Shown: in pieces, positions 1 through 64,000 of the stretch
How positions within the stretch are numbered: the stretch's first letter is position 1
Layout: each line of letters opens with the position of its first letter
Origin: Tessaracoccus bendigoensis DSM 12906
Lineage (GTDB): Bacteria > Actinomycetota > Actinomycetes > Propionibacteriales > Propionibacteriaceae
Direction of reading: 5' to 3'
NCBI RefSeq assembly: GCF_900141915.1
Contig: NZ_FQZG01000015.1
Span: 1-64,000, forward strand
DNA: 64,000 nt
The notes under the pieces: model-generated
Told to the model about the DNA's origin: nothing
What the model saw: only the letters and a program-made list of their open reading frames with translations
The model's database searches: none
Made by a program: the position numbers and the translations under genes

Positions 1-18
1 CTGTGGTTGGGTGCGGGA

Positions 19-110
19 TTTGAGCAGGATTTGCATGTCATTGCCGAGGCTGCGGCATTGTCAGCAGACGATGCGGCGACACCCGCTTTGAGTAGCGGAT
101 CCTGCTCAAA
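19..110. repeat. Inverted-repeat intergenic element, distant member of family C
   Basis: The arms TTTGAGCAGGAT (19-30) and ATCCTGCTCAAA (99-110) are perfect inverse complements separated by 68 bp. The TTGAGCA ends match the outer ends of the two better copies at about 18.4 and 20.6 kb, but here the next bases are GGAT instead of CTAT. It lies just beyond the 3' end of the CAP-domain gene. The loop has no obvious coding content and function is unknown. Confidence 0.5.
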
Positions 111-188
111 CTTCTGGGACCCGGCCCCGGCCCCGGACGCCCAGACCCGGCCACAACCGAGAGAGTCCTGAGCCCGACCCGTCCCCGA

Positions 189-1151
189 TCAGCCGAAGAC
201 CACCATGTTGTTGAAGACATCCTTTTCCACCAGGCGGTACGAGCCGCCGGATCGCACCGCCACCGTCGCGGCCATGTAGCTGTGGCACCCGTTGCGGCCC
301 GTGGCGGCCGTGTCGCATTCGGTGCGCCATTTCCGCCCACTGCTCACCCACGACACCTTGGCGCCCACCACGCCGTTGCCGCCCAGCGGGTTACCCTTCC
401 AGAGGGCACGCGCCGACGGCGCGTACGTCAGGTTGTTGAACACCCACCCTGACGACCAGATCTCGGTGCGGCACCGTTTCGTCTGTGAATAGGCCTCGCA
501 GGAGGTCTTCCACAGCCGTCCGTTGACGTTGTGGGTGCCGGGCGTCAGATAGACGTTGATGCTGCTCGGTGGGACGGCGGTGAGCGTCGGGTCCAGTGAG
601 GCGAGCCAGGCCGCCCCGGTGGCGTACGTCTTGCCGGGGCTGGACGGGGTGCCGTAGAAGTTGGTGGCGCTGAAGGTCCACTCACCGGTGTCGGCCTGGG
701 TGAAACCGATGGCGATCGTGGTGTAGGTGGCGTTGAGGATATTCGCGCGGTGCCCTGCGGACTTCATCCACCCGGCGACGAGGTCGGCGGCGGTCTCGCC
801 ACGTAAGCCGCCGACCACGTTTTCGGCCCAGTTCTGCCCGCCGAGGGCGATGTTCGGGACGGTGTTGTGCCAGATGGTGCCGTTGTTCCGGGTGGCCAGC
901 TGGTTGGTGAACGGCTGCGTCACCCTCAACGAGATGTCCGGGGAGAAGACAAGCGGTTTGAGGCCGTTGTCGCGTCGGGCTCTGTTGTGTTCGTCGAAGA
1001 TGTCGGCGATCATCTGCGCCTGTCCCTTTTGCTCCAGGGCAGGGGACCCGACGGCATGGGCCAGGGGACTGAACCAGACGGTGACGAACGAGATGATCAG
1101 GAACAGCGCACACAGCGACGCGGCGGGGCGCCGACTCAGGTAAGAGGCCAT
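189..1151 (-). CDS. Secreted CAP/SCP-domain protein with C-terminal W..C repeat module
   Basis: This 320-residue protein starts with a signal peptide (charged SRRP, hydrophobic core, cleavage near AHA-VG at about residue 33). A CAP (SCP/PR1) domain follows at roughly 40-165, recognisable from the DEHN, AENV and GHRANIL blocks. CAP proteins are secreted and often act at the cell surface, but the biochemical activity cannot be told from sequence. The last 110 or so residues hold a cysteine- and tryptophan-rich module (WKTSCE, WVFNNLTY, KWRTECDTAATG) that is also present in the NlpC/P60 protein at 13.8-14.7 kb. I chose the ATG at 1151 because the signal peptide begins there; the frame is open further upstream without a sensible N-terminus. 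The gene reads away from the convergent-free left edge and its 3' end faces a family C element. Confidence 0.8.
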   Translation of the reverse strand: MASYLSRRPAASLCALFLIISFVTVWFSPLAHAVGSPALEQKGQAQMIADIFDEHNRARRDNGLKPLVFSPDISLRVTQPFTNQLATRNNGTIWHNTVPNIALGGQNWAENVVGGLRGETAADLVAGWMKSAGHRANILNATYTTIAIGFTQADTGEWTFSATNFYGTPSSPGKTYATGAAWLASLDPTLTAVPPSSINVYLTPGTHNVNGRLWKTSCEAYSQTKRCRTEIWSSGWVFNNLTYAPSARALWKGNPLGGNGVVGAKVSWVSSGRKWRTECDTAATGRNGCHSYMAATVAVRSGGSYRLVEKDVFNNMVVFG

Positions 1152-1341
1152 GGGGGGAGAGCCTTCGGGTCGTCTCCACGTGACGGTGGAGAGTGATTTC
1201 AACACCCACGGCGGGTGCCGAAGGTGGTTCACATCCCCCTGTTCAGTTCCCCCGGCGGGAAATATAGCCATCCCTTCCGTGCCCGGCAATTCGGGATCAC
1301 CTTCCCTGAGCGGCCGGATGCGTGGACGCTATCCTGCTGCG

Positions 1342-1707
1342 ATGGACTCCTCGGAGGTACCGACCGGACGACGCAGCGGCAGCCGCGGCGCATGGTTCGC
1401 CTTGGTCGTGGCCTTGGCGATGCACCTGGTTCTGCTGTACCGGCCCGGCTCCCCGGAACCGTCCGAAATCGAGCTCTTCCCCCACCTGGACAAGGTCGCC
1501 CACCTCGCGCTTTTCGGGGCGCCCGCGTTCCTCATCAGGCGGGTGACGACGGCCTGGTGGCCGATCATCCTGCTTGCGGTCCATGCGCCCGTCAGCGAAC
1601 TGGTGCAGTACCTGTGGATTCCACGACGCAACGGGGACCCGTTCGACCTGCTGGCCGACGGCGTCGGTATCGCTCTGGGGGTCTGGGCCGCCAACCGATT
1701 CGACTAG
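1342..1707 (+). CDS. VanZ-like small membrane protein
   Basis: The product is 121 residues with about three to four hydrophobic segments (ALVVALAMHLVLL, WWPIILLAVHAPVSELVQYL, ADGVGIALGVWAA). The block FPHLDKVAHLALFGAPAF followed by SELVQ and DPFDLLADGVGIALG is the pattern of VanZ-family membrane proteins (HxxxYFxLG and DxxxNxxG type signatures). VanZ relatives are integral membrane proteins of mostly unknown role; in the vanA cluster VanZ gives low-level teicoplanin resistance. No resistance genes are nearby, so this looks like a housekeeping homologue. The ATG at 1342 is preferred over the longer open frame because that upstream part lies over the 5' region of the divergent CAP gene. The stop sits in three overlapping TAG triplets (CTAGCTAGCTAG). 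Confidence 0.65.
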   Translation: MDSSEVPTGRRSGSRGAWFALVVALAMHLVLLYRPGSPEPSEIELFPHLDKVAHLALFGAPAFLIRRVTTAWWPIILLAVHAPVSELVQYLWIPRRNGDPFDLLADGVGIALGVWAANRFD

Positions 1708-1746
1708 CTAGCTAGACGCGCAGGAGAGTTGCGATACCGACGCTGC

Positions 1747-2556
1747 TCAGCCGCCGAGGAACCTCGACTCATAGCCGACCCGCGCCGCGTGGTCCGACTC
1801 GTGCACCTGGTCTGGCACCAACCGGCGCAACACCGCGTCCCGCAACCGCTCAGGCAGCAGATCCACGACGCGCTTGGTCGGGCCGACGTATCCCGGCACC
1901 GTCACCTCGAAGCGCGGTCGCCCGACGGTGCGCACCACGGCCCGCGCCACGTCGGCTGGCTGCAGCAGTTTCGCGGCACCCGGTGAGGTGCCGACCGCCA
2001 TCGCCGTGTCGACCACCGTCGGCATGACCGCCGAGACCTTGACGCCCGAGCCCCGCAGCTCGGCGCGAACCGCCTTCAGGTAGCCGAGCGCGCCGTGCTT
2101 GCTCGCCGCATACGTCGCCTCGCCAGGGGTCGGTAGCACCGAGGCCGCGGAGGTGATCATGACGATGTGGCCCCTGCCCCTCGGCACCATCTGCCTGGCG
2201 GCGGCTTGAACCCCGTGGATGACGCCCAACAGGTTGACGTCGAGCATCGCCCGCGTGGCGCGCGCAGGCTCATCGCTGAAGGCCCCGACCCACATCACCC
2301 CTGCGCTGCCGATCAACACGTCGGGGGCACCCAGAGATTCCTTGACGGCCTCCAGGAACGCGTCGAACGAGGCCGCGCTGGTCACGTCGAGGTCGAGGCC
2401 GATCGCCGGGTCGCCCAGCTCGGTGGCGACCCGCCGGGCGGCGCCGCCGTCGAGGTCGCCGATCGCCACCCGCGCCCCCGTCAGCGCCAGTTCGCGCGCG
2501 ATCTCGCGCCCGATGCCGTTCGCGCCGCCAGCGACGGCGACCACCCTGCCGGTCAT
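1747..2556 (-). CDS. Short-chain dehydrogenase/reductase (SDR)
   Basis: This 269-residue NAD(P)-dependent oxidoreductase has the classical SDR marks: the nucleotide-binding AGGANGIG at residues 8-15, an acidic residue after the second strand (GDLDG, favouring NAD), the SAG strand, a catalytic Ser in ITSAAS, and YAASK with the Tyr/Lys pair. Substrate is unknown; the mid-section (AVRAELRGSGVKVSAVMP) is typical of classical SDRs acting on alcohols or ketones. The ATG at 2556 overlaps the TGA of the upstream monooxygenase gene (ATGA), so the two were a translationally coupled operon. An FMO plus SDR pair commonly oxidises ketone or alcohol intermediates. With the monooxygenase interrupted, the SDR may be under relaxed selection or may act alone. 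Confidence 0.85.
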   Translation of the reverse strand: MTGRVVAVAGGANGIGREIARELALTGARVAIGDLDGGAARRVATELGDPAIGLDLDVTSAASFDAFLEAVKESLGAPDVLIGSAGVMWVGAFSDEPARATRAMLDVNLLGVIHGVQAAARQMVPRGRGHIVMITSAASVLPTPGEATYAASKHGALGYLKAVRAELRGSGVKVSAVMPTVVDTAMAVGTSPGAAKLLQPADVARAVVRTVGRPRFEVTVPGYVGPTKRVVDLLPERLRDAVLRRLVPDQVHESDHAARVGYESRFLGG

Positions 2557-3929
2557 GCCCGGGCCCCCGCCCTGGCTCGACCCTGTCGTCGTTCCCGCCG
2601 TAGATCCCACAGGAAATGGTCGAAGTCGACCTCCATCGTGTGACGCGGAGAGGCGTAGAACTGGCGCTTGTTGCGCTCATGGTCGCGTCGCATCGTCTGC
2701 CTCATCCGGGTCGGCGGCGGGGCGGCGTAGCGGCCGGTGAGGATCTCGGCGACCCACGCGCTCTGCGCCTCCGCGAGCGGCATGACGGCACCTACGGGTT
2801 GCAGCAGCCCGATGAAGTACAGCCCGGGAAGGTCTGGGTGGAGCGTCCGTTCGAACAGCGGGAACTCGTTGTCCTCGGGGTTGACCAGAGCGGGGTCGAG
2901 GAACGGGAAGGTGACGTTGTAACCCGTCGCCCAGACGATGAGGTCGGCCTTGGCCCGAGTGCCGTCGACGAACACGACGCCGTCGCCGTCCAGCCGCTCG
3001 ACCCCGGGTCGGACGGTGACGCGACCGGCCGCGATGCAGGCCCGGATGCGGTCGGATTGCACCGGATGCGACTGGCCGGGACGGTGCGGCGGCTGCGGGA
3101 GCCCGTAGCGGGCCAGCCCGCCGGAGGTCAGCGCGCCGACCCTGAGCCGCAGCCCGGTCGCCCACCACGGTGCCCAGCCCGGGAGCATGATCTGGTCGCT
3201 GGGCTTGCCAAGTAGCCATTTGCGCAGCACCCACTGGCCGCGGCGGATCGACAGGTTGACGCTGCGGGCCCGGTGGGCGCCCTCCACGGAGATGTCCATG
3301 GCGGAGTTTCCGGCGCCGACGACGACGACGTCACGGCCGGCGAGCTGGTCGCCCGAGCGGTAGTCGTGCGCATGCAACTGGTCGCCGTCGAACGTGCCTG
3401 GGTAGGCCGGGTCGGGCCAACGCGGGTCCCAGTGGTGCCCGTTGGCCACGAGGACCGCGTCGTACTCATCGACCCGTACACCGTCGGGCCCCTCGGTGTG
3501 GACGAGCCACCTGCCCTCTTCGCCCCGCGTGACGCTGGTCACCAAGGTGTTGAACGTGATCTTGTCGCGGAACCCGAAGTGGTCGACGTAGTCCTCGAAC
3601 TAGGCCTGCACCTGGTCGTGGCGGGCGTAGGCGGGATAGGTCGACGGCATCGGGAAGTCGGAGAACGCCATGCGGGCGCAGGAGGTGTTGATCTCGAGGG
3701 TCTCGTAGCAGGCCGATCGTCCGTTGGGGTTCTGGAAGAGCCAGTTGCCGCCGATCGCGCCGCCCTGTTCGAAACAGTCGAAGGGGATACCGGCCAGGTA
3801 GAGGGCCTTTGCGGCGGCGATACCGCTCGACCCGGCGCCGATCACGCAGGCGCGGGGGAGGGAACCGTCGGATCGGACCGGGGCGGTGACCGCAGCGCTG
3901 CGGTCCTTCGCCTTGACGAGGTAGGGCAT
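2553..3929 (-). pseudogene. Flavin-containing monooxygenase interrupted by an in-frame amber codon
   Basis: Read through one TAG at 3602-3600, this frame gives a complete class B flavoprotein monooxygenase of about 458 residues. It has the FAD-binding GAGSSG near the N-terminus, the fingerprint FDGDQLHAHDY (FxGxxxHxxxY), the NADPH-binding GAGNSAMD, and the ATGY motif near the C-terminus. The protein runs normally up to HDQVQA, hits TAG, and continues in the same frame with FEDYVDHFGFRDKI, exactly as family members do with an aromatic residue at that place. A single TAC-to-TAG change explains it. The second half has no good internal start. The gene is therefore a recent nonsense pseudogene, a sequencing error, or a read-through gene. 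The intended product would oxidise ketones or heteroatoms using NADPH and O2, paired with the coupled SDR. Confidence 0.8.
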
Positions 3930-4029
3930 GAAACGAGAGTATCGCGCCGCACATGGCGGTTGGCAAGGCATTTCGGACAGGGGGAAGCCGTAAATGGAGG
4001 TCGGCCGAAGGTGCCGCTAGTCTTGTGTT

Positions 4030-4935
4030 ATGACGGACACCCGGCGCAGCGCGCCCGAACTGCCCGGCTACCGGGATGGCAGGCTCCATTCGATCGCCGA
4101 CCGCCCGATCACCCTCTTCACCGACTTCGACGTCGATGCCTATGCGCGAAACGCGCGCGGCCGGATCAAGGTCGCCAAACCCAAGGTCAAGTCCATCCCC
4201 GCAGGGGTCCGCGACGACCTGGCCTTCCTGTGGCGGCTCGACAGCGCCGCGCTGTCCGAAACCCGTGCCCTGCTGGCGAGTTGGTCGGGCAACGAGGCCC
4301 GGATCACGGCCTTCATCGCTACCTGGGCCTATGAACGACTCTGGCTTGCGCACGCCGTGCGTGACCTGCTCACCGCCGACGGCAGCGACCTGCCCGAGCC
4401 GCTCGGCCGCGATTCGCTGTTCGCGAAGGCCCGGAACTACTACGTCGAGCACGCCCTGCCGATATTCGTCCCAGTCTGGACCTCGGTGGCCGGGGAATCC
4501 GTGACGGCCGGTCACATGGCCCGTCTCGCGGTGCAGGAGGCGTCGCTGCAGGCGGCCTACGCCGCGCTGCTGCCGCGCTTGGGCGGTGAAGGCCGCCGCG
4601 TCGTCCAGGAGATAGTCGACCGACGCGACGAGATGATCAGGTTCTTCCGGATGGAGGCCTCCGCCCGCATCTCCCGTTCGCCGCAGGAGGCCAGGATGGC
4701 CAAGCTGCACCTGTTGCAGACCTGGCGCCCCTTCAGGGTCGTCGGTGCACCCGACCCGGACGAGGAACGCGCGCTGGCGTCGATCTTCCGCACCCCGCTG
4801 GACCGGCTGAGGCTCGCCGACGCGGACGCCGGGCTACGTCGTCTGCTGATGGAGCGTCCCACCGGATTCTGGGGTGCGGCCACCCCCACCCCTGGACTAC
4901 TTTCGCGAAAGGACCACAGTGGCGTTCGATCTTGA
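4030..4935 (+). CDS. Ferritin-like helical protein lacking di-iron ligands (paralogue of next gene)
   Basis: The 301-residue product is mainly helical with no signal peptide. By hand it aligns with the following di-iron protein: FIATWAYERLWLAHAV matches FMTTWNREEFWHGEAL, GHMARLAVQE matches VHMTWGAANE, and IVDRRDEMIRFF matches IAKQETRHVAFY. In these blocks the ligands of the neighbour fall on other residues: Glu77 on Arg103, His80 on Leu106, Glu171 on Arg199 and His174 on Met202. Only the NE/QE glutamate (Glu170) survives clearly. It is therefore likely a metal-free pseudoenzyme, perhaps a partner subunit for the neighbour. Its end overlaps the next start by 17 bp, so the two are co-translated. 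No convincing ribosome-binding site precedes the ATG, so it may be leaderless. I do not recognise a named family. Confidence 0.6.
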   Translation: MTDTRRSAPELPGYRDGRLHSIADRPITLFTDFDVDAYARNARGRIKVAKPKVKSIPAGVRDDLAFLWRLDSAALSETRALLASWSGNEARITAFIATWAYERLWLAHAVRDLLTADGSDLPEPLGRDSLFAKARNYYVEHALPIFVPVWTSVAGESVTAGHMARLAVQEASLQAAYAALLPRLGGEGRRVVQEIVDRRDEMIRFFRMEASARISRSPQEARMAKLHLLQTWRPFRVVGAPDPDEERALASIFRTPLDRLRLADADAGLRRLLMERPTGFWGAATPTPGLLSRKDHSGVRS

Positions 4936-5707
4936 GAAGTACGCAGAGACCTCCGATCGGGTCAGATGGGAGGATCTCGACCTCGACATCTTCGACGAGC
5001 AGCCGCTCGACCAGGAGACGCTGAGGTCGCTGCGCTACATGTGCGACGTCGAATACCACACCTCCTGCTACCTGCGTGACCTGCTGGTGACGCGCTCGCA
5101 CCGTGAGGATGAGGCCCGCGGCTTCATGACGACGTGGAACCGTGAGGAGTTCTGGCATGGCGAGGCGCTTTCGGCGGTGCTGAAGAAGCACGACATCTAC
5201 GTCGACTACGACGAGTTGAAGGCCAAGCGCGTCAAGCTCGGGTGGCAGTTGGCGATGGGGCCGGTCAAGCAGGCGACCGGCTCGAACCTGGTCGGCGACG
5301 ATTTCATCGCCGTCCATATGACGTGGGGTGCGGCCAACGAACTGTCGGCCGTTTCGGCCTACCGGCGGATGGCCGACATGCAGGACCACCCCGTCCTGTC
5401 GCCGCTGCTGGAGCGGATCGCCAAGCAGGAGACCAGGCACGTCGCGTTCTACACGACGCAGGCGCGCGCGAAGCTGGAGGAGTCGACCAGGGCGCAGAAG
5501 ATCGTGCGCTGGGTGATGTCGAACGTGTGGAAGCCGGTCGGCTCCGGGATCATGGACGACAAGGAGATCCTGCACGTCATGCGCCACCTGTTTGAGGGGC
5601 ACGGGGACGAGTTGGACAAGTTGGATCAGCGGGTGCAGAGGTTCCCGGGGCTGGACGGCATCACGATCTTCAAGACGGCGTTCCGGAAGATCGGCGTCGC
5701 GGTCTGA
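4919..5707 (+). CDS. Ferritin-like di-iron protein (acyl-ACP desaturase-type fold)
   Basis: This 262-residue protein carries a full set of carboxylate-bridged di-iron ligands in the order of acyl-ACP desaturases and related oxygenases: Glu45 (VEYH), Glu77-x-x-His80 (EFWH), Glu141 (ANE) and Glu171-x-x-His174 (ETRH). It probably uses O2 to oxidise or desaturate an organic substrate; the substrate cannot be told. I chose the GTG at 4919 because AAAGGA lies seven bases upstream; an in-frame ATG at 4874 lacks such a site and lies deeper in the upstream gene. The 17-bp overlap with that gene implies coupling. Downstream lies a long repeat array rather than another gene. Desaturase-like fold is moderately sure; exact function unknown. 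Confidence 0.7.
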   Translation: MAFDLEKYAETSDRVRWEDLDLDIFDEQPLDQETLRSLRYMCDVEYHTSCYLRDLLVTRSHREDEARGFMTTWNREEFWHGEALSAVLKKHDIYVDYDELKAKRVKLGWQLAMGPVKQATGSNLVGDDFIAVHMTWGAANELSAVSAYRRMADMQDHPVLSPLLERIAKQETRHVAFYTTQARAKLEESTRAQKIVRWVMSNVWKPVGSGIMDDKEILHVMRHLFEGHGDELDKLDQRVQRFPGLDGITIFKTAFRKIGVAV

Positions 5708-5739
5708 GCCTTGGGGGATTGACGCACCGACGCCGGGAC

Positions 5740-5976
5740 ACCAGCGATCGTGCGTCGATACCAGCGGTATGGCTCGATACCCGCGTTAGCGCGTCGACAC
5801 CAGCGTTAGCGTCGATACCAGCGTTAGTGCGTCGACACCAGCGTTAGTGCGTCGACACCAGCGTTAGTGCGTCGACACCAGCGTTAGTGCGTCGACACCA
5901 GCGGTATGGGTCGATACCAGCGATATACGGCTGGTGACGATGGATAACGCTGGTGTCCGCTGAACAGTGCTGGTGA
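5740..5976. repeat. Family A phased iteron array, copy 1
   Basis: ACCAG-type motifs start at 5740, 5760, 5779 (as ACCCG), 5799, 5817, 5837, 5857, 5877, 5897 and 5916, then the inverse CTGGT at 5931, 5950 and 5970. Spacing is 18-20 bp throughout. The turning point is the 20-bp centre ACCAGCGATATACGGCTGGT at 5916-5935. Part of the left arm (5817-5897) is an exact 20-bp tandem repeat of the type GTTAGTGCGTCGACACCAGC. The same plan, with the same 15-bp distance across the centre, recurs at 16.7 and 41.0 kb. This copy sits between two convergent 3' ends. It codes for nothing evident. Confidence 0.85.
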
Positions 5977-6043
5977 CGCTTCGTCACTGACCGCACCCCG
6001 TGGGCGGAGCGGGTCGGGCCCGTCGTCCTGAAGGGCCACGATG

Positions 6044-6100
6044 GGCACTGGCCAATTCTCGTGGTGAGACAGATCAGAATCGGCCATTGGTCGATTTTCG
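6044..6100 (-). repeat. Family B palindromic element, copy 1 (diverged)
   Basis: Read on the minus strand it has GAAAATCGACCAATGGCCGATT, then a CTGATCTGTCTC spacer, then AATTGGCCAGTGCCC. It is a diverged member of the family whose best copies are at 35.5, 35.8 and 48.2-48.4 kb. It lies directly beside family A copy 1 and before a decamer tandem repeat. Confidence 0.65.
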
Positions 6101-6120
6101 GGAGTGCGTGCGTGGGGCCG

Positions 6121-6230
6121 AGCGGGGCCGAGCGGGGCCGAGCGGGGCCGAGCGGGGCCGAGCGGGATCGAGCGGGGCCGAGCGGGGCCGAGCGGGATCG
6201 AGCGGGATCGACCGGGATCGAGCGGGTCTG
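6121..6230. repeat. Decamer tandem repeat AGCGGGGCCG x11
   Basis: Eleven head-to-tail 10-bp units of AGCGGGGCCG, with AGCGGGATCG variants at units 5, 8, 9 and 11 and one ACCGGGATCG, run from 6121 to 6230. The region carries no plausible gene although long frames cross it. Together with the family A and B elements it fills the 686-bp gap between the di-iron gene and the helical-protein gene. The remainder (6231-6393) shows nothing I recognise. Confidence 0.8.
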
Positions 6231-6393
6231 GTCTGGTGCGAGGATCAGCGGATGGCGACGACGTTGGCCAGACTCTCGCACGGAACGGGCTCGAACCAGC
6301 GGCGGGTGGCGACAGGCACGGGCACGGCGCGCTGCGCCGAGCCCGTGCATACCGATTGCGGCGCCGTCGGGGATCCGAAGGCTCCGCGTAGGC

Positions 6394-7287
6394 TCAGAAG
6401 TAGTTGGCCTCGAGGCGTTCCTCAGTCGTCCTGACGATCTCCGCGTAGTCCGCGCCCAGTTCCCTGAGCTTCGCCAGCGGTGCAATCAGTGCCTCCGGCG
6501 TCCACTCCTCTACGGCGGCCGCGGTCACCGAAAGTGCTCTCGAAGCCTCACGGGGCTTGAAGTGAGCGTCATCGAGATCCTTCTGCTTCCGGGCTATCAG
6601 CCCGGCATAGGCGGCGTCCTTCTTCTCGTAAGCCTCGATGCTCAGCTTGTCATTCGCAAGGTCATCGATCAGTGCGGCCTGAAGCCGCTTCAGTCGGATT
6701 AGTGCATCGTAGGCCGCCAAGGCCAGGTCGAACTGCGCCTCATTCTTGACATCGTCGATGCTCTGCATGAACCGGTAGAAGATCGCGGTCGCGGTAACCG
6801 CTTCACTGCCGAAGGTCTCATCGTCTTGAATGTTCACGGACGAAGCCCTCAGGAAGGCGAACAGGCCAGGGGCCAGGCGCGTCATCGAGAATGCAAGCGC
6901 GCCCGATGCGGTTGACGATGTCTTAGCTGCTTCAGCTACGCAGGTGACAAGATCGCCGTAAGCAGCAAGAGCCTTCTCCGACATTGCGGGCGCCGAAACT
7001 GAGGGTTCTTTCGCGGCAGCCACGGCTTCCAGTGCCTTCATGATTACGGCGGCGACCTTGTCGAGGCTGAACTCGCTCGTGTACTCGACCTTGATGTCCG
7101 AGTTGAAGTGAACCTGACGTCCGTCGCTAACGTTCGCCGCTTTGAAGTGCGCGTCGATCTGCGAGAAGAACTCCGCCTTGGTGGTGGCTTCGTCCCGCTT
7201 GAGCATCTCCAGCAACTTGTTGATCTGGTTGTTGGCTTCCTGGGTCTTGTCGGCGACTCGCTCGACTGACGGTGTTCTGCAGGCCAT
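6394..7287 (-). CDS. Predicted all-helical protein of unknown function
   Basis: This 297-residue protein is rich in Ala, Glu, Lys and Asp and is predicted by eye to be almost entirely helical, including several heptad-like stretches (EANNQINKLLEMLKRDE, RLKRLQAALIDDLANDK). It has no signal peptide and no clear membrane span. The start is firm: AAGGAGCAAGCC stands just before the ATG. It follows the 123-residue gene by 32 bp and both read leftward, so they form an operon. Base composition and codon use (AAG/GCT/TCA, many A/T third positions) are clearly less GC-rich than neighbouring genes, which suggests acquisition by transfer. A helical pore-former or antigen-like fold is possible but I do not recognise a family and assign no function. 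Confidence 0.6.
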   Translation of the reverse strand: MACRTPSVERVADKTQEANNQINKLLEMLKRDEATTKAEFFSQIDAHFKAANVSDGRQVHFNSDIKVEYTSEFSLDKVAAVIMKALEAVAAAKEPSVSAPAMSEKALAAYGDLVTCVAEAAKTSSTASGALAFSMTRLAPGLFAFLRASSVNIQDDETFGSEAVTATAIFYRFMQSIDDVKNEAQFDLALAAYDALIRLKRLQAALIDDLANDKLSIEAYEKKDAAYAGLIARKQKDLDDAHFKPREASRALSVTAAAVEEWTPEALIAPLAKLRELGADYAEIVRTTEERLEANYF

Positions 7288-7319
7288 GGCTTGCTCCTTG
7301 GGTGGGTTGGGGTGGTGGG

Positions 7320-7691
7320 TCAGAGGTTTGGTAGGAATCGAATGAGGCGCTCGGCCGCCTGCGAAGCTTGAAACAGCCGGAATCCAGGGCTGCCGCGATG
7401 AGTTCGGACGTCGTTGAAGGCATCGTTGAACGGTGCGGTCTGCTGCGGGCCGAGAAGCACGACCTGCTGCCCGTTCTTCTCAAGTCCGATGAGGTTGTCC
7501 CAGCCGAACGGGGCGCCATTTCCGCCGTTCAAGGTAATCCAGTTCTGAACGCCGTCCCAATAGGCAAAGTAGGCGGCGAGCATTGGGGCTTGATTGGCAA
7601 GGGTTGAGGCGCTCCAGGTAGCCAGGTTCGGCGGTGGGAACGGATGGGGATTCTGCATTTGCGCAGCCAGTTGGGCAGGGGTAAATGGCAT
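7320..7691 (-). CDS. Small protein of unknown function, first gene of a two-gene cassette
   Basis: This 123-residue protein opens with MPFTPAQLAAQMQNPHPFPPPN, is rich in Asn, Gln, Pro and aromatic residues (AAYFAYWDGVQNWI), and ends in a helical tail (ASQAAERLIRFLPNL). There is no signal peptide or membrane span. I chose the ATG at 7691 because GGAGAA lies eight bases upstream; the open frame continues upstream through what looks like a leader. It precedes the helical gene by 32 bp in the same direction and shares its lower GC content. A TACAAT hexamer on the minus strand at 7812-7807 could be its -10 box. Function unknown; a secreted-effector or structural cassette is one possibility. Confidence 0.55.
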   Translation of the reverse strand: MPFTPAQLAAQMQNPHPFPPPNLATWSASTLANQAPMLAAYFAYWDGVQNWITLNGGNGAPFGWDNLIGLEKNGQQVVLLGPQQTAPFNDAFNDVRTHRGSPGFRLFQASQAAERLIRFLPNL

Positions 7692-7992
7692 GGCGATTCT
7701 CCGCGTGGTCACGATCAAGTGTGGAGACGGTCCCAGTGCTGCGGAGCAGATCGCTCTGCGTCGGAACTGATGGGATCGGCATTGGCGCGCCGGAAAGAAC
7801 AAGATGATTGTAGAAAGAATGTTGCGGCCATACCAGGTACTTTCGTGCCGCGTGGTAGGGACTATCGACCCCATGCCCCAGACGAACGACCCCTGCGGTC
7901 GGGCACTTTAGTACTGCTTGAGAGCACTGTCGGGCGGATCGTGTGGTCGACGGTTGGGTAGCCACCGTCGGACGGCGGTGCAAGACTGTCCC
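7692..7992. other. Intergenic region between divergent genes
   Basis: This 300-bp stretch separates the leftward two-gene cassette from the rightward PPK2 gene. Its left two thirds is less GC-rich than the genome and holds a possible minus-strand -10 TACAAT (7812-7807). The right third returns to typical composition. I see no short gene, hairpin or repeat family member. It looks like the edge of the acquired cassette. Confidence 0.4.
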
Positions 7993-8859
7993 ATGGCGAA
8001 CAAACAGCAGCGCATGGACAAGGCCCTCTACGAGGCCGAACTGCTCGTGCTCCAGGCAGAGTTGGTCGCGATGCAGGAGTGGGTCAAGGAGACCGGGGCA
8101 CGGGTCGTCGTGGTGTTCGAGGGGCGTGACGCCGCAGGCAAGGGTGGTGCGATCAAGCGGATCACCGAGTATCTGAACCCGCGCGTCGTGCGTGTGGTCG
8201 CGCTGCCGGCCCCCACGGAACGGGAGCGGACTCAGTGGTACTTCCAGCGCTACGTGCAGCACCTGCCTGCGGCCGGAGAGATCCGCCTGTTCGACCGCTC
8301 CTGGTACAACCGCGCCGGCGTCGAGCACGTCATGGGCTACTGCACGGCCGCAGAGCATCGTCGCTTCCTGCGCCAGTGCCCAATCTTCGAGCGCATGCTC
8401 CTGGAGGACGGCGTCATCCTATTGAAGTACTGGTTCTCCGTCTCCGATAAGGAACAGACGAAACGGTTCAAGTCGAGGCTGACCGACCCGATGCGAAGGT
8501 GGAAGCTCTCGCCGACCGACCTTGAGTCGATCACCCGCTGGGAGGAGTATTCCCGAGCCAAGGACGACATGTTCGTACACACCGACATCGACGGTGCCCG
8601 CTGGAACGTCGTCGAGTCGGAGGACAAGCGCAGCGCCCGGATAAACATGATCCACCACCTGCTCAGCTCCATCCCCTACACCCACGTCGCGCGGCCGTCG
8701 TTGGACTTCCCGAAGCGACCCGCGTCGACGGGCTACCGTCGCACCGACCGCTCACTCCAGTTCGAGGTGCCCGACTTCGCCTCCACCGTCAACGCAGACG
8801 ACCTGTTGGAGCCGTACGTGGACGTCGAAGACGAGCCGCTACCCAACGGTATCGAGTGA
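7993..8859 (+). CDS. ppk2: Polyphosphate kinase 2 family protein
   Basis: This 288-residue kinase of the PPK2 family has a Walker A loop (GRDAAGKGG) about residue 48, the family block LPAPTERE, and the Walker B/lid region FDRSWYNRAGVE. PPK2 enzymes transfer phosphate between inorganic polyphosphate and nucleotides, usually making GTP/ATP from GDP/ADP or the reverse. Family length (about 270-300) fits a single-domain class I enzyme. The ATG at 7993 starts MANKQQ just as relatives do; the open frame further upstream is not homologous. A second PPK2 lies at 23.1-23.8 kb. The last 21 bp overlap the convergent HAD gene, in the first unit of an 18-bp tandem repeat. Confidence 0.9.
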   Translation: MANKQQRMDKALYEAELLVLQAELVAMQEWVKETGARVVVVFEGRDAAGKGGAIKRITEYLNPRVVRVVALPAPTERERTQWYFQRYVQHLPAAGEIRLFDRSWYNRAGVEHVMGYCTAAEHRRFLRQCPIFERMLLEDGVILLKYWFSVSDKEQTKRFKSRLTDPMRRWKLSPTDLESITRWEEYSRAKDDMFVHTDIDGARWNVVESEDKRSARINMIHHLLSSIPYTHVARPSLDFPKRPASTGYRRTDRSLQFEVPDFASTVNADDLLEPYVDVEDEPLPNGIE

Positions 8860-9564
8860 GTCGGTTAGATCGAGTGAGTCGGTTAGATCGAGTGAGTCGG
8901 TTAGGACGAGCGTTGGGAGATCAGCCATCGTGGCGAAGGCCTCCGAAACGCCGAGGTCGAATAGTGTCTCGGCCGACAGATTGGTAGGTCCGGCCGGTGC
9001 GAACCCGAACACGGTCGCCCCTGCCGCTAGGCCCGCCGCCACGCCCGGGCCGGAATCCTCGATGACAACGGCCGTTGCCGGGTCGACCCCCAGAGACGCG
9101 GCTGCCGCGAGGTATACGTCCGGGGCGGGTTTGCTGCGTGCCATCTCCATCCCGCTGAACACGTTCTTTCCGAAGACCTCGGTCAGGCCGGCGATCCCCA
9201 GCTGCATCTCGATCTTGCCGCGGTCCGCGCCCGAAACACACGCCACCGGCAGGTTTGCAGCGATCGTCTGGACGGCGTCGACCGCTCCTGGTACCGGTTC
9301 CAGCCGCTTACGCAGCGCCGCGTCCCTGCGTGCTCGGAACCCCAGGACCCAATCGTCGTCGATGCGGACCCCCGTGTGTTCGAAGATCACCTTCCACTCG
9401 TCCTTGAAGGCCCTGCCCACGAAACGGCGGATGCACTCCTCGACGCTGATGTCCCAGCCGATCTCCTGCAGCATCTCCCGCAGAATCGAGTTGGTGATGG
9501 GCTCGGAGTCGACGAGGACGCCGTCGCAGTCGAACAGGACGCAGGAGAACCGGGAAACGGGCAC
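8839..9564 (-). CDS. HAD-superfamily hydrolase (beta-phosphoglucomutase/phosphatase-like)
   Basis: This 241-residue protein shows HAD motif I FDCDGVLVDSEP, the small helical cap typical of subclass I beta-phosphoglucomutase-like enzymes, motif II around CVSGADR, motif III Lys in SKPAPDVYL, and motif IV VIEDSGPGV. It likely dephosphorylates a sugar phosphate or similar small metabolite in the cytoplasm. The start is a GTG with no strong ribosome-binding site. The C-terminal tail is unusual: three copies of LTDSLD encoded by the 18-bp tandem repeat at 8851-8904, running into the 3' end of the convergent PPK2 gene. The tail is outside the HAD fold and probably dispensable. Confidence 0.85.
   Translation of the reverse strand: MPVSRFSCVLFDCDGVLVDSEPITNSILREMLQEIGWDISVEECIRRFVGRAFKDEWKVIFEHTGVRIDDDWVLGFRARRDAALRKRLEPVPGAVDAVQTIAANLPVACVSGADRGKIEMQLGIAGLTEVFGKNVFSGMEMARSKPAPDVYLAAAASLGVDPATAVVIEDSGPGVAAGLAAGATVFGFAPAGPTNLSAETLFDLGVSEAFATMADLPTLVLTDSLDLTDSLDLTDSLDTVG
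8851..8904. repeat. 18-bp tandem repeat x3 across a convergent gene overlap
   Basis: The unit ATCGAGTGAGTCGGTTAG occurs three times without change. The first copy supplies the stop codon of the PPK2 gene on the plus strand; all three encode LTDSLD in the HAD gene on the minus strand. Unit length is a multiple of three, so changes in copy number keep the HAD frame open. Confidence 0.9.
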
Positions 9565-9668
9565 GACTCAGCACCCTAACCGTCCTGAGGGGTCCTCACG
9601 AAACTGCCGCCGCGCAATCCGGTTGGTGCCGTTTTCGGAGCAGACGTAAGCTCTGCGAGCATTGAGGC

Positions 9669-11021
9669 ATGTCTGGCGGAGTGACCTCTGAGGTGCGTGA
9701 GTTCAACCTCATCCTGGACGTATCCCTGAGGATCGGGGAAGTGCTCCTCTCTTCAGGGGCGGGTGCCGCCGACGTCATCGCGTCCATGCAGGCGGTTGCT
9801 CGACGGCTCGGAGTGAGGCGACCCGAGGTCGACGTCACCTTCACGCAGGTCTCGATGAGCTACTCCTACGACCCGGCGCAGATGCCGCTGACGCTGGTGC
9901 GCCGCGTGACGCACCGTGACATCTACTACGACCACCTGACCAGGGTGAACCAGTTGGTGTTGGACATCGTCGCGGGCCGCGTCGACCTCGCAGGGGCCCG
10001 CAGCCAGATGTCGACCATCGTGTCGACGCCGCATTCACTTCCCAGGTGGGCGGTCACCGTCGCGAGTGGGGCGATGTGTGGCTCGGTCGCCGTGTTCCTC
10101 GGCGGAGGGGCCGCCGTGGCGGTCGTCGCGTTCCTGGCAGGTGCGGCCATCGACAGGGTGATGTGGCTGCTTCAACGGCTGCGGCTCCCGGGCTTCTACG
10201 TGCAGGTCGCCGGTGGGGCTGTGGCGACCCTCTTCGCCGCCGTTGCGGCCGCCAGCGGGCTGAAGGTCGATCCCAGCCTCGTCGTCACGGCAAGCATCAT
10301 GATGCTGCTGGCGGGGATCGGGTTGATGGGCGCACTGCAGGATGCCGTTACCGGGTTCTACGTCACGGCCACGGCCCGGATGATGGAGGCCCTCCTCGCG
10401 ACGGCCGGGATCCTGGCAGGCGTCAGCGGTGGGCTCGGGGTCGCCGCGCTGCTCGGCCTCGACATCGGCTACCTCGAACCCGGCCGGACCGGGTGGGAGG
10501 GGCTGCCCGTGCTCGCACTCGGCTCAGCCGCCTGTGCGGGGGCCTTCGCCGTGTCAGCGTATGCGCCGTGGAGGGTGGTCGCCCCGATCGCTGCCATCGC
10601 CCTGGTCGCCGCGGGCCTTGACCGTATCGTCAGCAACATCGGCGTGTCCCGGCCGTGGGGGACTGCTGTCGCCGCGCTGTTCATCGGCCTCGTCGCCTAC
10701 TCCGTCTCGGGGCGGGTGAAGGTGCCGCCCCTTGTCATCGTCGTTCCGGCCGCCGTCCCGCTCCTGCCGGGCCTGGCCATCTACCGGGGTTTGGCGCTGA
10801 TGACACAGGGAACCGAGGCCAGTTCGTCGGCCGGGTTGTTGGCGATGATGACGGCGGCTTCGGTGGCGATCGCACTTGCTGCTGGCGTGATCCTGGGAGA
10901 GTGGGTCGCACAACCGCTGAAACGGGAGGCCAGGAGGTTGGAAACCCGGCTCGCGGGGCCCCGGTTGGTCGGGCCGCTGAAGTCGGGCTTGAGGAGCCGT
11001 CGTGAGAGAACGGCTGGTTGA
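9669..11021 (+). CDS. thrE: Threonine/serine exporter family protein (ThrE-like)
   Basis: The 450-residue protein has the two-part layout of ThrE: an N-terminal soluble domain of about 120 residues (ILDVSLRIGEVLLSSGAGAADV, then TFTQVSMSY) followed by about ten hydrophobic segments between roughly 125 and 420. Members export L-threonine and L-serine from actinobacteria using the proton motive force and prevent toxic intracellular accumulation from peptide uptake. The C-terminal half contains the repeated helical bundle ending VVPAAVPLLPGLAIYRGL. Start ATG at 9669 gives MSGGVTSEVREFNLIL, as in relatives. It is divergent from the HAD gene across 104 bp and convergent with the mannosyltransferase gene. 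Confidence 0.9.
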   Translation: MSGGVTSEVREFNLILDVSLRIGEVLLSSGAGAADVIASMQAVARRLGVRRPEVDVTFTQVSMSYSYDPAQMPLTLVRRVTHRDIYYDHLTRVNQLVLDIVAGRVDLAGARSQMSTIVSTPHSLPRWAVTVASGAMCGSVAVFLGGGAAVAVVAFLAGAAIDRVMWLLQRLRLPGFYVQVAGGAVATLFAAVAAASGLKVDPSLVVTASIMMLLAGIGLMGALQDAVTGFYVTATARMMEALLATAGILAGVSGGLGVAALLGLDIGYLEPGRTGWEGLPVLALGSAACAGAFAVSAYAPWRVVAPIAAIALVAAGLDRIVSNIGVSRPWGTAVAALFIGLVAYSVSGRVKVPPLVIVVPAAVPLLPGLAIYRGLALMTQGTEASSSAGLLAMMTAASVAIALAAGVILGEWVAQPLKREARRLETRLAGPRLVGPLKSGLRSRRERTAG

Positions 11022-11184
11022 CCCGCCCGGCCCAATCGGCTGCTGGTCGAGCCGCCCGGCGAGTGCTGCGAGCAGGCGTGGTCGTTACCTCCTTGCGTAG
11101 GGTGCAGGGTCTTGACCGCCGCGTCTTTGGGGCAGTCCATAGAGATGGTTGCGTTGGTTTCGTCACGGGCCATTCGTTCCTCAT

Positions 11185-11268
11185 GGCCCGGCTCAACCGT
11201 CGCTCGGCCCGGATCAACCATCGCTCGGCCCGGCTCAACCGTCGCTCGGCCCGGCTCAACCGTCGCGC
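11185..11268. repeat. 21-bp tandem repeat x4 in a convergent intergenic gap
   Basis: Four 21-bp units GGCCCGGCTCAACCGTCGCTC lie head to tail between the convergent 3' ends of thrE and the GT-C gene; unit 2 has two changes and unit 4 one. The rest of the 271-bp gap (11022-11184) shows no gene. A similar style of short tandem repeat occurs in other gaps of this window. Confidence 0.85.
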
Positions 11269-11292
11269 GACCCGGCCCTCCGACCGATCCAC

Positions 11293-13734
11293 TCAGAAGA
11301 ACCAGGCGCCCCGCGTGTAGGCGACCAGACCGACCGTCGCGAACACCGTCATCGTCAACACCGTGTACGTGTGCGCCCGCTCCCGTTTCCCGACGAACGC
11401 GGCCACCATGAACGCGAACGGGAAGAAGGCCAGCGCCAACCTCGGGGTCGAGTAGTACCAGGCGTTGCTGAGGCCGATCAGCAGAGTCGCGCCGACGTAG
11501 ATGGAGTAGCCGAGATAGCCCCGCCACATCAACCACACCAGCAGCACCAGCGACAGCGCCGCGAAGACGACCTCCAACCGCCAGGTGAAGATCTGGTTGG
11601 CGCTGTAATCGCCCTGCCAAGTGTTCCAGGTGGCCAGGAAGCCATCGGTGAACCCAGTGAAGTCGCGGCCCCAGCCGGTGCGCTGCACATCCATGAACGT
11701 CCAGAACGAGCCCCGGACCTTCGCCAGGTACAGGCCGTAGGCCCAGAACGGCAGCGACGCGACGACCATCGCGGCCACCGCAGAGGCCATCTTCCTCCAG
11801 CTCGGCCATGCCCGTCTGGCGAGCTCGATCGCCACCCCGAGAAGCACGAACAGGCCGACGGTGCGGGTGCCGACGGCGACCGCGGTGAACAGCGCCGCAG
11901 GCCAGGGCCGACCCTTCAACCCGTAGTAGAACGCCGGTATCGCGCCAGCAAGGAACAATGCCTCGGTGTATGGCGCGACCAGGAACACCGCGGTCGGAAA
12001 CAACATCAGGTACACGACGGAGCGCTCGCCGTCGAAGCCGTGCAACTCGGCCAACCGGTAAAGGTAGGCAGATGCCACGAACGTGCCGACCGCCGAGATC
12101 AGCAACCCGGCGTGTACCGGCTCGAGGCCGACGGCGATGAGCGCACGGAGAGCCATCGGGAACAGCGGGAAGAAGGCGGGTGCGTTGCCGCCGACGATTT
12201 CGGGCCCGTAGCCTTCCTGGGCGATGGTCACGAAGTGGTGCGCGTCCCACTGCATCCAGATGTCCCATTTGAACTCGGGCTTGGTCTGTTCCGTGGTCAT
12301 CAACCATTGAATTACGTAGGCCCCGATGAAGAAGGTGATCCGTGTGACGACGACGGCGATCGCCGCGGCGGCCAATGGTCGTCGCCAGCGACCCCAGAGC
12401 GACAGGCCCGAGGTGTCGGATCGTGCAGGTTGGGGTGCGGTCCCGAATCGGGGGTGGTCGTTGAGTTCGCCCCCGATCGGGTCGACCAGGTCGGCAGTCG
12501 GCACCTTGTCCCGGGCCGGTCGCAGCACGTCCCAGAGCACCGCGGCGAGAACCCAGACCTCCACGCCGACCCTCGCCAGCAGCGCGAGCCAGTAGAGCCA
12601 GTACGGCCCCGACTGCGTACTGGTGAGGGCGCCGTCGATCCAGCCCCAGACCGCCAGGGTGTAGCACACCTGGGTGATCGTCACGGCGACCAGTTCGCGG
12701 CGGAACGGGCGCGCCACGATCACCGCGAACAGCACCCACAGGCCGGTCTGGGGCGGGAAGGCCGGACCGAGGACCACCGTCGAAAGCACGACGACGGCGA
12801 TAAGGGAACCGACGCGCGGTCGCCGCCCAGTGGTGCGCAGGAACCCGAAGAAGCAGCCGAGCGCGATGGCCAGAACCGCGAAACCGACCGAGCCTGCGTG
12901 CGGCTGGTCGAAGCCCCACAGTTTGGCGAGGTACCAGAGCGAGCCGAAGCCGGGCTCGGCCCCGGCCTGCCCCCGGTAGTAGCCCCAGAGGCGACCGAAA
13001 TCGGTGTAAACCAGCGGGAGGTGGATCGCGAGGAACCCGGCGACCCAGGCAGCCCCGAACTTCGCCGCCGGATACCGGCCGGCCCGGAGCCCGACAGCCA
13101 CGAAGACGGCGAGGCTGATCCCGATCGGCATCGTGCCCGCGCACGACGCGACCGCCAGCACCAGCGCGGCCGGGACGCTTCGTCGCGTGGCGAGCAGCGC
13201 GAGGCCGACGGCGGTCAGCGCGAGGGGGAACAGATCCCAGCTGATCAACCCGACCGCGAGCACGATGGGCGACGCTGCGATCAGGAGCGGATCCCTTGAA
13301 AGCCTGCCCGGTGTGCGTCTCCCGAAGAACCCCGTCGCGACGATCAGGGTGAGGAAGCAGACGAACAGGCCCACGGTGGTCAGGGCGAAGAAGGTGACGC
13401 TGGCGTCGACCTGGGCCTGTTGCGTCGCAGCCCCCGAAACGGGCGCGCCGAGGACGGTGGCCAGCCTGGTGGTGGCGAACACGACCAGGGCCAGGAGAGG
13501 TGAGAGGGCCAGGGCGTCGCCGTCGAACGGTGAAGCCCCGGCGCCGAGCCCGAGCGTGAGGAACGACGTCTGGACGTCGCTGTAGCAGGCGAGCAGGTAC
13601 CGGTCGAAGGTGCCGGGGGTCGTCTGAACGCAGGGGACGGAGCGGAGGAACAGCAACAGGAAAAGGCCGGTTCCGGCCAACACAGACAAGCCGATCGGCG
13701 AGAGTCTGAAACGGGTTGTCGGCTTCACTGGCAT
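11293..13734 (-). CDS. Double-module GT-C membrane glycosyltransferase (mannosyltransferase, PIG-V-like C-terminal half)
   Basis: This 813-residue integral membrane protein has about twenty hydrophobic segments in two blocks separated by a soluble stretch near residues 425-455 (DLVDPIGGELNDHPRFGT). The N-terminal block resembles GT87-type polytopic transferases (acidic residues after TM1 near TFDRY, and a YTDFGRLWGYY loop). The C-terminal block resembles PIG-V/GPI mannosyltransferase 2-like proteins (WDIWMQWDAHHFVTIAQEGY with its WD motif, then FFPLFPMALR). Such enzymes move mannose from polyprenyl phosphate mannose to lipoglycan or protein acceptors outside the membrane. A tandem fusion is larger than either family alone. 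ATG 13734 is preferred to the GTG 33 bases upstream, although neither has a strong ribosome site. Acceptor unknown. Confidence 0.7.
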   Translation of the reverse strand: MPVKPTTRFRLSPIGLSVLAGTGLFLLLFLRSVPCVQTTPGTFDRYLLACYSDVQTSFLTLGLGAGASPFDGDALALSPLLALVVFATTRLATVLGAPVSGAATQQAQVDASVTFFALTTVGLFVCFLTLIVATGFFGRRTPGRLSRDPLLIAASPIVLAVGLISWDLFPLALTAVGLALLATRRSVPAALVLAVASCAGTMPIGISLAVFVAVGLRAGRYPAAKFGAAWVAGFLAIHLPLVYTDFGRLWGYYRGQAGAEPGFGSLWYLAKLWGFDQPHAGSVGFAVLAIALGCFFGFLRTTGRRPRVGSLIAVVVLSTVVLGPAFPPQTGLWVLFAVIVARPFRRELVAVTITQVCYTLAVWGWIDGALTSTQSGPYWLYWLALLARVGVEVWVLAAVLWDVLRPARDKVPTADLVDPIGGELNDHPRFGTAPQPARSDTSGLSLWGRWRRPLAAAAIAVVVTRITFFIGAYVIQWLMTTEQTKPEFKWDIWMQWDAHHFVTIAQEGYGPEIVGGNAPAFFPLFPMALRALIAVGLEPVHAGLLISAVGTFVASAYLYRLAELHGFDGERSVVYLMLFPTAVFLVAPYTEALFLAGAIPAFYYGLKGRPWPAALFTAVAVGTRTVGLFVLLGVAIELARRAWPSWRKMASAVAAMVVASLPFWAYGLYLAKVRGSFWTFMDVQRTGWGRDFTGFTDGFLATWNTWQGDYSANQIFTWRLEVVFAALSLVLLVWLMWRGYLGYSIYVGATLLIGLSNAWYYSTPRLALAFFPFAFMVAAFVGKRERAHTYTVLTMTVFATVGLVAYTRGAWFF

Positions 13735-13789
13735 AACGCTAACCGACCGGCGCGCCAGAAGGCACACCGGTCGGCAGGGGGGAGGAGGG

Positions 13790-14701
13790 TCAGCTGTTGA
13801 GCACCCGGACGGCGGCGCTCAGCGGCATCGAGTTCAGTGTGGTCACGCGCACCCCGGCACGCGGGTTGGCGGCGTCGACGATCTTGCCGTCGCCGATGTA
13901 GATGCCGACGTGGCTGATCGGCGAGTAATAGAAGACCAGGTCGCCCGGCTGCAGGGCCGATGCGGAGACGCGCTTGCCCGCGGAGACCTGGCTGCCCGAG
14001 GTGCGGGGAAGGGTGACGCCGACCTGCTTGTAGGCGTACGTGGTCAGCCCCGAGCAGTCGAACGCGTTGGGCCCGGCCTGGGCGTGTACGTAGCGGCTGC
14101 CGACCTTGCTGAGCGCGGCGGCCACGACCTTCTCGGCCTTCGAGCCCTCCTGCGGCACCCCGGAGATCGCGGCGGCCTTTGCCGGGATCTTGGTGACGGC
14201 CGACGTCGACGAAGACGTGAAGTTGACCATGTTGTTGAAGACCCACTTGGCGCTCTGCGAGTAGCGGCCATTCGAGCCGGAGACCACGGTGGTGAGCGCG
14301 TAGGAGCGGCAGCCGTGCTTGCCGGTGGCGGCGGTGTCACACTCGGTGCGCCACTTCCGGCCGTCCTTGGCCGTCCATGAACCGGTCTTGCCGAGCGGGT
14401 TCGAGGCCCACGAGCTGCGGGCCGAGGGCAGGTAGGTCAGGTTGTTGAACACCCAGCCCTTCGAGGTGACGTACGAGCCGCCGACCTTGGAGATCTTCTC
14501 GCCCCAGATCTTGGTGGTGCAGCGCACGATCTTGGTGGTGTACATCTCGCAGGAGGTCTTCCAGTAGCGGCCGTTGACAAGATGGTCGCCGGGCTGGGAG
14601 TAGACGTTGGTCGCGTTCGCGTGTGCCTCTCCGGCAGGCACGATCCCGACCAGACCCCCGAGGAGGGTTGCGGCCAGGGCTGCGATGGTGCGCTTGAGCA
14701 T
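13790..14701 (-). CDS. Secreted NlpC/P60 endopeptidase with N-terminal W..C repeat module
   Basis: The 303-residue precursor has a clear signal peptide ending AHA-NA. Residues about 33-150 form the same Trp/Cys-rich module found at the C-terminus of the CAP protein (WKTSCEMY, WVFNNLTYLPS, KWRTECDTAATG, WVFNNMV). A linker leads to a C-terminal NlpC/P60 domain with catalytic Cys in FDCSGL and His in ISHVGIYIGDGKIVDA. NlpC/P60 enzymes cut peptidoglycan stem peptides between D-Glu and meso-DAP or similar. The module probably anchors or targets the enzyme to the cell wall. The start is supported by GGAAGG 11 bases upstream. It reads away from the helicase gene and is likely expressed from its own promoter (14738-14765). 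Confidence 0.88.
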   Translation of the reverse strand: MLKRTIAALAATLLGGLVGIVPAGEAHANATNVYSQPGDHLVNGRYWKTSCEMYTTKIVRCTTKIWGEKISKVGGSYVTSKGWVFNNLTYLPSARSSWASNPLGKTGSWTAKDGRKWRTECDTAATGKHGCRSYALTTVVSGSNGRYSQSAKWVFNNMVNFTSSSTSAVTKIPAKAAAISGVPQEGSKAEKVVAAALSKVGSRYVHAQAGPNAFDCSGLTTYAYKQVGVTLPRTSGSQVSAGKRVSASALQPGDLVFYYSPISHVGIYIGDGKIVDAANPRAGVRVTTLNSMPLSAAVRVLNS

Positions 14702-14737
14702 TGTCAGTTGCCTTCCGTAAGACTCTTGGGCAGGAGA

Positions 14738-14765
14738 AACCTAACACTATTGCTGAGAAATCCAA
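14738..14765 (-). promoter_or_regulatory. Candidate promoter of the NlpC/P60 gene
   Basis: On the minus strand TTGGAT (14765-14760) and TAGGTT (14743-14738) are separated by 16 bp in an unusually A/T-rich stretch. This would start transcription about 30 bases before the ATG at 14701. Match to the housekeeping consensus is only partial. Confidence 0.4.
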
Positions 14766-14858
14766 AGCATTGTCTCAGGGAAATTTTCGGGGTGCGAGCG
14801 TGATGAGCCGAATTACATGGGTGTAACTAAAGGCCTTCTCAGACGGGCCTTAGAAACT

Positions 14859-14891
14859 GGTGGCCCGGTCGCTCTGCGCGACCGGGCCACC
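14859..14891 (-). terminator. Intrinsic terminator of the DEAD-box helicase gene
   Basis: A perfect 14-bp stem (GGTGGCCCGGTCGC at 14859-14872 with its complement at 14878-14891) closes a 5-nt loop, 20 bp beyond the helicase stop codon. On the minus strand the stem is followed by AGTTTCT, a short U-rich tract. Confidence 0.8.
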
Positions 14892-14911
14892 GGTGGAAAG
14901 GCTCGTGAGTC

Positions 14912-16405
14912 TCAGCGTCCCCGGCGATGCTGGGCGCTGAACGCGGCAGCGCCGCCGGTGCCGCCAGACGAGGCGGCGGTTGCTGCCCCACTTCGCCGAG
15001 CGTCGCCGCCACGACGCGAGTCGCCACGTCGGGTGTCTCCACCACGAGTGGAGTCTCCGCCACGCCCACCCGCGTTGCGTGCTCCGCCTGAGCGGCAGTT
15101 ACCGTCGTGACGGGTCGCGGGCCGTCCTGCGCCGCCTGAAGATGGACGGCGACGGCGGGACGGGGAACCGCCAGCCGACGCCTGAGGCTGGGGTTGCGGC
15201 TTGTTCGGATAGGCCGTCGTCTGGGCGGCCTCCGGGGTCAGGAAGGTGCGCTCGCCGGGGGCGAGGGACTCGAGCAGCGCGTCGCCCTGCTTGGCCGAGG
15301 AGATCGTCGGGGTGATCTTCGCGGCACGCATGAGGGAGCGGACCTCGCCGGTCTGATCGGGCGTGGCCAACGTCAGGACGGTGCCAGCCTTCCCAGCGCG
15401 GGCCGTGCGGCCGGAACGGTGCAGGTAGGCCTTGTGCTCGGCCGGCGGGTCGGCGTGTACGACCAGTTCGACGTCGTCGACGTGGATTCCGCGCGCGGCG
15501 ATGTCGGTCGCAACCAGGGTCTGGACCGTGCCGGAATGGAACGCCTCCAAGTTGCGGGTGCGGGCGTTCTGCGCGAGGTTGCCGTGAAGGTCGACCGCGG
15601 GAACCCCGAGCTGGATCAGCTGCTTCGCGAGCTTCTTGGCGCCGTGCTTGGTGCGGGTGAAGACGATGGTCTTGCCCGGCGCCGCCGTCAGCTCGGCCAG
15701 GATGGCGACCCGGTCGCCCTTGTCAACCTTGAGGACGTGGTGTTCCATCTTCGCCACGGGCGACTCGGCAGAGTCGGCCTCATGGGTGACGGGCTGGTGG
15801 AGGTAGGCATTGACGAGCACCCCGACGCCCTGGTCGAGCGTCGCGGAGAACAGCATCCGCTGCCCCTTTGCCGGGGTCTTGTCGAGGATGCGTCGCACCA
15901 TTGGCAGGAAGCCCATGTCGGCCATGTGGTCGGCCTCGTCGATGATGGTGATCGTCACGGCAGAAAGGTCGATCGCACCCTGCCCGACGAGGTCGAGGAG
16001 GCGCCCGGGGCAGGCGATCAGGACATCGACGCCCTTTGCCATGGCGCGGACCTGCGGATTCTGGTTGACCCCGCCGAACACCGTCAGGCTGGTGAGCCCG
16101 GCAGCCTTCTCAAGCGGGATGAGGGACTCCTCGATCTGGGCCGCGAGCTCGCGGGTGGGGGCCAGGATCAGCGAACGGGCCCGCTTGGGGCCGGCCTTCT
16201 TGCCGTTGGCCAGTTGGGCGACGAGCGGCAGGAGGAAGGCGTAGGTCTTGCCCGAGCCGGTGCGGCCGCGGCCGAGGACGTCGCGTCCGGCGAGCGAGTC
16301 GGGCAGCGTGGCAGCCTGGATCGGGGTGGGGATGGTGATGCCACGCTCGGCCAGGACGGCTTCGAGGGAGGCGGGCACGCCGAGGCGCGCGAAATCTGAA
16401 GACAA
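14912..16405 (-). CDS. DEAD-box ATP-dependent RNA helicase
   Basis: The 497-residue protein has all DEAD-box motifs in order: Q motif (FARLGV...PTPIQ), Walker A GRTGSGKT, Ia PTRELA, Ib GG and PGR, II DEAD in IIDEADHMADMGF, III SAT, IV-V VFTRTKHGAKK and ATDIAARGIHV, and VI HRSGRTARAGK. It unwinds or remodels RNA, as in ribosome assembly or cold adaptation. The last 100 residues are a basic, low-complexity tail of RGG/RRGD-type repeats (GGDTRRGDSRRGGDARRSG), which binds RNA non-specifically in relatives. I chose TTG at 16405 because AAGGA lies five bases upstream and the Q motif begins at once; the open frame upstream is not homologous. A strong hairpin follows the stop. Confidence 0.92.
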   Translation of the reverse strand: MSSDFARLGVPASLEAVLAERGITIPTPIQAATLPDSLAGRDVLGRGRTGSGKTYAFLLPLVAQLANGKKAGPKRARSLILAPTRELAAQIEESLIPLEKAAGLTSLTVFGGVNQNPQVRAMAKGVDVLIACPGRLLDLVGQGAIDLSAVTITIIDEADHMADMGFLPMVRRILDKTPAKGQRMLFSATLDQGVGVLVNAYLHQPVTHEADSAESPVAKMEHHVLKVDKGDRVAILAELTAAPGKTIVFTRTKHGAKKLAKQLIQLGVPAVDLHGNLAQNARTRNLEAFHSGTVQTLVATDIAARGIHVDDVELVVHADPPAEHKAYLHRSGRTARAGKAGTVLTLATPDQTGEVRSLMRAAKITPTISSAKQGDALLESLAPGERTFLTPEAAQTTAYPNKPQPQPQASAGGSPSRRRRPSSGGAGRPATRHDGNCRSGGARNAGGRGGDSTRGGDTRRGDSRRGGDARRSGAATAASSGGTGGAAAFSAQHRRGR

Positions 16406-16679
16406 GAGGATCCTTAAGGAATCGGTGTCCTGCACGGCGCGCCGGTCTGGGATCACCCTTGGAGGGGCCGCGTGGCGCGGGCAATGGGGAGCCACCTCGA
16501 ATCGGATGGCTGCTCGTCACCGGCGGTCCGTTGCAAGACTGGTCGGACCGCAGGGCTCAGTCTATGCGCGACGTGCAAGTTTCAACGAATCGTTGGTGCG
16601 GACGGCGTGGGATGGGCTGTGTGTGGGGGTGGCCGGTGCTGCGGGGGTTTGGGCGGGTTGCCAGGGGTCTGAGTGCGAT

Positions 16680-17073
16680 ACCAGGGGTATGGGCGCGCGT
16701 TACCAGCGATATCTCTCGTTACCAGGGGTCCGGGCGCGTTACCAGCGTTATCTCTCGTTACCAGTGGTCCGGGGGCGTTACCAGCGTTATGTCTCGTTAC
16801 CAGTGGTCCGGGCGCGTTACCAGCGTTATCTCTCGATACCTGCGAAATACGGCTGGTGTCGCGCGATTTCGCTGGTGTCCGGAACGGATCCCTGGTGTCG
16901 AGCGATACCACTGGTGTCCGGAACCGATCCCTGGTGTCGAGCGATTTCGCTGGTGTCGGGAACGGATCTCTGGTGTCGAGCGATTTCGCTGGTGTCGGGA
17001 ACCGATCTCTGGTGTCGAGCGATACCCCTGGTGTCCGGAACGGGTCCCTGGTGTCGCGCAAGAACCCCTGGTG
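16680..17073. repeat. Family A phased iteron array, copy 2 (largest)
   Basis: ACCAG starts at 16680, 16702, 16721, 16741, 16760, 16780, 16799, 16819 and (as ACCTG) 16838; the inverse CTGGT follows at 16853, 16872, 16892, 16911, 16931, 16950, 16970, 16989, 17009, 17028, 17048 and 17068. Spacing alternates 19 and 20 bp with very little drift across 21 units. The centre is ACCTGCGAAATACGGCTGGT (16838-16857). In the left arm alternate units are ACCAGCG and ACCAGTGG/ACCAGGGG, so the real period is about 39 bp. The array lies between the 5' end of the helicase gene and the 3' end of the peptidase gene, both leftward. The flanking 16406-16679 shows no gene. Confidence 0.9.
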
Positions 17074-17095
17074 ACGCGTCGTCAACGACGGCGCG

Positions 17096-18337
17096 TCACC
17101 GGACGACCTTGTGGTCCGCCAAGTCGAAGAGCCGGGGCAGCACGCTGGCGGAGCGCAGGCCGCTGTGCTCAAACTGGCTCGTCACCCACGGCGTCACACT
17201 CGGCAGCAACGAAGCCGTCTCCATCGAATACTCGACCGGCACGTAGATGTCGTTGTAATACACCGCCGCCGCTCCCTCAGCGCCCGAGCCACGCAGCGCG
17301 TCGACGTCGTACAGCCGCGGCCATTCGTGCACGGCCAGCGCCTCGGCGACGTCCTTCCAAGGCCGCAGCGCCGGCACCGTGTCGGCCCACTCGCGACGGA
17401 CGTGTTCGCCGGTCAGCAGCGTCGGGTCGGCGCGGAAGTCGTCGGGCTCGACCCGCTCCGCGGCCCAGTCGGTGACGCCACCGTCGGCGTAGCAGGACTC
17501 GTGGACGACGTAGTAGAGCGGGTTTCGGCCGCCGAAGGGGAGCGCGTCGGCGAGGTCGTAGCGGAACGCATTGGTGTTCGGGTTCTCGTCGAGGAGCGAC
17601 CAGAGGCTCTGCCAGCCGTCGTCCGATCCAAGCAGCGACCCGAGCGAGCGGAGCCGCGAAACCGAGACGACCTCACCCGTCGGCAGTTCGAGCGAGCCTG
17701 ACGCGGCCAGGTCGACCAGGCGTCGCACGGCATCGCGGTGCTCAGGGAATCGGCGGTAGTAGCGCTCGGAGGCGGCGCGGACCTTGTCGTAGGTCAGCGC
17801 GTACGCCTCGTCTGGCGTGCGGCCGACGGCGCTCAGCCCCCCGGTGAAGAACACCTTGTCGAGTGACTCGGCGGCGGTGCTCAGATAGCTCAACGTCGTG
17901 AATCCTCCGAACGACTGCCCCAGCGAGCTCCATTTCGGTGCCCCGAGGTGTTCGCGGATCGCTTCGGCGTCGCGGACGATCGAGTCGGCGCGGTGGTGGA
18001 TGAGGCGTTCGACGAGCGCGTCGGTACCTAGCGTCAGGTCGTCGTCGGTGATGGGCGTCGACCTGCCGGTGCCGCGCTGATCGAGCATGACGACGCGGTA
18101 CTTCTCGAGCGCCGCGTCGAGCCAGGACGGCGACGTCGACGCGTGGAACGGGGTCGGCGCCTCGAACCCGGGGCCACCCTGCAGGAACAGCAAGTAGGGC
18201 AGTCTCTCACCGTCGACCCGGGTGACGACGGTCGCGTGTACGTCGATCGTGCGCGCGTCGGCCGGGTCGGTCCAGTCGAGGGGCACTGCGATCGTGTGGT
18301 CGTCGACCGTCAGGTCCTGCATGCGTCGGGTGCTCAC
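17096..18337 (-). CDS. Alpha/beta-hydrolase, prolyl aminopeptidase-like (family S33)
   Basis: The 413-residue cytoplasmic protein follows the proline iminopeptidase plan: oxyanion motif LQGGPGFE near residue 54, LDQRGTGRS, the nucleophile elbow GQSFGG (Ser about 140), a large helical cap, and a C-terminal His in FEHSGLR. Such enzymes release N-terminal proline or other residues from small peptides. There is no signal peptide. The GTG at 18337 is the longest plausible start; an ATG five codons later is also possible, and neither has a strong ribosome site, so it may be leaderless. The 3' end abuts family A copy 2. It is divergent from the S9 peptidase gene, with a family C element between them. 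Confidence 0.85.
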   Translation of the reverse strand: MSTRRMQDLTVDDHTIAVPLDWTDPADARTIDVHATVVTRVDGERLPYLLFLQGGPGFEAPTPFHASTSPSWLDAALEKYRVVMLDQRGTGRSTPITDDDLTLGTDALVERLIHHRADSIVRDAEAIREHLGAPKWSSLGQSFGGFTTLSYLSTAAESLDKVFFTGGLSAVGRTPDEAYALTYDKVRAASERYYRRFPEHRDAVRRLVDLAASGSLELPTGEVVSVSRLRSLGSLLGSDDGWQSLWSLLDENPNTNAFRYDLADALPFGGRNPLYYVVHESCYADGGVTDWAAERVEPDDFRADPTLLTGEHVRREWADTVPALRPWKDVAEALAVHEWPRLYDVDALRGSGAEGAAAVYYNDIYVPVEYSMETASLLPSVTPWVTSQFEHSGLRSASVLPRLFDLADHKVVR

Positions 18338-18381
18338 CCGCCCGACCCTAGTCGACGGGATGGGCTGGGTTGGGTCTGGCG

Positions 18382-18461
18382 TTGAGCACTATCCCGGGGT
18401 CGATGCCCGAAACAGCGCATGTGAACGTTCACATCGGGAACGAACCCGGAATAGTGCTCAA
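18382..18461. repeat. Family C inverted-repeat element, copy 1
   Basis: Outer arms TTGAGCACTAT (18382-18392) and ATAGTGCTCAA (18451-18461) are exact inverse complements, extended inward by imperfect CCGGG/TCG pairing. Inside is a perfect 12-bp palindrome GTGAACGTTCAC (18421-18432). The left flank GGGTCTGGC is shared with copy 2 at 20.6 kb. It sits between divergent genes, so it overlaps both promoter regions. Confidence 0.85.
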
Positions 18462-18523
18462 AGTTCACCCAACCACAGCGCCCCAGGAGATAGGGACGCG
18501 TGCCCAGTGGCAGAGTGGGCTGC

Positions 18524-20557
18524 ATGTCTGAAACGCCCAAGTCACCCTGGCAGGACCTCGAAACCTACGTCACCATTCCCAGGCTCGTCGGGCTCACCCT
18601 CAGTCACGACGGATCGACGCTGATCGCCGCGGTACAGGGCCCCGACGCGGAAAAGACCGCCTACACCACCTCGCTCTGGGCAGTCGACCCCGCCGGCGAG
18701 CGACGCGCCGTCCGTCGGACACGGTCGGTGAAGGGCGAAGCCGCGTCGGCTTTCCTGCGCGATGGATCGCTGGTGTTCACGTCGAAGCGCGACGTCCCGG
18801 CCGTCGGTGAGGACAAGCCGAAGGACTCCACCAATGCGCTGTGGTGCCTGCCATCCGACGGCGGCGAGGCCTACGTCCTGGCCCGCCGCGACGGCGGCTA
18901 CGGCTCGATCCTCACCAACGCCGACGACGACAACGTCGTGCTCGGCGTGCTCATGTTCGACGGCGCCGCCGACGACGAGGCCGACGCGGCGAAGCGGGAG
19001 CAGCGCTCCAAGCGGAAGGTCTCCGCGATCCTGCACGACGGCTACCCGGTGCGGTACTGGGACCACGACCTTGGCCCCGAACACCCCCGGCTCCGGCTCG
19101 CCCCGGTCGAGGGCGATGTCGTCGGCGACCTGACGCTCGGCGGACCGCGCGACCTCACCGGCGATGTCGGTGCCGCGCTCGGCGACGCCGCGCTGTCACG
19201 AGGCGGCCAGACGCTCGTGGCCGAGTGGAAGCGGTCCGCCGCGCACGGTGTCACCGTCAGCGAGGTCGTCCGAATCGACCTGGCCACCGGCGAGCGCACC
19301 GTCATCGCGGCCGAGGACGGCGTCGAGTTCGGCAGCCCGGTCGTCAGTGACGACGGTCGCCTCGTCGCCGTCGTGCGTAGCCTGGATTCCACCCCCACAA
19401 AGGCCGTCGACTCCAAGCTGTGGCTGGTCGACCTGGCCACCGGCGAGTCCCGGTTCGTCGCGGAGGGCTGGGACCGGTGGGGGCACCCCGTGGCCTTCTC
19501 TCCCGACGCGTCGACCCTCTACGTGGTCGCCGACGAGGACGGCGCCGCCCCCGTCTTCGCGGTCGACGTCGCCACCGGCGGGGTGCGCCGACTGACGGAG
19601 GAAGGGGCCCACCACAACGTGTTACGCAGCCCGGACGGCTCGACGTTGTATGCGCTGCGCTCCTCGTACTCCAATCCGGGCGACATCGTCGCGATCGACG
19701 TCGACACCGCGACCACCCGCGTGCTCCGGTCGCCGGTGGCGTACCCGGAGTTGCCTGGACGGGTGGAGCGGGTCGAGACGACGGCGGCAGACGGCACGCG
19801 GGTGCCCGGGTGGCTGATCGTGCCCGACGGCACCACGGACGAGGCCCCTGCGCCGCTGACGCTGTGGGTGCATGGCGGCCCGCTCGGTTCGTGGAACGCC
19901 TGGTCGTGGCGCTGGTGCCCGTGGCTGCTGGTCGCCCGCGGCCAGGCGGTGCTGCTGCCCGACCCGGCCCTGTCGACCGGGTACGGCCTCGACTACATCC
20001 AGCGGGGCTGGGGTCGTTGGGGTGCCGAGCCGTTCACCGACATCATGGCGCTCACCGACGCCGTCGAGGCGCGCCCGGACATCCGCGACGACGCGTCGGT
20101 GATGATGGGCGGCTCGTTCGGCGGCTACATGGCCAACTGGATCGCCACGCACACCGACCGGTTCAAGGGCATCGTCTCGCACGCGTCGCTGTGGAACCTG
20201 ACGGCGTTCGGCCCGTCGACCGACGCGGCCTGGTACTGGAGCCGGGAGCTCAGCCCCGAGATGCTGGAGGCCAACTCACCGCACCGGTTCGCGGGAGACA
20301 TCGTCACCCCGATGCTCGTGATCCATGGCGACCTCGACTATCGGGTGCCGATCAGCGAGGGGCTGGCGCTGTGGTGGTCGCTGAACGAGAAGTTCGACGG
20401 CGACCCGGCCGAGTTCCCGCACCGGTTCCTGTACTTCCCCGATGAGAACCACTGGATCCTGACGCCGCAACACGCGGTCGTCTGGTACGAGACGGTGCTC
20501 GGCTTCGCCGACGCCGTCCGGGAGGGCCGTCTTCTGGAGCGCCCCGCGATCCTGTGA
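18524..20557 (+). CDS. S9 family serine peptidase (prolyl oligopeptidase/acylaminoacyl peptidase type)
   Basis: The roughly 677-residue protein has an N-terminal beta-propeller of WD40-like/TolB-like repeats (SPDASTLYVV, SPDGSTLYAL, VSDDGRLVAV) over about the first 420 residues, then a catalytic alpha/beta-hydrolase domain with HGGPLGSW, the nucleophile GGSFGGYM, an Asp in HGDLDYRVP, and a His in DENHW. It hydrolyses short peptides or acyl-peptides in the cytoplasm; no signal peptide is present. ATG at 18524 (MSETPKSPWQDL) fits the family N-terminus. A GTG at 18500 with AGGAG ten bases upstream would add eight residues and is the main alternative. It is flanked on both sides by family C elements. 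Confidence 0.9.
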   Translation: MSETPKSPWQDLETYVTIPRLVGLTLSHDGSTLIAAVQGPDAEKTAYTTSLWAVDPAGERRAVRRTRSVKGEAASAFLRDGSLVFTSKRDVPAVGEDKPKDSTNALWCLPSDGGEAYVLARRDGGYGSILTNADDDNVVLGVLMFDGAADDEADAAKREQRSKRKVSAILHDGYPVRYWDHDLGPEHPRLRLAPVEGDVVGDLTLGGPRDLTGDVGAALGDAALSRGGQTLVAEWKRSAAHGVTVSEVVRIDLATGERTVIAAEDGVEFGSPVVSDDGRLVAVVRSLDSTPTKAVDSKLWLVDLATGESRFVAEGWDRWGHPVAFSPDASTLYVVADEDGAAPVFAVDVATGGVRRLTEEGAHHNVLRSPDGSTLYALRSSYSNPGDIVAIDVDTATTRVLRSPVAYPELPGRVERVETTAADGTRVPGWLIVPDGTTDEAPAPLTLWVHGGPLGSWNAWSWRWCPWLLVARGQAVLLPDPALSTGYGLDYIQRGWGRWGAEPFTDIMALTDAVEARPDIRDDASVMMGGSFGGYMANWIATHTDRFKGIVSHASLWNLTAFGPSTDAAWYWSRELSPEMLEANSPHRFAGDIVTPMLVIHGDLDYRVPISEGLALWWSLNEKFDGDPAEFPHRFLYFPDENHWILTPQHAVVWYETVLGFADAVREGRLLERPAIL

Positions 20558-20578
20558 CCCGCGCGGTGCGGGTCTGGC

Positions 20579-20660
20579 GTTGAGCACTATTCCGGGTTCG
20601 ATGACCGAATTGACGCCCAACTACGGCGTGTCGCGCATCGAACCCCGGATAGTGCTCAAC
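20579..20660. repeat. Family C inverted-repeat element, copy 2
   Basis: Arms of about 25 bp (GTTGAGCACTATTCCGGG and on to TCGATG at 20579-20603; the inverse at 20636-20660) pair with two mismatches around a 32-bp loop. It lies between the S9 peptidase stop and the flavoprotein start, in tandem genes. It shares GGGTCTGGCGTTGAGCACTA with copy 1. Confidence 0.88.
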
Positions 20661-20714
20661 GTTTCCCCCTCCCCAGCCAAAATCCCGGAACAATGGCCAG
20701 CCAAGGGGGAAGAC

Positions 20715-22382
20715 ATGGGATTCAACGCCGACGTGATCGTCGTGGGGGCCGGGCTCGCAGGGCTGGTCGCCGCCTACGAGGCTGGCAAGGGGGGCAACCG
20801 CGTCCTGATCCTCGACCAGGAAAACGCCCACAACATCGGCGGCCAGGCCTTCTGGTCGCTCGGCGGGCTGTTCCTGGTCGACAGCCCGGAACAGCGCCGC
20901 ATGGGCATCCGCGACTCGCTCGACCTCGCCATGCAGGACTGGTTCGGCTCTGCCCAGTTCGACCGCCTCAGCGACGAGGACTCCTGGGGCGAGCAGTGGG
21001 CCAGGGCCTACGTCCACTGGGCCGCCGACGGCAAACGCGAGTACCTGCGTCGGCTCGGCTGGAGCGCCGTCCCGTTCGTCGGCTGGGCCGAACGCGGCGA
21101 CGGCTCGGTTTCCGGGCACGGCAACTCGGTGCCCCGTTTCCACATCACCTGGGGCACCGGGCCCCGGATCGTCGAGCTCTTCGCGACCCGGGTGCTCGAC
21201 GACGAGCGGGCCGGGCGCACCGCGTTCGGGCTGCGACGGCGCGTCGACGACCTGATCGTCGAGGACGGCGCCGTGGTCGGGGTGCGCGGTGCGATCTTGG
21301 CCGACGACGACGCGCCGCGAGGGGTGTCGTCGTCGCGGACGGTGATCGGCGAGTTCGAGGAACGGGCCGCCGCCGTGATCGTGACCTCGGGTGGCATCGG
21401 CCACAACCACGAGCTGATGCGACGCAACTGGCCGACGACCCGGGTCGGGCCGGCGCCGTCGCACCTCATCTCGGGCGTGCCCGCGCACGTCGACGGCCGC
21501 ATGCTGGAGATCACCGAACGCGCAGGTGGCCGCGTCGTCAACCGTGACCGGATGTGGGCCTACACCGAGGGCATCCACAACTGGGACCCGGTCTGGCCCG
21601 ACCACGCCATCCGCATCCTGCCCGGCCCATCGTCGATGTGGTTCGACGCGAACGGGCGGCGGTTGCGGGGCATGTCGGGGGTGCCTGGCGCCGACTCGAT
21701 CGGGGCCATGAAGCAGATCCTCGCCACCGGGCACGACTATTCGTGGTTCGTGTTGACGCAGTCGATCATCGAGAAGGAGTTCGCGCTCTCGGGCTCCGAA
21801 CAGAACCCCGACCTGACGGGCCGCGACCTCGGGTTCATGCTGCGGAGCCGACTCGCGAAGGGCGCCCCGGGCCCCGTCGAGGCGTTCAAGGAGCACGGCG
21901 TCGACTTCGTGGTGGCCGACACGCTGCCAGGCCTGGTCGCGAAGATGAACGCGATCACGCGCGGCCCCGAACTCGACGTCGCCGCCATCGAGCGTGAGAT
22001 CGTCGCCCGCGACCGCGAGATGGACAACCCGTTCACCAAGGACGTCCAGGTGATGGTGATCCACAACGCGCGAAGGTCGACCACCGACAAGCTGATCCGG
22101 GTCGCGAAACCACACAAGATCCTCGACCCCGCACACGGGCCACTGATCGGGGTGCGGCTCAACATCCTGTCGCGCAAGACGCTCGGCGGGCTGCAGACCA
22201 ACCTCGATTCCCAGGTGATCGGAGCCGACGGCGAGCCCGTGCCGGGGCTGTACGCGGCAGGCGAGGTCGCCGGGTTCGGGGGCGGGGGAGTGCACGGCTA
22301 CAACGCGTTGGAGGGCACCTTCCTGGGAGGCTGCATCTTCTCGGGGAGGGCCGCGGGTCGCGCCACGCTCCTACCTCACTGA
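20715..22382 (+). CDS. FAD-dependent dehydrogenase (fumarate reductase/3-ketosteroid-dehydrogenase-like flavoprotein)
   Basis: The 555-residue protein has the N-terminal Rossmann FAD site GAGLAGLVAAYEAG and an acidic end-of-strand LDQE, then the GGQAFWSLGGLF block, SGGIGHN, and a C-terminal GGLQTNLDSQVIG...GLYAAGEVAGFGGGG typical of FAD_binding_2 oxidoreductases. It lacks a signal peptide. It probably oxidises or reduces a carbon-carbon double bond; the substrate is not evident. The start is firm because AAGGGGGAAGAC precedes the ATG. The earlier open frame runs through the family C repeat and is not protein. A family D palindrome follows 22 bp after the stop and may act as a terminator. Confidence 0.87.
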   Translation: MGFNADVIVVGAGLAGLVAAYEAGKGGNRVLILDQENAHNIGGQAFWSLGGLFLVDSPEQRRMGIRDSLDLAMQDWFGSAQFDRLSDEDSWGEQWARAYVHWAADGKREYLRRLGWSAVPFVGWAERGDGSVSGHGNSVPRFHITWGTGPRIVELFATRVLDDERAGRTAFGLRRRVDDLIVEDGAVVGVRGAILADDDAPRGVSSSRTVIGEFEERAAAVIVTSGGIGHNHELMRRNWPTTRVGPAPSHLISGVPAHVDGRMLEITERAGGRVVNRDRMWAYTEGIHNWDPVWPDHAIRILPGPSSMWFDANGRRLRGMSGVPGADSIGAMKQILATGHDYSWFVLTQSIIEKEFALSGSEQNPDLTGRDLGFMLRSRLAKGAPGPVEAFKEHGVDFVVADTLPGLVAKMNAITRGPELDVAAIEREIVARDREMDNPFTKDVQVMVIHNARRSTTDKLIRVAKPHKILDPAHGPLIGVRLNILSRKTLGGLQTNLDSQVIGADGEPVPGLYAAGEVAGFGGGGVHGYNALEGTFLGGCIFSGRAAGRATLLPH

Positions 22383-22404
22383 CGACGCTGGACCCGGCGT
22401 AGCC

Positions 22405-22477
22405 GTGCACAAATCTCTGCATGGGTGGAGGCGGGCCCCTATAGCGAATGCCTCCACGTATAGAGAGATTTGTGTAC
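22405..22477. repeat. Family D 73-bp near-palindrome, copy 1
   Basis: The element begins GTGCACAAATCTCT and ends with AGAGATTTGTGTAC. Its 29-bp arms pair at 23 positions, including GTGGAGGC/GCCTCCAC near the middle. Copy 2 (35321-35393) has the same length and layout. Here it lies between the convergent flavoprotein and acetyltransferase genes. Confidence 0.88.
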
Positions 22478-22503
22478 GGTCGGCCCGGTCCGGGCGTCGA
22501 TTG

Positions 22504-23049
22504 TCAGAACGGCGGATCGGTGTCGAGCCGACTCAACACCAGTATGTCGACGGGGCCGTCGTGGGTTCGGGCTGCCTGCCGCAGCGTGCCTTCGATCCGG
22601 AACCCGGCCCGGAGGGCGACCCCGAGCGAGGCGAGGTTGCCGGTGGCGACCCGCACCTCCACGCGGTGCAGCCCCTGCGCGAAGGCGAAGCCGGTCATCG
22701 CAAGCAGCGCCGTCGTCATCAGGCCACGGCCGCGGCCCCAGGGCGCCGACCAGTAGCCGGCCTCGGTCGAGCCGACCTTCCAGGAGGTCGTCTTCAGCCC
22801 GATCATCCCGCAGAGCCGGCCTTCGGATTCGACGGCGCGCTCGATGCCTGCCCCCGAGGCGAGTTCCTGCGGCGCGAAGTCGAAGGCGAAAGCGTGCGCG
22901 TCTTCTGGTGTGTAGGGGATCGGAAGCGGCAGCCAGGCGCGGATGGCGTCGTCGTTGCAGGCCGCGGTGATGTCGGCCAGATCTGATTCGCGGACGGGCC
23001 GGAGCCTGCCGCGGTCGAGTTGGATGACCTCGTCGGGGAACTGTGGCAT
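22504..23049 (-). CDS. GNAT family N-acetyltransferase (RimJ/RimL type)
   Basis: The 181-residue protein matches the RimJ/RimL-like GNAT layout: N-terminal strand LRPVRESDLADI, GMIGLK, EAGYWSAPWGRGRGLMTTAL (the acetyl-CoA pyrophosphate loop with RGRG in place of R/QxxGxG/A), and VEVRVATGNLASLGVALRAGFRIEGTLRQ. It transfers acetyl from acetyl-CoA to an amine, perhaps a protein N-terminus or small molecule. It begins 10 bp after the PPK2 stop in the same direction and is therefore the second gene of a two-gene operon. No functional link with polyphosphate is evident. Confidence 0.87.
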   Translation of the reverse strand: MPQFPDEVIQLDRGRLRPVRESDLADITAACNDDAIRAWLPLPIPYTPEDAHAFAFDFAPQELASGAGIERAVESEGRLCGMIGLKTTSWKVGSTEAGYWSAPWGRGRGLMTTALLAMTGFAFAQGLHRVEVRVATGNLASLGVALRAGFRIEGTLRQAARTHDGPVDILVLSRLDTDPPF

Positions 23050-23059
23050 GGCTTGATCC

Positions 23060-23833
23060 TCAGTAGCGCTTCGGGATGGTCAGCGCCGAGTGGTCGGGTT
23101 CGACGTAGCCGTCGGGCTCCTGCCGTGGCGGCAGCGTCACCTCGCGTTCGGGCAGCGGCTCGTAGGGGATCTGGTCGAGGATGTCGGCGATGGTGTTGAG
23201 TCGCGCCTTCTTCTTGCTGTTGCCGTCGACGACTCGCCAAGGCGCCCAGGGGGTGCTGGTGCGGGCGAACATCTCGTCGCGGGCCCGGCCGTAGTCGTAC
23301 CAGTGGGCGTAGGACTTGACGTCCATGCCGGAGAGCTTCCACACCTTGCGGGGGTCGTGGATCCGTGAGGTGAGCCGTTTGGTCTGTTCGGTTTCCGAGA
23401 CCTCGATCCAGTATTTGAGCAGGATGATGCCGCTCTCGACCATCATGTGTTCCATCTCGGGGGCGACGTTGAAGAACTGCTCAAGTTGGGCGGGGGTGCA
23501 GAACCCCATGACGCGCTCGACCCCGGCCCGGTTGTACCAGCTGCGGTCGAAGATGACGACCTCTCCGGCCGCCGGCAGGTGCGGCACGTAGCGCTGGATG
23601 TACATCTGGGATAGCTCGCGTTCGGTCGGTGCGGGCAGCGCGACGACGCGGAAGGTGCGGTTGCTGACCCGCTCGGTGAGGCGTTTGATGACGCCGCCCT
23701 TGCCCGCGGTGTCGCGGCCCTCGAAGATGATGACGACCCGCGCCCCGCTACGCTTCACCCACTCCTGCAACGCGACGACCTCGCCCTGCAGCCGTTCCAG
23801 TTCCGCCTCGTAGTCCTGCTTCTTCTTGCTCAT
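23060..23833 (-). CDS. ppk2: Polyphosphate kinase 2 family protein (second copy)
   Basis: This 257-residue PPK2 has the Walker A GRDTAGKGG, LPAPTERE, and FDRSWYNRAGVE signatures and is about 30 residues shorter at the C-terminus than the paralogue at 8 kb. The N-terminus differs too (MSKKKQDYEAELERLQGE). The two paralogues may have different nucleotide preference (ADP versus GDP, or opposite direction), but this cannot be read from the motifs. The start is supported by GGGAG ten bases upstream. It is followed at 10 bp by a GNAT gene and preceded at 50 bp by rarD in the same direction. Confidence 0.9.
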   Translation of the reverse strand: MSKKKQDYEAELERLQGEVVALQEWVKRSGARVVIIFEGRDTAGKGGVIKRLTERVSNRTFRVVALPAPTERELSQMYIQRYVPHLPAAGEVVIFDRSWYNRAGVERVMGFCTPAQLEQFFNVAPEMEHMMVESGIILLKYWIEVSETEQTKRLTSRIHDPRKVWKLSGMDVKSYAHWYDYGRARDEMFARTSTPWAPWRVVDGNSKKKARLNTIADILDQIPYEPLPEREVTLPPRQEPDGYVEPDHSALTIPKRY

Positions 23834-23883
23834 CGCGATCTCCCAAGCCTCGACCGTCGCCGCGTCGCGCCGGTGGACTCAGC

Positions 23884-24765
23884 CTAGTGGCGTCGGCGCT
23901 GGGTGAGGGCAACGTCGGCCACGAACAGCAGGATGGCGATCCACACGAAACCGAACCCGAGCCATCGGCTGAGCGGCATCGGCTCGTGGAAGACCAGCCA
24001 GCCGAGGAGGAACTGGCCGATGGGGGCGATGTACTGCAGCATCGCCAAGGTGATCATCGAGACCCTGCGGGCCGCGGCGGCGAACAGTAGAAGTGGGACG
24101 GCGGTGACGACGCCGGTCGTGGCCATCAGGGCGCCGTAGCCGCTGAAAAGGTCGACGGTGGAACGTCCGGCAACGGCCAGGTAGATCAGGAATCCGAGTG
24201 CGATGGGGGCGACGGTGGCCGTCTCGAACGCCAACCCGGAGACGGGTGCGACGGCGCCTCCTGAGACCTTCTTCACCAGCGAATAGGTCCCGAACGACAG
24301 CGCAAGGGTGATGGCGATGAACGGGAACTGGCCGTAGCCGACCAGCAGGACGACGACGGCGGCGAGCCCCGCGAGGATCGCGGCCCACTGGAGTGGCCTC
24401 AGCTTCTCGCCCAGGACCAGGACCCCGAGCGCTGCGACCGCCAAGGGGTTGATGAAGTATCCGAGCGCTGCGTCCAGCGTGCGGTCGGTGTTGACGCCGT
24501 AGACGTACACCGTCCAGTTCGTCGCGATAAGAAGCCCGGCCACCCCGACTGCCAGAGCCATCTTGGGCTTGGCGAGGATGTCGCGAAGTTCGCCCAAACG
24601 TCGCATGACGGCCAGGACCAGCAGGCACACCACAAGCGACCAGAGCGCCCGGTAGGCGACGATCTCGAACGCCCCGGAGCGGGCGAAAAGGACGAAGTAG
24701 AGCGGGAATATGCCCCATAGGAGATAGGCGACCACGCCGTTGATGAGACCCTGACGTTGCTGCAC
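23884..24765 (-). CDS. rarD: EamA/RarD family transporter
   Basis: The 293-residue integral membrane protein has about ten hydrophobic segments and the RarD signature at its start (GVVAYLLWGIFPLYF, then EIVAYRALWSL). The internal block NWTVYVYGVNTDRTLDAALGYFINPL is characteristic of RarD rather than generic EamA permeases. RarD proteins belong to the drug/metabolite transporter superfamily, and their substrate is unknown. The start is a GTG. It lies 10 bp after the 159-residue membrane protein gene, so it is third in a leftward operon that includes two small membrane proteins. Confidence 0.88.
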   Translation of the reverse strand: MQQRQGLINGVVAYLLWGIFPLYFVLFARSGAFEIVAYRALWSLVVCLLVLAVMRRLGELRDILAKPKMALAVGVAGLLIATNWTVYVYGVNTDRTLDAALGYFINPLAVAALGVLVLGEKLRPLQWAAILAGLAAVVVLLVGYGQFPFIAITLALSFGTYSLVKKVSGGAVAPVSGLAFETATVAPIALGFLIYLAVAGRSTVDLFSGYGALMATTGVVTAVPLLLFAAAARRVSMITLAMLQYIAPIGQFLLGWLVFHEPMPLSRWLGFGFVWIAILLFVADVALTQRRRH

Positions 24766-24775
24766 CGCCGACAGC

Positions 24776-25255
24776 CTATCTGGGGAAGGTCGGAGCCCCT
24801 GGTCGTTTGAGGGTGACGAGGAGAATGATCACGAGGATGGCCGCGCCACTGGTGACGTACAGCGGAATCGCCCAGGGCGAGTAGTCGGCGCCCGAGATGG
24901 CGAACGTGTCAGCCAGGGACATCCCAGGGCCGAAACTCGCAAAGAAGTATGCCGGGGTGCCGAGTGCGAGCAGGACCGCGTACCGAACCCCGCGATCCCG
25001 CGCCCGAATGCCCGGACGCCGCCCGGCCTGTACGAGCCAGAAGATAGCCACCGCCGGGCCGACCAACATGATCAGGGCCACCGCGGCGGGCACCATCGTC
25101 TCGCCAGCCTTCGCGACTTCCCGGTAGATGCCGCCCAGCCCGAGGCCGGGAACGGCCGCGAGCGGATTCAGGACCAGGATCTGCAGCGTACCCACCGTCG
25201 CAAAGGCCATGACGAGGACGGTCCCGACGATCGATACCCGCTGGGCGTCGCTCAT
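24776..25255 (-). CDS. Four-helix membrane protein of unknown function
   Basis: The 159-residue protein has four clear hydrophobic segments (about 7-35, 52-75, 92-110 and 125-148) and a short basic C-terminus (LKRPGAPTFPR). I do not recognise a family. Its ATG overlaps the TGA of the 88-residue gene (ATGA), so the two are coupled and probably form one complex. The following rarD gene starts 10 bp downstream. Confidence 0.6.
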   Translation of the reverse strand: MSDAQRVSIVGTVLVMAFATVGTLQILVLNPLAAVPGLGLGGIYREVAKAGETMVPAAVALIMLVGPAVAIFWLVQAGRRPGIRARDRGVRYAVLLALGTPAYFFASFGPGMSLADTFAISGADYSPWAIPLYVTSGAAILVIILLVTLKRPGAPTFPR

Positions 25256-25518
25256 TGCCTACCGCGTCCAAGCCGAAACCCGGCGGCCACCCCGAACCCG
25301 ATCAGCCCGAGGACGGTCAGGGAGGCGCCCAGGGCGGAGGCGGGCGTCAGGAGGATGGTGCCGTTCAACGGAAGGGGCGCCTCGGTCAACGGGGCGTAGG
25401 AGTACCAGCCGAAGGATGCCGAAGGTTGGGCGTTCAGGGCCAGCGTCAATGCGCCCGTGATGACGAGGACGGCGGACGCGACGAGCGTCCCGAGCAGAGT
25501 TCGGGGCATCCGGCGCAT
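25252..25518 (-). CDS. Small two-helix membrane protein of unknown function
   Basis: The 88-residue protein has an N-terminal hydrophobic segment (TLLGTLVASAVLVITGALTLAL) and a second one near the C-terminus (ASLTVLGLIGFGVAAGF), joined by an extracytoplasmic-looking loop rich in Pro and Leu. It is the first gene of a leftward operon with the 159-residue protein and rarD and is coupled to the former by an ATGA overlap. No family is recognised. The 167-bp region upstream (25519-25685) shows no gene. Confidence 0.55.
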   Translation of the reverse strand: MRRMPRTLLGTLVASAVLVITGALTLALNAQPSASFGWYSYAPLTEAPLPLNGTILLTPASALGASLTVLGLIGFGVAAGFRLGRGRQ

Positions 25519-25685
25519 GCCTGCACCCTACCAATTCCAGGTGCCGCCTCCCTGCGGGGTTTGCCTCGTCGCTTCAGGGTGTCCGGTCGGGCCGGGTGCC
25601 TCTCGGGCGACCAGATAGGACCCATGCGGATCATCATCCCAGCCCCCACGACAAAACCGTAGGCCAGTGCGAATCTACGGCGCGG

Positions 25686-26363
25686 CTACTCGTCGTCATC
25701 GTCGTCGAGGTAGCGCCTGACGACCTGACCGCTATCGGGGTCGATGTGCAGCTTGATCCTGCGGTGGTTAGCCGTGATGATCTCGACCTCCCAGAACAGC
25801 GAACCGTCGTCGTCCTCCAACTCGATCTTGACGATCCCGCCGGGCTGGGCCTCGAGCAGCCGCTCGATCAGCCGTGGGTGGAACTCGGCGCGGTCGAGCA
25901 TCCGACGGTATCTGACCAGATCGTCGGAGTCGTCGGCCTCATCGGCCAGGACCGCGCCGGTGACGCCGTCGACGTAGACCTCCCGCTTGCCGTCGGCCGT
26001 GATGAGGGTGACGCTCCAGACGGTCGATCCGCGCCAACGGTCGAGTTCGATCTCGAGGATCCTCCCGTCCGGGTGTGCCTCGAGCGCCGTGGTCGCGGCG
26101 TCCTGGGGGGCGACGTCGAGACCGGTGAGGACCAGGGTCCCGGACGATGTCGGGGTCGGGACCAGGGTCCCGGACGATGTCGGGGTCGGCGTCGGGGCCG
26201 GGGCTTCGTCGGCGGGTCGCGTCGAAGGCGTCGAGCCGGGTGCGGCGGACACGACCGTGTCCGGGGCGCCGAGACCGCAGCCTGTGAGCAGCATCGTCGA
26301 CGCGACGGCGGCGGCCGCCAATGCCTGGCCGAAGCGTTTCGCATTGCCTGACGTGAGTTTCAT
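25686..26363 (-). CDS. Lipoprotein with two PepSY domains
   Basis: The 225-residue precursor has a lipoprotein signal peptide ending LLTGCG, a Pro/Thr-rich linker containing a perfect 10-residue duplication (PTPTSSGTLV), and two PepSY-like repeats (about 80-140 and 150-215) that each finish with a conserved Val-Asp or Ile-Asp plus G block. The C-terminus is strongly acidic (DDDDDE). PepSY lipoproteins are thought to inhibit proteases or sense conditions outside the membrane. The gene is divergent from an OmpR/HK pair across 142 bp that contains paired CTGAAG/CTTCAG repeats, so it is probably both a target of, and an accessory sensor for, that system. Confidence 0.83.
   Translation of the reverse strand: MKLTSGNAKRFGQALAAAAVASTMLLTGCGLGAPDTVVSAAPGSTPSTRPADEAPAPTPTPTSSGTLVPTPTSSGTLVLTGLDVAPQDAATTALEAHPDGRILEIELDRWRGSTVWSVTLITADGKREVYVDGVTGAVLADEADDSDDLVRYRRMLDRAEFHPRLIERLLEAQPGGIVKIELEDDDGSLFWEVEIITANHRRIKLHIDPDSGQVVRRYLDDDDDE
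26131..26190. repeat. 30-bp in-frame duplication in the PepSY lipoprotein linker
   Basis: Two consecutive 30-bp copies (beginning ACCAGGGTCCCGGACGATGT) encode the duplicated PTPTSSGTLV linker. The second copy differs by only one base at its end. The unit is a multiple of three, so copy-number change would alter linker length only. Confidence 0.85.
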
Positions 26364-26426
26364 GATCGCTCCTCTTGAGTGGGTGCCCGTTTCCGGTGTC
26401 TGATGGGCTCAGTCTGCGGCAGGGCA

Positions 26427-26474
26427 CCTGAAGGGACCCTGAAGCGGCACCCTCCGCTTCAGCGCGGCTTCAGG
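26427..26474. promoter_or_regulatory. Candidate response-regulator operator, paired direct repeats
   Basis: CCTGAAG occurs at 26427-26433 and 26438-26444, exactly 11 bp apart; the inverse CTTCAG occurs at 26457-26462 and 26468-26473, again 11 bp apart. Direct repeats with an 11-bp period are the known binding pattern of OmpR/PhoB-type regulators. The site is between the divergent PepSY lipoprotein and response-regulator genes and could control both. Confidence 0.6.
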
Positions 26475-26505
26475 TTCGAGGCTTCGCACATGCCACGATT
26501 GGGCC

Positions 26506-27210
26506 ATGCGGGTACTTGTGGTCGACGACGAACGGAGGCTGGCCGCCGCGCTCCGGCGGGGGCTGAGCGCCGAGGGCTTCGACGTCGAGCTGGCCCACGA
26601 CGGCATCTCGGGGCAGGAACTGGCCGAGCGCGGGGGCTTCGACATCATTGTCCTGGACATCATGCTCCCGCGCCGCAACGGGTATGACGTGTGCGCGGCG
26701 CTGCGCAGGCAGGGCATCGGCACCCCGATCCTGATGCTCACCGCGAAGGACGGCGAGTACGACGAGGCCGAGGCCCTCGACACCGGCGCCGACGACTACC
26801 TCACGAAACCGTTCCATTTCGTCGTGCTCGTGGCCAGGTTGAGGGCACTCCTGCGCCGGGCCGCCGCCCCTGCCCAGGGTTCGCAGGCTCCCGCAGCCGG
26901 TGCGACCCTGACCGTCGGCGACCTGCGGATCGTGCCCGACCAGCACCGCTGCCTCCGCGGCGATGACGAGATCGCGTTGACGGCCAGGGAGTTCGGGATC
27001 CTTGCCTACCTGGCCCGGCGGCCGGGGGTGGTGGTCGGCAAGGCCGAACTGATCGACGAGTTGTGGGACTTCGCCTCCCCGGCCGACCAGAACGTCGTCG
27101 AGGTCCACATCAGCTCGCTGCGCAGGAAGGTCGACGCTCCGTTCGGCAGGCGCACCATCGAGACCGTGCGGGGCGTCGGCTACCGGCTCAATCCCGACGA
27201 GGGGGAGTGA
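26506..27210 (+). CDS. OmpR/PhoB-family response regulator
   Basis: The 234-residue protein has a receiver domain with the acidic pair DDE near residue 7, phospho-acceptor Asp in IVLDIML (about 51), Thr in LTAKD, and Lys in TKPF, followed by a winged-helix DNA-binding domain (LTAREFGILAYLARRPG through VVEVHISSLRRKVD to GVGYRLN). It is phosphorylated by the histidine kinase that starts 3 bp after its stop codon. Paired CTGAAG repeats lie directly upstream, consistent with autoregulation. Its regulon probably includes the divergent PepSY lipoprotein. Confidence 0.93.
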   Translation: MRVLVVDDERRLAAALRRGLSAEGFDVELAHDGISGQELAERGGFDIIVLDIMLPRRNGYDVCAALRRQGIGTPILMLTAKDGEYDEAEALDTGADDYLTKPFHFVVLVARLRALLRRAAAPAQGSQAPAAGATLTVGDLRIVPDQHRCLRGDDEIALTAREFGILAYLARRPGVVVGKAELIDELWDFASPADQNVVEVHISSLRRKVDAPFGRRTIETVRGVGYRLNPDEGE

Positions 27211-27212
27211 CG

Positions 27213-28568
27213 ATGCCGTCCTTCGGATCGGTGCGGGCCAGGGTCACCGTCGGTGCGGTGCTCGTGGTTGCGGTGGCGCTGGTGGCCGTCGGGTTCGTCA
27301 TCGTGCGGATGATCGCGGCGACCATGGTCGACGACGCCGAAACCTTCGCCGAGGTGCAGGCCAGGAACCTCGCGATCGTCGCGGAGGCCGGTCGACTCAG
27401 CGCGGTGCTCGACGTCGATGCCGAGGGCTCGACGATCCTGCAGGTGACGTCGTCCGACGGGACGGTGCTGGCCGCGTCACACCAGCTGGCAGGCATGGGG
27501 CCGCTCGGCGCCTCGATCCCGCTCGAGGGCCGACTCGACGCCCGCACAGTGCGGGTGCTTGCGCCGGATGGGCGCGCCACCGACTTCCGGGTGGTGTCGG
27601 TCGGCACCGAATCGCCGTCCGGGCAGGTCGTCGTCAGCGCCGGGGTCTCGCTCGGCGAGGCCGCACACGTGCTCGGCACGCTGACCCGGCTGCTGGTGAT
27701 CGCTCTGGCCGTGGTGCTGGCCGTGGTGTCGGTGGTCACGTGGCTGGTGGTCGCCCGGGCGCTGCGTCCGGTGGAGGCAATCCGTGCCGAGGTCGAGGAC
27801 CTGACGTCCGGCGACCTGTCCCGCCGGGTGCCGGTGCCTCCGCACCGTGACGAGGTGGCGCGGCTGGCCGACACGATGAACCGGATGCTCGCCCGGCTGG
27901 AGGAGGCCTCCGACAGGCAGCGGGCGTTCATCGCCGACGCGTCGCACGAGTTGCGCAGCCCGCTCGCGTCGCTGCGCACCCAACTCGAGGTGACCGCGGC
28001 CCACCCCGAAGGCGCCGATGTCGTCGAGGTCGCCGAGGAGTCCCTCGAGGAGGTCCGGCGGCTCGAGACGCTGACCACCGATCTGCTGCAACTGGCCCGC
28101 CTGGACGCCGGAAACACGGCACGGGCGGAGTCGTTCGATCTGGCAGGGCTGGTCGCCGACCTCCTCGACCAGCGCCGGGGTGACCGGGTGCCGGTCGCGT
28201 GCCAAGGTGCAGGGGTGGTGCCGGTGCAGGCGGCGACGAAGCAGGTCGCGCAGGTCGTCACGAACCTGGTCGACAACGCCGTGCGCCACGCGGGCAGCGC
28301 GGTGTCCGTCGCGGTCACCCGGCCCGACGGGCCCGGGGCCCCGGTGAGCGTCACGGTCTCCGACGATGGTCCGGGCATCCCCGCCGCCGACCGGGAACGG
28401 ATCTTCGACCGCTTCGTCAGGTTGGACGCCACCCGCAGCCGCGACGATGGTGGCACCGGGCTGGGCCTCTCGATCGCCCGCGAACTCGCACGCGCCAACG
28501 GCGGTGACGTCGAAGTGCTCGACGCCGGGCGCGGAGCGACGCTGAGACTCACGATTCCGGCAGGATGA
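27213..28568 (+). CDS. Sensor histidine kinase
   Basis: The 451-residue membrane kinase has two transmembrane helices (about 8-30 and 160-185) enclosing a short extracytoplasmic sensor region, then a HAMP domain (VVARALRPVEAIRAEVEDL), a HisKA domain with the phospho-His in DASHELRSPLASL, and a HATPase_c domain with N box NLVDNAVRHA, G1 DDGPGIP and G2 GGTGLGLSI. It signals to the adjacent response regulator. ATG 27213 follows the regulator's TGA by 2 bp. The sensory input is unknown; the PepSY lipoprotein on the opposite strand is a plausible modulator. Confidence 0.93.
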   Translation: MPSFGSVRARVTVGAVLVVAVALVAVGFVIVRMIAATMVDDAETFAEVQARNLAIVAEAGRLSAVLDVDAEGSTILQVTSSDGTVLAASHQLAGMGPLGASIPLEGRLDARTVRVLAPDGRATDFRVVSVGTESPSGQVVVSAGVSLGEAAHVLGTLTRLLVIALAVVLAVVSVVTWLVVARALRPVEAIRAEVEDLTSGDLSRRVPVPPHRDEVARLADTMNRMLARLEEASDRQRAFIADASHELRSPLASLRTQLEVTAAHPEGADVVEVAEESLEEVRRLETLTTDLLQLARLDAGNTARAESFDLAGLVADLLDQRRGDRVPVACQGAGVVPVQAATKQVAQVVTNLVDNAVRHAGSAVSVAVTRPDGPGAPVSVTVSDDGPGIPAADRERIFDRFVRLDATRSRDDGGTGLGLSIARELARANGGDVEVLDAGRGATLRLTIPAG

Positions 28569-28878
28569 GGCCGGCGGGCCGGACCCGTCGATACCGCGCC
28601 CGGTGCGCGCGGATGCGAGGGCCTCGCGTAACCGACGCCGAGTCCGAAGGGCCCCTCCCGCGACCCGCGGTACGCTGCCCGGATGGCAGCGAACAGTTCC
28701 GGCCCGGGCGCCCGGGCGAACCAACCGGCCGCGCCGTCGCTGCACGCTGGGCGCTCGGGCGGTTCTGGCGGGATCGGGATCGCCTTCGGCAACCTGGGGC
28801 CCGGTCCATCGACGGCTCCTGCCAGGACGCGTGGCTCGTCCGATCCGCGATGATCCGCTCGCTCCGCTTGATCGTCGG
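28569..28878. other. Gap between convergent histidine-kinase and coiled-coil genes
   Basis: This 310-bp stretch is GC-rich and holds no repeat family member. A 56-codon frame starts at ATG 28683 (MAANSSGPGARANQPAAPS...) and ends at 28853, but it is Gly/Ser/Pro/Ala-rich and I cannot support it as a gene. No hairpin terminator stands out. Confidence 0.4.
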
Positions 28879-31326
28879 TCACCGGAAAATGTCGAGGAAC
28901 CGGTCCCAGATCGTCTTGTCGGAGTCGTCGTCGACCTCAGCCGACTCGGGCGCCGGCTCGACCTGGGCGTCGATCAGGTACACGAACTGCACCCGCTCGA
29001 TCCCCGTGTTGCGCTCATCGACCGCCGAGACCAGCGTGAACTCCGACGGCAGGAAGTCGGCCATCGCCTCGTCCATCCGGTCGGCCATCTGCTGGTCCAT
29101 GTCGCTGGTCTCATCCCGCAGCGTCGACGCGCCGTCGCTCAGTTCGCCGCCGCCGTCGACGAGCACGCCCAGCCCCCACGAGTACTGACGGACGCCGTCG
29201 GCGAACTCGTCTGTCCCCGAGGCGAATTGGTGCAGGCCCGAACCCAGCTGCGCGTCGCCGGCCAGCAGCTGACCGTGGCCGGAGACCAACGCGTCCCCGC
29301 CTGCGGCCAACTGGTCGACCCCGTCGACGATCGCCCCGCCCTGCCCGGCGAACTGGTCGGCGCCGTCTCGCAGCGCACCGATCCCGTCGTCCAACTGACG
29401 CGCGCCGTCGGCGAGCGCGGCGGCCCCTTCAGCCAGGTCGCCGCCCGAATCGGCCAGCTGCCCGAGCCCTTCGCTGAGGTCGCGGGCGCCGCTGAGGAGC
29501 CCCGGGTCGCCCCCGACCCCGAGGTAGGCCTGTTCGACACCGTCGACATAGGCGACCAGCCCCTTATGGAACGTGGCGTAGTTGGAGCTCAGCAGCTTCA
29601 GCCCCTCGGCCAGTTCCTGGAGATCCTCGACCAAGATGGCCTGCACCGCATCGTTGATGCGGGAGATCAGGGTGCGGACGGTGTCGAACTCGTTGCGCAG
29701 CTGCTCCATCGCCGTCAGCAGGCCTTCGATCAGCGGATCGAGCCCGTCGAGGCTCGCCCTGACCTCCCGCAGTTCCGCGCTGGCCCCGTCGAGCTGGCGA
29801 CCCTGGTCGGCCATGTAGGCGAGCAGCGCCGCCGCTTCGGGGTTGCCCGTGACGTCGATGCCCAGGTCGGCTGCGACGGTGTCGCCGTCCTGCAACCGCT
29901 GTGCGATCTGCTCGATCTCGGAGACCGAGCCGTCGAAACGGTCGAGCGCGTCGCGCAGCAACGCCATGAAGGCGTCGAAGTCGGTTTCATCGACGCTCTT
30001 GGCGATCTCATCCAGGCTGTTGGAAAGCGTCTGAAGGAGGTCGATGAGCAGGCCGAGCTCCTCCTCGGTCAGGGGGAAGCTGAGGGCGGCATCGAGGGAC
30101 ACGAGGGCCTCAAGGATCTGCGCGGAGCCTCCCACCAGGTTCGGGTCGGCGTACTTGCCCTGGTCGGTGAGCTGTCGGAGGCCATCCGACAGGTCCTCGA
30201 CCCCGGCCGCCAGCTCGGAGCTGCCCCCGGAGGCCTGGTTCAGGCCAGTGCCGAACCGGCCGACACCCGCGCTGTAGGTGTCCAGGCCCGAGGCGAGCTG
30301 CGAACTGCCGTCGGCGAGTTGCTCGATCCCGCCGGTGAAGGCCCCGAGGCCGTGTGTGAGCTGCGACATCCCGTCGGCGAACTCCTGCACCCCGGCGTTG
30401 TAGCGGCGCAGCCCCGTGTCGAACTCGCCGCGACCTGCCGCCAGCCGGTCGAACCCGTTCGCGACGGTGTGCGCGCCGTCGGCCAGCGACGTCGCGCCCG
30501 CGCTCAACTGGTCGGTGGCGTCGTCCAGCTGCCCCACCCCTGAGGTGAACTGCCCGACGCCGTCGGCCAACAGCGCGATCGCGTCCTGGAGCTCGACCAG
30601 GTCGCCGACGTACTCGGCCGGGTCCGGCAGATCCATCATCATCTCGAACGGCAGGCCGGCGATCTGCACCTGCCCGACGTGGGCGTTCTCGGCGACGGCG
30701 TTGATCACGAAGTCCGTCTCCTTGCCGGGCAGCGAGGTCAGGTTGACCACCTGCGTCGTTCCGTTCGAGGCGATCGTGGCACCGTCGCTGGCGATCGAGC
30801 GGAAGTACCGGGAGTCGAGGTTGACCGAGACCTGCAGCATGTAGTTGTCGAAGAAGACCGGGTCGGCGGCGTCGTTGCGGCGCACGCTCACCTCGATCGC
30901 CAGCGGCCCGCTGCCGCCCCGCAGCTCGTCGGCGCTCACGCGGCGACCGTCGAGCACGTACCGGATCCCGATCAACCAGGGCATCTCAACGCTGGCCGCC
31001 TCGCCCTGGTAGTAGAAGTCGCCCTCGGCGGCGCCGACCTCCACCGTGTCGCCGTCGAGGAGGATCTCGTCGGAGTTGCTTAGGTTGACGACGTTCTTGT
31101 AGTCGCCGAAGTCGAGGATCCCACCGTCGGAGTCCCGGAACGCGTTGACGACGAACACCCGGCTGACGGCGCCGTCACCGGCCAGGTGCGCGTAGACCAC
31201 CTCCTCCTTCGGCTGAAGGGAGGTGGCGATCGGAGCGCCCGGCGCCGGGGTAGAGGGCGGCGCCGCCTTCGCCGGGGAGATGGCCAGGACCGCCACACAA
31301 AGCAGGACGGCGAAGATGCGTTTCAT
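28879..31326 (-). CDS. Secreted/membrane-associated coiled-coil protein partnered with MMPL exporter (YhgE/Pip-like heptad repeats)
   Basis: The 815-residue protein begins with a signal peptide (KRIFAVLLCVAVLAISPAKA) and a beta-rich region of about 200 residues, then several hundred residues of degenerate seven-residue repeats of the type LADGxxQL and LxxGxxQ, split by a more conventional helical section at about 430-590. The repeats resemble those of YhgE/Pip-type proteins and are expected to make long coiled coils. No clear C-terminal membrane helix is visible. The ATG overlaps the stop of the MMPL gene (ATGA), GAGGAG lies nine bases upstream, and the pair is clearly co-expressed. It is probably an extracellular or periplasm-like adaptor for the transporter; exact role unknown. 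Confidence 0.7.
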   Translation of the reverse strand: MKRIFAVLLCVAVLAISPAKAAPPSTPAPGAPIATSLQPKEEVVYAHLAGDGAVSRVFVVNAFRDSDGGILDFGDYKNVVNLSNSDEILLDGDTVEVGAAEGDFYYQGEAASVEMPWLIGIRYVLDGRRVSADELRGGSGPLAIEVSVRRNDAADPVFFDNYMLQVSVNLDSRYFRSIASDGATIASNGTTQVVNLTSLPGKETDFVINAVAENAHVGQVQIAGLPFEMMMDLPDPAEYVGDLVELQDAIALLADGVGQFTSGVGQLDDATDQLSAGATSLADGAHTVANGFDRLAAGRGEFDTGLRRYNAGVQEFADGMSQLTHGLGAFTGGIEQLADGSSQLASGLDTYSAGVGRFGTGLNQASGGSSELAAGVEDLSDGLRQLTDQGKYADPNLVGGSAQILEALVSLDAALSFPLTEEELGLLIDLLQTLSNSLDEIAKSVDETDFDAFMALLRDALDRFDGSVSEIEQIAQRLQDGDTVAADLGIDVTGNPEAAALLAYMADQGRQLDGASAELREVRASLDGLDPLIEGLLTAMEQLRNEFDTVRTLISRINDAVQAILVEDLQELAEGLKLLSSNYATFHKGLVAYVDGVEQAYLGVGGDPGLLSGARDLSEGLGQLADSGGDLAEGAAALADGARQLDDGIGALRDGADQFAGQGGAIVDGVDQLAAGGDALVSGHGQLLAGDAQLGSGLHQFASGTDEFADGVRQYSWGLGVLVDGGGELSDGASTLRDETSDMDQQMADRMDEAMADFLPSEFTLVSAVDERNTGIERVQFVYLIDAQVEPAPESAEVDDDSDKTIWDRFLDIFR

Positions 31327-33380
31327 CTCTTGCTCCTCAGGAAATCGGCTTTCCAGGTGGTTTTCTGGATGGCCCGGTCGAAGACGATCAACATGCCGGG
31401 CAGGAACAGGTTCACCAGCGCGAAGGAGATCAGCGCGCCGCGGGCCAGCACCTCGCCGAGCTGCGACACGACCACCAGCGACGACACCAGGTAGAGCACC
31501 AGCCCGGCCGAGGCCAGGATCAGCACCGGGGTTAGCAGGGTGCCGAACGTCTCCTTGACGGTGTGCGCGATGGATTCGTGCTTGCTGCGGGTCGCGCGGT
31601 TGCTGACATAGTGCTGCGTGAACAGGATCGCGTAGTCGACGGTGGCGCCAAGCTGAACGGTGCTGATCACCAGGAACCCGATGTAGACCATGTAATTGCC
31701 CGACAGGTAGGGCACGCTGAGGTTGATCCAGATCGCCCCCTCGATGGTCAGCACCAGCAGGAACGGGATCAGCAGCGAGCGGAAACTGATCAAGAGCACC
31801 AGCCACACGCTGCCGACGGCGATCAGGTTCACGAGCACGCTGTCGGAGGTGATGCTGGCTCGCATGTCTTCAAGGACCACCGATTCGCCGGTGAGGTGGT
31901 AGGCGTCCGGATAGTGTCGCCCCGCGATCTCCCGGACTTCGTTGACCACCGCGAACGCCTCGGCGCCCTCCTTCGCCGTGTCCACCGTCAAGATGATGCG
32001 GGAGTAGTTCTCGCTGAGCAGCGACGACAGCTGCTCCTGGGGCAGCACCTCGGCGGGCAGCAACCGGCCGACCTGCGTCTGGAACGACGAGATGCCCGTC
32101 ACCGCGTCGAGGTCGGCCAGTTCCTGCTCCAGTTCGTGCTCGGTGCCCCACTGCCCGCGGGGCACGAGCAGCGCCATCGGGAGCGCCCGCCCGAACTCCT
32201 CCTGGATGAACTCGCGGTCGGCGGCCTCCCTCGACCCGGTCGGGTAGTCGCCCATGCCGTAGCGGAAATCGGTCATGCCCTGCGCGACGTAGGCGATCGG
32301 CAGCAGCGCGGCGATCGCAAGCAGCGGCACCGCGATCTTGGAGATCCCCCGTCCGAGAGCCGCGAAGCTCGGCAGGAATGAACGGTGGCTCGTGGCCGCG
32401 ATCGCCCGGTCCATCACCTGCATGAGAGCAGGCATGAAGAAGATCACGCAGATCAGGCTGAACACCACGCCCTTCGCGAGGACCAGGCCCAGGTCGGGCC
32501 CCAGTTGGAAGCTCATGAAAAGCAGCGCGAGGAAGCCGAAGATCGTCGTCGACGACGACGCGAGGATCGCGGTTGAGCTGTCGACGACGGCCGACTGCAG
32601 CGCCTTGAGCCGACCCTCGCCCGCCTCCAGGTGTCGCTTCTGCGCGTGCAGCAGGAAGATGCCGTAATCCATGGAGACGGCAAACTGCAGCACCCCGGCC
32701 ACCGCCGCGGTGATGAAGGAGATCTCGCCGACGAAGATGTTGGTGCCCATGTTGAGGACGACGGCGACACCGATGGTGGCCATCAGCACCACCGGTTCGA
32801 GCCACGACAAGGTCGATAGGATCAGCAGCCCGAGCGCCAGCGGCACCATGAATACCACGATGGTGCCCACCTCTGAGGTGGTCGACTGCTGGGCCAGCGC
32901 CAGGTCGACCAGCTGACCCTCGACGGCGCCGTCGGGGGTGGCGATCTCCTGGAGTTGGGCAAGGGTGGCGACGGTGTCGTCGAGGGCGACGCTGACCTGG
33001 AAGAGGGAGCCCGCATCGGTCTGGAACCCAGACACCAGGCTCTGGTCCTGCAGCTCGAGGGGTGTCTTGAGGTCGACTAGGTCGTCGAGCCAAAGCATCG
33101 ACTGCACCGCGGGTACCTCTTCGATCTGCTGCCTGGTCTCCACCGCCTCGGACAGGCTCAGGCCGGGGACGAAGACCCGCACGTTGGGGATCGAGTCGTC
33201 GAACTCCTGGGCCATCACGTCGGTGGCCACTTTCGACGGTGCCTCCGGCGGGATGAAGTCAGCCAGGTTGTAGTTGATTGGCACGAGCAACGTCAGGAAT
33301 CCGCAGACGGCGGTGAGCGCCCCGAAGACCACCAGCAGCAGCCTGTGGTGCCGGGTGATGTGCTCCGCCAACGTGCGCAT
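31323..33380 (-). CDS. MMPL/RND family transporter
   Basis: The 685-residue protein has the twelve-helix RND plan: TM1, an extracytoplasmic domain of about 150 residues, TM2-6 including GVLQFAVSMDYGIFLLHAQKRH (the conserved GxxxDY pair expected for proton relay), a second extracytoplasmic domain, and TM7-12 with VQLGATVDYAILFTQHYVSNR. MMPL proteins export lipids, siderophores or other hydrophobic compounds across the membrane with proton coupling. It precedes the coiled-coil gene by an ATGA overlap. An inverted repeat at 33446-33461 lies in its upstream region and could be a repressor site. Substrate unknown. Confidence 0.88.
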   Translation of the reverse strand: MRTLAEHITRHHRLLLVVFGALTAVCGFLTLLVPINYNLADFIPPEAPSKVATDVMAQEFDDSIPNVRVFVPGLSLSEAVETRQQIEEVPAVQSMLWLDDLVDLKTPLELQDQSLVSGFQTDAGSLFQVSVALDDTVATLAQLQEIATPDGAVEGQLVDLALAQQSTTSEVGTIVVFMVPLALGLLILSTLSWLEPVVLMATIGVAVVLNMGTNIFVGEISFITAAVAGVLQFAVSMDYGIFLLHAQKRHLEAGEGRLKALQSAVVDSSTAILASSSTTIFGFLALLFMSFQLGPDLGLVLAKGVVFSLICVIFFMPALMQVMDRAIAATSHRSFLPSFAALGRGISKIAVPLLAIAALLPIAYVAQGMTDFRYGMGDYPTGSREAADREFIQEEFGRALPMALLVPRGQWGTEHELEQELADLDAVTGISSFQTQVGRLLPAEVLPQEQLSSLLSENYSRIILTVDTAKEGAEAFAVVNEVREIAGRHYPDAYHLTGESVVLEDMRASITSDSVLVNLIAVGSVWLVLLISFRSLLIPFLLVLTIEGAIWINLSVPYLSGNYMVYIGFLVISTVQLGATVDYAILFTQHYVSNRATRSKHESIAHTVKETFGTLLTPVLILASAGLVLYLVSSLVVVSQLGEVLARGALISFALVNLFLPGMLIVFDRAIQKTTWKADFLRSKR

Positions 33381-33445
33381 CGCGCCCCATCCGATCCTTC
33401 AAGGAAGCGTGCCCCCCTCGTCACGGCGGTCTTCCTCGCCCGTCC

Positions 33446-33461
33446 GATACACAACTGTATC
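33446..33461. promoter_or_regulatory. Candidate repressor operator upstream of the MMPL gene
   Basis: GATACACAACTGTATC is a perfect 6-4-6 inverted repeat, 66 bp before the MMPL start. MMPL/Pip pairs are often under TetR-type control. No such regulator is in the window, so the assignment is inference. Confidence 0.4.
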
Positions 33462-33488
33462 AGGGTGGTGGGGGGTCGCCCAGACCCC

Positions 33489-34553
33489 TCAGACGGGAGC
33501 GTTCTGCTGGGCGGCCCGGTGCCTGTGGAGCGCGTCGAGCGACTTGATGGTCGCCGCGACCAGCGGTGCGCCCAGCACCATGCCGATCAGCCCGGCGATC
33601 GTTCCGCCGATCATGGTGGCCAGCAGGACGGCGACAGGATGGATCTTGAGCGCGGACCCCAGAGCCCAGGAGCTGACGAAGCTCTGGATGGTTCCGTTCG
33701 AGATGAGGAAGGTGAGCCCGATGATGAGCGCCGCGGTCGGCCCGCCAGTTCCGAACGCGATCAGCACCGCCACCGCCCCGGTGATCCACGCCCCGAGGAA
33801 CGGGATGAAGGACAAGACGAAATACAGGATGAAGATCGGCACAACCAACGGCAGCTTCAGCAGCAGGAAAGGGATGATGAAGATCGGGCCCGTCACAAGG
33901 GCCGTGATCGCGATCCCCTTGAAGTAGCCGCGCAGCGACGCCTTCACGGCGTCGGCCATCTCAGTCAGGAGAGGCGCGTCCGCCTTGGCGATCCTGGCCA
34001 GCCACGATGGGAAGGTGCGGAGGTCGCGGAGCATGAAGAACAACAGGAAGAAGGCGAAGAACGTGCCGAAGGCGAACGCGATTGCGCTGGAGAAGGTGCC
34101 GGACAGGACCCCGAACACGCCTCGTCCGAACTCGGGCAGGTAGCGCTCGACGTTGACGCGGAGCTGTTCCAGCAGGACGACATCCAGGTCGAGCGACCGC
34201 ACCCAGCCAAGCATCGAGTTCCAGCCGGCCACCATCTGGCGCGTGATCTGGGGGGCCTGACCGAGTAGTCCCTGCACGATGATGACGAGGACACCGCCGG
34301 TTCCGGCCAGGGCGACCAAAGTGGCGATGACGGCGGACAGGGTTTGCTTGACACCTCGTCGTTCGAGCCAGAGCACGAACGGCTCAAGCAGCGATCCGAC
34401 GATCACGGCGATCACGAGCGGCACAAGGATTCCGCTGATGGCGCTCAGCCCGGTCGCGATGACGACGGTCAGCGCAATGATGCCCAGCAGTGCCCAGCTT
34501 GTGGCGCCGATTCCGCGGAGCCGTGACGTTTGGGAGGGGGCGTTGTCACTCAT
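33489..34553 (-). CDS. AI-2E family transporter
   Basis: The 354-residue integral membrane protein has about eight hydrophobic segments in the AI-2E family arrangement: two N-terminal hairpins, a helical cytoplasmic-looking region near 110-160, TM segments around 165-185 and 220-270, and the C-terminal block FIPFLGAWITGAVAVLIAF followed by HPVAVLLATMIGGTIAGLIGMVLGAPL. Members include Na+/H+ antiporter-like and autoinducer-2-exporter-like proteins; no specific activity can be claimed. ATG 34553 starts MSDNAPSQTS. It is a single gene between the MMPL pair and the DUF456 gene. Confidence 0.88.
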   Translation of the reverse strand: MSDNAPSQTSRLRGIGATSWALLGIIALTVVIATGLSAISGILVPLVIAVIVGSLLEPFVLWLERRGVKQTLSAVIATLVALAGTGGVLVIIVQGLLGQAPQITRQMVAGWNSMLGWVRSLDLDVVLLEQLRVNVERYLPEFGRGVFGVLSGTFSSAIAFAFGTFFAFFLLFFMLRDLRTFPSWLARIAKADAPLLTEMADAVKASLRGYFKGIAITALVTGPIFIIPFLLLKLPLVVPIFILYFVLSFIPFLGAWITGAVAVLIAFGTGGPTAALIIGLTFLISNGTIQSFVSSWALGSALKIHPVAVLLATMIGGTIAGLIGMVLGAPLVAATIKSLDALHRHRAAQQNAPV

Positions 34554-34715
34554 GTCGGCTCCGTCTCAGGTGACCGCTCGTCACACGCTGTGATCGGACG
34601 GTGGGGCGATGATACTGGAGGGAGCCCGGCCGTCGTGTAACCACCGTCCATTGGAGCGGCAACGGTTCAATCGGCGCGTTGCTGAGATCGGGTCCGGGGG
34701 TGTGGAAGTCGCCGA

Positions 34716-35213
34716 TCAGCTCCACGCAGCGGTGAAGACGCTCACCGCCAACAGGCCTGTGGCCAACATCGCGCAGCCGAACTCGACGAGGATGCCGAGG
34801 CCGAGGGCCTTGAGGGTGGCCCAGCTGGTGGTGAGGGCCTTTCGCAGGTCGCGCATCCGGAACCACTCCGCCAGGAGCAGACCAAGCGCGAATCCGATGG
34901 GTAGCCCGAAGCCGGGAAGCACGAACATTCCGGCGATGCCGAGGAGGATGCCGACGGTGACCGGCCACTTCGGCACCTCGTTGCGCTGGAGTGACGCTCC
35001 GGTGAGCAACCAACTGCTGAGGGCACCGATGATGAGGAGGACGGCGGCGACCCCGAAGGCGATCCAGCCCCAGCTGGAGGCGCCCCAGATCGCCCAGGCC
35101 AGCGCGCCGATGCCGACCATGATGCTGCCGGGAAGCACGGGGAACACGATGCCTGCCAGCCCGATGAGGGCCAGGACAACGGCAGCGATGGCGGCGATGA
35201 TTTCGACGGTCAC
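34716..35213 (-). CDS. DUF456 family membrane protein
   Basis: The 165-residue protein has five to six hydrophobic segments and the DUF456 pattern: VLALIGLAGIVFPVLPGSIMVGIGALAWAI at the N-terminus, a charged loop, then GILLGIAGMFVLPGFGLPIGFALGLLLAE and a basic RMRDLRKALTTSWATLKALGLGILVEF. The family is integral membrane, with no known function. The start is a GTG with AAGG directly adjacent, so translation may be leaderless. Its upstream side faces the repeat-filled region at 35.3-36.0 kb. Confidence 0.8.
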   Translation of the reverse strand: MTVEIIAAIAAVVLALIGLAGIVFPVLPGSIMVGIGALAWAIWGASSWGWIAFGVAAVLLIIGALSSWLLTGASLQRNEVPKWPVTVGILLGIAGMFVLPGFGLPIGFALGLLLAEWFRMRDLRKALTTSWATLKALGLGILVEFGCAMLATGLLAVSVFTAAWS

Positions 35214-35320
35214 CCTTCAAGGGTACGGTCACGCCCGAAAAGGGTGCCGTCTGCTGCTTCTTCGGCAGGCTGGTTCGGGCCTGCCCTGCGTGCGGCGTCG
35301 GGCCGAAACGGGCGCGTCGT

Positions 35321-35393
35321 GTGCATAGATCTCTCTATGTGTGGAGGCGTGCGCTATATGCGAGCGCCTCGACGTATGCAGAGATTTGTGTAC
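35321..35393. repeat. Family D 73-bp near-palindrome, copy 2
   Basis: It begins GTGCATAGATCTCTCTATG and ends with GCAGAGATTTGTGTAC. Length, arm layout and the central CTATA/GCGA block match copy 1 at 22405-22477. It lies about 110 bp upstream of the DUF456 start, at the left edge of an 880-bp region with no gene. Confidence 0.88.
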
Positions 35394-35520
35394 AGCGCTG
35401 GAGTAGCGAGGCGGGTTGGCGTCGTCTGGGGTCGTTGGGGAGCGCTGTTGGGGTGAGGTCGTGGGGGAGGCTGGTCGCCCGTTCGTGGGCGGTGCGGCCC
35501 CGGGCTGTGCCCCTCCCGGC

Positions 35521-35580
35521 GAAAATCGACCAGTGGTCGATTCTGGTGTGTCTGGTGCCGAAGATCGGCCAGTGCCCTGT
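35521..35580 (+). repeat. Family B palindromic element, copy 2
   Basis: It reads GAAAATCGACCAGTGGTCGA, then TTCTGGTGTGTCTGG, a short variable part, then GATCGGCCAGTGCCC. The motif ATCGRCCAGTG occurs twice, about 40 bp apart, and the first occurrence is the left half of a palindrome. About 65 bp, including the flanks CGGC and TGTCGACGG, are identical to copy 3. Confidence 0.88.
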
Positions 35581-35647
35581 CGACGGGGTGGGCGTGTGGG
35601 TTCGCGTGTGCGGCCCGTGCGGTGTCTGGGGCGGGGGCCCACAGGCA

Positions 35648-35739
35648 GTGCGGCCCGGGAATGCGGCCCGGGAGTGCGGCCGGGGAGTGCGGCCCCGGGA
35701 GTGCGGCCCGGGAGTGCGGCCCGGGAGTGCGGCCCGGGC
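35648..35739. repeat. 13-bp tandem repeat GTGCGGCCCGGGA x7
   Basis: About seven units of GTGCGGCCCGGGA, with single-base variants and one 12-13 bp register shift, lie between family B copies 2 and 3. The unit contains the palindrome GGCCCGGG-type core. No gene is supported here. Confidence 0.75.
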
Positions 35740-35765
35740 TCCGGGCTCGGGGTAGCGCCCCCGGC

Positions 35766-35825
35766 GAAAATCGACCAGTGGTCGATTCTGGTGTGTCTGG
35801 TGCCGAAGATCGGCCAGTGCCCTGT
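35766..35825 (+). repeat. Family B palindromic element, copy 3
   Basis: This copy is identical to copy 2 over the element and its immediate flanks, then diverges. Copies 2 and 3 are 245 bp apart in direct orientation, which suggests recent duplication or gene conversion. Confidence 0.88.
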
Positions 35826-35857
35826 CGACGGACTCTGGTGCGCACTCTCGTGGGCTA

Positions 35858-35915
35858 GGCAGTGGGCGATTGTCGTGGCAGGACGGATGAGAATCGGCCA
35901 GTGGTCGATTTTCGT
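35858..35915 (-). repeat. Family B palindromic element, copy 4 (inverted)
   Basis: Read on the minus strand it has GAAAATCGACCACTGGCCGATTC, a spacer, and a diverged ATCGCCCACTGCC end. It faces copy 3 head to head, so the two together form a larger inverted repeat around 35826-35857. Confidence 0.75.
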
Positions 35916-35963
35916 GGTCTGGGTCGTGCTCTGGGTCTGGTTCGTGGCCTGGGTCTGGGGCTG

Positions 35964-36014
35964 GAGCAGGGACAGGACAAGAGCAGGGACAGGACAAGAG
36001 CAGCGACAAGGCGC
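35964..36014. repeat. 17-bp tandem repeat x3
   Basis: GAGCAGGGACAGGACAA occurs exactly at 35964-35980 and 35981-35997, with a degenerate third unit to about 36014. It is followed by the 5' region of the serpin gene. The remainder of the 35.2-36.1 kb gap shows no gene. Confidence 0.8.
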
Positions 36015-36095
36015 GGGCAGCGACAGTGGTGGAGGCGGGCCGCCCGACGACCCCCCGCGCTAGGCTTGACCATCGACTCCTGAAAGGGGCCCGGC

Positions 36096-37352
36096 ATGTT
36101 CACCAGGCGTCAGGTTCTGACATTCGTTGGGCTTGCTGTGGCCGCAGTCGGGGTGAGCGCCTGTTCCGGCGACGGCGGCAGCCGAGGCGCGACGCTCCTC
36201 CGCGGCACCACCTCGCTGCTCCAACTGCCCTTCGACGAGACCTCGGGCGTCGCCCAGGCTGCCCGCGGCTCGGCCGATCTCGGCTGGAACCTCCTCCTTC
36301 AAGGCACGGAGCCGAACCGGGCCATCGCCCCCTCCTCTCTGGCGGTCACCCTCGGGATGCTCGCAGAAGGTGCCACCGACGAAACCCTCGCGAGCCTCGA
36401 CGCCGTCTTCGGACTCACCGGCGACGAACGTTCTGCCGCGTTGGGCGCACTGCGGCAGTCGCTGAGACCCTACGAACTCCTCCCCGAATCCGTCGACGTC
36501 AACGACCCGCCTGAGGCGCCGCTGGTGCACCAGGCAAGCCAGGCCGTAGTCGTCGAGGGAAAGGAGGTCGAGCAGCAGTTCCTCGAACGGATCGGCGCCT
36601 ACTTCGACGTCGGCACCCAGCAGGTGGCCCTCGGGGAGATGAAGGCAGTGCTTGACGACTGGGTTGTGAAAAACACTGCCGGGTTGATCGAGAAGTCGGC
36701 GATCGAGGTCAGGCCAGACCTCGTGCTGGTCCTGCAAGACGCCATTCTGTTCGCCGCGGCTTGGGCGACCGCCTTCCCCTACGACGACACCCCGCTCGAG
36801 TTCGAGGGGCCGGGCGGGACGCAGCAGGTGAAGGCGATCTCTGGGGAGTTCTCCGTCCCCTTCGCCGTCGGCGAGGGCTGGAAGGCTGTTCGGCTGCCCT
36901 ACGACGAGGCGCTCGCGATGGACGTGATCGTGCCGGACGCCGGGCCCGAGGCGTTGTCAGCGCAGCAGTTGGACGAGGTGCGGGTCGCGCTGGACGACGC
37001 CACAGCGGTCACTGTCGCGGTGACGATGCCCCCGTCGGACCTGACCGGGGGATTGAACCTGCTGCCGCTGCTCGGGGCGGAGGGCGTCACGTTCGAGAAC
37101 AGCGTCGACGGGATTTTCCCGGGCGCCATCGTCGACCAGTTCGCCCAGCAGGTGCGGCTCATGGTCAGCGCAAAGGGCACCGTCGGGGCCGCGGTGACCG
37201 AGGTTGCTGGGGTAGAGTCCGCGCCGCAGTCTCCCGAGAACGAACTGGTCGCCGACCGCCCCTTCGTAATGAGGGTGCTTGACACCAGGACTGGCTGGCC
37301 CCTGTTCCTGGCCATCGTCTCCGACGCCGCCGACGCGGCTCCTGAAGGCTGA
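36096..37352 (+). CDS. Serpin family lipoprotein
   Basis: The 418-residue precursor begins with a twin-arginine-like or standard signal (FTRRQVLTFVGLAVAAVGVSAC) whose lipobox VSAC would lipidate Cys23. The body is a serpin: NLLLQGTEPNRAIAPSSLAVTLGMLAEGA is the shutter/helix B region, FAAAWATAFPYDDTP is the breach, and near the C-terminus AKGTVGAAVTEVAGVES is the hinge and reactive-centre loop, followed by the serpin signature ADRPFVMRVLDTRTGWPLFLAIV. The hinge has small residues at the positions that must insert into sheet A, so it may be inhibitory. Serpins irreversibly trap serine or cysteine proteases. As a surface lipoprotein it could protect the cell from host or competitor proteases. 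It is unusual but known in actinobacteria. Confidence 0.85.
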   Translation: MFTRRQVLTFVGLAVAAVGVSACSGDGGSRGATLLRGTTSLLQLPFDETSGVAQAARGSADLGWNLLLQGTEPNRAIAPSSLAVTLGMLAEGATDETLASLDAVFGLTGDERSAALGALRQSLRPYELLPESVDVNDPPEAPLVHQASQAVVVEGKEVEQQFLERIGAYFDVGTQQVALGEMKAVLDDWVVKNTAGLIEKSAIEVRPDLVLVLQDAILFAAAWATAFPYDDTPLEFEGPGGTQQVKAISGEFSVPFAVGEGWKAVRLPYDEALAMDVIVPDAGPEALSAQQLDEVRVALDDATAVTVAVTMPPSDLTGGLNLLPLLGAEGVTFENSVDGIFPGAIVDQFAQQVRLMVSAKGTVGAAVTEVAGVESAPQSPENELVADRPFVMRVLDTRTGWPLFLAIVSDAADAAPEG

Positions 37353-37398
37353 TCGGGTTCCACCGGCGGTGCGTCGCGCGCGTCGGCACCGCAGCTTG

Positions 37399-37414
37399 TG
37401 CCACAGTTGTGGCA
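37399..37414. promoter_or_regulatory. Palindromic site upstream of the DUF308 gene
   Basis: TGCCACAGTTGTGGCA is a perfect 7-2-7 inverted repeat, 25 bp before the DUF308 start. A closely similar site, TGCCACAGCTGTGGTG, occurs at 48539-48554. It may be a regulator-binding site. Confidence 0.45.
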
Positions 37415-37438
37415 ACCACTCAACGGGAGGCTTGAGCC

Positions 37439-38002
37439 ATGTCCACCAATCGCGTAGTCATCGACTTGGATGAGAAGGCCACCAGCGTCTTCCGCGCAAT
37501 CTTCGGCTTCGGCGGGCTGCTTGCGCTCGTCATGGGCATCCTGATCCTGGTCTGGCCCGCCAAGACCGCGATGGTCGTGGCCGTGATCATCGCGATCTGG
37601 GCCCTGATCGCCGCCCTGGTGAGCCTCGCCACCGGGATCTTCTCGAAGAACCAGGGCACATGGGCGCGGGTCGGCAACATCGTGGTCGGGGTGCTGCTCG
37701 CGGCCGCGGCCATCTTCACCTTCGCTAACCTCGGCACCGCGACGGCGTGGCTCGCAGCCCTGGTCGGGATCGTCGTCGGCATCTCCTGGATCGCGCAGGG
37801 CATCATCGCGCTCACGCTGCTCGGCGGCACCAAGGCGAAGCTCTGGACCCTGCTGTACGCGGCGCTCAGTATCATCGCAGGCGTGGTCCTGCTGTTCTCG
37901 CCTCTTCTGGCGGTCAAGGTGCTCTTCATCCTGATCGGCGTGTCCTTCGTCGTGCTGGGCATCGCCCAGCTCGCGCGCGCGTTCCGCTTCGGCGCCAACT
38001 GA
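37439..38002 (+). CDS. DUF308/HdeD-like membrane protein
   Basis: The 187-residue protein has six hydrophobic segments in three pairs, each pair beginning with a short charged turn, the arrangement of HdeD/DUF308 proteins (GILILVWPAKTAMVVAVIIAIWALIAALVSLATGI, then two similar blocks). HdeD in enteric bacteria is linked with acid resistance at high density; the role here is unknown. ATG 37439 gives MSTNRVVIDLDEK. A palindrome (37399-37414) stands upstream. The defence-like gene pair starts 80 bp downstream in the same direction with its own probable promoter. Confidence 0.82.
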   Translation: MSTNRVVIDLDEKATSVFRAIFGFGGLLALVMGILILVWPAKTAMVVAVIIAIWALIAALVSLATGIFSKNQGTWARVGNIVVGVLLAAAAIFTFANLGTATAWLAALVGIVVGISWIAQGIIALTLLGGTKAKLWTLLYAALSIIAGVVLLFSPLLAVKVLFILIGVSFVVLGIAQLARAFRFGAN

Positions 38003-38055
38003 CCAAGACGCGGGGATAGCCCCTGCACGCCCTTCCCACCGGGGCGGTCGGGGTC

Positions 38056-38061
38056 TATATT
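38056..38061 (+). promoter_or_regulatory. Candidate -10 box of the Septu-like operon
   Basis: TATATT at 38056-38061 stands out in a GC-rich gap, 21 bp before the ATG at 38082. No good -35 hexamer is visible 17 bp upstream, so the call is tentative. It would give a very short leader containing the GAGGGG ribosome site. Confidence 0.35.
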
Positions 38062-38081
38062 CGCCGCAAGAGGGGTGCGCC

Positions 38082-40091
38082 ATGGTGTCCACGCGACCAG
38101 CAGAACCCGATGTTCTCACCGCAGCCAAGGAGCGGCTGACGGCGGAATTGGAACACGCCTGGCGCCAGAAGCGGTCCCGCGGGCCGGAGCCCGACCCGGT
38201 CCTCGAAGACCCTGCGATCCTCGATGCGCTTATGCAGATGACCGCAGGCACCTGCGCCTACTGTGAGCGGAGCCTCACAGCGCAGGGTTCCGACGGAGCC
38301 GTCGTTACCCATCACCGGCCGACCTGGGGCGCCGTCGGATCGCACGGCGATGTCGACCTGACCGCCTACTGGTGGCTCACCTACGAATGGGACAACCTCT
38401 ACGCGGCGTGCTCCGACTGCATCCGTTCCCGGGGCAGCAGGTTCCCGGTCGCCGGCCCGCGGGCCGGGCGGGGCCAGCCACTCTCAGCCGAGCAACCCCT
38501 GCTCCTTGACCCGATCCTCGATCAACCTGACGAGCACCTGCGGTTCCAATCCGACGGCACCGTCACGGCCTTCACCGAACGGGGCCTGGTCGCCTGTGAC
38601 CTCCTCGCCCTGAACCGCGACGCCCTCGTCAAGGCCCGGCTCGCCGCCATCGGTGGTGACGGCGACACCACCGCCTTCGCCTCGATGCACCGTCAACTCG
38701 GCACCCGGCCACACGAAACGGCCAAGACGCGACGGCCACCGATCCCGGAAGGGCCGGACCTGCCGTCCACGTCCGGCGCGGAGCCAGGCCTGCCCTCCTA
38801 CAACCTCAACGATCCCATGGGCGAGCCCGACCTGGGCCACTACTTCCAGGCCACCCAATGGATAGAGCGGGTGGTGATCCGGAACTTCCGCCCCATCCGA
38901 GAACTGGAGATCGACCTGGCGCGGTCGACCAGTGAGCGTGGCCCGTGGACCGTGCTCCTGGGCGAGAACGGCTGCGGCAAGAGCTCCGTTCTACACGCCA
39001 TCGCCCTGACCATGATGGGCGGCGAACAGCGTAGACGCCTCGGCATCGACGCCCGCCGGTACCTGCGCGACGGCGCCCACAAGGGCCTGGTGCAGGTCTA
39101 CCTCTCCGGCCGGACCGACCCCCTGGAACTGAGATGGGCGAGCGGCGACACGGAGTTCACCGGCCCCGAGCCGGTGGCCGCGCTGCTGCTCGGCTACGGC
39201 GCCGTCCGGCTCCTGCCACGCACCCCGTCCACGCAGCGTGATGACCAGGTGGTGCGCGTCGACAACCTGTTCGACCCCCTGGCGCCGCTCACCGACCCCT
39301 CCGCCTGGTTGGGGTCTCTCGACGACGACACCTTCGACGACGTCGCCGGCGGCATCCACGAGATGCTCGCGCTCGACCATGACGCCGAACTCGTCCGCGG
39401 CGACGACCGGGTCGTCCTCAGGCAGGGCCGGTCCCGCTCCGACATCGTGACGCTGAGCGACGGCTACCAGTCGATGGTGGTGATGGCCTGCGACATCCTC
39501 CGGGCCACGATGCGGCTGTGGAGCAGCTCGGCGCTGGCAGAGGGCATCGTCCTGGTCGATGAGATCGGCGCCCACCTGCACCCCCGTTGGAGGTTGCGGA
39601 TCGTGACGGCCATGCGCAACCTCATGCCGCGGATGCAGTTCATCGTCACCACGCACGACCCGCTGTGCCTGCGAGGCATCGTCGACGGCGAGGTGGTCGT
39701 CATTCGCCGCAACAGCGAGGGCGACGTCGTCTCCCTCACCGACCTGCCGCCCGTGACCGGTATGAGAATCGACCAGTTGTTGACCTCCGAACACTTCGGG
39801 CTCGGCTCCACCGACGACCCGGAGATCACGGAACTGTGGGAGAGCTACTACCGGTTGATGGCGTTGAAGAGCCTGGGTGAAGAACAGCGCGAGCGGCTCG
39901 ACCGGGTGCGCAGGCGCCTCGACGAACTGGAACAGTTCGGCTCCACCGAACGCGAACGCCTGCTGCTCACCTCGGCCGCCGACTACATCGCCCGACGACG
40001 CGAAGGCGGTGACGCTGCCGCCCCGACCAGCGCGGAGATGACGGCGAAGATGGCCGACTTGTGGCGCAAGTATCTGCCGGGCGGCGCGTGA
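38082..40091 (+). CDS. HNH-nuclease/AAA ATPase fusion, Septu (PtuA/PtuB)-like defence protein
   Basis: The 669-residue protein joins two parts. Residues about 45-125 form an HNH/PtuB-like nuclease-type domain: CAYCE (Cys58/Cys61), THHRP (His77/His78), YWWLTYEWDNLYAAC (Asn105, Cys110) and Cys113. Residues about 258-640 are an ABC/SMC-like ATPase of the PtuA/AAA15/RecF group: Walker A GENGCGKSS (Lys300), signature TLSDGYQ (about 458), Walker B IVLVDEIGAHLHP (Asp493/Glu494), and the H-loop TTHDP (His525). In Septu the ATPase PtuA and the HNH nuclease PtuB are normally separate proteins that together stop phage. Here the ATPase carries an HNH module, and a second HNH protein follows with a 1-bp TGATG overlap. 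Anti-phage activity is inference from family and architecture. Confidence 0.75.
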   Translation: MVSTRPAEPDVLTAAKERLTAELEHAWRQKRSRGPEPDPVLEDPAILDALMQMTAGTCAYCERSLTAQGSDGAVVTHHRPTWGAVGSHGDVDLTAYWWLTYEWDNLYAACSDCIRSRGSRFPVAGPRAGRGQPLSAEQPLLLDPILDQPDEHLRFQSDGTVTAFTERGLVACDLLALNRDALVKARLAAIGGDGDTTAFASMHRQLGTRPHETAKTRRPPIPEGPDLPSTSGAEPGLPSYNLNDPMGEPDLGHYFQATQWIERVVIRNFRPIRELEIDLARSTSERGPWTVLLGENGCGKSSVLHAIALTMMGGEQRRRLGIDARRYLRDGAHKGLVQVYLSGRTDPLELRWASGDTEFTGPEPVAALLLGYGAVRLLPRTPSTQRDDQVVRVDNLFDPLAPLTDPSAWLGSLDDDTFDDVAGGIHEMLALDHDAELVRGDDRVVLRQGRSRSDIVTLSDGYQSMVVMACDILRATMRLWSSSALAEGIVLVDEIGAHLHPRWRLRIVTAMRNLMPRMQFIVTTHDPLCLRGIVDGEVVVIRRNSEGDVVSLTDLPPVTGMRIDQLLTSEHFGLGSTDDPEITELWESYYRLMALKSLGEEQRERLDRVRRRLDELEQFGSTERERLLLTSAADYIARRREGGDAAAPTSAEMTAKMADLWRKYLPGGA

Positions 40092-40942
40092 TGCGACGAG
40101 TGCGGCGACCACCGATCCCGGAGAGCCTCAAGCAGAAGAAGGCGCTCGCCGAACGGCAGGCGGCCCTCGACTTCTACGCGAACTGGGATGGCAAGGCGAA
40201 GTTCGACGGCTTCGCCGCCTACAAGGCGCCCGACATCCGGGCCGCGCTCGAACAGGCATTCGGCGGCAAGTGCGCCTACTGCGAGACGTTCTACGCGGCC
40301 ACCCAGCCGGTGGCGATCGAGCACTACCGACCGAAGGGGGAGGTGACCATCTCTGGTTCGCGGGTGCCTCCCGGGTACTACTGGTTGGCCAGTGAATGGA
40401 CCAACCTGCTGCCCTCCTGCACAGACTGCAACAGCCCCCGCAGGCAGGACCTGCCGGGCGAGGACGCCGTCACCTCCGGCAAGGCGAACGCGTTTCCGCT
40501 GGCCTCCGAAGGCAGCCGCGCCACCGCGCCGGGCACGGAGAAGGGGGAGCGACGCTTGCTGCTGCACCCCTACCTCGACTTCCCAGAGAAGCACCTCGAG
40601 TTCGTGTGGGGGACAGGGACGGTCGACGATGGGTGGGTTCGCCCCAGGAACGGCAGCGCCAAGGGGGCGACGACGATCAAGGTGTGCGCGCTGCAGCGAA
40701 GAGGGTTACGTGCGGCCCGCCGCGACCGACTCCTTGACCTGATCGCGCATCTCGAGTCGGTGGTGGAGGCCCGCGGCAACGCGTCTCGCCACCCCGACGA
40801 CCCTGCTCTGTTGGAGCAGTTTGAGCGGAGACTCGCCGAGGTCGCCCGGTTCGTCGCCGACGAGGCGCCCTACAGCGCCATGTGCCGCCAGGTCGTGATC
40901 AGCTACCACGACTCGCTGTTCGGCGCGAACGAGACCCCCTGA
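40091..40942 (+). CDS. PtuB-like HNH endonuclease
   Basis: The 283-residue protein matches the HNH family found with Septu and retron-Septu systems: CAYCE (Cys61/Cys64), AIEHYRPKG (Glu77/His78, the metal-binding/general-base region), YYWLASEWTNLLPSC (Asn105/Cys110) and DCN (Cys113/Asn114). The four cysteines should hold a structural zinc. The C-terminal part (LLLHPYLDFPEKHLEF and a helical domain) is also typical. It starts at the ATG overlapping the stop of the HNH-ATPase gene (TGATG), so the two are co-translated. Probably the main nuclease effector of the module, held in check by the ATPase. It is followed by family A array copy 3. Confidence 0.8.
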   Translation: MRRVRRPPIPESLKQKKALAERQAALDFYANWDGKAKFDGFAAYKAPDIRAALEQAFGGKCAYCETFYAATQPVAIEHYRPKGEVTISGSRVPPGYYWLASEWTNLLPSCTDCNSPRRQDLPGEDAVTSGKANAFPLASEGSRATAPGTEKGERRLLLHPYLDFPEKHLEFVWGTGTVDDGWVRPRNGSAKGATTIKVCALQRRGLRAARRDRLLDLIAHLESVVEARGNASRHPDDPALLEQFERRLAEVARFVADEAPYSAMCRQVVISYHDSLFGANETP

Positions 40943-40988
40943 CCATCGCGTGAAGCCCCGGGACGCCCAGATCGGCCTGTTCCGCGTT

Positions 40989-41185
40989 ACCAGCGAAATG
41001 GCCGGACACCAGCGATCCGTCGTCGTTACCAGTGTTCCGCCGTCCTTACCAGCGTTCGGTCGTCGTTACCACTGATATGGCCCGACACCAACGATCTGCC
41101 GTCGTTACCAGCGCAAACCCCCGACACCAGCGATATACGGCAGGTATCAAGACAAACCGTTGGTAACCGCGGAAGAACCCTGGTG
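40989..41185. repeat. Family A phased iteron array, copy 3
   Basis: ACCAG-type motifs start at 40989, 41008, 41028, 41048, 41068 (ACCAC), 41087, 41107 and 41126, then inverse motifs at 41141 (CAGGT), 41160 (TTGGT) and 41180 (CTGGT). The centre ACCAGCGATATACGGCAGGT (41126-41145) differs from that of copy 1 at one base. It fills the 262-bp gap between the convergent HNH and LacI genes. Confidence 0.88.
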
Positions 41186-41204
41186 GCGACGTGGCCACAG
41201 CCAC

Positions 41205-42221
41205 CTAGCGCGGCGGCGCGGTGGTCGCGCGGACGACGAGTTCGGTCGGGATGACGACCCGCTGCTGCGGCAATTGCGTCTTCGACCGGATCTGTTCAAT
41301 GACCAGGCGGACCAGTTCGTGGCCGATCTGCTCGAAGTCCTGGCGCACGGTCGTCAGCGGTGACGGCAGGTAGGCGCTGATGCTGAGATCGTCGAACCCG
41401 ACGACGGACACGTCGGACGGGGTCTCCCGGCCCGCTTCATGGAAGGCCCGCAACGCCCCGATCGCCATCTCATCGTTCGCGCAGAAGATGGCCGTCACCT
41501 CGGGGTCCGCGGCGAGGCGTTGACCGAGCCGGTAGCCGGATTCGGCCGTCCAGTCGCCGTGGAGAGGTTCGGGTGCCCTGATGCCGGCCTGCTCCAGGGC
41601 CCGTTGCCAGCCCGCGGCCCGGGCCTGTGCCGGATCGGAGTCGGCGGGGCCCGCAATGTGGTGCACGCTGGTGTGGCCGAGGCCCAGCAGGTGTGCGGTC
41701 GCGGCGCCGCTGCCCTGCAGATGGTCGGAACTCACCGCCGAGTACAACCCCATGAGTCGCGAATCGGAGACCGACACCGGGAGGCTTCTGGGCAGCGAAA
41801 GGGTTTCGGGTGTCTGCTCCGCTCGGAGGATGACGAGGCCGTCGATCGCCTGGTTCGACAGCCGGGAAGCCGCCGACTCCCAGCCGTCGGCCTCCTGCGA
41901 CTGCACGTTGACGATCGTGACGCCGAAGTTCGCTGCCCTGGCCGCCTGGATCACCGCCGACGTCGTGAGCGATTCACCGGTGCGCTCGAAACGGTGTGCC
42001 ATCAGGCCGATCGTGTGGAAGGCGCCGTTGCGCAGCGCGCGGGCCGCGTAATTGGGGGTGTAGCCCAGTTGCCCCATCGCCTCCTGAACCTTCTGCCTGG
42101 TCTCGGGGCGCACGTTCTCGGCGCCGGTCGACACGCGCGACACCGTCTGGGCGGACACGCCTGCCAGTCGGGCGACGTCCCCGATGGACGCGCCCTTCCT
42201 GCGTTGCTTGGGCGGGGGCAT
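41205..42221 (-). CDS. LacI-family transcriptional regulator of the beta-galactoside operon
   Basis: The 338-residue repressor has the N-terminal LacI helix-turn-helix (SIGDVARLAGVSAQTVSRVSTG) with the hinge helix (AARALRNG), then a periplasmic-binding-protein-like sugar-sensing domain (TIGLMAHRF, VSSDHLQGSGAATAHLLGLGH, FCANDEMAIGALRAFHEAG, VVGFDDLSISAYLPSPLTTV). I chose ATG 42221 because a perfect AAAGGAGGTGA lies upstream; a GTG at 42233 touches that site and is unlikely. The gene is divergent from the GH35/ABC operon and almost surely represses it in the absence of a galactoside. Two CG-centred pseudo-palindromes lie in the gap. Confidence 0.92.
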   Translation of the reverse strand: MPPPKQRRKGASIGDVARLAGVSAQTVSRVSTGAENVRPETRQKVQEAMGQLGYTPNYAARALRNGAFHTIGLMAHRFERTGESLTTSAVIQAARAANFGVTIVNVQSQEADGWESAASRLSNQAIDGLVILRAEQTPETLSLPRSLPVSVSDSRLMGLYSAVSSDHLQGSGAATAHLLGLGHTSVHHIAGPADSDPAQARAAGWQRALEQAGIRAPEPLHGDWTAESGYRLGQRLAADPEVTAIFCANDEMAIGALRAFHEAGRETPSDVSVVGFDDLSISAYLPSPLTTVRQDFEQIGHELVRLVIEQIRSKTQLPQQRVVIPTELVVRATTAPPR

Positions 42222-42249
42222 GAGTTGGGTCACCTCCTTTGGCTGGTTT

Positions 42250-42261
42250 GTCTACGTTAAC
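42250..42261. promoter_or_regulatory. Candidate LacI operator 1
   Basis: GTCTACGTTAAC is an imperfect palindrome centred on CG, the usual centre of LacI-family operators. It lies near the LacI start and could mediate autoregulation. Confidence 0.5.
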
Positions 42262-42344
42262 ACGAGTAGACGGGCACTTGAAGAGGTAGGCCAGTTAACC
42301 TGATTTCACAAGGCGTGTTGCGCATCCAAAGGCATGGTGTTCTA

Positions 42345-42360
42345 ATGGTGACGTAAACAT
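42345..42360. promoter_or_regulatory. Candidate LacI operator 2
   Basis: ATGGTGACGTAAACAT is a CG-centred imperfect palindrome, 24 bp before the GH35 start and likely overlapping its promoter. It shares ACGT.AAC with operator 1. Confidence 0.5.
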
Positions 42361-42384
42361 TGTGAGGCTCAGTGAGGAGTGGAT

Positions 42385-44121
42385 GTGTCCTTCGAGGTCG
42401 CCGACGACGGCTTCCGGTGCGATGGTGAGCCGTTCCGGATCATCTCCGGGTCGCTGCACTACTTCCGCGTGCATCCCGACCAGTGGGACGACCGGCTGCG
42501 CAAGGCCCGGCAACTGGGCCTGAACACCATCGACACCTACGTCGCCTGGAACTTCCACTCCAGCCGCGAAGGGGAGTTCCGCACCGACGGCTGGCGCGAC
42601 CTCGGCCGCTTCCTCGACCTCGCCGAGGCTCACGGGCTGTACGCGATCGTCCGCCCCGGCCCCTACATCTGTGCCGAGTGGCGCAACGCCGGCCTACCGA
42701 CCTGGCTGACGGCGCGTCCCGGCATCAAAGTGCGCACCAGCGACCCCCTCTACCTCGATGCGACCGCCGACTTCTACCGCGCGGTCCTTCCCATCGTCGC
42801 CGACCGCCAGGTCAGCCGGGGCGGAAACGTCGTCATGGTCCAGGTCGAGAACGAATACGGGGCCTACGGCGACGACGCCGCCTACCTGCGCTCACTGGTG
42901 GCGCTCATCAGGGGGCAGGGCATCGACGTGCCGCTGTTTACCTGCGACCAGGCCAACGACGAGATGCTGACGCGGGGCGGGTTGCCGGAGCTGCTGCGCA
43001 CCGGCACCTTCGGGTCGCGCTCCAAGGAGCGGCTCGCCACTCTGCGCCGCCACCAGCCCACGGGGCCGCTGATGTGTACCGAGTTCTGGAACGGCTGGTT
43101 CGACAGCTGGGGTCAGCAGCACCACACCACCGCCGCCCAGGAGAGCGCCGCCGACCTCGACGACCTCCTCGCGGCCGGCGCCTCCGTCAACTTGTACATG
43201 CTGCACGGCGGCACCAACTTCGGGCTCAACAACGGCGCCAACGACAAGGGCGTCTACGTCCCGATCACGACGTCCTACGACTACGACGCACCGCTTCGCG
43301 AGGACGGCGCGCCCGGGCCGAAGTTCCACGCCTTCCGAGAGGTGATCTCCCGCCACGCACCGGTGCCGGCAGAGGCGCCGTCCGAGTTCGTACCCGCCCC
43401 CGAGTTCGAGGTGGATCTAGGCCACTCCGACTGGACCGCCGTCCTACCCGAGAGTTTCGAGAGCTTCGACCGGCTCCCCGAGCAGGACGAGGTCGACCCG
43501 GAGGCTATCTTCGCCGTCTATGAGGCCGACGTCACCGCTGACGACCAGGTGGTCGTGTTCGACGAGGTGCGCGACCGGGTGTTCGGGTTCCTCGACTCGT
43601 TGCCCATCGGTTCCGTCGAACGCACCCAGCACCAGCGCGCTTTGACGCTGCCGGGGGCCGGGCGGTTGCGTCTCCTCGTCGAAGACCTCGGCCGGGTCAA
43701 CTACGCCGCACGGCTCGGTGAGTCGAAGGGCCTGATCGGCCCCGCCCGGACGGCCGTGCGCGAGCTCACGAACTGGCGGATCGCCGCCGTCGACCACGAT
43801 TCGCTGCCGACTCTGACCGACGGCGCCGACACGCTCCCCGTCGGTCGGCCGGTGGCTGGCCCGGTGCTGCTCAGCGGCACCTTCGACGCCGCGGGCGTCG
43901 ACCTGTTCCTCGACACCAGCGGGTTCGGCACCGGCATCGTCTGGATCAACGGCGTGCTGCTCGGTCGCTACTGGTCGGCCGGCCCCACGACGACCATGTT
44001 CGTGCCGGGCCCCCTGCTGCGTGAGCAGCACAACTCGATCGTGGTCTGGGAGCTGGCAGCAGCCTCCCGCCCGGTCGCCAAATTTGTTTCAGACCCGCAA
44101 CTCGGCCACACCGAGGCATAG
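42385..44121 (+). CDS. Glycoside hydrolase family 35 beta-galactosidase
   Basis: The 578-residue cytoplasmic enzyme has the GH35 TIM barrel with SGSLHYFRVHPDQWDDRL, RPGPYICAEW, the acid/base Glu in VQVENEYG and the nucleophile Glu in CTEFWNGWFD, followed by C-terminal beta-domains (about 370-578). It releases terminal beta-galactose from oligosaccharides brought in by the downstream ABC system. No signal peptide is present, so hydrolysis is intracellular. The GTG at 42385 is preferred because GAGGAG is spaced five bases upstream; a GTG six bases earlier overlaps that site. It begins an operon with two permeases and a binding protein, divergent from the LacI gene. Confidence 0.92.
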   Translation: MSFEVADDGFRCDGEPFRIISGSLHYFRVHPDQWDDRLRKARQLGLNTIDTYVAWNFHSSREGEFRTDGWRDLGRFLDLAEAHGLYAIVRPGPYICAEWRNAGLPTWLTARPGIKVRTSDPLYLDATADFYRAVLPIVADRQVSRGGNVVMVQVENEYGAYGDDAAYLRSLVALIRGQGIDVPLFTCDQANDEMLTRGGLPELLRTGTFGSRSKERLATLRRHQPTGPLMCTEFWNGWFDSWGQQHHTTAAQESAADLDDLLAAGASVNLYMLHGGTNFGLNNGANDKGVYVPITTSYDYDAPLREDGAPGPKFHAFREVISRHAPVPAEAPSEFVPAPEFEVDLGHSDWTAVLPESFESFDRLPEQDEVDPEAIFAVYEADVTADDQVVVFDEVRDRVFGFLDSLPIGSVERTQHQRALTLPGAGRLRLLVEDLGRVNYAARLGESKGLIGPARTAVRELTNWRIAAVDHDSLPTLTDGADTLPVGRPVAGPVLLSGTFDAAGVDLFLDTSGFGTGIVWINGVLLGRYWSAGPTTTMFVPGPLLREQHNSIVVWELAAASRPVAKFVSDPQLGHTEA

Positions 44122-44129
44122 GAGGTGCC

Positions 44130-45038
44130 ATGACCCAGACAGCGGCCCCGACGATGAGGAAACCGCGCCGCAACTGGCGCGGATGGATGTTCGTCGGCCC
44201 ATTTCTCTTCTTCTTCGCGATCGTGTTCGTAGCCCCGCTGCTTTACGCCATCTACCTGTCGTTCTTCCAACCAAAGATGGTCTGGGGCGTTTCGCAGGGC
44301 GAGCAGTTCATCGGCTTCGACAACTACATCAAGCTGTTCACCGACCCGAACTTCTGGTCCGGCGTGATCGGGGTCGGCCTGTTCCTGCTGATCCAGGTGC
44401 CGATCATGCTGATCATCTCCATGTACCTGGCGCTCGCCATCGACTCCGGCCGCCTTTGGGGGTCCAGCTTCTTCCGAGTCTCGGTGTTCCTGCCCTACGC
44501 CATCCCAGCAGTCGTCGCGACGCTGATGTGGGGGTTCATGTACGGCACAAGGTACGGTGTGATGAGCGAGGTGAACAATCTGTTCGGTACCTCGATCGAC
44601 TTCTTCAGCCCTTCGCTGATCTGGGTCGGGATCGGCAACATCGTTACCTGGGAGTTCATCGGCTACAACATGCTGATCTTCTACTCGGCGCTGAAAACGA
44701 TCCCCGGCTCGCTTTATGAGGCAGCCGCGATCGACGGCGCCAGCGAATGGAACATCATCAGGGCCATCAAGCTGCCCGCGATCCGCGGCTCCATGATGAT
44801 CGCGATGATCTTCTCCGTGATCGGCAGCTTCCAACTGTTCAACGAGCCCAATGTGCTCCAGCAGATGGCCGGGAACACGATCACCACCTACTTCACCCCG
44901 AACTTCTACGCGTTCCACCTCGCGTTCGAGGCCAACAACCCCAGCTACTCGGCGACCCTGGCGATCGTCATGGGCGTCATCACCGTCGCGGTGGCCTACA
45001 TCGTCCAGCTCTGGGGAGCCAAGGGAGGGGTCAAGTGA
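44130..45038 (+). CDS. ABC sugar transporter permease (MalF/CUT1 type)
   Basis: The 302-residue permease has six transmembrane segments and the inner-membrane permease EAA loop EAAAIDGASEWNIIRAIKLP near residue 195. N-terminal residues (RKPRRNWRGWMFVGPFLFFF) and family length fit CUT1 sugar permeases. It pairs with the next permease to form the channel. A strong AGGAGG precedes the ATG, 8 bp after the GH35 stop. No ABC ATPase is present in the operon, so a shared MsmK-type ATPase elsewhere must energise it. Confidence 0.92.
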   Translation: MTQTAAPTMRKPRRNWRGWMFVGPFLFFFAIVFVAPLLYAIYLSFFQPKMVWGVSQGEQFIGFDNYIKLFTDPNFWSGVIGVGLFLLIQVPIMLIISMYLALAIDSGRLWGSSFFRVSVFLPYAIPAVVATLMWGFMYGTRYGVMSEVNNLFGTSIDFFSPSLIWVGIGNIVTWEFIGYNMLIFYSALKTIPGSLYEAAAIDGASEWNIIRAIKLPAIRGSMMIAMIFSVIGSFQLFNEPNVLQQMAGNTITTYFTPNFYAFHLAFEANNPSYSATLAIVMGVITVAVAYIVQLWGAKGGVK

Positions 45039-45949
45039 TGACCACAGCAACCGCACCGCGCATGAGGGCCAAGGCACTCAAGGGCAACCACGTCGGCCTC
45101 GCTCCGAAGAAGTCGATCGTCCTGACCGTGGTCACGGCACTGTTCGTGATCTACGCGCTCATCCCGCTCATCTGGCTGCTCATCAGCTCCACGAAGACCC
45201 AGTCCGACTACGTCTCGACGTTCGGGTTCGCCTTCGGTGATTCGTTCGCACTGATCGACAACATCAAGGCGACCTTCGCGTACCGCGACGGCATCTTCGG
45301 GCGTTGGTTCCTCAACACCTTGCTTTACGTCGTCGTCGGTGCGGGTGGCGCGACCCTGCTCGCGGTGCTCGGCGGTTACGGCCTGGCCAAGTACAAGTTC
45401 CCAGGGCGACGGGGCGTCATCGCCCTGGTGATGGGTGCCATCGCGGTGCCCAGCACCGCACTTACCGTCCCACTGTTCCTGATGTTCAGTCGGATCGGTA
45501 TCGTCAACACCCCCTGGGCCGTCATCATCCCGTGCCTGATCACCCCGTTCGGCTTCTACCTGATGTGGGTGTTCTCCGCCGAGGCGGTGCCGGACGAACT
45601 GCTGGAGGCCGCCCGGGTCGACGGGTCGAGCGAGTTCAACACGTTCTTCAAGATCTCGCTGCCGCTGCTCGGCCCTGGCATCGTGACGGTGGCCCTCTTC
45701 GCGATCGTGGCCACCTGGAACAACTACTTCCTCCCATTGATCATGCTCACCTCGGAGGAATGGAAGCCGCTGACCACCGGCCTCAACGACATCAAGCTGC
45801 AGACCTACTCGGCGGCCGGTGGGGCGAACCCGCTCCAGAACATCATCATCACCGGTTCGCTGCTGACCATCATCCCCCTGATCATCGCCTTCCTGTTCCT
45901 GCAGCGCTACTGGCAATCCGGTCTCTCCGCCGGCAGCGTCAAGGAATAG
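45038..45949 (+). CDS. ABC sugar transporter permease (MalG/CUT1 type)
   Basis: The 303-residue permease has six transmembrane segments and the EAA loop LEAARVDGSSEFNTFFKISLP about residue 190. It matches the MalG half of CUT1 importers. It begins at the ATG overlapping the stop of the first permease (TGATG), with AAGGGAGGGG upstream. An upstream in-frame extension is not real. It likely forms a heterodimer with the preceding protein. Confidence 0.92.
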   Translation: MTTATAPRMRAKALKGNHVGLAPKKSIVLTVVTALFVIYALIPLIWLLISSTKTQSDYVSTFGFAFGDSFALIDNIKATFAYRDGIFGRWFLNTLLYVVVGAGGATLLAVLGGYGLAKYKFPGRRGVIALVMGAIAVPSTALTVPLFLMFSRIGIVNTPWAVIIPCLITPFGFYLMWVFSAEAVPDELLEAARVDGSSEFNTFFKISLPLLGPGIVTVALFAIVATWNNYFLPLIMLTSEEWKPLTTGLNDIKLQTYSAAGGANPLQNIIITGSLLTIIPLIIAFLFLQRYWQSGLSAGSVKE

Positions 45950-46004
45950 CCCGAAGGCCTCCGTCCATCAACCAACACCCAATCCCTTCACTGTTGAGAG
46001 GAAC

Positions 46005-47336
46005 ATGTCCATGATTTCCAAGAAGTTGGTCGGCGTCGCACTGGCGTCGGTCCTGGCCATCGGCCTGAGCGCCTGCGGTGGCGGCGAGTCGTCGTCGACG
46101 CCGTCCGCGCAGGGCAGCGACTCCGCAACCGGCGAGCAGACCACCCTGACGGTGTGGGGCTGGGAGCCGACGCTCACCCCGGTCGTCGAGGCGTTCCAGG
46201 AGTCCCACCCGAACATCAAGATCGACCTGCAGAACGTCGGTGGCGCTGGCGACACCTACACCAAGCTGGACAACGCGATCGCGGCGGGCTCGGGTGCGCC
46301 CGACGTCGCGCAGATCGAGTACTACGCCGTCGGCCAGTACGCCATCCCCGGTCGCCTCGCCGACCTGACGCAGTTCGGCGCCGCCGACCTGGCGGACCAG
46401 TACACGACCGGTACCTGGAATGCCGTGACGCTCGCCGACAGCGGCCAGGTCTACGGGCTGCCCGTTGACTCGGGGCCGATGGCCCTGTTCTACAACGAAG
46501 AGGTCTTCACCCAGGCTGGTGTGACCACACCTCCCGCCACGTGGGATGAGTTCTATGAGGCCGCCAAGAAGATCCGTGCCCTCGGCCCGAACAGCTACAT
46601 CACCTCCGACAACGGCGACGCCGGCTTCGCCACCTCGATGATGTGGCTCGCAGGCGGTAACCCGTTCGGCGTCGAAGGCGACTCGGTCACGATCGACCTC
46701 GGCGATGAGGGCGTCCTCAAGTTCGCCGACTTCTGGCAGAAGATGATCGATGAGGACCTGATCAACACCACGGTCGCCGGCTGGTCTGACGACTGGTTCA
46801 AGGGCCTGGGCGACGGCTCGCTCGCCTCGCTCATCACCGGCGCCTGGATGCCCGCGAACCTGATCGGTTCCGCGCCCGATGCGGCAGGCAAGTTCCGCGT
46901 CGCCACCACCCCGGTGCCCGAGGCTGGAACCACGGCCAACGCCGAGAACGGTGGCTCGTCCATCGCGATCCTCGAATCGAGCGAGAAGAAGGAGGCCGCC
47001 TACGAGTTCCTGCAGTACGTCAGCAACGGTGACGGCGTCGCCATCCGCGTCGCCGGTGGCAACTTCCCCGCGACCAAGGCCGAGCTGGCCGACGCCGAAT
47101 GGCAGGGCTACACCGATGAGTACTTCGGTGGCCAGGAGTACAACAAGGTGCTGGCGCAGGCCGCTGACGACGTGCTTCCCGGCTGGAGCTACCTGCCGTT
47201 CCAGGTTTACGCCAACTCCATTTTCGGCGACAAGGTCTCCGGCGCCTACACCGGTTCGGGCAACCTGACCGAGGCGTTCGCAGCGTGGCAGACCGATCTG
47301 GAGTCCTACGCGAAGAGCAACGGCTTCATGCAGTGA
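46005..47336 (+). CDS. ABC sugar-binding lipoprotein
   Basis: The 443-residue precursor has a lipoprotein signal ending GLSACGGG and a Ser/Gly-rich linker, then a cluster B substrate-binding fold (TLTVWGWEPTLTPVVEAFQ, QIEYYAVGQYAIPGRLADLT, YGLPVDSGPMALFYN, AWMPANLIG). It captures the galactoside outside the membrane for the two permeases. The start is supported by AGAGGA directly upstream. It ends the operon, 19 bp before a clear hairpin terminator. Confidence 0.92.
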   Translation: MSMISKKLVGVALASVLAIGLSACGGGESSSTPSAQGSDSATGEQTTLTVWGWEPTLTPVVEAFQESHPNIKIDLQNVGGAGDTYTKLDNAIAAGSGAPDVAQIEYYAVGQYAIPGRLADLTQFGAADLADQYTTGTWNAVTLADSGQVYGLPVDSGPMALFYNEEVFTQAGVTTPPATWDEFYEAAKKIRALGPNSYITSDNGDAGFATSMMWLAGGNPFGVEGDSVTIDLGDEGVLKFADFWQKMIDEDLINTTVAGWSDDWFKGLGDGSLASLITGAWMPANLIGSAPDAAGKFRVATTPVPEAGTTANAENGGSSIAILESSEKKEAAYEFLQYVSNGDGVAIRVAGGNFPATKAELADAEWQGYTDEYFGGQEYNKVLAQAADDVLPGWSYLPFQVYANSIFGDKVSGAYTGSGNLTEAFAAWQTDLESYAKSNGFMQ

Positions 47337-47354
47337 GCAATTGACGCTGCCGTA

Positions 47355-47392
47355 CCGCACCCCGTCACCTCTCCGGAGGCGGCGGGGTGCGG
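47355..47392 (+). terminator. Hairpin terminator of the beta-galactoside operon
   Basis: CCGCACCCCG (47355-47364) pairs perfectly with CGGGGTGCGG (47383-47392), with a CTCCGGAG palindrome in the loop. No U tract follows, as is common for actinobacterial terminators. Confidence 0.65.
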
Positions 47393-47533
47393 CGCATCCG
47401 GGGGCCATGGACAGGGCGGTCGCAGTGGTTGAGCACATGGTCGCCCGATTGGGGAGCTGGCACCGTGAGGCGTACGATTTGTAGTAGAGGAATGCAGAAA
47501 CAGCCAATCAACAGGACGTCGGGGAGGACGAGC

Positions 47534-47983
47534 ATGCCTGTAACAGTTGCTGAATGCGAGATTTCCGAAGCGGTGGTGATCCGCGCCAACCAGAGCGTGC
47601 GGGCGGCGGCGAAACTGATGGAATCCCACAACACCGATCTGGTGGTGGTGGTTGACAAGGATGCGATCGCCGGAGTCGTGACGGCCACGGACCTGGTCTG
47701 GCGCGTGTACGCCGTCGGCGGCACGGGCAACGATGAGATCAGCGGCGTTTGCGACGGAGACGTGGTGGTTGCCTCCACGCAGGACCGGGTCAGCGACGTG
47801 GTGGACAAGGTGCAGGAGACGGGGGCCCGGCGCGTGCTGGTCCACGACGACGGCGACCTGATCGGCACGCTGGCACGCGAAGACCTGTTCGAGCGGACCG
47901 GCCGCCCGGTTAAGGCGGTCTCGCCGCATGTGGTGGGAAGTCGTTTCGCGCAGCGGTCGAGGGAGACCGTGGCCGTCGGCTGA
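47534..47983 (+). CDS. CBS-domain-pair protein
   Basis: The 149-residue cytoplasmic protein consists of two CBS domains: VVIRANQSVRAAAKLMESHNTDLVVVVD...GVVTATDLVWRV and VVASTQDRVSDVVDKVQETGARRVLVHDDGDLIGTLAREDLF. CBS pairs bind adenosyl nucleotides and act as energy or redox sensors. There is no catalytic partner domain. ATG 47534 has GGGGAGGACGAG upstream; the open frame before it overlaps the preceding terminator and is unlikely. It stands alone before a repeat-rich gap. Confidence 0.88.
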   Translation: MPVTVAECEISEAVVIRANQSVRAAAKLMESHNTDLVVVVDKDAIAGVVTATDLVWRVYAVGGTGNDEISGVCDGDVVVASTQDRVSDVVDKVQETGARRVLVHDDGDLIGTLAREDLFERTGRPVKAVSPHVVGSRFAQRSRETVAVG

Positions 47984-47999
47984 CACTGCCGCTGGGCGG

Positions 48000-48130
48000 C
48001 TAGTCCCGCTGGGCTGTGAGACCCGCTGGGCGGCTGGGCGGTTAGGCCCGCTGGGCGGCTGGGCGGTTAGGCCCGCTGGGCGGTTAGGCCCGCTGGGCAG
48101 CTGGGCGGTTAGGCCCGCTGGGCGGTTAGG
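48000..48130. repeat. GGGCGGTTAGGCCCGCT tandem repeat region
   Basis: Seven or so overlapping units of GGCGGTTAGGCCCGCTGGGC with GGCGGCT variants fill this stretch, in 17- and 26-bp spacings. It lies just downstream of the CBS gene and before three family B copies. No coding content is supported. Confidence 0.7.
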
Positions 48131-48181
48131 CCGTCAGGCGGCAGCCGCTCTCGGGCGCGGGCTCGTCCGGGCCGGACCTCG

Positions 48182-48425
48182 GAAAATCGACCAGTGGTCG
48201 ATTTTGGTGTGTCTGGGGTCGAGTATCGGCCAGTGCCTTGTTGTCTGGGGGTGTGGGGGCCGGATCGGGGCTTGTGAAAATCGACCAGTGGTCGATTTTG
48301 GTGTGTCTGGGGTCGAGTATCGACCACTGCCTTGTTGTCTGGGGCTGTGGGGGCCGGGGTCGGTTGGGCGAGGATCGGCCAGTGGTCGATTTTGGTGTGT
48401 CTGGGGTCGAGGATCGGCCACTACC
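48182..48425 (+). repeat. Family B elements, copies 5-7, in 94-bp tandem
   Basis: Three direct copies begin at 48182, 48276 and about 48370, spaced 94 bp apart. Each has AAAATCGACCA and TGGTCGATTTT arms (copy 7 begins GGATCGGCCA), then GGTGTGTCTGGGGTCGAG, then ATCGGCCAGTGCC or a variant. Spacers share TTGTTGTCTGGGG. A partial copy (CCAGTGGTCGATTCT) lies at 48639-48654 beside the 3' end of the LysM-BTAD gene. Confidence 0.9.
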
Positions 48426-48538
48426 CGGAGCCCATCCGATCAAGTCGTGGGTCGGACCGCCCTTTGTCCCGGCGCGTCGCCCGGGTCCAGTGACCCCCAG
48501 CCGCCGCGCCCCTGTGTTAGGTGACTGGCGTCAAACCA

Positions 48539-48554
48539 TGCCACAGCTGTGGTG
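48539..48554. promoter_or_regulatory. Palindromic site similar to the one upstream of the DUF308 gene
   Basis: TGCCACAGCTGTGGTG contains the perfect 12-bp palindrome CCACAGCTGTGG and matches 14 of 16 positions of the site at 37399-37414. No gene starts nearby, so its role is unclear. Confidence 0.35.
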
Positions 48555-48662
48555 TACCGGATGGCGCGACCTGACACCCCTACGTCTGGATATGGACCCA
48601 GCCCTGAAACTTCGGGCGACGAACCCGACGACGCCGACCCAGTGGTCGATTCTCCCCGTGTA

Positions 48663-51398
48663 TCAGGTGACGGCCTCGGCGGGCCGTGGATTGGCGTCTC
48701 GTAGGTGGATCGCCAGCTGAACGCGGTGCGCCAGCTCCACGGGCAAGTCCCTGCCAGCGGCGCGCACGGACCGGTTGAGGGCCAGCACCTCGCGGTCCAG
48801 TTCCGCAGCTCTCGCGGCTACGGCGAACGCGTGGATCGCGCGGACCCGCAACTGGTCGTCCTCCGGCGCGGCCAGACGACCCCGTGCGACGGCCCAGAGG
48901 GCCAGGTCGGGGTCGGCGTGCTCGATGGCCCGGTCGGCCAGCACGCTTGCAGCGTCGACAATCATCGAGACCATGTCGGCGCGCAGCGTCTGGGCCCAAT
49001 GCCACTGAAAGGCCGACGCGCCGAGCGGTTCGCCGCGTACGAGGCGAAGGGCCTGACGCAGGGCGGACGGCGAGGCGGAGTTGACGCCCCCGGCGAGCAG
49101 GGCCTCGAAGCGTTCCCAGTCGGAAGTGACCCGCTCGTCCAGTCGGATGCGTCCGGTGTAGGCGTCGGGAAGGTAGGGCGAGCCGTCGGGGGCGGTGCCG
49201 AGCCAGGCGCGCAGCCGACACATGTTGGAGCGTCGGGTGCTTTCGGCCACGAGAAGGTCGCGCGTCATCACGGTGGGAGTTGCCCCCGGGTGAGCCAGCA
49301 GCCAAGCGCAGTACTCGATGCATTGCATTCGGGCGCGATTGGGTTCCTGGCCGGCCGGGTTGAGCAGCTCGACCTCACCCAGCAACGACAGCGTGGGATG
49401 CGGGTGTTCCTCTGGTGGTTCTGGCATCGGTTGCTCCTCGCCGTGAGCGGCCCCGACGAGGGGGAGGGGAAGGACGTTAGGTGGCAGGCTCGAGCTGTCG
49501 CTCCACCACGGGGCTGGGACGGTCTCGGTCGAGCCGGTGGCGCGGAACAGCTCGAGCAGCACCCTCCGGGCGGGTTCGCCGACCAGTTGCGGGGTGAACT
49601 TCTTGCCGCGGAAGGTGCCCAGCTCGGTCTCGAGCTCGACGGCCGCATGTTCGATGTGTGGGGCAGCGGGGGCAGTCGCGACGACGCCGACGCCGACCTC
49701 GCCCAACGCCAGGGCGTCGGCGACGGCGTCGAACTGAGTCGCCGACAAGGGACCTTCGAACAAGAACACCACCGGATTCCACGCGGCGTCGAGGTCGGGG
49801 TCGGAGCGCAGGTCGGGTAGGCTCCGCCCGCGCATGGCAAGGCGCCGTCGGGAACAGGTGCGGGCCAGTTCGGCGAGACCGTCGCTGGTCGAGGCCGACG
49901 CCGTGACACGCGGGTCGTCGAGGGCCTCGGCCCACTGCGCCCCGCCCACCACGATGAGTTCGACCCCTTCAGACCAGGGGGCCGACGACAACCCGGTCAC
50001 GATTGCCGCCAGGCCCGCGGTGGCTTCGCTGCCGGTCAGCACCGTGGCGCGTTCGCGTTCGAGTTCGATGGGCACCTCGGAGCCGTCCTCGGCCCAGCCG
50101 AGCAGCACCGTCGTGGGCGGCGGGGCTTCTTCCGGGTCCGGGGCATCGTCGGCATGGACGGCGAGGGCCCCCCAGAATCGCGATACCTGCTCGGGGACCG
50201 GTACCAGCCGGCGCCCGACGGCACGCCCGAGCAGTTGGGCACGCCTCCGGGTAGCGACCCCTGCGACGACCCCGAGGGCAAGCAACGCGCCGATCGGGCC
50301 GAGGACTGTCAACGGATCTGAGTCGACGGGGGTGGCCTCACCGGCGTGGCTGGCTGCGGGGGGAGGCTGGGTCGGGTCTGTTGCGGGCAGCCCGGCGCGG
50401 ACCGCAATCCTGCCCGGGGTCTCGATCGGCGCCTCTACCGGGCCTTCGACCGGCACCGGTGCCTCGGTCAGCGTCTCAACCGGGCCCTGGGACGGAACCC
50501 CAGCAGGGGGCTCGGCAGCCGGGCCGACCGCGGCTTCGGCGTGGACCTCGCCAGGAATCTCGGCCGCGACTTCGGGCGATGCCGTCGCGGACGGCGCGGT
50601 GTCTGGTAGCTGGAGAACCCAACCGACGTCGATCTCGTCCGGGTCGGCAATCTGGCCGCGGTTCAGGGCATGGATCTCTGGCCAGCGGTTCCCGTCACCC
50701 AGGACCCGTTCGGAGATGGCCCACAGTGAATCACCGCGCTGCACCACCACGTGGCTCGAGACGTTCTCGAGGGGGGACATCTGGGTAACCGGCAGCGTGA
50801 GGACCTGCCCGGCGGTGAGCGTGAACGAGTCGACGATGTCCGGGCTGAGCGCGACGATCTCTCGCCACCGCTCACCCGAACCAAGCTCACGTTCTGCGAT
50901 GTCCCAAAGCTCGTCGCCCTCCTGAACCACATAGACGCGGCCCACTTCTGCCGGTCTGGTAGCGGGCGGAGAGGTGACCGTCGGCTGGGCTTGTGCGGGA
51001 GGGGGGACCGTTGCCGGGGGAGGCCGGATGGGGTCGGCGTCGGCGATCGACGGCGTAAGCACCGCCGCCATTACGAGGGCGCCGATCATCGGACGGAGCC
51101 AACCCGTGCCCGGCAGGCGCAGCCGGACACGACGTCGGGTCAGTACCGCGATGAACTCGAACACCGTGGTGAGCGTGATCACCACCCAGGCGAGCCAGCC
51201 GAGGCAACTGAGCAGCGCGAGGATCAGGGCGCTGCCTGCCCTGGCGGTGAGCAGACCTGCCGGGTCGACCTGGAGCAGGTAGTCGATCGATCCGATCTTG
51301 AGCAGCACCCACGGTGCCCCGACGAGCAGCAGGGCGAGCGTCAGGAGCGCGCCGAGCGCCCGAGCGGCCTTCACCGCCCACTCCGTCGTCGGTGGCAC
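48663..51398 (-). CDS. Membrane LysM protein with C-terminal BTAD domain (Tad operon)
   Basis: The 911-residue protein has an N-terminal pair of transmembrane helices and a third near 105, two LysM domains (about 155-203 and 218-266, each with VVxxGDxLWxIxER and NxxQ/DxxTLxxG-type cores), a long Pro/Ala/Glu linker, another hydrophobic helix near 368 (LTVLGPIGALLALGVVAGVAT), and a C-terminal bacterial transcriptional activator domain (BTAD, about 770-905) made of helical TPR-like repeats. LysM binds peptidoglycan. BTAD normally sits in SARP regulators, but here there is no winged helix directly before it. This layout is common in actinobacterial Flp/Tad operons. It begins 4 bp after the pilin stop codon, from a GTG. 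Confidence 0.8.
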   Translation of the reverse strand: MPPTTEWAVKAARALGALLTLALLLVGAPWVLLKIGSIDYLLQVDPAGLLTARAGSALILALLSCLGWLAWVVITLTTVFEFIAVLTRRRVRLRLPGTGWLRPMIGALVMAAVLTPSIADADPIRPPPATVPPPAQAQPTVTSPPATRPAEVGRVYVVQEGDELWDIAERELGSGERWREIVALSPDIVDSFTLTAGQVLTLPVTQMSPLENVSSHVVVQRGDSLWAISERVLGDGNRWPEIHALNRGQIADPDEIDVGWVLQLPDTAPSATASPEVAAEIPGEVHAEAAVGPAAEPPAGVPSQGPVETLTEAPVPVEGPVEAPIETPGRIAVRAGLPATDPTQPPPAASHAGEATPVDSDPLTVLGPIGALLALGVVAGVATRRRAQLLGRAVGRRLVPVPEQVSRFWGALAVHADDAPDPEEAPPPTTVLLGWAEDGSEVPIELERERATVLTGSEATAGLAAIVTGLSSAPWSEGVELIVVGGAQWAEALDDPRVTASASTSDGLAELARTCSRRRLAMRGRSLPDLRSDPDLDAAWNPVVFLFEGPLSATQFDAVADALALGEVGVGVVATAPAAPHIEHAAVELETELGTFRGKKFTPQLVGEPARRVLLELFRATGSTETVPAPWWSDSSSLPPNVLPLPLVGAAHGEEQPMPEPPEEHPHPTLSLLGEVELLNPAGQEPNRARMQCIEYCAWLLAHPGATPTVMTRDLLVAESTRRSNMCRLRAWLGTAPDGSPYLPDAYTGRIRLDERVTSDWERFEALLAGGVNSASPSALRQALRLVRGEPLGASAFQWHWAQTLRADMVSMIVDAASVLADRAIEHADPDLALWAVARGRLAAPEDDQLRVRAIHAFAVAARAAELDREVLALNRSVRAAGRDLPVELAHRVQLAIHLRDANPRPAEAVT

Positions 51399-51401
51399 AC
51401 G

Positions 51402-51584
51402 TCAGGAAGGCAGGTTGTTGGTGACGTAGGCGGTGATCGCCCCGATGATGATCAGCGCGATGGCGGCCGCCCCCGCGAGCAGGATCGCATTTTCAGTGCT
51501 CTGGCTCAGGCCACGCTCGTCGCGCTCCCGGCTGCCGTGGAGCAGGGTGACGAGAATCCCGATGGTCCGGTGAATGGTGAACAT
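51402..51584 (-). CDS. Flp-type pilin-like small protein
   Basis: The 60-residue protein has a charged N-terminal leader of about 25 residues ending ERGLSQSTENAILLAG, followed by a single hydrophobic helix AAAIALIIIGAITAYV and a short tail. A Glu shortly after the leader, at about position 5 of the mature protein, is the hallmark of type IV pilins and Flp pilins. The start ATG 51584 has a near-perfect AAGGAGG. It lies between tadC and the LysM-BTAD gene and would be the pilus subunit polymerised by this operon. Confidence 0.65.
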   Translation of the reverse strand: MFTIHRTIGILVTLLHGSRERDERGLSQSTENAILLAGAAAIALIIIGAITAYVTNNLPS

Positions 51585-51633
51585 GTTTCCTCCTTGGTTT
51601 GTACTATCTGTCGGTGGTGTCGTCGGATTGCAG

Positions 51634-51642
51634 TTGTCCACA
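51634..51642 (+). promoter_or_regulatory. DnaA-box-like 9-mer
   Basis: TTGTCCACA differs from the DnaA-box consensus TTATCCACA at one base and lies between the pilin and tadC genes. Similar 9-mers occur at 53272, 53285 and 53297, and a perfect one at 56314. There is no dnaA or dnaN nearby, so this is a minor curiosity. Confidence 0.25.
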
Positions 51643-51659
51643 GGTTTGCTCCGGCCGGT

Positions 51660-52538
51660 TTACCCGGGGCCAAGTAGGGTCAGGAGTGCCGGGGTGAGGA
51701 GCGCGACGCCCAGCAGCAGCGCCGGGATCGTCATCCAGAGCGACATCGCTTCGCTCGCTTCCTGGGCCTCGGCCTTCTGACGACTCAGGTGCGCGTCACG
51801 AAGCTCCCTGACGCGGGCCTGCAGCACGTCCGCGAGCCCGGCGCCCTGCTCCTCCAACTGCATGATGTCGGCAAAGTCGGAAAGCTCTGCGACGTTCCAC
51901 TCCGCCGAGATCCGGCGCAGCTCGTCCCAGGGCTGGACCTGCTCCATGCGGGCCCGTTCGAGCCCGGCGGAGATCCTGCGGAACAGCGGGGCACCTGATA
52001 CCGCCGCCGCGTTGGCGGTTGCTTGAGCGGCCGAAGAGTTGGCCAGGCGTTCCAGCACCACCAGGTCGAAGAAGCTGTGTATCCCGTCGATGGCCGAGCT
52101 GCGGTGCCGTTCGGCCCCGCTGCGGAGGCGGAGGTCGGCCACGAAGTAGCCGACGACGGCGCACAGCAGCGCCACGCCGAAGGGAAGCAGGCCAGGGTTC
52201 CGCCCGAACACGAGTTGGGTGAGCGCCCACACCGTCGGGAGGAGCAGCCCCGCGAAGGTCCACACCAGCTTCTCGGTGAAGAAGTCGCCGACGCTTCGCC
52301 CTTGGAAGTTCAACAGCCGCTGCTGTTCCTGGCTGAGCGGCAGCCGGAGGCGGCGGTGCAGGCGCTGGCCAACGCCTTCGAGCCCGGCCGGGGACTCTTC
52401 ACGCTGGGGAAGCTGCGGGTGCCGGTCCAGGGCGGCGAGCGCGTCGCTGAGCCTCACCGGTGAAGCGACGGCCCCCCGAACCACCAGGAACCCGCCGAAC
52501 CCGGCCAGCATCCCCAAAGTGATCACCAGCCCTGTCAT
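51660..52538 (-). CDS. Tad pilus inner-membrane protein TadC-like (GspF/T2SSF domain)
   Basis: The 292-residue protein has an N-terminal helix, a cytoplasmic region, two helices near 95-140, a T2SSF domain (about 160-270) and a C-terminal membrane helix, as in TadC. The block ISAEWNVAELSDFADIMQLEEQGAGLADVLQARVRELR is typical of the T2SSF core. It forms the inner-membrane platform of the pilus together with TadB. The ATG overlaps the stop of tadB (ATGA), with GAGGAG upstream. It is third from the end of the operon. Confidence 0.85.
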   Translation of the reverse strand: MTGLVITLGMLAGFGGFLVVRGAVASPVRLSDALAALDRHPQLPQREESPAGLEGVGQRLHRRLRLPLSQEQQRLLNFQGRSVGDFFTEKLVWTFAGLLLPTVWALTQLVFGRNPGLLPFGVALLCAVVGYFVADLRLRSGAERHRSSAIDGIHSFFDLVVLERLANSSAAQATANAAAVSGAPLFRRISAGLERARMEQVQPWDELRRISAEWNVAELSDFADIMQLEEQGAGLADVLQARVRELRDAHLSRQKAEAQEASEAMSLWMTIPALLLGVALLTPALLTLLGPG

Positions 52539-53389
52539 GGCGCACTCCTCAGGAACCGCGGCGTCGGCGTCGGCACCGTGCGGCGACGCAGCATCAGAAG
52601 GCAGCCGAGGTAGGCGACGGCAAGCGCCGCAGCGATCAGTTGTCCGAGCGCCGTGGAATACGGGTCGAAGAAGCGGGGGTTGAGCAGGAGGGCCCCGACG
52701 AGCACCGCAAGGGTGATGATCGTCACCTGCCGCACCACGGCGCGTGGTTTCGCACGTTCGGCGGCGATCTCCCGCAAGGCCCGCAGACGGTCCTGAATGT
52801 TGTCTGACAACGCGGTGAGGGTCGCCCGGGTGCCGGCCCCGCCGCGCGACGAGGCGATGGCCAGGGCCGCGACGACCGCGTCCGCGTCGGCCGAGTCGAG
52901 TTCGTCGGCCATCGCCCACAGCGCATCCCGCATCGTCCAGCGCTGGTCGAGCCGCGTACACAGCCGGGCGACCGGGTCCTGTAGGACGGGGGAGACCTGA
53001 TGGCGGGTGGCGAAGATCGCATCCCTGATCGACTTGCCGGCCGTCAGTGAGGTGGCGATCAGACGCACCCAACGGTCCAGCCCGGCGAGCGTTTCGATCT
53101 CGCGCTGGGGTGGTGCGGCCAGCAGCGCCGGGATCAGGATCAACGCGGTCGGCACCAGAAGCAGTGAGATCAGCCATCCGGTGACGACCGCCGTCACCAC
53201 ACCTGCGGCCAGGGCAGCGCCGAGCCAGATCCTGCGTTTCCTCGGGAGGGTTACCCACCACTTGGCCGGCCTTGTCCACAGGGCTGTGGATGAACCTGTG
53301 GATGGAACGCGGGGGATGAGCCCGTTGATCAGGACGATGAGGCCGAGGCCGACCACGGCCCCTGCGGCGATCGCGAATGTCAGCCCCAT
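52535..53389 (-). CDS. Tad pilus inner-membrane protein TadB-like (GspF/T2SSF domain)
   Basis: The 284-residue protein has an N-terminal helix, a pair of helices near 60-95, a T2SSF domain (about 110-220, including WAMADELDSADADAVVAALAIASSRGGAGTRATLTALSD) and two C-terminal helices. It forms the platform with TadC and is driven by the adjacent ATPase. It overlaps the end of tadA by 10 bp and the start of tadC by 4 bp, so the operon is tightly coupled. Confidence 0.86.
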   Translation of the reverse strand: MGLTFAIAAGAVVGLGLIVLINGLIPRVPSTGSSTALWTRPAKWWVTLPRKRRIWLGAALAAGVVTAVVTGWLISLLLVPTALILIPALLAAPPQREIETLAGLDRWVRLIATSLTAGKSIRDAIFATRHQVSPVLQDPVARLCTRLDQRWTMRDALWAMADELDSADADAVVAALAIASSRGGAGTRATLTALSDNIQDRLRALREIAAERAKPRAVVRQVTIITLAVLVGALLLNPRFFDPYSTALGQLIAAALAVAYLGCLLMLRRRTVPTPTPRFLRSAP

Positions 53390-54807
53390 CTCGCGGCGCT
53401 CTCAAATTGGGCGAGTTCGGCCGCCATCGCCGCTTCCGGTTGGAACAGTTCCGGCGTGGTGTCCGTGGCGGCCCGGTACACCAGGTGGGTCGTCGGGCGC
53501 CCGGCCTCGACGGCCCCGGTGAGTTGACGCACCTCTGAGACGAACCTGCGCCGCACGCCGCCGCGCCACGCGTCGTCGCGCAGTGTCACGTGGACTACGA
53601 AGTTCATGTGGTGGGCGATCTGGCGCATTGCGTCGTCGATGCTCATCACGCGGCCCTGGGCTACCCGTGCCGCGAGCCGGTCGATGGTCGATGAGGCCGA
53701 GTGCGAGTGCGTCGTCGACAACGTGCCTGCGCCGGACTGCATGGCTTCGAACATGGCTCCGGCCTCGGCGCCGCGGACCTCGCCGACGACGAGGCGGGTG
53801 AGGTTCTGTCGCAGCGCTTCGGGGATCAGGTCGGCGACGGTGTAGGTGCCGACGCTCTCGCCGCCGGTTTGTTCGCCCATCCCGACCCTGGCTTGCAGTG
53901 CCAGCACGTTTCGTCGGTGTCGCAGCAGGTGGGTGAGGAGTTCGTAGTCGGTTTCGAGGGTGCCGAACCGCTCGTTGGGGTGGATTGCGGAGATCAGTGC
54001 GCGTAGCAGGGTGGTTTTGCCTGCTCCTTGATCGCCGGAGATGACGATTGATTTGCGGCCGAGTACCGCGGATTGCAGGAGTCGGGCGACCGGCCCGGGG
54101 AGCATGCCGTCCTCGGCGAGGTCGGCCAGGGTTACGTCTGTGAGGAGGTGCTGTCGGATTACGATGCTGGGTCGGTATGAGAGTCCGAAGCCGATGGCGT
54201 GGAGGCGGAACCGGTCGCCCAGGGCCAGGGTCATGGTGGGGTGGAGGTCGTCGAAGGGTCGGGCGGGGGAGGCGGTTTCGCCGAGGAAGCGGATCGCTTC
54301 AACGAGTTCTTCGTCTGAGTCGGCGATCGGTGGGTGCTTCTCGCGGTGGCCGTCGGTGTATTGCACCATGACGGAGTCGAAGCCGTGGATTTCGATGTTC
54401 TCGGCGGTGCCGATCTCGAAGAGTGGTTGGAGGCGGCCGTATCCGAAGATGGCGCTCTCGACGGCGTCGGCGTAGCGGGATTCCAACTCCAGTGGCCATA
54501 GCGCTTCGCCGGATTCGCCGAGGCTCTGCGCTCTGGCGTGGACGACGGCCCGGATGACGGCGCGACCCTTCGCGCGTCGGTCGCCTTCCGGCATCGGCTG
54601 TCCGCGGCTGCTCAGCCATTCGGCGGACGCGGCGGCGATCTGCTCTGCCGCGTCGCGGCGCATCCCGACGACCAGTTGCCAGTCGACGTTGCCGACCGGT
54701 GAATCCGTTGTGAGACGGGCGCGTTGGGGCGTGAGAATGTCGGGGTCGCGTACCACTCCAAGTTGGCCCAACGCGCCCGAGAGTGTTGGGATGCCTGTGA
54801 CGCTCAT
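53380..54807 (-). CDS. Tad/CpaF pilus assembly ATPase (TadA-like)
   Basis: The 475-residue secretion ATPase has an N-terminal domain (about 80-230, including RLQPLFEIGTAENIEIHG, the characteristic CpaF block), a Walker A SGDQGAGKTT (Lys264), an Asp box, a Walker B LVVGEVRGAEAGAMFEAMQSG, and the His box THSHS. It hexamerises at the membrane and powers pilin extrusion. The ATG at 54807 overlaps the stop of the CpaE-like gene (ATGA). Codons corresponding to about residues 194-234 are duplicated as a decayed fragment at 57.5-57.65 kb. Confidence 0.92.
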   Translation of the reverse strand: MSVTGIPTLSGALGQLGVVRDPDILTPQRARLTTDSPVGNVDWQLVVGMRRDAAEQIAAASAEWLSSRGQPMPEGDRRAKGRAVIRAVVHARAQSLGESGEALWPLELESRYADAVESAIFGYGRLQPLFEIGTAENIEIHGFDSVMVQYTDGHREKHPPIADSDEELVEAIRFLGETASPARPFDDLHPTMTLALGDRFRLHAIGFGLSYRPSIVIRQHLLTDVTLADLAEDGMLPGPVARLLQSAVLGRKSIVISGDQGAGKTTLLRALISAIHPNERFGTLETDYELLTHLLRHRRNVLALQARVGMGEQTGGESVGTYTVADLIPEALRQNLTRLVVGEVRGAEAGAMFEAMQSGAGTLSTTHSHSASSTIDRLAARVAQGRVMSIDDAMRQIAHHMNFVVHVTLRDDAWRGGVRRRFVSEVRQLTGAVEAGRPTTHLVYRAATDTTPELFQPEAAMAAELAQFESAARWG

Positions 54808-55604
54808 CGGGCCGGCTCCGCGACTTCGAGGACCGCCATGCGTAGCCTGCTGACCCGTTCTGACAAGGCGTTGGCTTCCGAGCGGAAGCGTCCCATGAAG
54901 GCCCCGCTGTGGAAGCGTCTTGGTTCGTCTTCGCCGTCGCTGAGGACGCCCGCGGTCTTTGGATCCCAGGGCTGCTCGACCCAGGCGGGCAGCCCGAACT
55001 GGGCGGCGATCTCGGCCGTCGAGTAGGGGCGGCCGGGGCCGATCACCGCCAGCGCGCACGGTGTGGGGGTCGGTAGGGAGCGCAACTGGTCTTCGAGCGA
55101 GACCAGGTGGATCCTGGCTGCGGCGAGCGAGCGCAACGTCGAGCGGACGGCGACGAGCACGACATCGGCTGCGGTCAGCAGCCCGAGGGGGAGCCCGGTG
55201 ACCGAGATGCGGCCGGCGTCGACCAGCACGTCGACGCCCTGGTCGTCCAGCGCCTCGAAAGCCTCGGCCAGTGCGTTCCACACGTGTTCGAACAGCCTGG
55301 ACGACCCTGCGGACGTGAAGCCGGGGAGGAGTCGTCGTTGCTTGTCGCCCTGCTCGACGAGGGGCAGGGTCTGGCGCCAGAGTTCGGGCGCGAGCGCGAC
55401 GCCTTCGCGGTGGAGGTGTGCCAAGGCGACCAGCCCCCGTCCGCCGTGATCCATGCCCCGCAGGTAGCCGGCCTGCACGGCCTGGGACGGGTCCCGGTCG
55501 CAGTCGGCGAGCAGCACGTGGCGCGGCCACGTGAGCGCAAGACCGAGCGCGGTCGTCGTCACACCGGGGGAGCCTGCCGCGGAGGTGAGCACGATGACCG
55601 CCAT
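54804..55604 (-). CDS. CpaE/ParA-like ATPase of the Tad operon
   Basis: The 266-residue protein begins VIVLTSAAGSPGVTTTALGLAL, a deviant Walker A in which the usual GGxGKT is SPGVTTT. This lacks the conserved Lys, which suggests no normal ATP hydrolysis. Other MinD/ParA landmarks are DCDRDPSQAV and DVLVDAGRIS. CpaE-type proteins position pili at a cell pole or along the cell. It starts by 1-bp overlap with the SAF-domain gene and ends by ATGA overlap with tadA. Confidence 0.8.
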   Translation of the reverse strand: MAVIVLTSAAGSPGVTTTALGLALTWPRHVLLADCDRDPSQAVQAGYLRGMDHGGRGLVALAHLHREGVALAPELWRQTLPLVEQGDKQRRLLPGFTSAGSSRLFEHVWNALAEAFEALDDQGVDVLVDAGRISVTGLPLGLLTAADVVLVAVRSTLRSLAAARIHLVSLEDQLRSLPTPTPCALAVIGPGRPYSTAEIAAQFGLPAWVEQPWDPKTAGVLSDGEDEPRRFHSGAFMGRFRSEANALSERVSRLRMAVLEVAEPAR

Positions 55605-56245
55605 CAGGAGCCCACCACCACGACGGCGACCAGGTCGCCCGCGGCCAGCCGTGCCACGGCGTCGGCGTCCGTGTCGGTGACTCGGATGTCGAGCGCGAAG
55701 GTGTTCGGGTCGTCGAGGGGTGCCGGGAGGCTGACGGTGGTCGCGTCGACCGCCTGCTCAGAGCCCTCCGTCAATCCGACCACCCGCACTTTCGTGCCGG
55801 CCGGTAGGTCTGAGGAGGGGAGCCGCCCGAGCGTCAGCCGTAGCCCGACCAGGGCCTCGCCGTCGGGGAGGGGATTTTCCCCGACGTGCCTGTGGAGGGG
55901 GAATGAGCCGCTGGGGAGGTCGCTCAGGGCGCGTTGTCCGACGAGGGACTCCAGCTCGGTGGCCGACAGGCGCGGTACCGAGAGGGTGTCGGGGACCTCG
56001 ACCACGGCCAGGTCGCTGGCTTCGATGACCTCCCCGCGGCGCACGTCGGTGGCCATCACGATGACCGATTCGTGGTTGGCGTTCATGGTGTAGAGGGCGG
56101 CGGCGCCGAGCCCGCCGAGCACGACCAGCAGGACCCCGAGCGCGATCAGTCGTGGGCTGCGGCGGGCGCGCAGCTGGACCGCGTCCGGGCGTGGTGCCTT
56201 CGGTGGCGTCAGGTCCGGCTTGGATGGCCGCTGGGGCTTGTGCAT
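55604..56245 (-). CDS. SAF-domain (CpaB/RcpC-like) protein of the Tad operon
   Basis: The 213-residue protein has a Pro-rich cytoplasmic N-terminus, one transmembrane helix (LIALGVLLVVLGGLGAAALY), an SAF domain (about 65-125, VIVMATDVRRGEVIEASDLAVVEVP) and a C-terminal beta region. CpaB/RcpC proteins sit in the cell envelope and shape or stabilise the pilus. ATG 56245 has GGGAGGAGCG upstream; the open frame before it is not homologous. It is the first gene of the operon, divergent from the XRE gene. Confidence 0.85.
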   Translation of the reverse strand: MHKPQRPSKPDLTPPKAPRPDAVQLRARRSPRLIALGVLLVVLGGLGAAALYTMNANHESVIVMATDVRRGEVIEASDLAVVEVPDTLSVPRLSATELESLVGQRALSDLPSGSFPLHRHVGENPLPDGEALVGLRLTLGRLPSSDLPAGTKVRVVGLTEGSEQAVDATTVSLPAPLDDPNTFALDIRVTDTDADAVARLAAGDLVAVVVVGS

Positions 56246-56313
56246 CGTCGCTCCTCCCGTGGGGCTACATCTAAACCCAGGAAGGGGGTCAACTCGGGCC
56301 TTTTCGGGACACC

Positions 56314-56322
56314 TGTGGATAA
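56314..56322 (-). promoter_or_regulatory. Perfect DnaA box in the tad/XRE divergent region
   Basis: TGTGGATAA (inverse TTATCCACA) is a perfect DnaA-box 9-mer 69 bp upstream of the tad operon start. It may regulate the operon, or be chance. Confidence 0.35.
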
Positions 56323-56357
56323 CTTCAGTTGAGCACTGCGGTGGAGTTTGGATCAAG

Positions 56358-56377
56358 ATGACGAATCTCCTCGTCAT
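56358..56377. promoter_or_regulatory. Operator-like inverted repeat upstream of the XRE gene
   Basis: ATGACGA and TCGTCAT are perfect 7-bp arms around a 6-bp spacer (56358-56377), 48 bp before the XRE start. It is the likely autoregulatory site of the XRE protein. Confidence 0.55.
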
Positions 56378-56425
56378 ATAGCGATGTTACGGCTGCTATC
56401 CTCGCCATAGATGAGGGAGGTGGAT

Positions 56426-56713
56426 ATGGCGGGCTACCAGATCGACGAGCAACTCACCACCTTCGGTGGCCATGTGCACGGCTGGCGCATGGTGCTCGGG
56501 CTCACCGCCCAGCAGGTCGCCGAGCGCGCTGGCATCACCCGAGATACCCTGCGCAAGATCGAAGCGGGTGACCCGGGCGTGGGCTTCGGCAACGTCGCCC
56601 AGGTGCTGCGCGCTCTCGGTGTGCTCGATCAGGCTGTTGACGCGATCGATCCGCTCGCCAGCGACATCGGGCGCCTGCGCGCCGGTCACCTCACGAAGAA
56701 GCGTGCCCGATGA
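56426..56713 (+). CDS. XRE-family helix-turn-helix regulator (antitoxin-like)
   Basis: The 95-residue protein is a single Cro/C1-type HTH domain (VHGWRMVLGLTAQQVAERAGITRDTLRKIEAGDPGVGFGNVAQVLRALGV) with a short basic C-terminus. It resembles HipB-type antitoxins. ATG 56426 is chosen because GGGAGGTGGAT stands directly upstream; a preceding ATG at 56411 has none. The next gene, where a toxin partner would be expected, is broken. A perfect 7-6-7 inverted repeat lies just upstream. Confidence 0.8.
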   Translation: MAGYQIDEQLTTFGGHVHGWRMVLGLTAQQVAERAGITRDTLRKIEAGDPGVGFGNVAQVLRALGVLDQAVDAIDPLASDIGRLRAGHLTKKRAR

Positions 56714-56725
56714 CTGGCCCGGTCG

Positions 56726-57392
56726 GTGGGCCGCCCGTCGGCGGAGTTAGTGGAGGGCGCCGAGGGTGGGGTGGTGTTCGTGTTCGGGATGGCTACCTAC
56801 AGCTACGCGGCAGATGATGAGGCGGGGCGTCGGCTGGCGGCGGTGCAGTATTGGTTTCGAAGATCGCCACGGCAGCGACCGGTGGCGCCAGGAGAACTAC
56901 TTCAAATACGCCGGCAACACTTCGTCCTCGACGCACTCGACAGCTACGCCGATACCCCCGACGACCCGGCCTGTTGGCTGGTACCCAACCCTGGCCGCCC
57001 TCGGCGTCGAACTCACCAACACCCACACCCGCCGAGGCAGGTCCTCAATCGGCCACCTTGCGCAACGGTGCCACGGTCTGCTCAGCAAGGGACAGACGCT
57101 GGCGCTGTTCGTGGACGAGAGCCCCAAGCAGGACGACATCCGAGCCCACGTCCGCGAGTTCAAGAAGAACGGGACTTGGTCGAAGATCGACCGGCGACCC
57201 CTGAAGAACATCCTCGATACGGTCTACTTCGCTCCCTCGTGCGAGAGCCGCCTTCTTCAAGCCGCCGACCTCGTCTCTTACGCCCACTTTCGCGCCCGAA
57301 TGACGCCCGTTACGTCGAAGAGCCACGGAGCGGGGAAGCAGGCGTGGGGAATCGTGGAGAACCTGTGCGATTGCAACTTCTGGGTTCCCTAG
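56726..57392 (+). pseudogene. Broken DUF3800-like gene downstream of the XRE regulator
   Basis: Fragments in different frames follow the XRE gene. The last 105 or so residues (about 57075-57392) read LALFVDESPKQDD, LKNILDTVYFAPSCESRLLQAADLVSYAHFRARM, which matches the C-terminal part of DUF3800 proteins (DES...D and LQxADLVxY). The 5' part instead reads GVVFVFGMATYSYAADD in another frame, perhaps a remnant of a HipA-like N-terminus, with no intact start. At least one frameshift is needed to join them. DUF3800 proteins are common in mobile and defence islands. I judge it a decayed gene. Confidence 0.55.
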
Positions 57393-57400
57393 ACGCACAT

Positions 57401-57423
57401 CAGCCCCGGACTAACCGGGGCTG
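57401..57423. terminator. Hairpin after the DUF3800-like remnant
   Basis: CAGCCCCGG, a 5-nt loop, then CCGGGGCTG forms a perfect 9-bp stem 9 bp after the stop codon. No U tract follows. It could terminate transcription from either side. Confidence 0.55.
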
Positions 57424-57527
57424 TGGCGGATGGGACTCGTTAGGAGAACCCGTTAATTCATGGCACATGGCCCTCCGTGCCACCACAAGACACAACACGC
57501 CACCAGACGCCACAACGCGCGGCCGAC

Positions 57528-57650
57528 TGCCGTCCTCGGCGAGGTCGGCCAGGGTTACGTCTGTGAGGAGGTTCTCTCGGATTACGATGCGGGGTCGGTA
57601 TTAGAGTCCCAAGCCGATGGCGTGGAAGCGGAACCGGGCGCAGAGGGTCA
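57528..57650 (-). pseudogene. Duplicated fragment of the tadA/cpaF gene
   Basis: About 120 bp match 54105-54227 in tadA at roughly nine bases in ten, in the same orientation, beginning TGCCGTCCTCGGCGAGGTCG. The copy carries substitutions and a small insertion near 57640 and is not open over its length. It corresponds to TadA residues about 194-234. It is a scar of duplication or recombination; the gap 57424-57527 next to it shows nothing else. Confidence 0.8.
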
Positions 57651-57684
57651 GGGTGAGTCATGGACTCTTGCATGTCGACCGCGC

Positions 57685-57813
57685 TCACTCGGGTGCGGTG
57701 TCCTCCTCGGCCGACCGGTCGGGGCGGCGGAACAGGTTCCAGGCGGCCAACCCCAACCCACCCCAGACCGTCAGCAACGAGATGACGAGCATCGTGATGG
57801 CTATCGACGTCAC
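57685..57813 (-). CDS. metS: MetS-like small subunit of an NSS transporter
   Basis: The 42-residue protein MTSIAITMLVISLLTVWGGL... has one transmembrane helix followed by AAWNLFRRPD and an acidic tail. Tiny proteins of this type (MetS) accompany MetP-like Na+-dependent methionine/alanine importers in corynebacteria and relatives. The GTG start overlaps the stop of the transporter gene (GTGA), the expected coupling. It is too short for most gene finders. Confidence 0.75.
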   Translation of the reverse strand: MTSIAITMLVISLLTVWGGLGLAAWNLFRRPDRSAEEDTAPE

Positions 57814-59370
57814 GACTTCCCCTCCTCAACCGCGCGCCCATGGTCGTCGGCGCTCTCGTCGAACTCCAGGTTGTGTGCCCGTCGCCATGGGATCCGCGAG
57901 AGGAGGACGCCGAGTATCACCAGGCTGCCCGCCATGCCCCAACCCAACACGCCGAGCAGCCCGAGGGGGTAGCCGCCGTATGGGGTGGCGATCTTGGCGA
58001 TCACCTCCGTGATCAGGATGTAGCCCAGCACGAGGGGCACCAGGGCGCCCATGATCCACACCCAGGCACGGCCCACCTTGAAGCTGGAGAACCGGTCGAG
58101 GTGGCGCTGCAGGGTGGGGAGCCGTTTCGAGAACCAGGCGACGGCGATGACGCAGGCGAACGCGCCCGCCAGGATGCCCAGCTTGTTCACGAACTCGTCT
58201 GTGATGTCCAGGCAAGTAGATGCCGGTGGTGGTGGCGAGCAGCGAGGTCGAGATCAGCGCCATCGGCACGCCCACCAGAACGATGGCGCGGGTCCTTGAG
58301 ACCCCCAACTTGTCGCGCACCCCGGCGATGACCACCTCGATGATGGAGATCATCGACGTGACGCCGGCGAACACCAACGAGCCGAAGAACAGCACCCCCA
58401 TCAGCGACCCACCGGGCGCCTCGGAGATGATCGTCGGGAACGCCACGAACGCCAACGTCAGGCCCGAGGAGACGACGTCGCCGACGCCGACCCCCTGCGC
58501 CTGCGCCATGAATCCGAGGGCCGCGAAGACGCCGATGCCCGCCAGCATCTCGAAGCTGGAGTTCGCGAACCCCACCACGAGGCCGGAACCAGTCAGGTCG
58601 GTCTTGCGCTTCAGGTACGAGGAGTAGGTGAGCATGATCCCGAATCCGACCGACAGCGAGAAGAAGATCTGGGAGTAGGCCGCCGCCCACACCGACGGGT
58701 CGGCCAGCGCAGCCCAGTCGGGGGTGAAGAAGTGGTTGAGCCCCTCCGCGGAGCCCGGCAGGAACAACGACCTGACTACCAGCATGACGAACATCACCAC
58801 CAGCAGCGGCATGAAGATCATGTTCGCCCTGGCAAGGCCCTTGTTGACGCCCCGGGCGAGGATGCCGAGGGTCACCAGCCACACCGCCAGGATGGGGATG
58901 AGTAGCCCGGGAACGAAATCGAAACCGACGCCCGGGGTCTCGGCGACATGCAGGAACTCGTCGTGGAGGAAAGCCTCAGGGTCGGTTCCCCAGGCCTTGG
59001 TGACGCTGAAGAACATGTACATCGCTGCCCACGCGACGATGGCCGCGTAATAGATGGCGATCACGAACGCCACCAGCACCTGCCACCAGCCGATGGCCTC
59101 GGTCGCCTTGCCGCCCAGCCGACGCAGCGCCAGCGGGGCGCTGCCCCGGTAGCGGTGCCCGACGGCGTAGTCGAAGAAGAGGAGGGGGATGCCCGCGCTC
59201 AGCAGCGCGATCAGGTACGGGATCAGGAACGCCCCGCCGCCATTGGTGTAGGCGACATAGGGGAATCGCCAGATGTTGCCGAGCCCGACGGCCGAACCGA
59301 TCGCGGACACGATGAAGAAGTTGCGAGACGAAAAGACCTCGGGCTTCGCGCTCTTGGCTGGGGCGGACAT
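57810..59370 (-). pseudogene. metP: Sodium:neurotransmitter symporter (NSS) family transporter, frameshifted
   Basis: With one base removed near 58208-58212, the two frames join into a complete NSS transporter of about 518 residues with eleven to twelve helices: [17 protein letters not shown] (TM1, the Na+ and substrate site), [20 protein letters not shown] (TM6) and the downstream TM11-12 region. The first frame breaks after TTTGIYLPG; the second resumes as [13 protein letters not shown]. The extra base lies in TTGCCTGGAC (read on the minus strand). Relatives import methionine, alanine or other amino acids with Na+. The intact MetS-like gene after it suggests the break is recent or a sequencing error. 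Start ATG 59370 has GGAGG upstream. Confidence 0.8.
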
Positions 59371-59546
59371 GGGCCTCCTGACCTCGCGTTTGCCTGCCGA
59401 TGATTTGGACACTGCTCGCACCTGCGGCGTGGGTCGCGAGGTCATCATCCTCGCAGATCGGGCGCAAACCCGGTGTTTCTCGTCCGACGGTTGGAAGAAG
59501 GGCCGCGGGGTATTGTGTTTGGACTGGCTCGGGAGAGGCGCGGACG

Positions 59547-60425
59547 ATGCGTGTTCAGATCGAGCTCTTTGCGGCGATGGTGGCCGTCTTATTCATTGTG
59601 ACGCAGTCGTTGAGCGCAACTGCGGCGCCGCCCCGCCTAGTCTATCTCGACTGCCCCGAGCCGGCGGCGGTCGGCGCGATCACGGGCAAGGAACCCCTCA
59701 CAGCGCAAGGGCCTCGCGGGCAGTGTGACTATTTCACCCCTGACGTCTCCTTCCAACTGCGGGATGTCTCATTGGCCGAGTTGCGCGCCGCCGCCGAGGC
59801 GGACGGCCACGATGTCGTCGACGCGCCCGGGGCCGGGGAGGGGGCGTTCCAATACGCATCCGACGCGGGCATGACGCTGAACTTCGAGCGGGACGGAAGG
59901 GCCTTGTCTATCGTATCGAACACCCTCGGCCTGGAGGTACTCATCCAGCTGGTCGGCCTGGCGGGCGACTCCATCTCGCTCTCGCCGGAGCTCATGCCTG
60001 CTGCGCCATTCGAGGTGACCTGCCCCACCGCCAAGCAGTTGAGCACAGTTCTGGGCGAGCAGTTCCTGCTGGAAAAGGATGAGGCGCGCTCCTGCCGGTA
60101 TTCCGCTGGCGCCAAGTGGGTGTGGTTCGACGTCTCCGACTTCGGGCTCGTCACCGAATCTTTGACCTACCGCCAACTCGAGTCACGCGGGCTACCCGGC
60201 TCCTACGCCTTCAACGACCTCGAAGACCTCGGTCCCGGCGCATACTGGTTCGCCGACCTGTCGCCCCTCAGCGTGACGTGGCAGCACGCCGAGGGCGTCG
60301 TGTTCAGTGTCATGGCGGACCCCTACGGCCAAGACGACCTGCGTCGCGTCGCCGTATTGTTCAACAGCGTCCAGGCCGGCGGGGAAACGCCAGGCAAGCC
60401 TGGGATGCCCTCCACCGGAGTCTGA
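59547..60425 (+). CDS. Secreted protein with two cysteine-paired repeats, unknown function
   Basis: The 292-residue precursor has a signal peptide ([19 protein letters not shown]). The mature part shows two similar segments, each opening with CP and closing with a second Cys about 20 residues later ([14 protein letters not shown]...GQCDYF and [14 protein letters not shown]...ARSCRY), each followed by a strand pattern. Disulfides within each segment are likely. A short Pro/Gly tail ends it ([15 protein letters not shown]). No family recognised. Start ATG 59547 has GAGAGG upstream; it is divergent from the NSS transporter. Confidence 0.65.
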
Positions 60426-60675
60426 TGACCCCCTCTAGCTAGGCCCCACGATCTTCCAATCTCCCGGGCCCCTTTGGGAATACGGGGACCGTCGACAATC
60501 TCGATGTGCGCCGAGCTCGCTCGAATGAGCTTGGATGGCGCTAGCCTTCGGAAAGCAACTCGGGTTGGCCGCTGCCCCGGGTGTCTTCCTGCCCAGCGCT
60601 GGCGCAGCCGAACGACATCCGGCACTGCCTCCCGAGAAAGGAACGACGACGTTCCACTGCCGAAAGGAGAGATCC

Positions 60676-62469
60676 ATGGTTTCGAGGCGTTACACAAAGT
60701 TGGTCCTGGGGGCACTCATGGCCATCGCGATGATCGTGGCGACCCCTGTCGCGGGCTGGGCCGCCCCGGCTGCCGACCGGACCGACCCTGCCGAAGCGCG
60801 TCGGGTCGACTCCGTCAGCCCGAAGATCGACTGGTTCGACTGCGAGGTGGTCGCCGACGGGGCGCAGTGCGGCACCGTCGCGCTGCCACTGGACTACAAC
60901 AAGCCTCGAGGCGCCACCACCGAGGTGGCCCTGCTGCGGATCCCGGCCGCAAATCAGCGAGGCCGGATCGGCACGCTGTTCATCAACCCGGGCGGGCCGG
61001 GCGGCTCCGGTGTGGAGTTCGCGGCCTCGGCGCCCTACTTCCTGGACCAGGCCGTATTGGATCGCTTCGACATCGTCGGGTTCGATCCGCGAGGCGTGAA
61101 CTTCAGCGACCCGGTGCGATGCTGGCGGAACTTCGCCGAGCAGGCCAGGGCCCTTGACGGCATGACCGTGCCATTCCCCTTCACGAACGACGAGATCGGC
61201 GGGTACGTCGCTTCGGCGGAGAAGTTTGGGCGTGCCTGCTCGACCACAGGCAAACCTCTGAGCGCGAACATGTCGACGGCGAACGTGGCCAGGGACATGG
61301 ACGTGCTGCGGCGAACCCTTGGCGACAAGCAGCTCACCTACCTCGGGTTCTCCTACGGCAGCTACCTCGGCCAGGTTTACGCCAACATGTTCCCCGACCG
61401 CGTGCGCGCGTTGGCCATCGACGGCGTCCTCGACCCGATCGCGTGGGCAGGCACAGGCAAGGACGCCACTTCGGTTCCGCAGACCCAGAGGATGTTGTCC
61501 GGCGAGGGGGCAGACAAGGCGATGCGCGAGATCCTGAAGCGCTGCAAGGCCGCAGGGGAGGACTACTGCCAGCTGGCGGGGCTCGGTGATCCGGAGGCTC
61601 TGTACGCAGAGGTCCTCCGTTCACTCAGACGCGAGCCGCTGGAGATCATCGACCCGGAAACAGGCGAAGTGTTTGGGGCCCTGACCTACCCGGATATGGT
61701 GTCCCTCCTTCTCACTGACATGTACTCGCCGTGGGCCGGTGAAATGGTGGACATGGATCTGTCCCTCATTGTCGAGATGCTGCACTCGGGCTCGTCCTCG
61801 GCCGACAGGGATCGCGCCGCCGCAGGTCTGAAGGTCAGATGGGCGAGTGCGCAGCCCCAGAGTGACGCGACCCGCGATGCCCTCCTGGCCGCGGGAGCCT
61901 CGGCTGGTTGGGCGTTCCCGTACGACAACAGCCCGGAAGCGTTCCAGGCCATCGTGTGTACGGACAGCCGGAACCCTGCGAAGGCGGCCACCTGGCGCAC
62001 CTATGCCAACCGGTCCGAGCGGAGCGCGCCCGGCTTCGGCGCGCTGTGGACCTGGACGTCTGCAGCGTGCGCGTCGTCAACGTGGACGGGGACGGACGCA
62101 AGTTCCTACCGCGGGGTCTTCACCAAGCGGACGGTCAACCCGGTGCTGGTCGTGGGCAACTACTGGGACCCGGCGACGAACTACTCCGGCGCGCAGAAGG
62201 CCGCGTCGCTGCTGCCCAACAGCCGGCTACTCAGCAGCGACAGCTGGGGGCACACGGCCTACGGGACATCCGAGTGCGTGACGTCGGCGGTGGGCAACTA
62301 CCTGCTGAGGCAGAAGTTGCCAGCCAGCGGTGCCAAGTGCGTGGGCGACGACCAGCCGTTCACCCAGCCGTTCGACCCAGGGGAGGAGATGATGGCGGCC
62401 AAGGCGCCGACGCGGCGCGACCTTCCGCCGGTCGTGCCGCCATTGCCGGGCGGTACGCCTCGACGGTGA
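60676..62469 (+). CDS. Secreted tripeptidyl aminopeptidase-like alpha/beta-hydrolase (S33)
   Basis: The 597-residue precursor has a signal peptide (YTKLVLGALMAIAMIVATPVAGWA-AP). The mature enzyme follows the Streptomyces tripeptidyl aminopeptidase/SlpD-E plan: DCEVV...CGTVALPLDY, oxyanion NPGGPGGSG, FDIVGFDPRG, nucleophile GFSYGSYLG, a long cap, DPATNY with the acid, and WGHTAYG with the catalytic His. It releases tripeptides or proline-containing peptides outside the cell. The start is firm: AAAGGAGAGATCC precedes ATG 60676. It may work with the metallopeptidase downstream, but the two have separate leaders. Confidence 0.88.
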   Translation: MVSRRYTKLVLGALMAIAMIVATPVAGWAAPAADRTDPAEARRVDSVSPKIDWFDCEVVADGAQCGTVALPLDYNKPRGATTEVALLRIPAANQRGRIGTLFINPGGPGGSGVEFAASAPYFLDQAVLDRFDIVGFDPRGVNFSDPVRCWRNFAEQARALDGMTVPFPFTNDEIGGYVASAEKFGRACSTTGKPLSANMSTANVARDMDVLRRTLGDKQLTYLGFSYGSYLGQVYANMFPDRVRALAIDGVLDPIAWAGTGKDATSVPQTQRMLSGEGADKAMREILKRCKAAGEDYCQLAGLGDPEALYAEVLRSLRREPLEIIDPETGEVFGALTYPDMVSLLLTDMYSPWAGEMVDMDLSLIVEMLHSGSSSADRDRAAAGLKVRWASAQPQSDATRDALLAAGASAGWAFPYDNSPEAFQAIVCTDSRNPAKAATWRTYANRSERSAPGFGALWTWTSAACASSTWTGTDASSYRGVFTKRTVNPVLVVGNYWDPATNYSGAQKAASLLPNSRLLSSDSWGHTAYGTSECVTSAVGNYLLRQKLPASGAKCVGDDQPFTQPFDPGEEMMAAKAPTRRDLPPVVPPLPGGTPRR

Positions 62470-62683
62470 CGGCTGCCGGATCGGTGCCGTGAACGATCCC
62501 GTCCCCGCAGGCGGGCGACGCGCCGAGGCTTCGGCCCGGCGCGTCGCCTCGTGCCCGACGTCAGGCGCGTCTTGGGCCGACGCGAGCGTGCCGGACGGGC
62601 GGGCAAGGTGTCGCCAATTTGACTTCCTGAGAATCCTGAGAGATTCTTTGGGTGTTGGTTTTGAGGAAAAGGGAAGTAATTTC

Positions 62684-63517
62684 GTGCGCAGATGGATCGC
62701 AGCCGCAGCCGTTGGTCTAGCGGCAGTAATCACATCGGTCGTTCCGACCACCGCAACCGCCCTCCCTCTGGCGCCGGCGCCGGTAGCGCCCGTCACCGGC
62801 ATCCCGACGCCCTGCGCCTCGACCGTGCCCTTCCCCGAAGGCGCCACCATCGCCGAACTGCAGGCCGGGATCACCGAGCACTTCGGCTTCGCGTTGACCG
62901 GTTCGCAGTGGACCGAGGAACGCCGCGCCTCGATCAAGATCCTGTGGCAGACCCTCGACGCGATGGACTGCACCACCTACCGCACCGACCTGCAGGCCAA
63001 GGTGGGCGGCAACGTCGGCCTCAACGCGGCCAGCATCAGCGGCTACGCGTGGGGCGACTGGAGCCTCACAAAGGGCGGCTACGTCACCTTCGACTTCTCC
63101 AAGTTCCAGAAGGCTCTCGACTCGGGCGATGAGGGTCGGCTCACGCGCCTCGTCGCTCACGAGTTGGCCCACGTCCTGAACTCCGACCGGTACGAGGAGC
63201 CCGCCTACTGGCAGGCGTTCAAGACGCTGTACGCCCAGGAGGGCAGCTTCTCATCGTATGCGGGTAGCAGCGTGACGGAGACCTTCGCCGACGTCGTCGG
63301 CTACTACGTCGGACGGTGTGCGCTGGAGAACCCGTACGACACCGGCAAGTTCGGCGCCTACTACGACTTCGCCAAGACCCAGGTGTTCGGAGGCAAGGAG
63401 TTCGGCCCCGCCCCGGGCCAGGAGATCAACTGCACGGTGCCGTCCGCCGACGCAGAGGTGCCGCAGCCCGGAGCTGAGCCGGCCGCCGCCTGGCTGGAGG
63501 GCCTCGCGGGCGAGTAG
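62684..63517 (+). CDS. Secreted HExxH zinc metallopeptidase-like protein
   Basis: The 277-residue precursor starts from GTG with a signal peptide (RRWIAAAAVGLAAVITSVVPTTATA). The mature domain contains HELAH in LTRLVAHELAHVLNSD and, about 40 residues later, SSVTETFADVVGYYVG, whose Glu is the expected third zinc ligand of a gluzincin. Three Cys (in PCAS, MDCTT, GRCALE) and one more near the C-terminus could form disulfides. AGGGAAG precedes the GTG. It probably degrades protein or modifies surface peptides, but it could be a catalytically distinct homologue. The 214-bp gap before it shows no other gene. Confidence 0.7.
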   Translation: MRRWIAAAAVGLAAVITSVVPTTATALPLAPAPVAPVTGIPTPCASTVPFPEGATIAELQAGITEHFGFALTGSQWTEERRASIKILWQTLDAMDCTTYRTDLQAKVGGNVGLNAASISGYAWGDWSLTKGGYVTFDFSKFQKALDSGDEGRLTRLVAHELAHVLNSDRYEEPAYWQAFKTLYAQEGSFSSYAGSSVTETFADVVGYYVGRCALENPYDTGKFGAYYDFAKTQVFGGKEFGPAPGQEINCTVPSADAEVPQPGAEPAAAWLEGLAGE

Positions 63518-63540
63518 GCCCATCGGCCTGGCGGTGCGGC

Positions 63541-63993
63541 ATGCTTGTGCCCATGCGCCCCATCTTCTGGTTCGTGATCGGCGCGGCCGCTGTCGCCATG
63601 GCGGGCGTCACCATCGCGCTCGTCTTCACCGTCGTCTCATTCTTTCGCGATCCCTTCGGGACTGAGATCGAGGTGACCCCCGGCCTGATCGGCTCCCTCT
63701 CGTACATGGAGGTGCCGGACGAGGCAACCCTCGAATCCGGCGCGTTCGACCAGTGGCAGGACTGGTCGCTGACGGCGACGGTCGTCATCCCCGTTGAACA
63801 CGTGGCTGCCTGGGAGGCGACGCTCGGCGCCTACCCGGAGCCCACCGTCGAAGCCTGCGCAGAACTCGGACTGGCAGGCGGCGATGGGCAGGTGTGCGCA
63901 GGTACGCAGGACGGGCCGGATGTCGCCAAGTTCGCCCGGACCGATCTGGAGGACGGCTCGGTGAGGGTCGCGATCACGGCCTTCGGTGACTGA
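63541..63993 (+). CDS. Single-helix membrane-anchored protein of unknown function
   Basis: The 150-residue protein has one N-terminal membrane helix (IFWFVIGAAAVAMAGVTIALVFTVVSFF) and an extracytoplasmic domain of about 105 residues with two Cys (EACAEL, GQVCAG). No family is recognised. The start could be ATG 63541 or ATG 63553; neither has a strong ribosome site. It follows the metallopeptidase by 23 bp and may share its transcript. It ends 7 bp before the window edge. Confidence 0.55.
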   Translation: MLVPMRPIFWFVIGAAAVAMAGVTIALVFTVVSFFRDPFGTEIEVTPGLIGSLSYMEVPDEATLESGAFDQWQDWSLTATVVIPVEHVAAWEATLGAYPEPTVEACAELGLAGGDGQVCAGTQDGPDVAKFARTDLEDGSVRVAITAFGD

Positions 63994-64000
63994 GGGTCGC

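Follow-up and report, generated by a model that had tools for sequence, protein, structure and literature searches.

Short intergenic palindromes of the REP/REPIN type often exceed 100 copies per genome, form species-specific families, and have a partner enzyme, the RAYT transposase (a Y1 HUH transposase), whose gene is bracketed by the repeats. Bacterial palindromic repeats are common, but to our knowledge only the RAYT-linked ones have a known partner enzyme; for the CGTC-tagged REPs, which carry CGTC at one end beside a stem of 8-9 bp, a survey found no dedicated transposase (Di Nocera 2013, PMC3733652). In a different context, AbiEi, the antitoxin of type IV AbiE toxin-antitoxin systems, and the related Rv2827c bind inverted repeats in their promoters (PMC7319586), and homing endonucleases of the EDxHD/Vsr-like type, such as I-Bth0305I, are encoded by stand-alone genes. 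Here, a 56-bp palindromic repeat (family B) is described that occurs more than 150 times in the genome of Tessaracoccus bendigoensis DSM 12906 (G000; 4.13 Mb in 158 contigs). In all seven Tessaracoccus genomes found to carry many copies it also lies beside a gene for an AbiEi-like DNA-binding domain fused to a predicted nuclease domain of the DUF559/Vsr type, which points to an unrecognised partnership of repeat and nuclease in actinobacteria.

The starting point was a 64-kb stretch of one contig (C112; the window), in which a sequence-only reading had noticed seven copies of a palindrome-based repeat, three of them in a 94-bp tandem. This observation held: each of the seven is a full 56-position match at the place given for it (Table 1), and the 94-bp tandem is exact. 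The motif ATCGRCCAGTG, with up to one mismatch, was found 26 times in the window where 3.16 matches were expected, and none of 100 shuffles reached 26. Copies 2 and 3, described as identical over about 65 bp, are identical over 72 bp. Two details required correction. The motif had been said to occur twice per element, about 40 bp apart, but the second occurrence usually reads ATCGGCCACTGCC, with C rather than G at column 52 (58 of 74 copies C, 6 G), so that the double ATCGRCCAGTG is a local variant; the spacing is 39 bp. Moreover, the unit is 56 bp long: in 74 copies with both flanks, the flanking columns carry at most 0.71 bit on the left and 0.54 on the right, apart from a T of 1.04 bit at column 57.

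Table 1. Positions of the repeats and of neighbouring features (window coordinates unless another contig or fetched region, L, is named; scores against the 56-bp model).
Position	Strand	Feature	Context	Bits
6044-6099	-	family-B copy, single	convergent gap	47.2
35521-35576	+	family-B copy	divergent gap 35213-36138	63.9
35766-35821	+	family-B copy	identical to the previous one over 72 bp	63.9
35858-35913	-	family-B copy	inverted relative to the previous one	32.9
48182-48237	+	family-B copy, array unit 1	convergent gap 47983-48663	66.0
48238-48275	+	38-bp spacer	between array units 1 and 2	
48276-48331	+	family-B copy, array unit 2		65.0
48332-48369	+	38-bp spacer	between array units 2 and 3	
48370-48425	+	family-B copy, array unit 3		61.8
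48639-48671	+	possible fragment of a copy	weak; may be chance	11.3
contig C99, 35455-36399	-	AbiEi-DUF559 gene (315 aa)	bracketed by inverted family-B copies	
L046, 3191-4024		NOV_C-domain gene	between two inverted pairs of family-B copies	
36138-37352		serpin gene	next to the divergent-gap copies	
19-110		copy of a 90-nt palindrome	family bracketing the DUF559 gene of contig C48	
18373-18461 and 20571-20659		palindromes of the family bracketing the DUF559 gene of contig C107	the pair flanks an S9 peptidase gene (18524-20557)	
5732-5960, 16697-17098, 40984-41169		another array family (ACCAGCG/CGCTGGT units)	periods of about 20 and 39 bp; left and right arms inverted	
22402-22477 and 35321-35396		two copies of an imperfect palindrome of 73 to 76 nt	77% alike; one close to family-B copies	
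47988-48138, 6114-6236, 35644-35764		simple GC-rich tandem repeats	close to family-B copies	
about 48517-48598		degenerate match to a repeat of over 100 bp	multi-copy in genomes G030, G032 and G018 (L132-L146); can be read as a short peptide	

The alignment of 78 full-length ungapped copies gave the consensus GAAAATCGGCCAGTGGTCGATTCTGnTnTGTCTGGnGTCGAGTATCGGCCACTGCC, a 17-bp palindrome around ATCGRCCA/TGGYCGAT followed, 39 bp on, by a third half-site, ATCGGCCACTGCC. Outside the unit, conservation stops at once on the left and after one T on the right. Because most copies from G000 were fetched by an exact 17-bp core, the invariance of columns 5-21 is partly by construction. The palindrome folds to a stable hairpin followed by T's in the window copy, which raised the question of whether the copies are bidirectional transcription terminators or mRNA-stability hairpins multiplied by duplication. 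However, none of the eight predicted pairs shows a compensatory change, pair 9-17 is broken in 11 of 78 copies, no Rfam family matched in the window at gathering score, and 10 of 37 complete gaps are divergent, that is, between gene starts. Given the lack of compensatory changes, we read the palindrome as a DNA feature; the hairpin reading is very unlikely.

To determine how common the element is, the genome was searched with the 17-bp core, which returned 104 exact matches and none for the backwards control, and with the 56-bp model, which returned at least 152 matches at E<=0.01 (a lower bound because only 150 candidates were scored). By hand count, at least 30 of 316 contig ends lie within 150 bp of a copy, so the true copy number is higher. 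A model built from 27 copies gave 131 nonoverlapping hits in the 327 kb fetched around copies (window included), 122 of them above 25 bits, whereas the best hit in the same DNA reversed had 5.6 bits. The copies above 25 bits form 64 clusters, 63 of which do not overlap by more than 30 bp any gene found by a codon-usage caller. Of the complete gaps, 11 are convergent (including the overlapping cluster), 10 divergent, and 16 tandem; the other 27 clusters lack a called gene on one side, being near a contig or region edge.

The element is thus REP-like in the broad sense, that is, high-copy, extragenic, and palindromic, and its size is REP-like as well (PMC3733652). A classical REP/REPIN moved by a RAYT is nevertheless highly improbable, as no match to the Y1 transposase profile PF01797 was found in G000 at E<=0.001, although the same search gave matches in 5 of 14 control genomes, and no GTAG or CGTC tag is present at an end of the element (the ends are GAAAATCG and CACTGCC). 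In contrast to the CGTC-tagged REPs, GTC lies inside the spacer, and a candidate partner enzyme is identified (see below). No matching inverted ends, as in a MITE of a TIR transposon, were seen in the consensus, and no empty site was found in which a target-site duplication could be read.

Among 39 Tessaracoccus genomes, seven carry 23 or more matches: G000 (149, at the scoring limit), G008 (117), G011 (86), G007 (65), G033 (62), G020 (60), and G015 (23). One more (G035) has a single weak match, and 31 have none, meaning no copy recognisable to a model built on G000. In a sample of 391 genomes of the order (40 genera), only six genomes, all Tessaracoccus, matched at E<=0.001. Judged from the few loci seen of each, every carrier species has its own consensus with the same architecture.

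Genes lying near or between copies were then inspected as possible cargo. At the eight loci listed, they were judged by eye to be mostly unrelated; two were scanned, the NOV_C protein gene (Table 1) and a DUF559 gene on contig C99. G000 has four DUF559 matches at E<=1, three above the curated cut-off, and each has a repeat pair around it, of a different sequence for each gene: family B around that of C99, and other palindromes around those of C48, C27, and C107. At C107 the downstream copy is about 1 kb away, and this locus does not score in the 450-bp flank test described below. Within 338 kb of the genome, the C48 and C107 repeats recur at 3 and 9 further places, respectively (E<=0.001), including the window, whereas the C27 repeat was seen only at its own gene.

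Relatives of the full C99 protein with 51% identity or more occur in exactly the seven family-B carriers; the next best full-length match is 48%, in the non-carrier G032. In G008 the gene is in four pieces (50-71%) in different frames, yet 117 copies remain; as this assembly is rated 60% complete, sequencing errors are possible. The six intact proteins form a clade with support 100/99. In all seven genomes, family-B copies lie beside the gene, upstream copies on the gene's strand and downstream copies on the opposite strand: on both flanks in G000, G020, and G008 and, with a degenerate second copy, in G033 and G007, but on one flank only in G015 and G011. For comparison, 6 of 55 window genes have a copy within 400 bp on one side and none on both.

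The neighbours of the gene differ between species on one side (gene names assigned by eye): ABC-transporter-like in G000, G015, and G008, ribosomal-protein-like in G011 and G020, and others in G033 and G007. On the other side, however, G020 and G033 share their neighbours, and G008 has there an enoyl-CoA-hydratase-like gene 71-73% identical to theirs. The unit has thus not stayed in one fixed neighbourhood, but part of the difference may be due to rearrangement beside the gene and not to a move of the unit, which slightly lowered our confidence in movement by the nuclease, and in its broader form given below, and slightly raised that in the two main alternatives. Transposase-like genes lie beside the unit in G033 and G015 (by eye). 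Together with the resemblance of the nuclease domain to that of a homing endonuclease (see below), this leaves a passenger model, in which some other, unidentified transposase spreads the repeats and DUF559 genes settle in them as homing-like parasites, using palindromes as safe sites. It is considered unlikely, because repeat family and nuclease clade co-occur in both families tested, and because in genome G409 the palindrome (up to three mismatches) occurs only at the two flanks of the gene, so there it goes with the gene.

To test whether the association is general, the upstream and downstream flanks of 32 distinct DUF559 loci of the genus (one duplicate dropped) were compared. They share a repeat (local score >=46) in 18 loci, against 2 of 85 control genes (Mann-Whitney p=2e-9); these two controls, in regions L046 and L064, themselves have family-B copies on either side. 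The cut-off of 46 was chosen after the scores had been seen, but the rank test has none, and the controls come partly from loci picked for carrying copies, which makes them conservative. Elsewhere in Actinomycetota, 70 of 296 sampled genomes have a relative at E<=1e-10; of 29 loci, 28 had both flanks and 10 of these scored >=46, against 2 of 756 cross-locus pairs, a control that does not cover other genes of those genomes. Several of the shared repeats are clear palindromes (L183, L190, L196, L201, L202, and L208), others are not. Thus, 14 of 32 genus loci and 18 of 28 phylum loci scored below 46, and G409 and the C27 repeat show that dispersal is not universal.

A second Tessaracoccus repeat family occurs 21, 15, and 12 times in G061, G031, and G029, respectively, and in none of the other 36 genomes; its copies bracket the DUF559 genes of G061 and G031. 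The best DUF559 proteins of the three genomes form one clade with that of G014 (support 100/99), in a tree restricted to one best protein per genome plus the C27 protein of G000. G014 has no match to the pattern of the second family, but a diverged palindrome lies at its gene. Similar nucleases also tend to share repeats: the flanks of two loci share one (score >=40) in 12 of 21 pairs with nucleases 55-80% identical and in 0 of 253 pairs below 55% (rank correlation 0.18, reached by 5 of 2,000 permutations; two pairs above 80% were dropped), although part of the sharing may be synteny.

The AlphaFold2 model of the C99 protein (mean pLDDT 90.3) predicts an AbiEi-type winged-helix part and a Vsr/DUF559-type PD-(D/E)XK nuclease domain. 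In Foldseek, the AbiEi antitoxin 6y8q (E 7e-4) was the only hit under 0.001; the nuclease-domain hits 3r3p and 3hrl had a probability of 0.98 but E values of 0.13 and 0.57, respectively. Structural alignment (VIA-align) gave Z scores of 11.3 for 3hrl, 10.9 for the I-Bth0305I homing endonuclease domain (3r3p), 9.7 for AbiEi (6y8q), and 8.9 for Vsr (1cw0). Of 24 aligned proteins, from which broken, partial, or more distant ones (among them those of C48, C107, and G008) were left out, 23 matched AbiEi_4 at E<=0.1 and 22 matched DUF559. In this alignment 27 columns are invariant, among them D222, E233, D235, H240, D248, and D252. PADLOC hits of the C99 protein were mostly AbiEi models, with one weak DpdF. 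Compared with AbiE systems, a nuclease domain is fused to the AbiEi-like N-terminal part, and the repeats are dispersed; the called neighbours at the seven loci look, by eye only, like genes other than the AbiEii (DUF1814) toxin gene. Compared with I-Bth0305I, the gene is bracketed by intact palindromes rather than seen splitting one. The C99 protein had no match among plasmids, and among phages one unannotated faecal record (31% identity).

The sequence-only reading had proposed a two-site binding element or a small mobile palindrome rather than drift. This interpretation is supported in part; the gene linked to the repeats lies on another contig and could not be seen from the window. That the copies are not due to drift, and that they represent a small mobile palindrome, fits a discrete, dispersed, intergenic element with species-specific variants and an array whose copy number differs between two close species, and the condition set beforehand as refuting, absence of copies from the rest of the genome, clearly does not apply. 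Presence and absence of copies at orthologous sites were compared in one close pair, G033 and G020, from which 20 regions were fetched. In the homologous blocks, the two are mostly 92-99% identical, with some lower stretches. Five region pairs aligned over copies (L211/L217, L213/L224, L214/L221, L216/L230, and L226/L223), both species carry copies in each, and one array has four copies against three. No clean empty site was found; the one alignment break next to a copy (L226/L223) is a 676-bp indel beside the element.

A binding element remains plausible, given the AbiEi-type domain of the linked protein and the spacing of tandem copies, which may be helically phased. Neighbouring copies lie 94 bp apart in 21 of 50 pairs, with 84, 104, 114, and 126 bp as well, and the spacers look largely unrelated between arrays; in the second family the spacing is mostly 74 bp. 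In 32 arrays (one distance each, 60-130 bp), the distances peak at periods of 10.25-10.5 (R 0.71; 0 of 5,000 jitter controls), but 18 of them lie in one peak at 92-96 bp. Without that peak (14 arrays), the mean cosine is 0.48 (null 0.4%), and a period of 3.25 fits better (0.59), so the phasing is suggestive only. In the corresponding alternative, the AbiEi-DUF559 protein would be a chromosome-wide DNA-binding protein (nucleoid or gene regulation), the elements its sites, kept for that function, and the copies beside the gene its own operators, as AbiEi proteins autoregulate through inverted repeats (PMC7319586). However, over nine orthologous copies element identity is 437/474 and flank identity 2943/3297 (92.2% against 89.3%), which argues against conserved regulatory sites, so copies are not strongly held by selection site by site; copies are spread over convergent, divergent, and tandem gaps, 31 of 39 congeners show no copy, and acidic and histidine residues of the nuclease domain are invariant in the 24 aligned proteins. 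This alternative is therefore held to be unlikely, though the least so of those considered.

On present evidence, the repeats are best explained as the dispersed solo copies of a REP-like element whose partner is not a RAYT but the single-gene AbiEi-DUF559 unit, a reading to which we assign a probability of about 0.5. In this view, the AbiEi-like part would bind the palindromes, perhaps cooperatively on phased tandem sites, and the nuclease would nick or cut at or near them, so that host repair or replication copies the palindrome, and now and then the whole gene-bearing unit, to new places, each nuclease clade having its own palindrome. As a PD-(D/E)XK nuclease does not itself join DNA ends to a target, insertion at unrelated sites needs a further step. 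What the analysis demonstrates is the element with its boundaries, copy number, and distribution, the link of nuclease clade to repeat family, the bracketing of the gene, the different neighbours of the unit in different species, and a predicted fold with invariant acidic and histidine residues; binding, cleavage, and spread by the nuclease are inferred from these sequence patterns. A broader reading, tentative and less likely than not, is a new class of bacterial mobile DNA, with many nuclease clades across Actinomycetota, each recognising its own palindrome and able to shed swarms of solo copies; AbiEi-DUF559 proteins would then be selfish repeat-spreading enzymes and not orphan antitoxins.

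Searches of the open literature, which do not cover subscription journals, listed no paper linking DUF559 or AbiEi-DUF559 proteins with dispersed palindromic repeats. We regard the association as new in kind, because the tested defining features of RAYT-linked REPs are absent and the partner enzyme has an unrelated fold; if any REP-like repeat with a partner enzyme is counted as one kind, the element falls within it and differs from RAYT-linked REPs in its partner, in the lack of a GTAG tag, and in its 56-bp architecture of a palindrome plus a third half-site. A second, unrelated enzyme class that brackets and co-occurs with its own repeats would give an alternative route by which such repeats arise, make their spread testable, and suggest a role for a protein family (DUF559 fused to AbiEi) of unknown function. 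The ACCAGCG/CGCTGGT array family of the window (Table 1) is possibly another member of the same kind of system.
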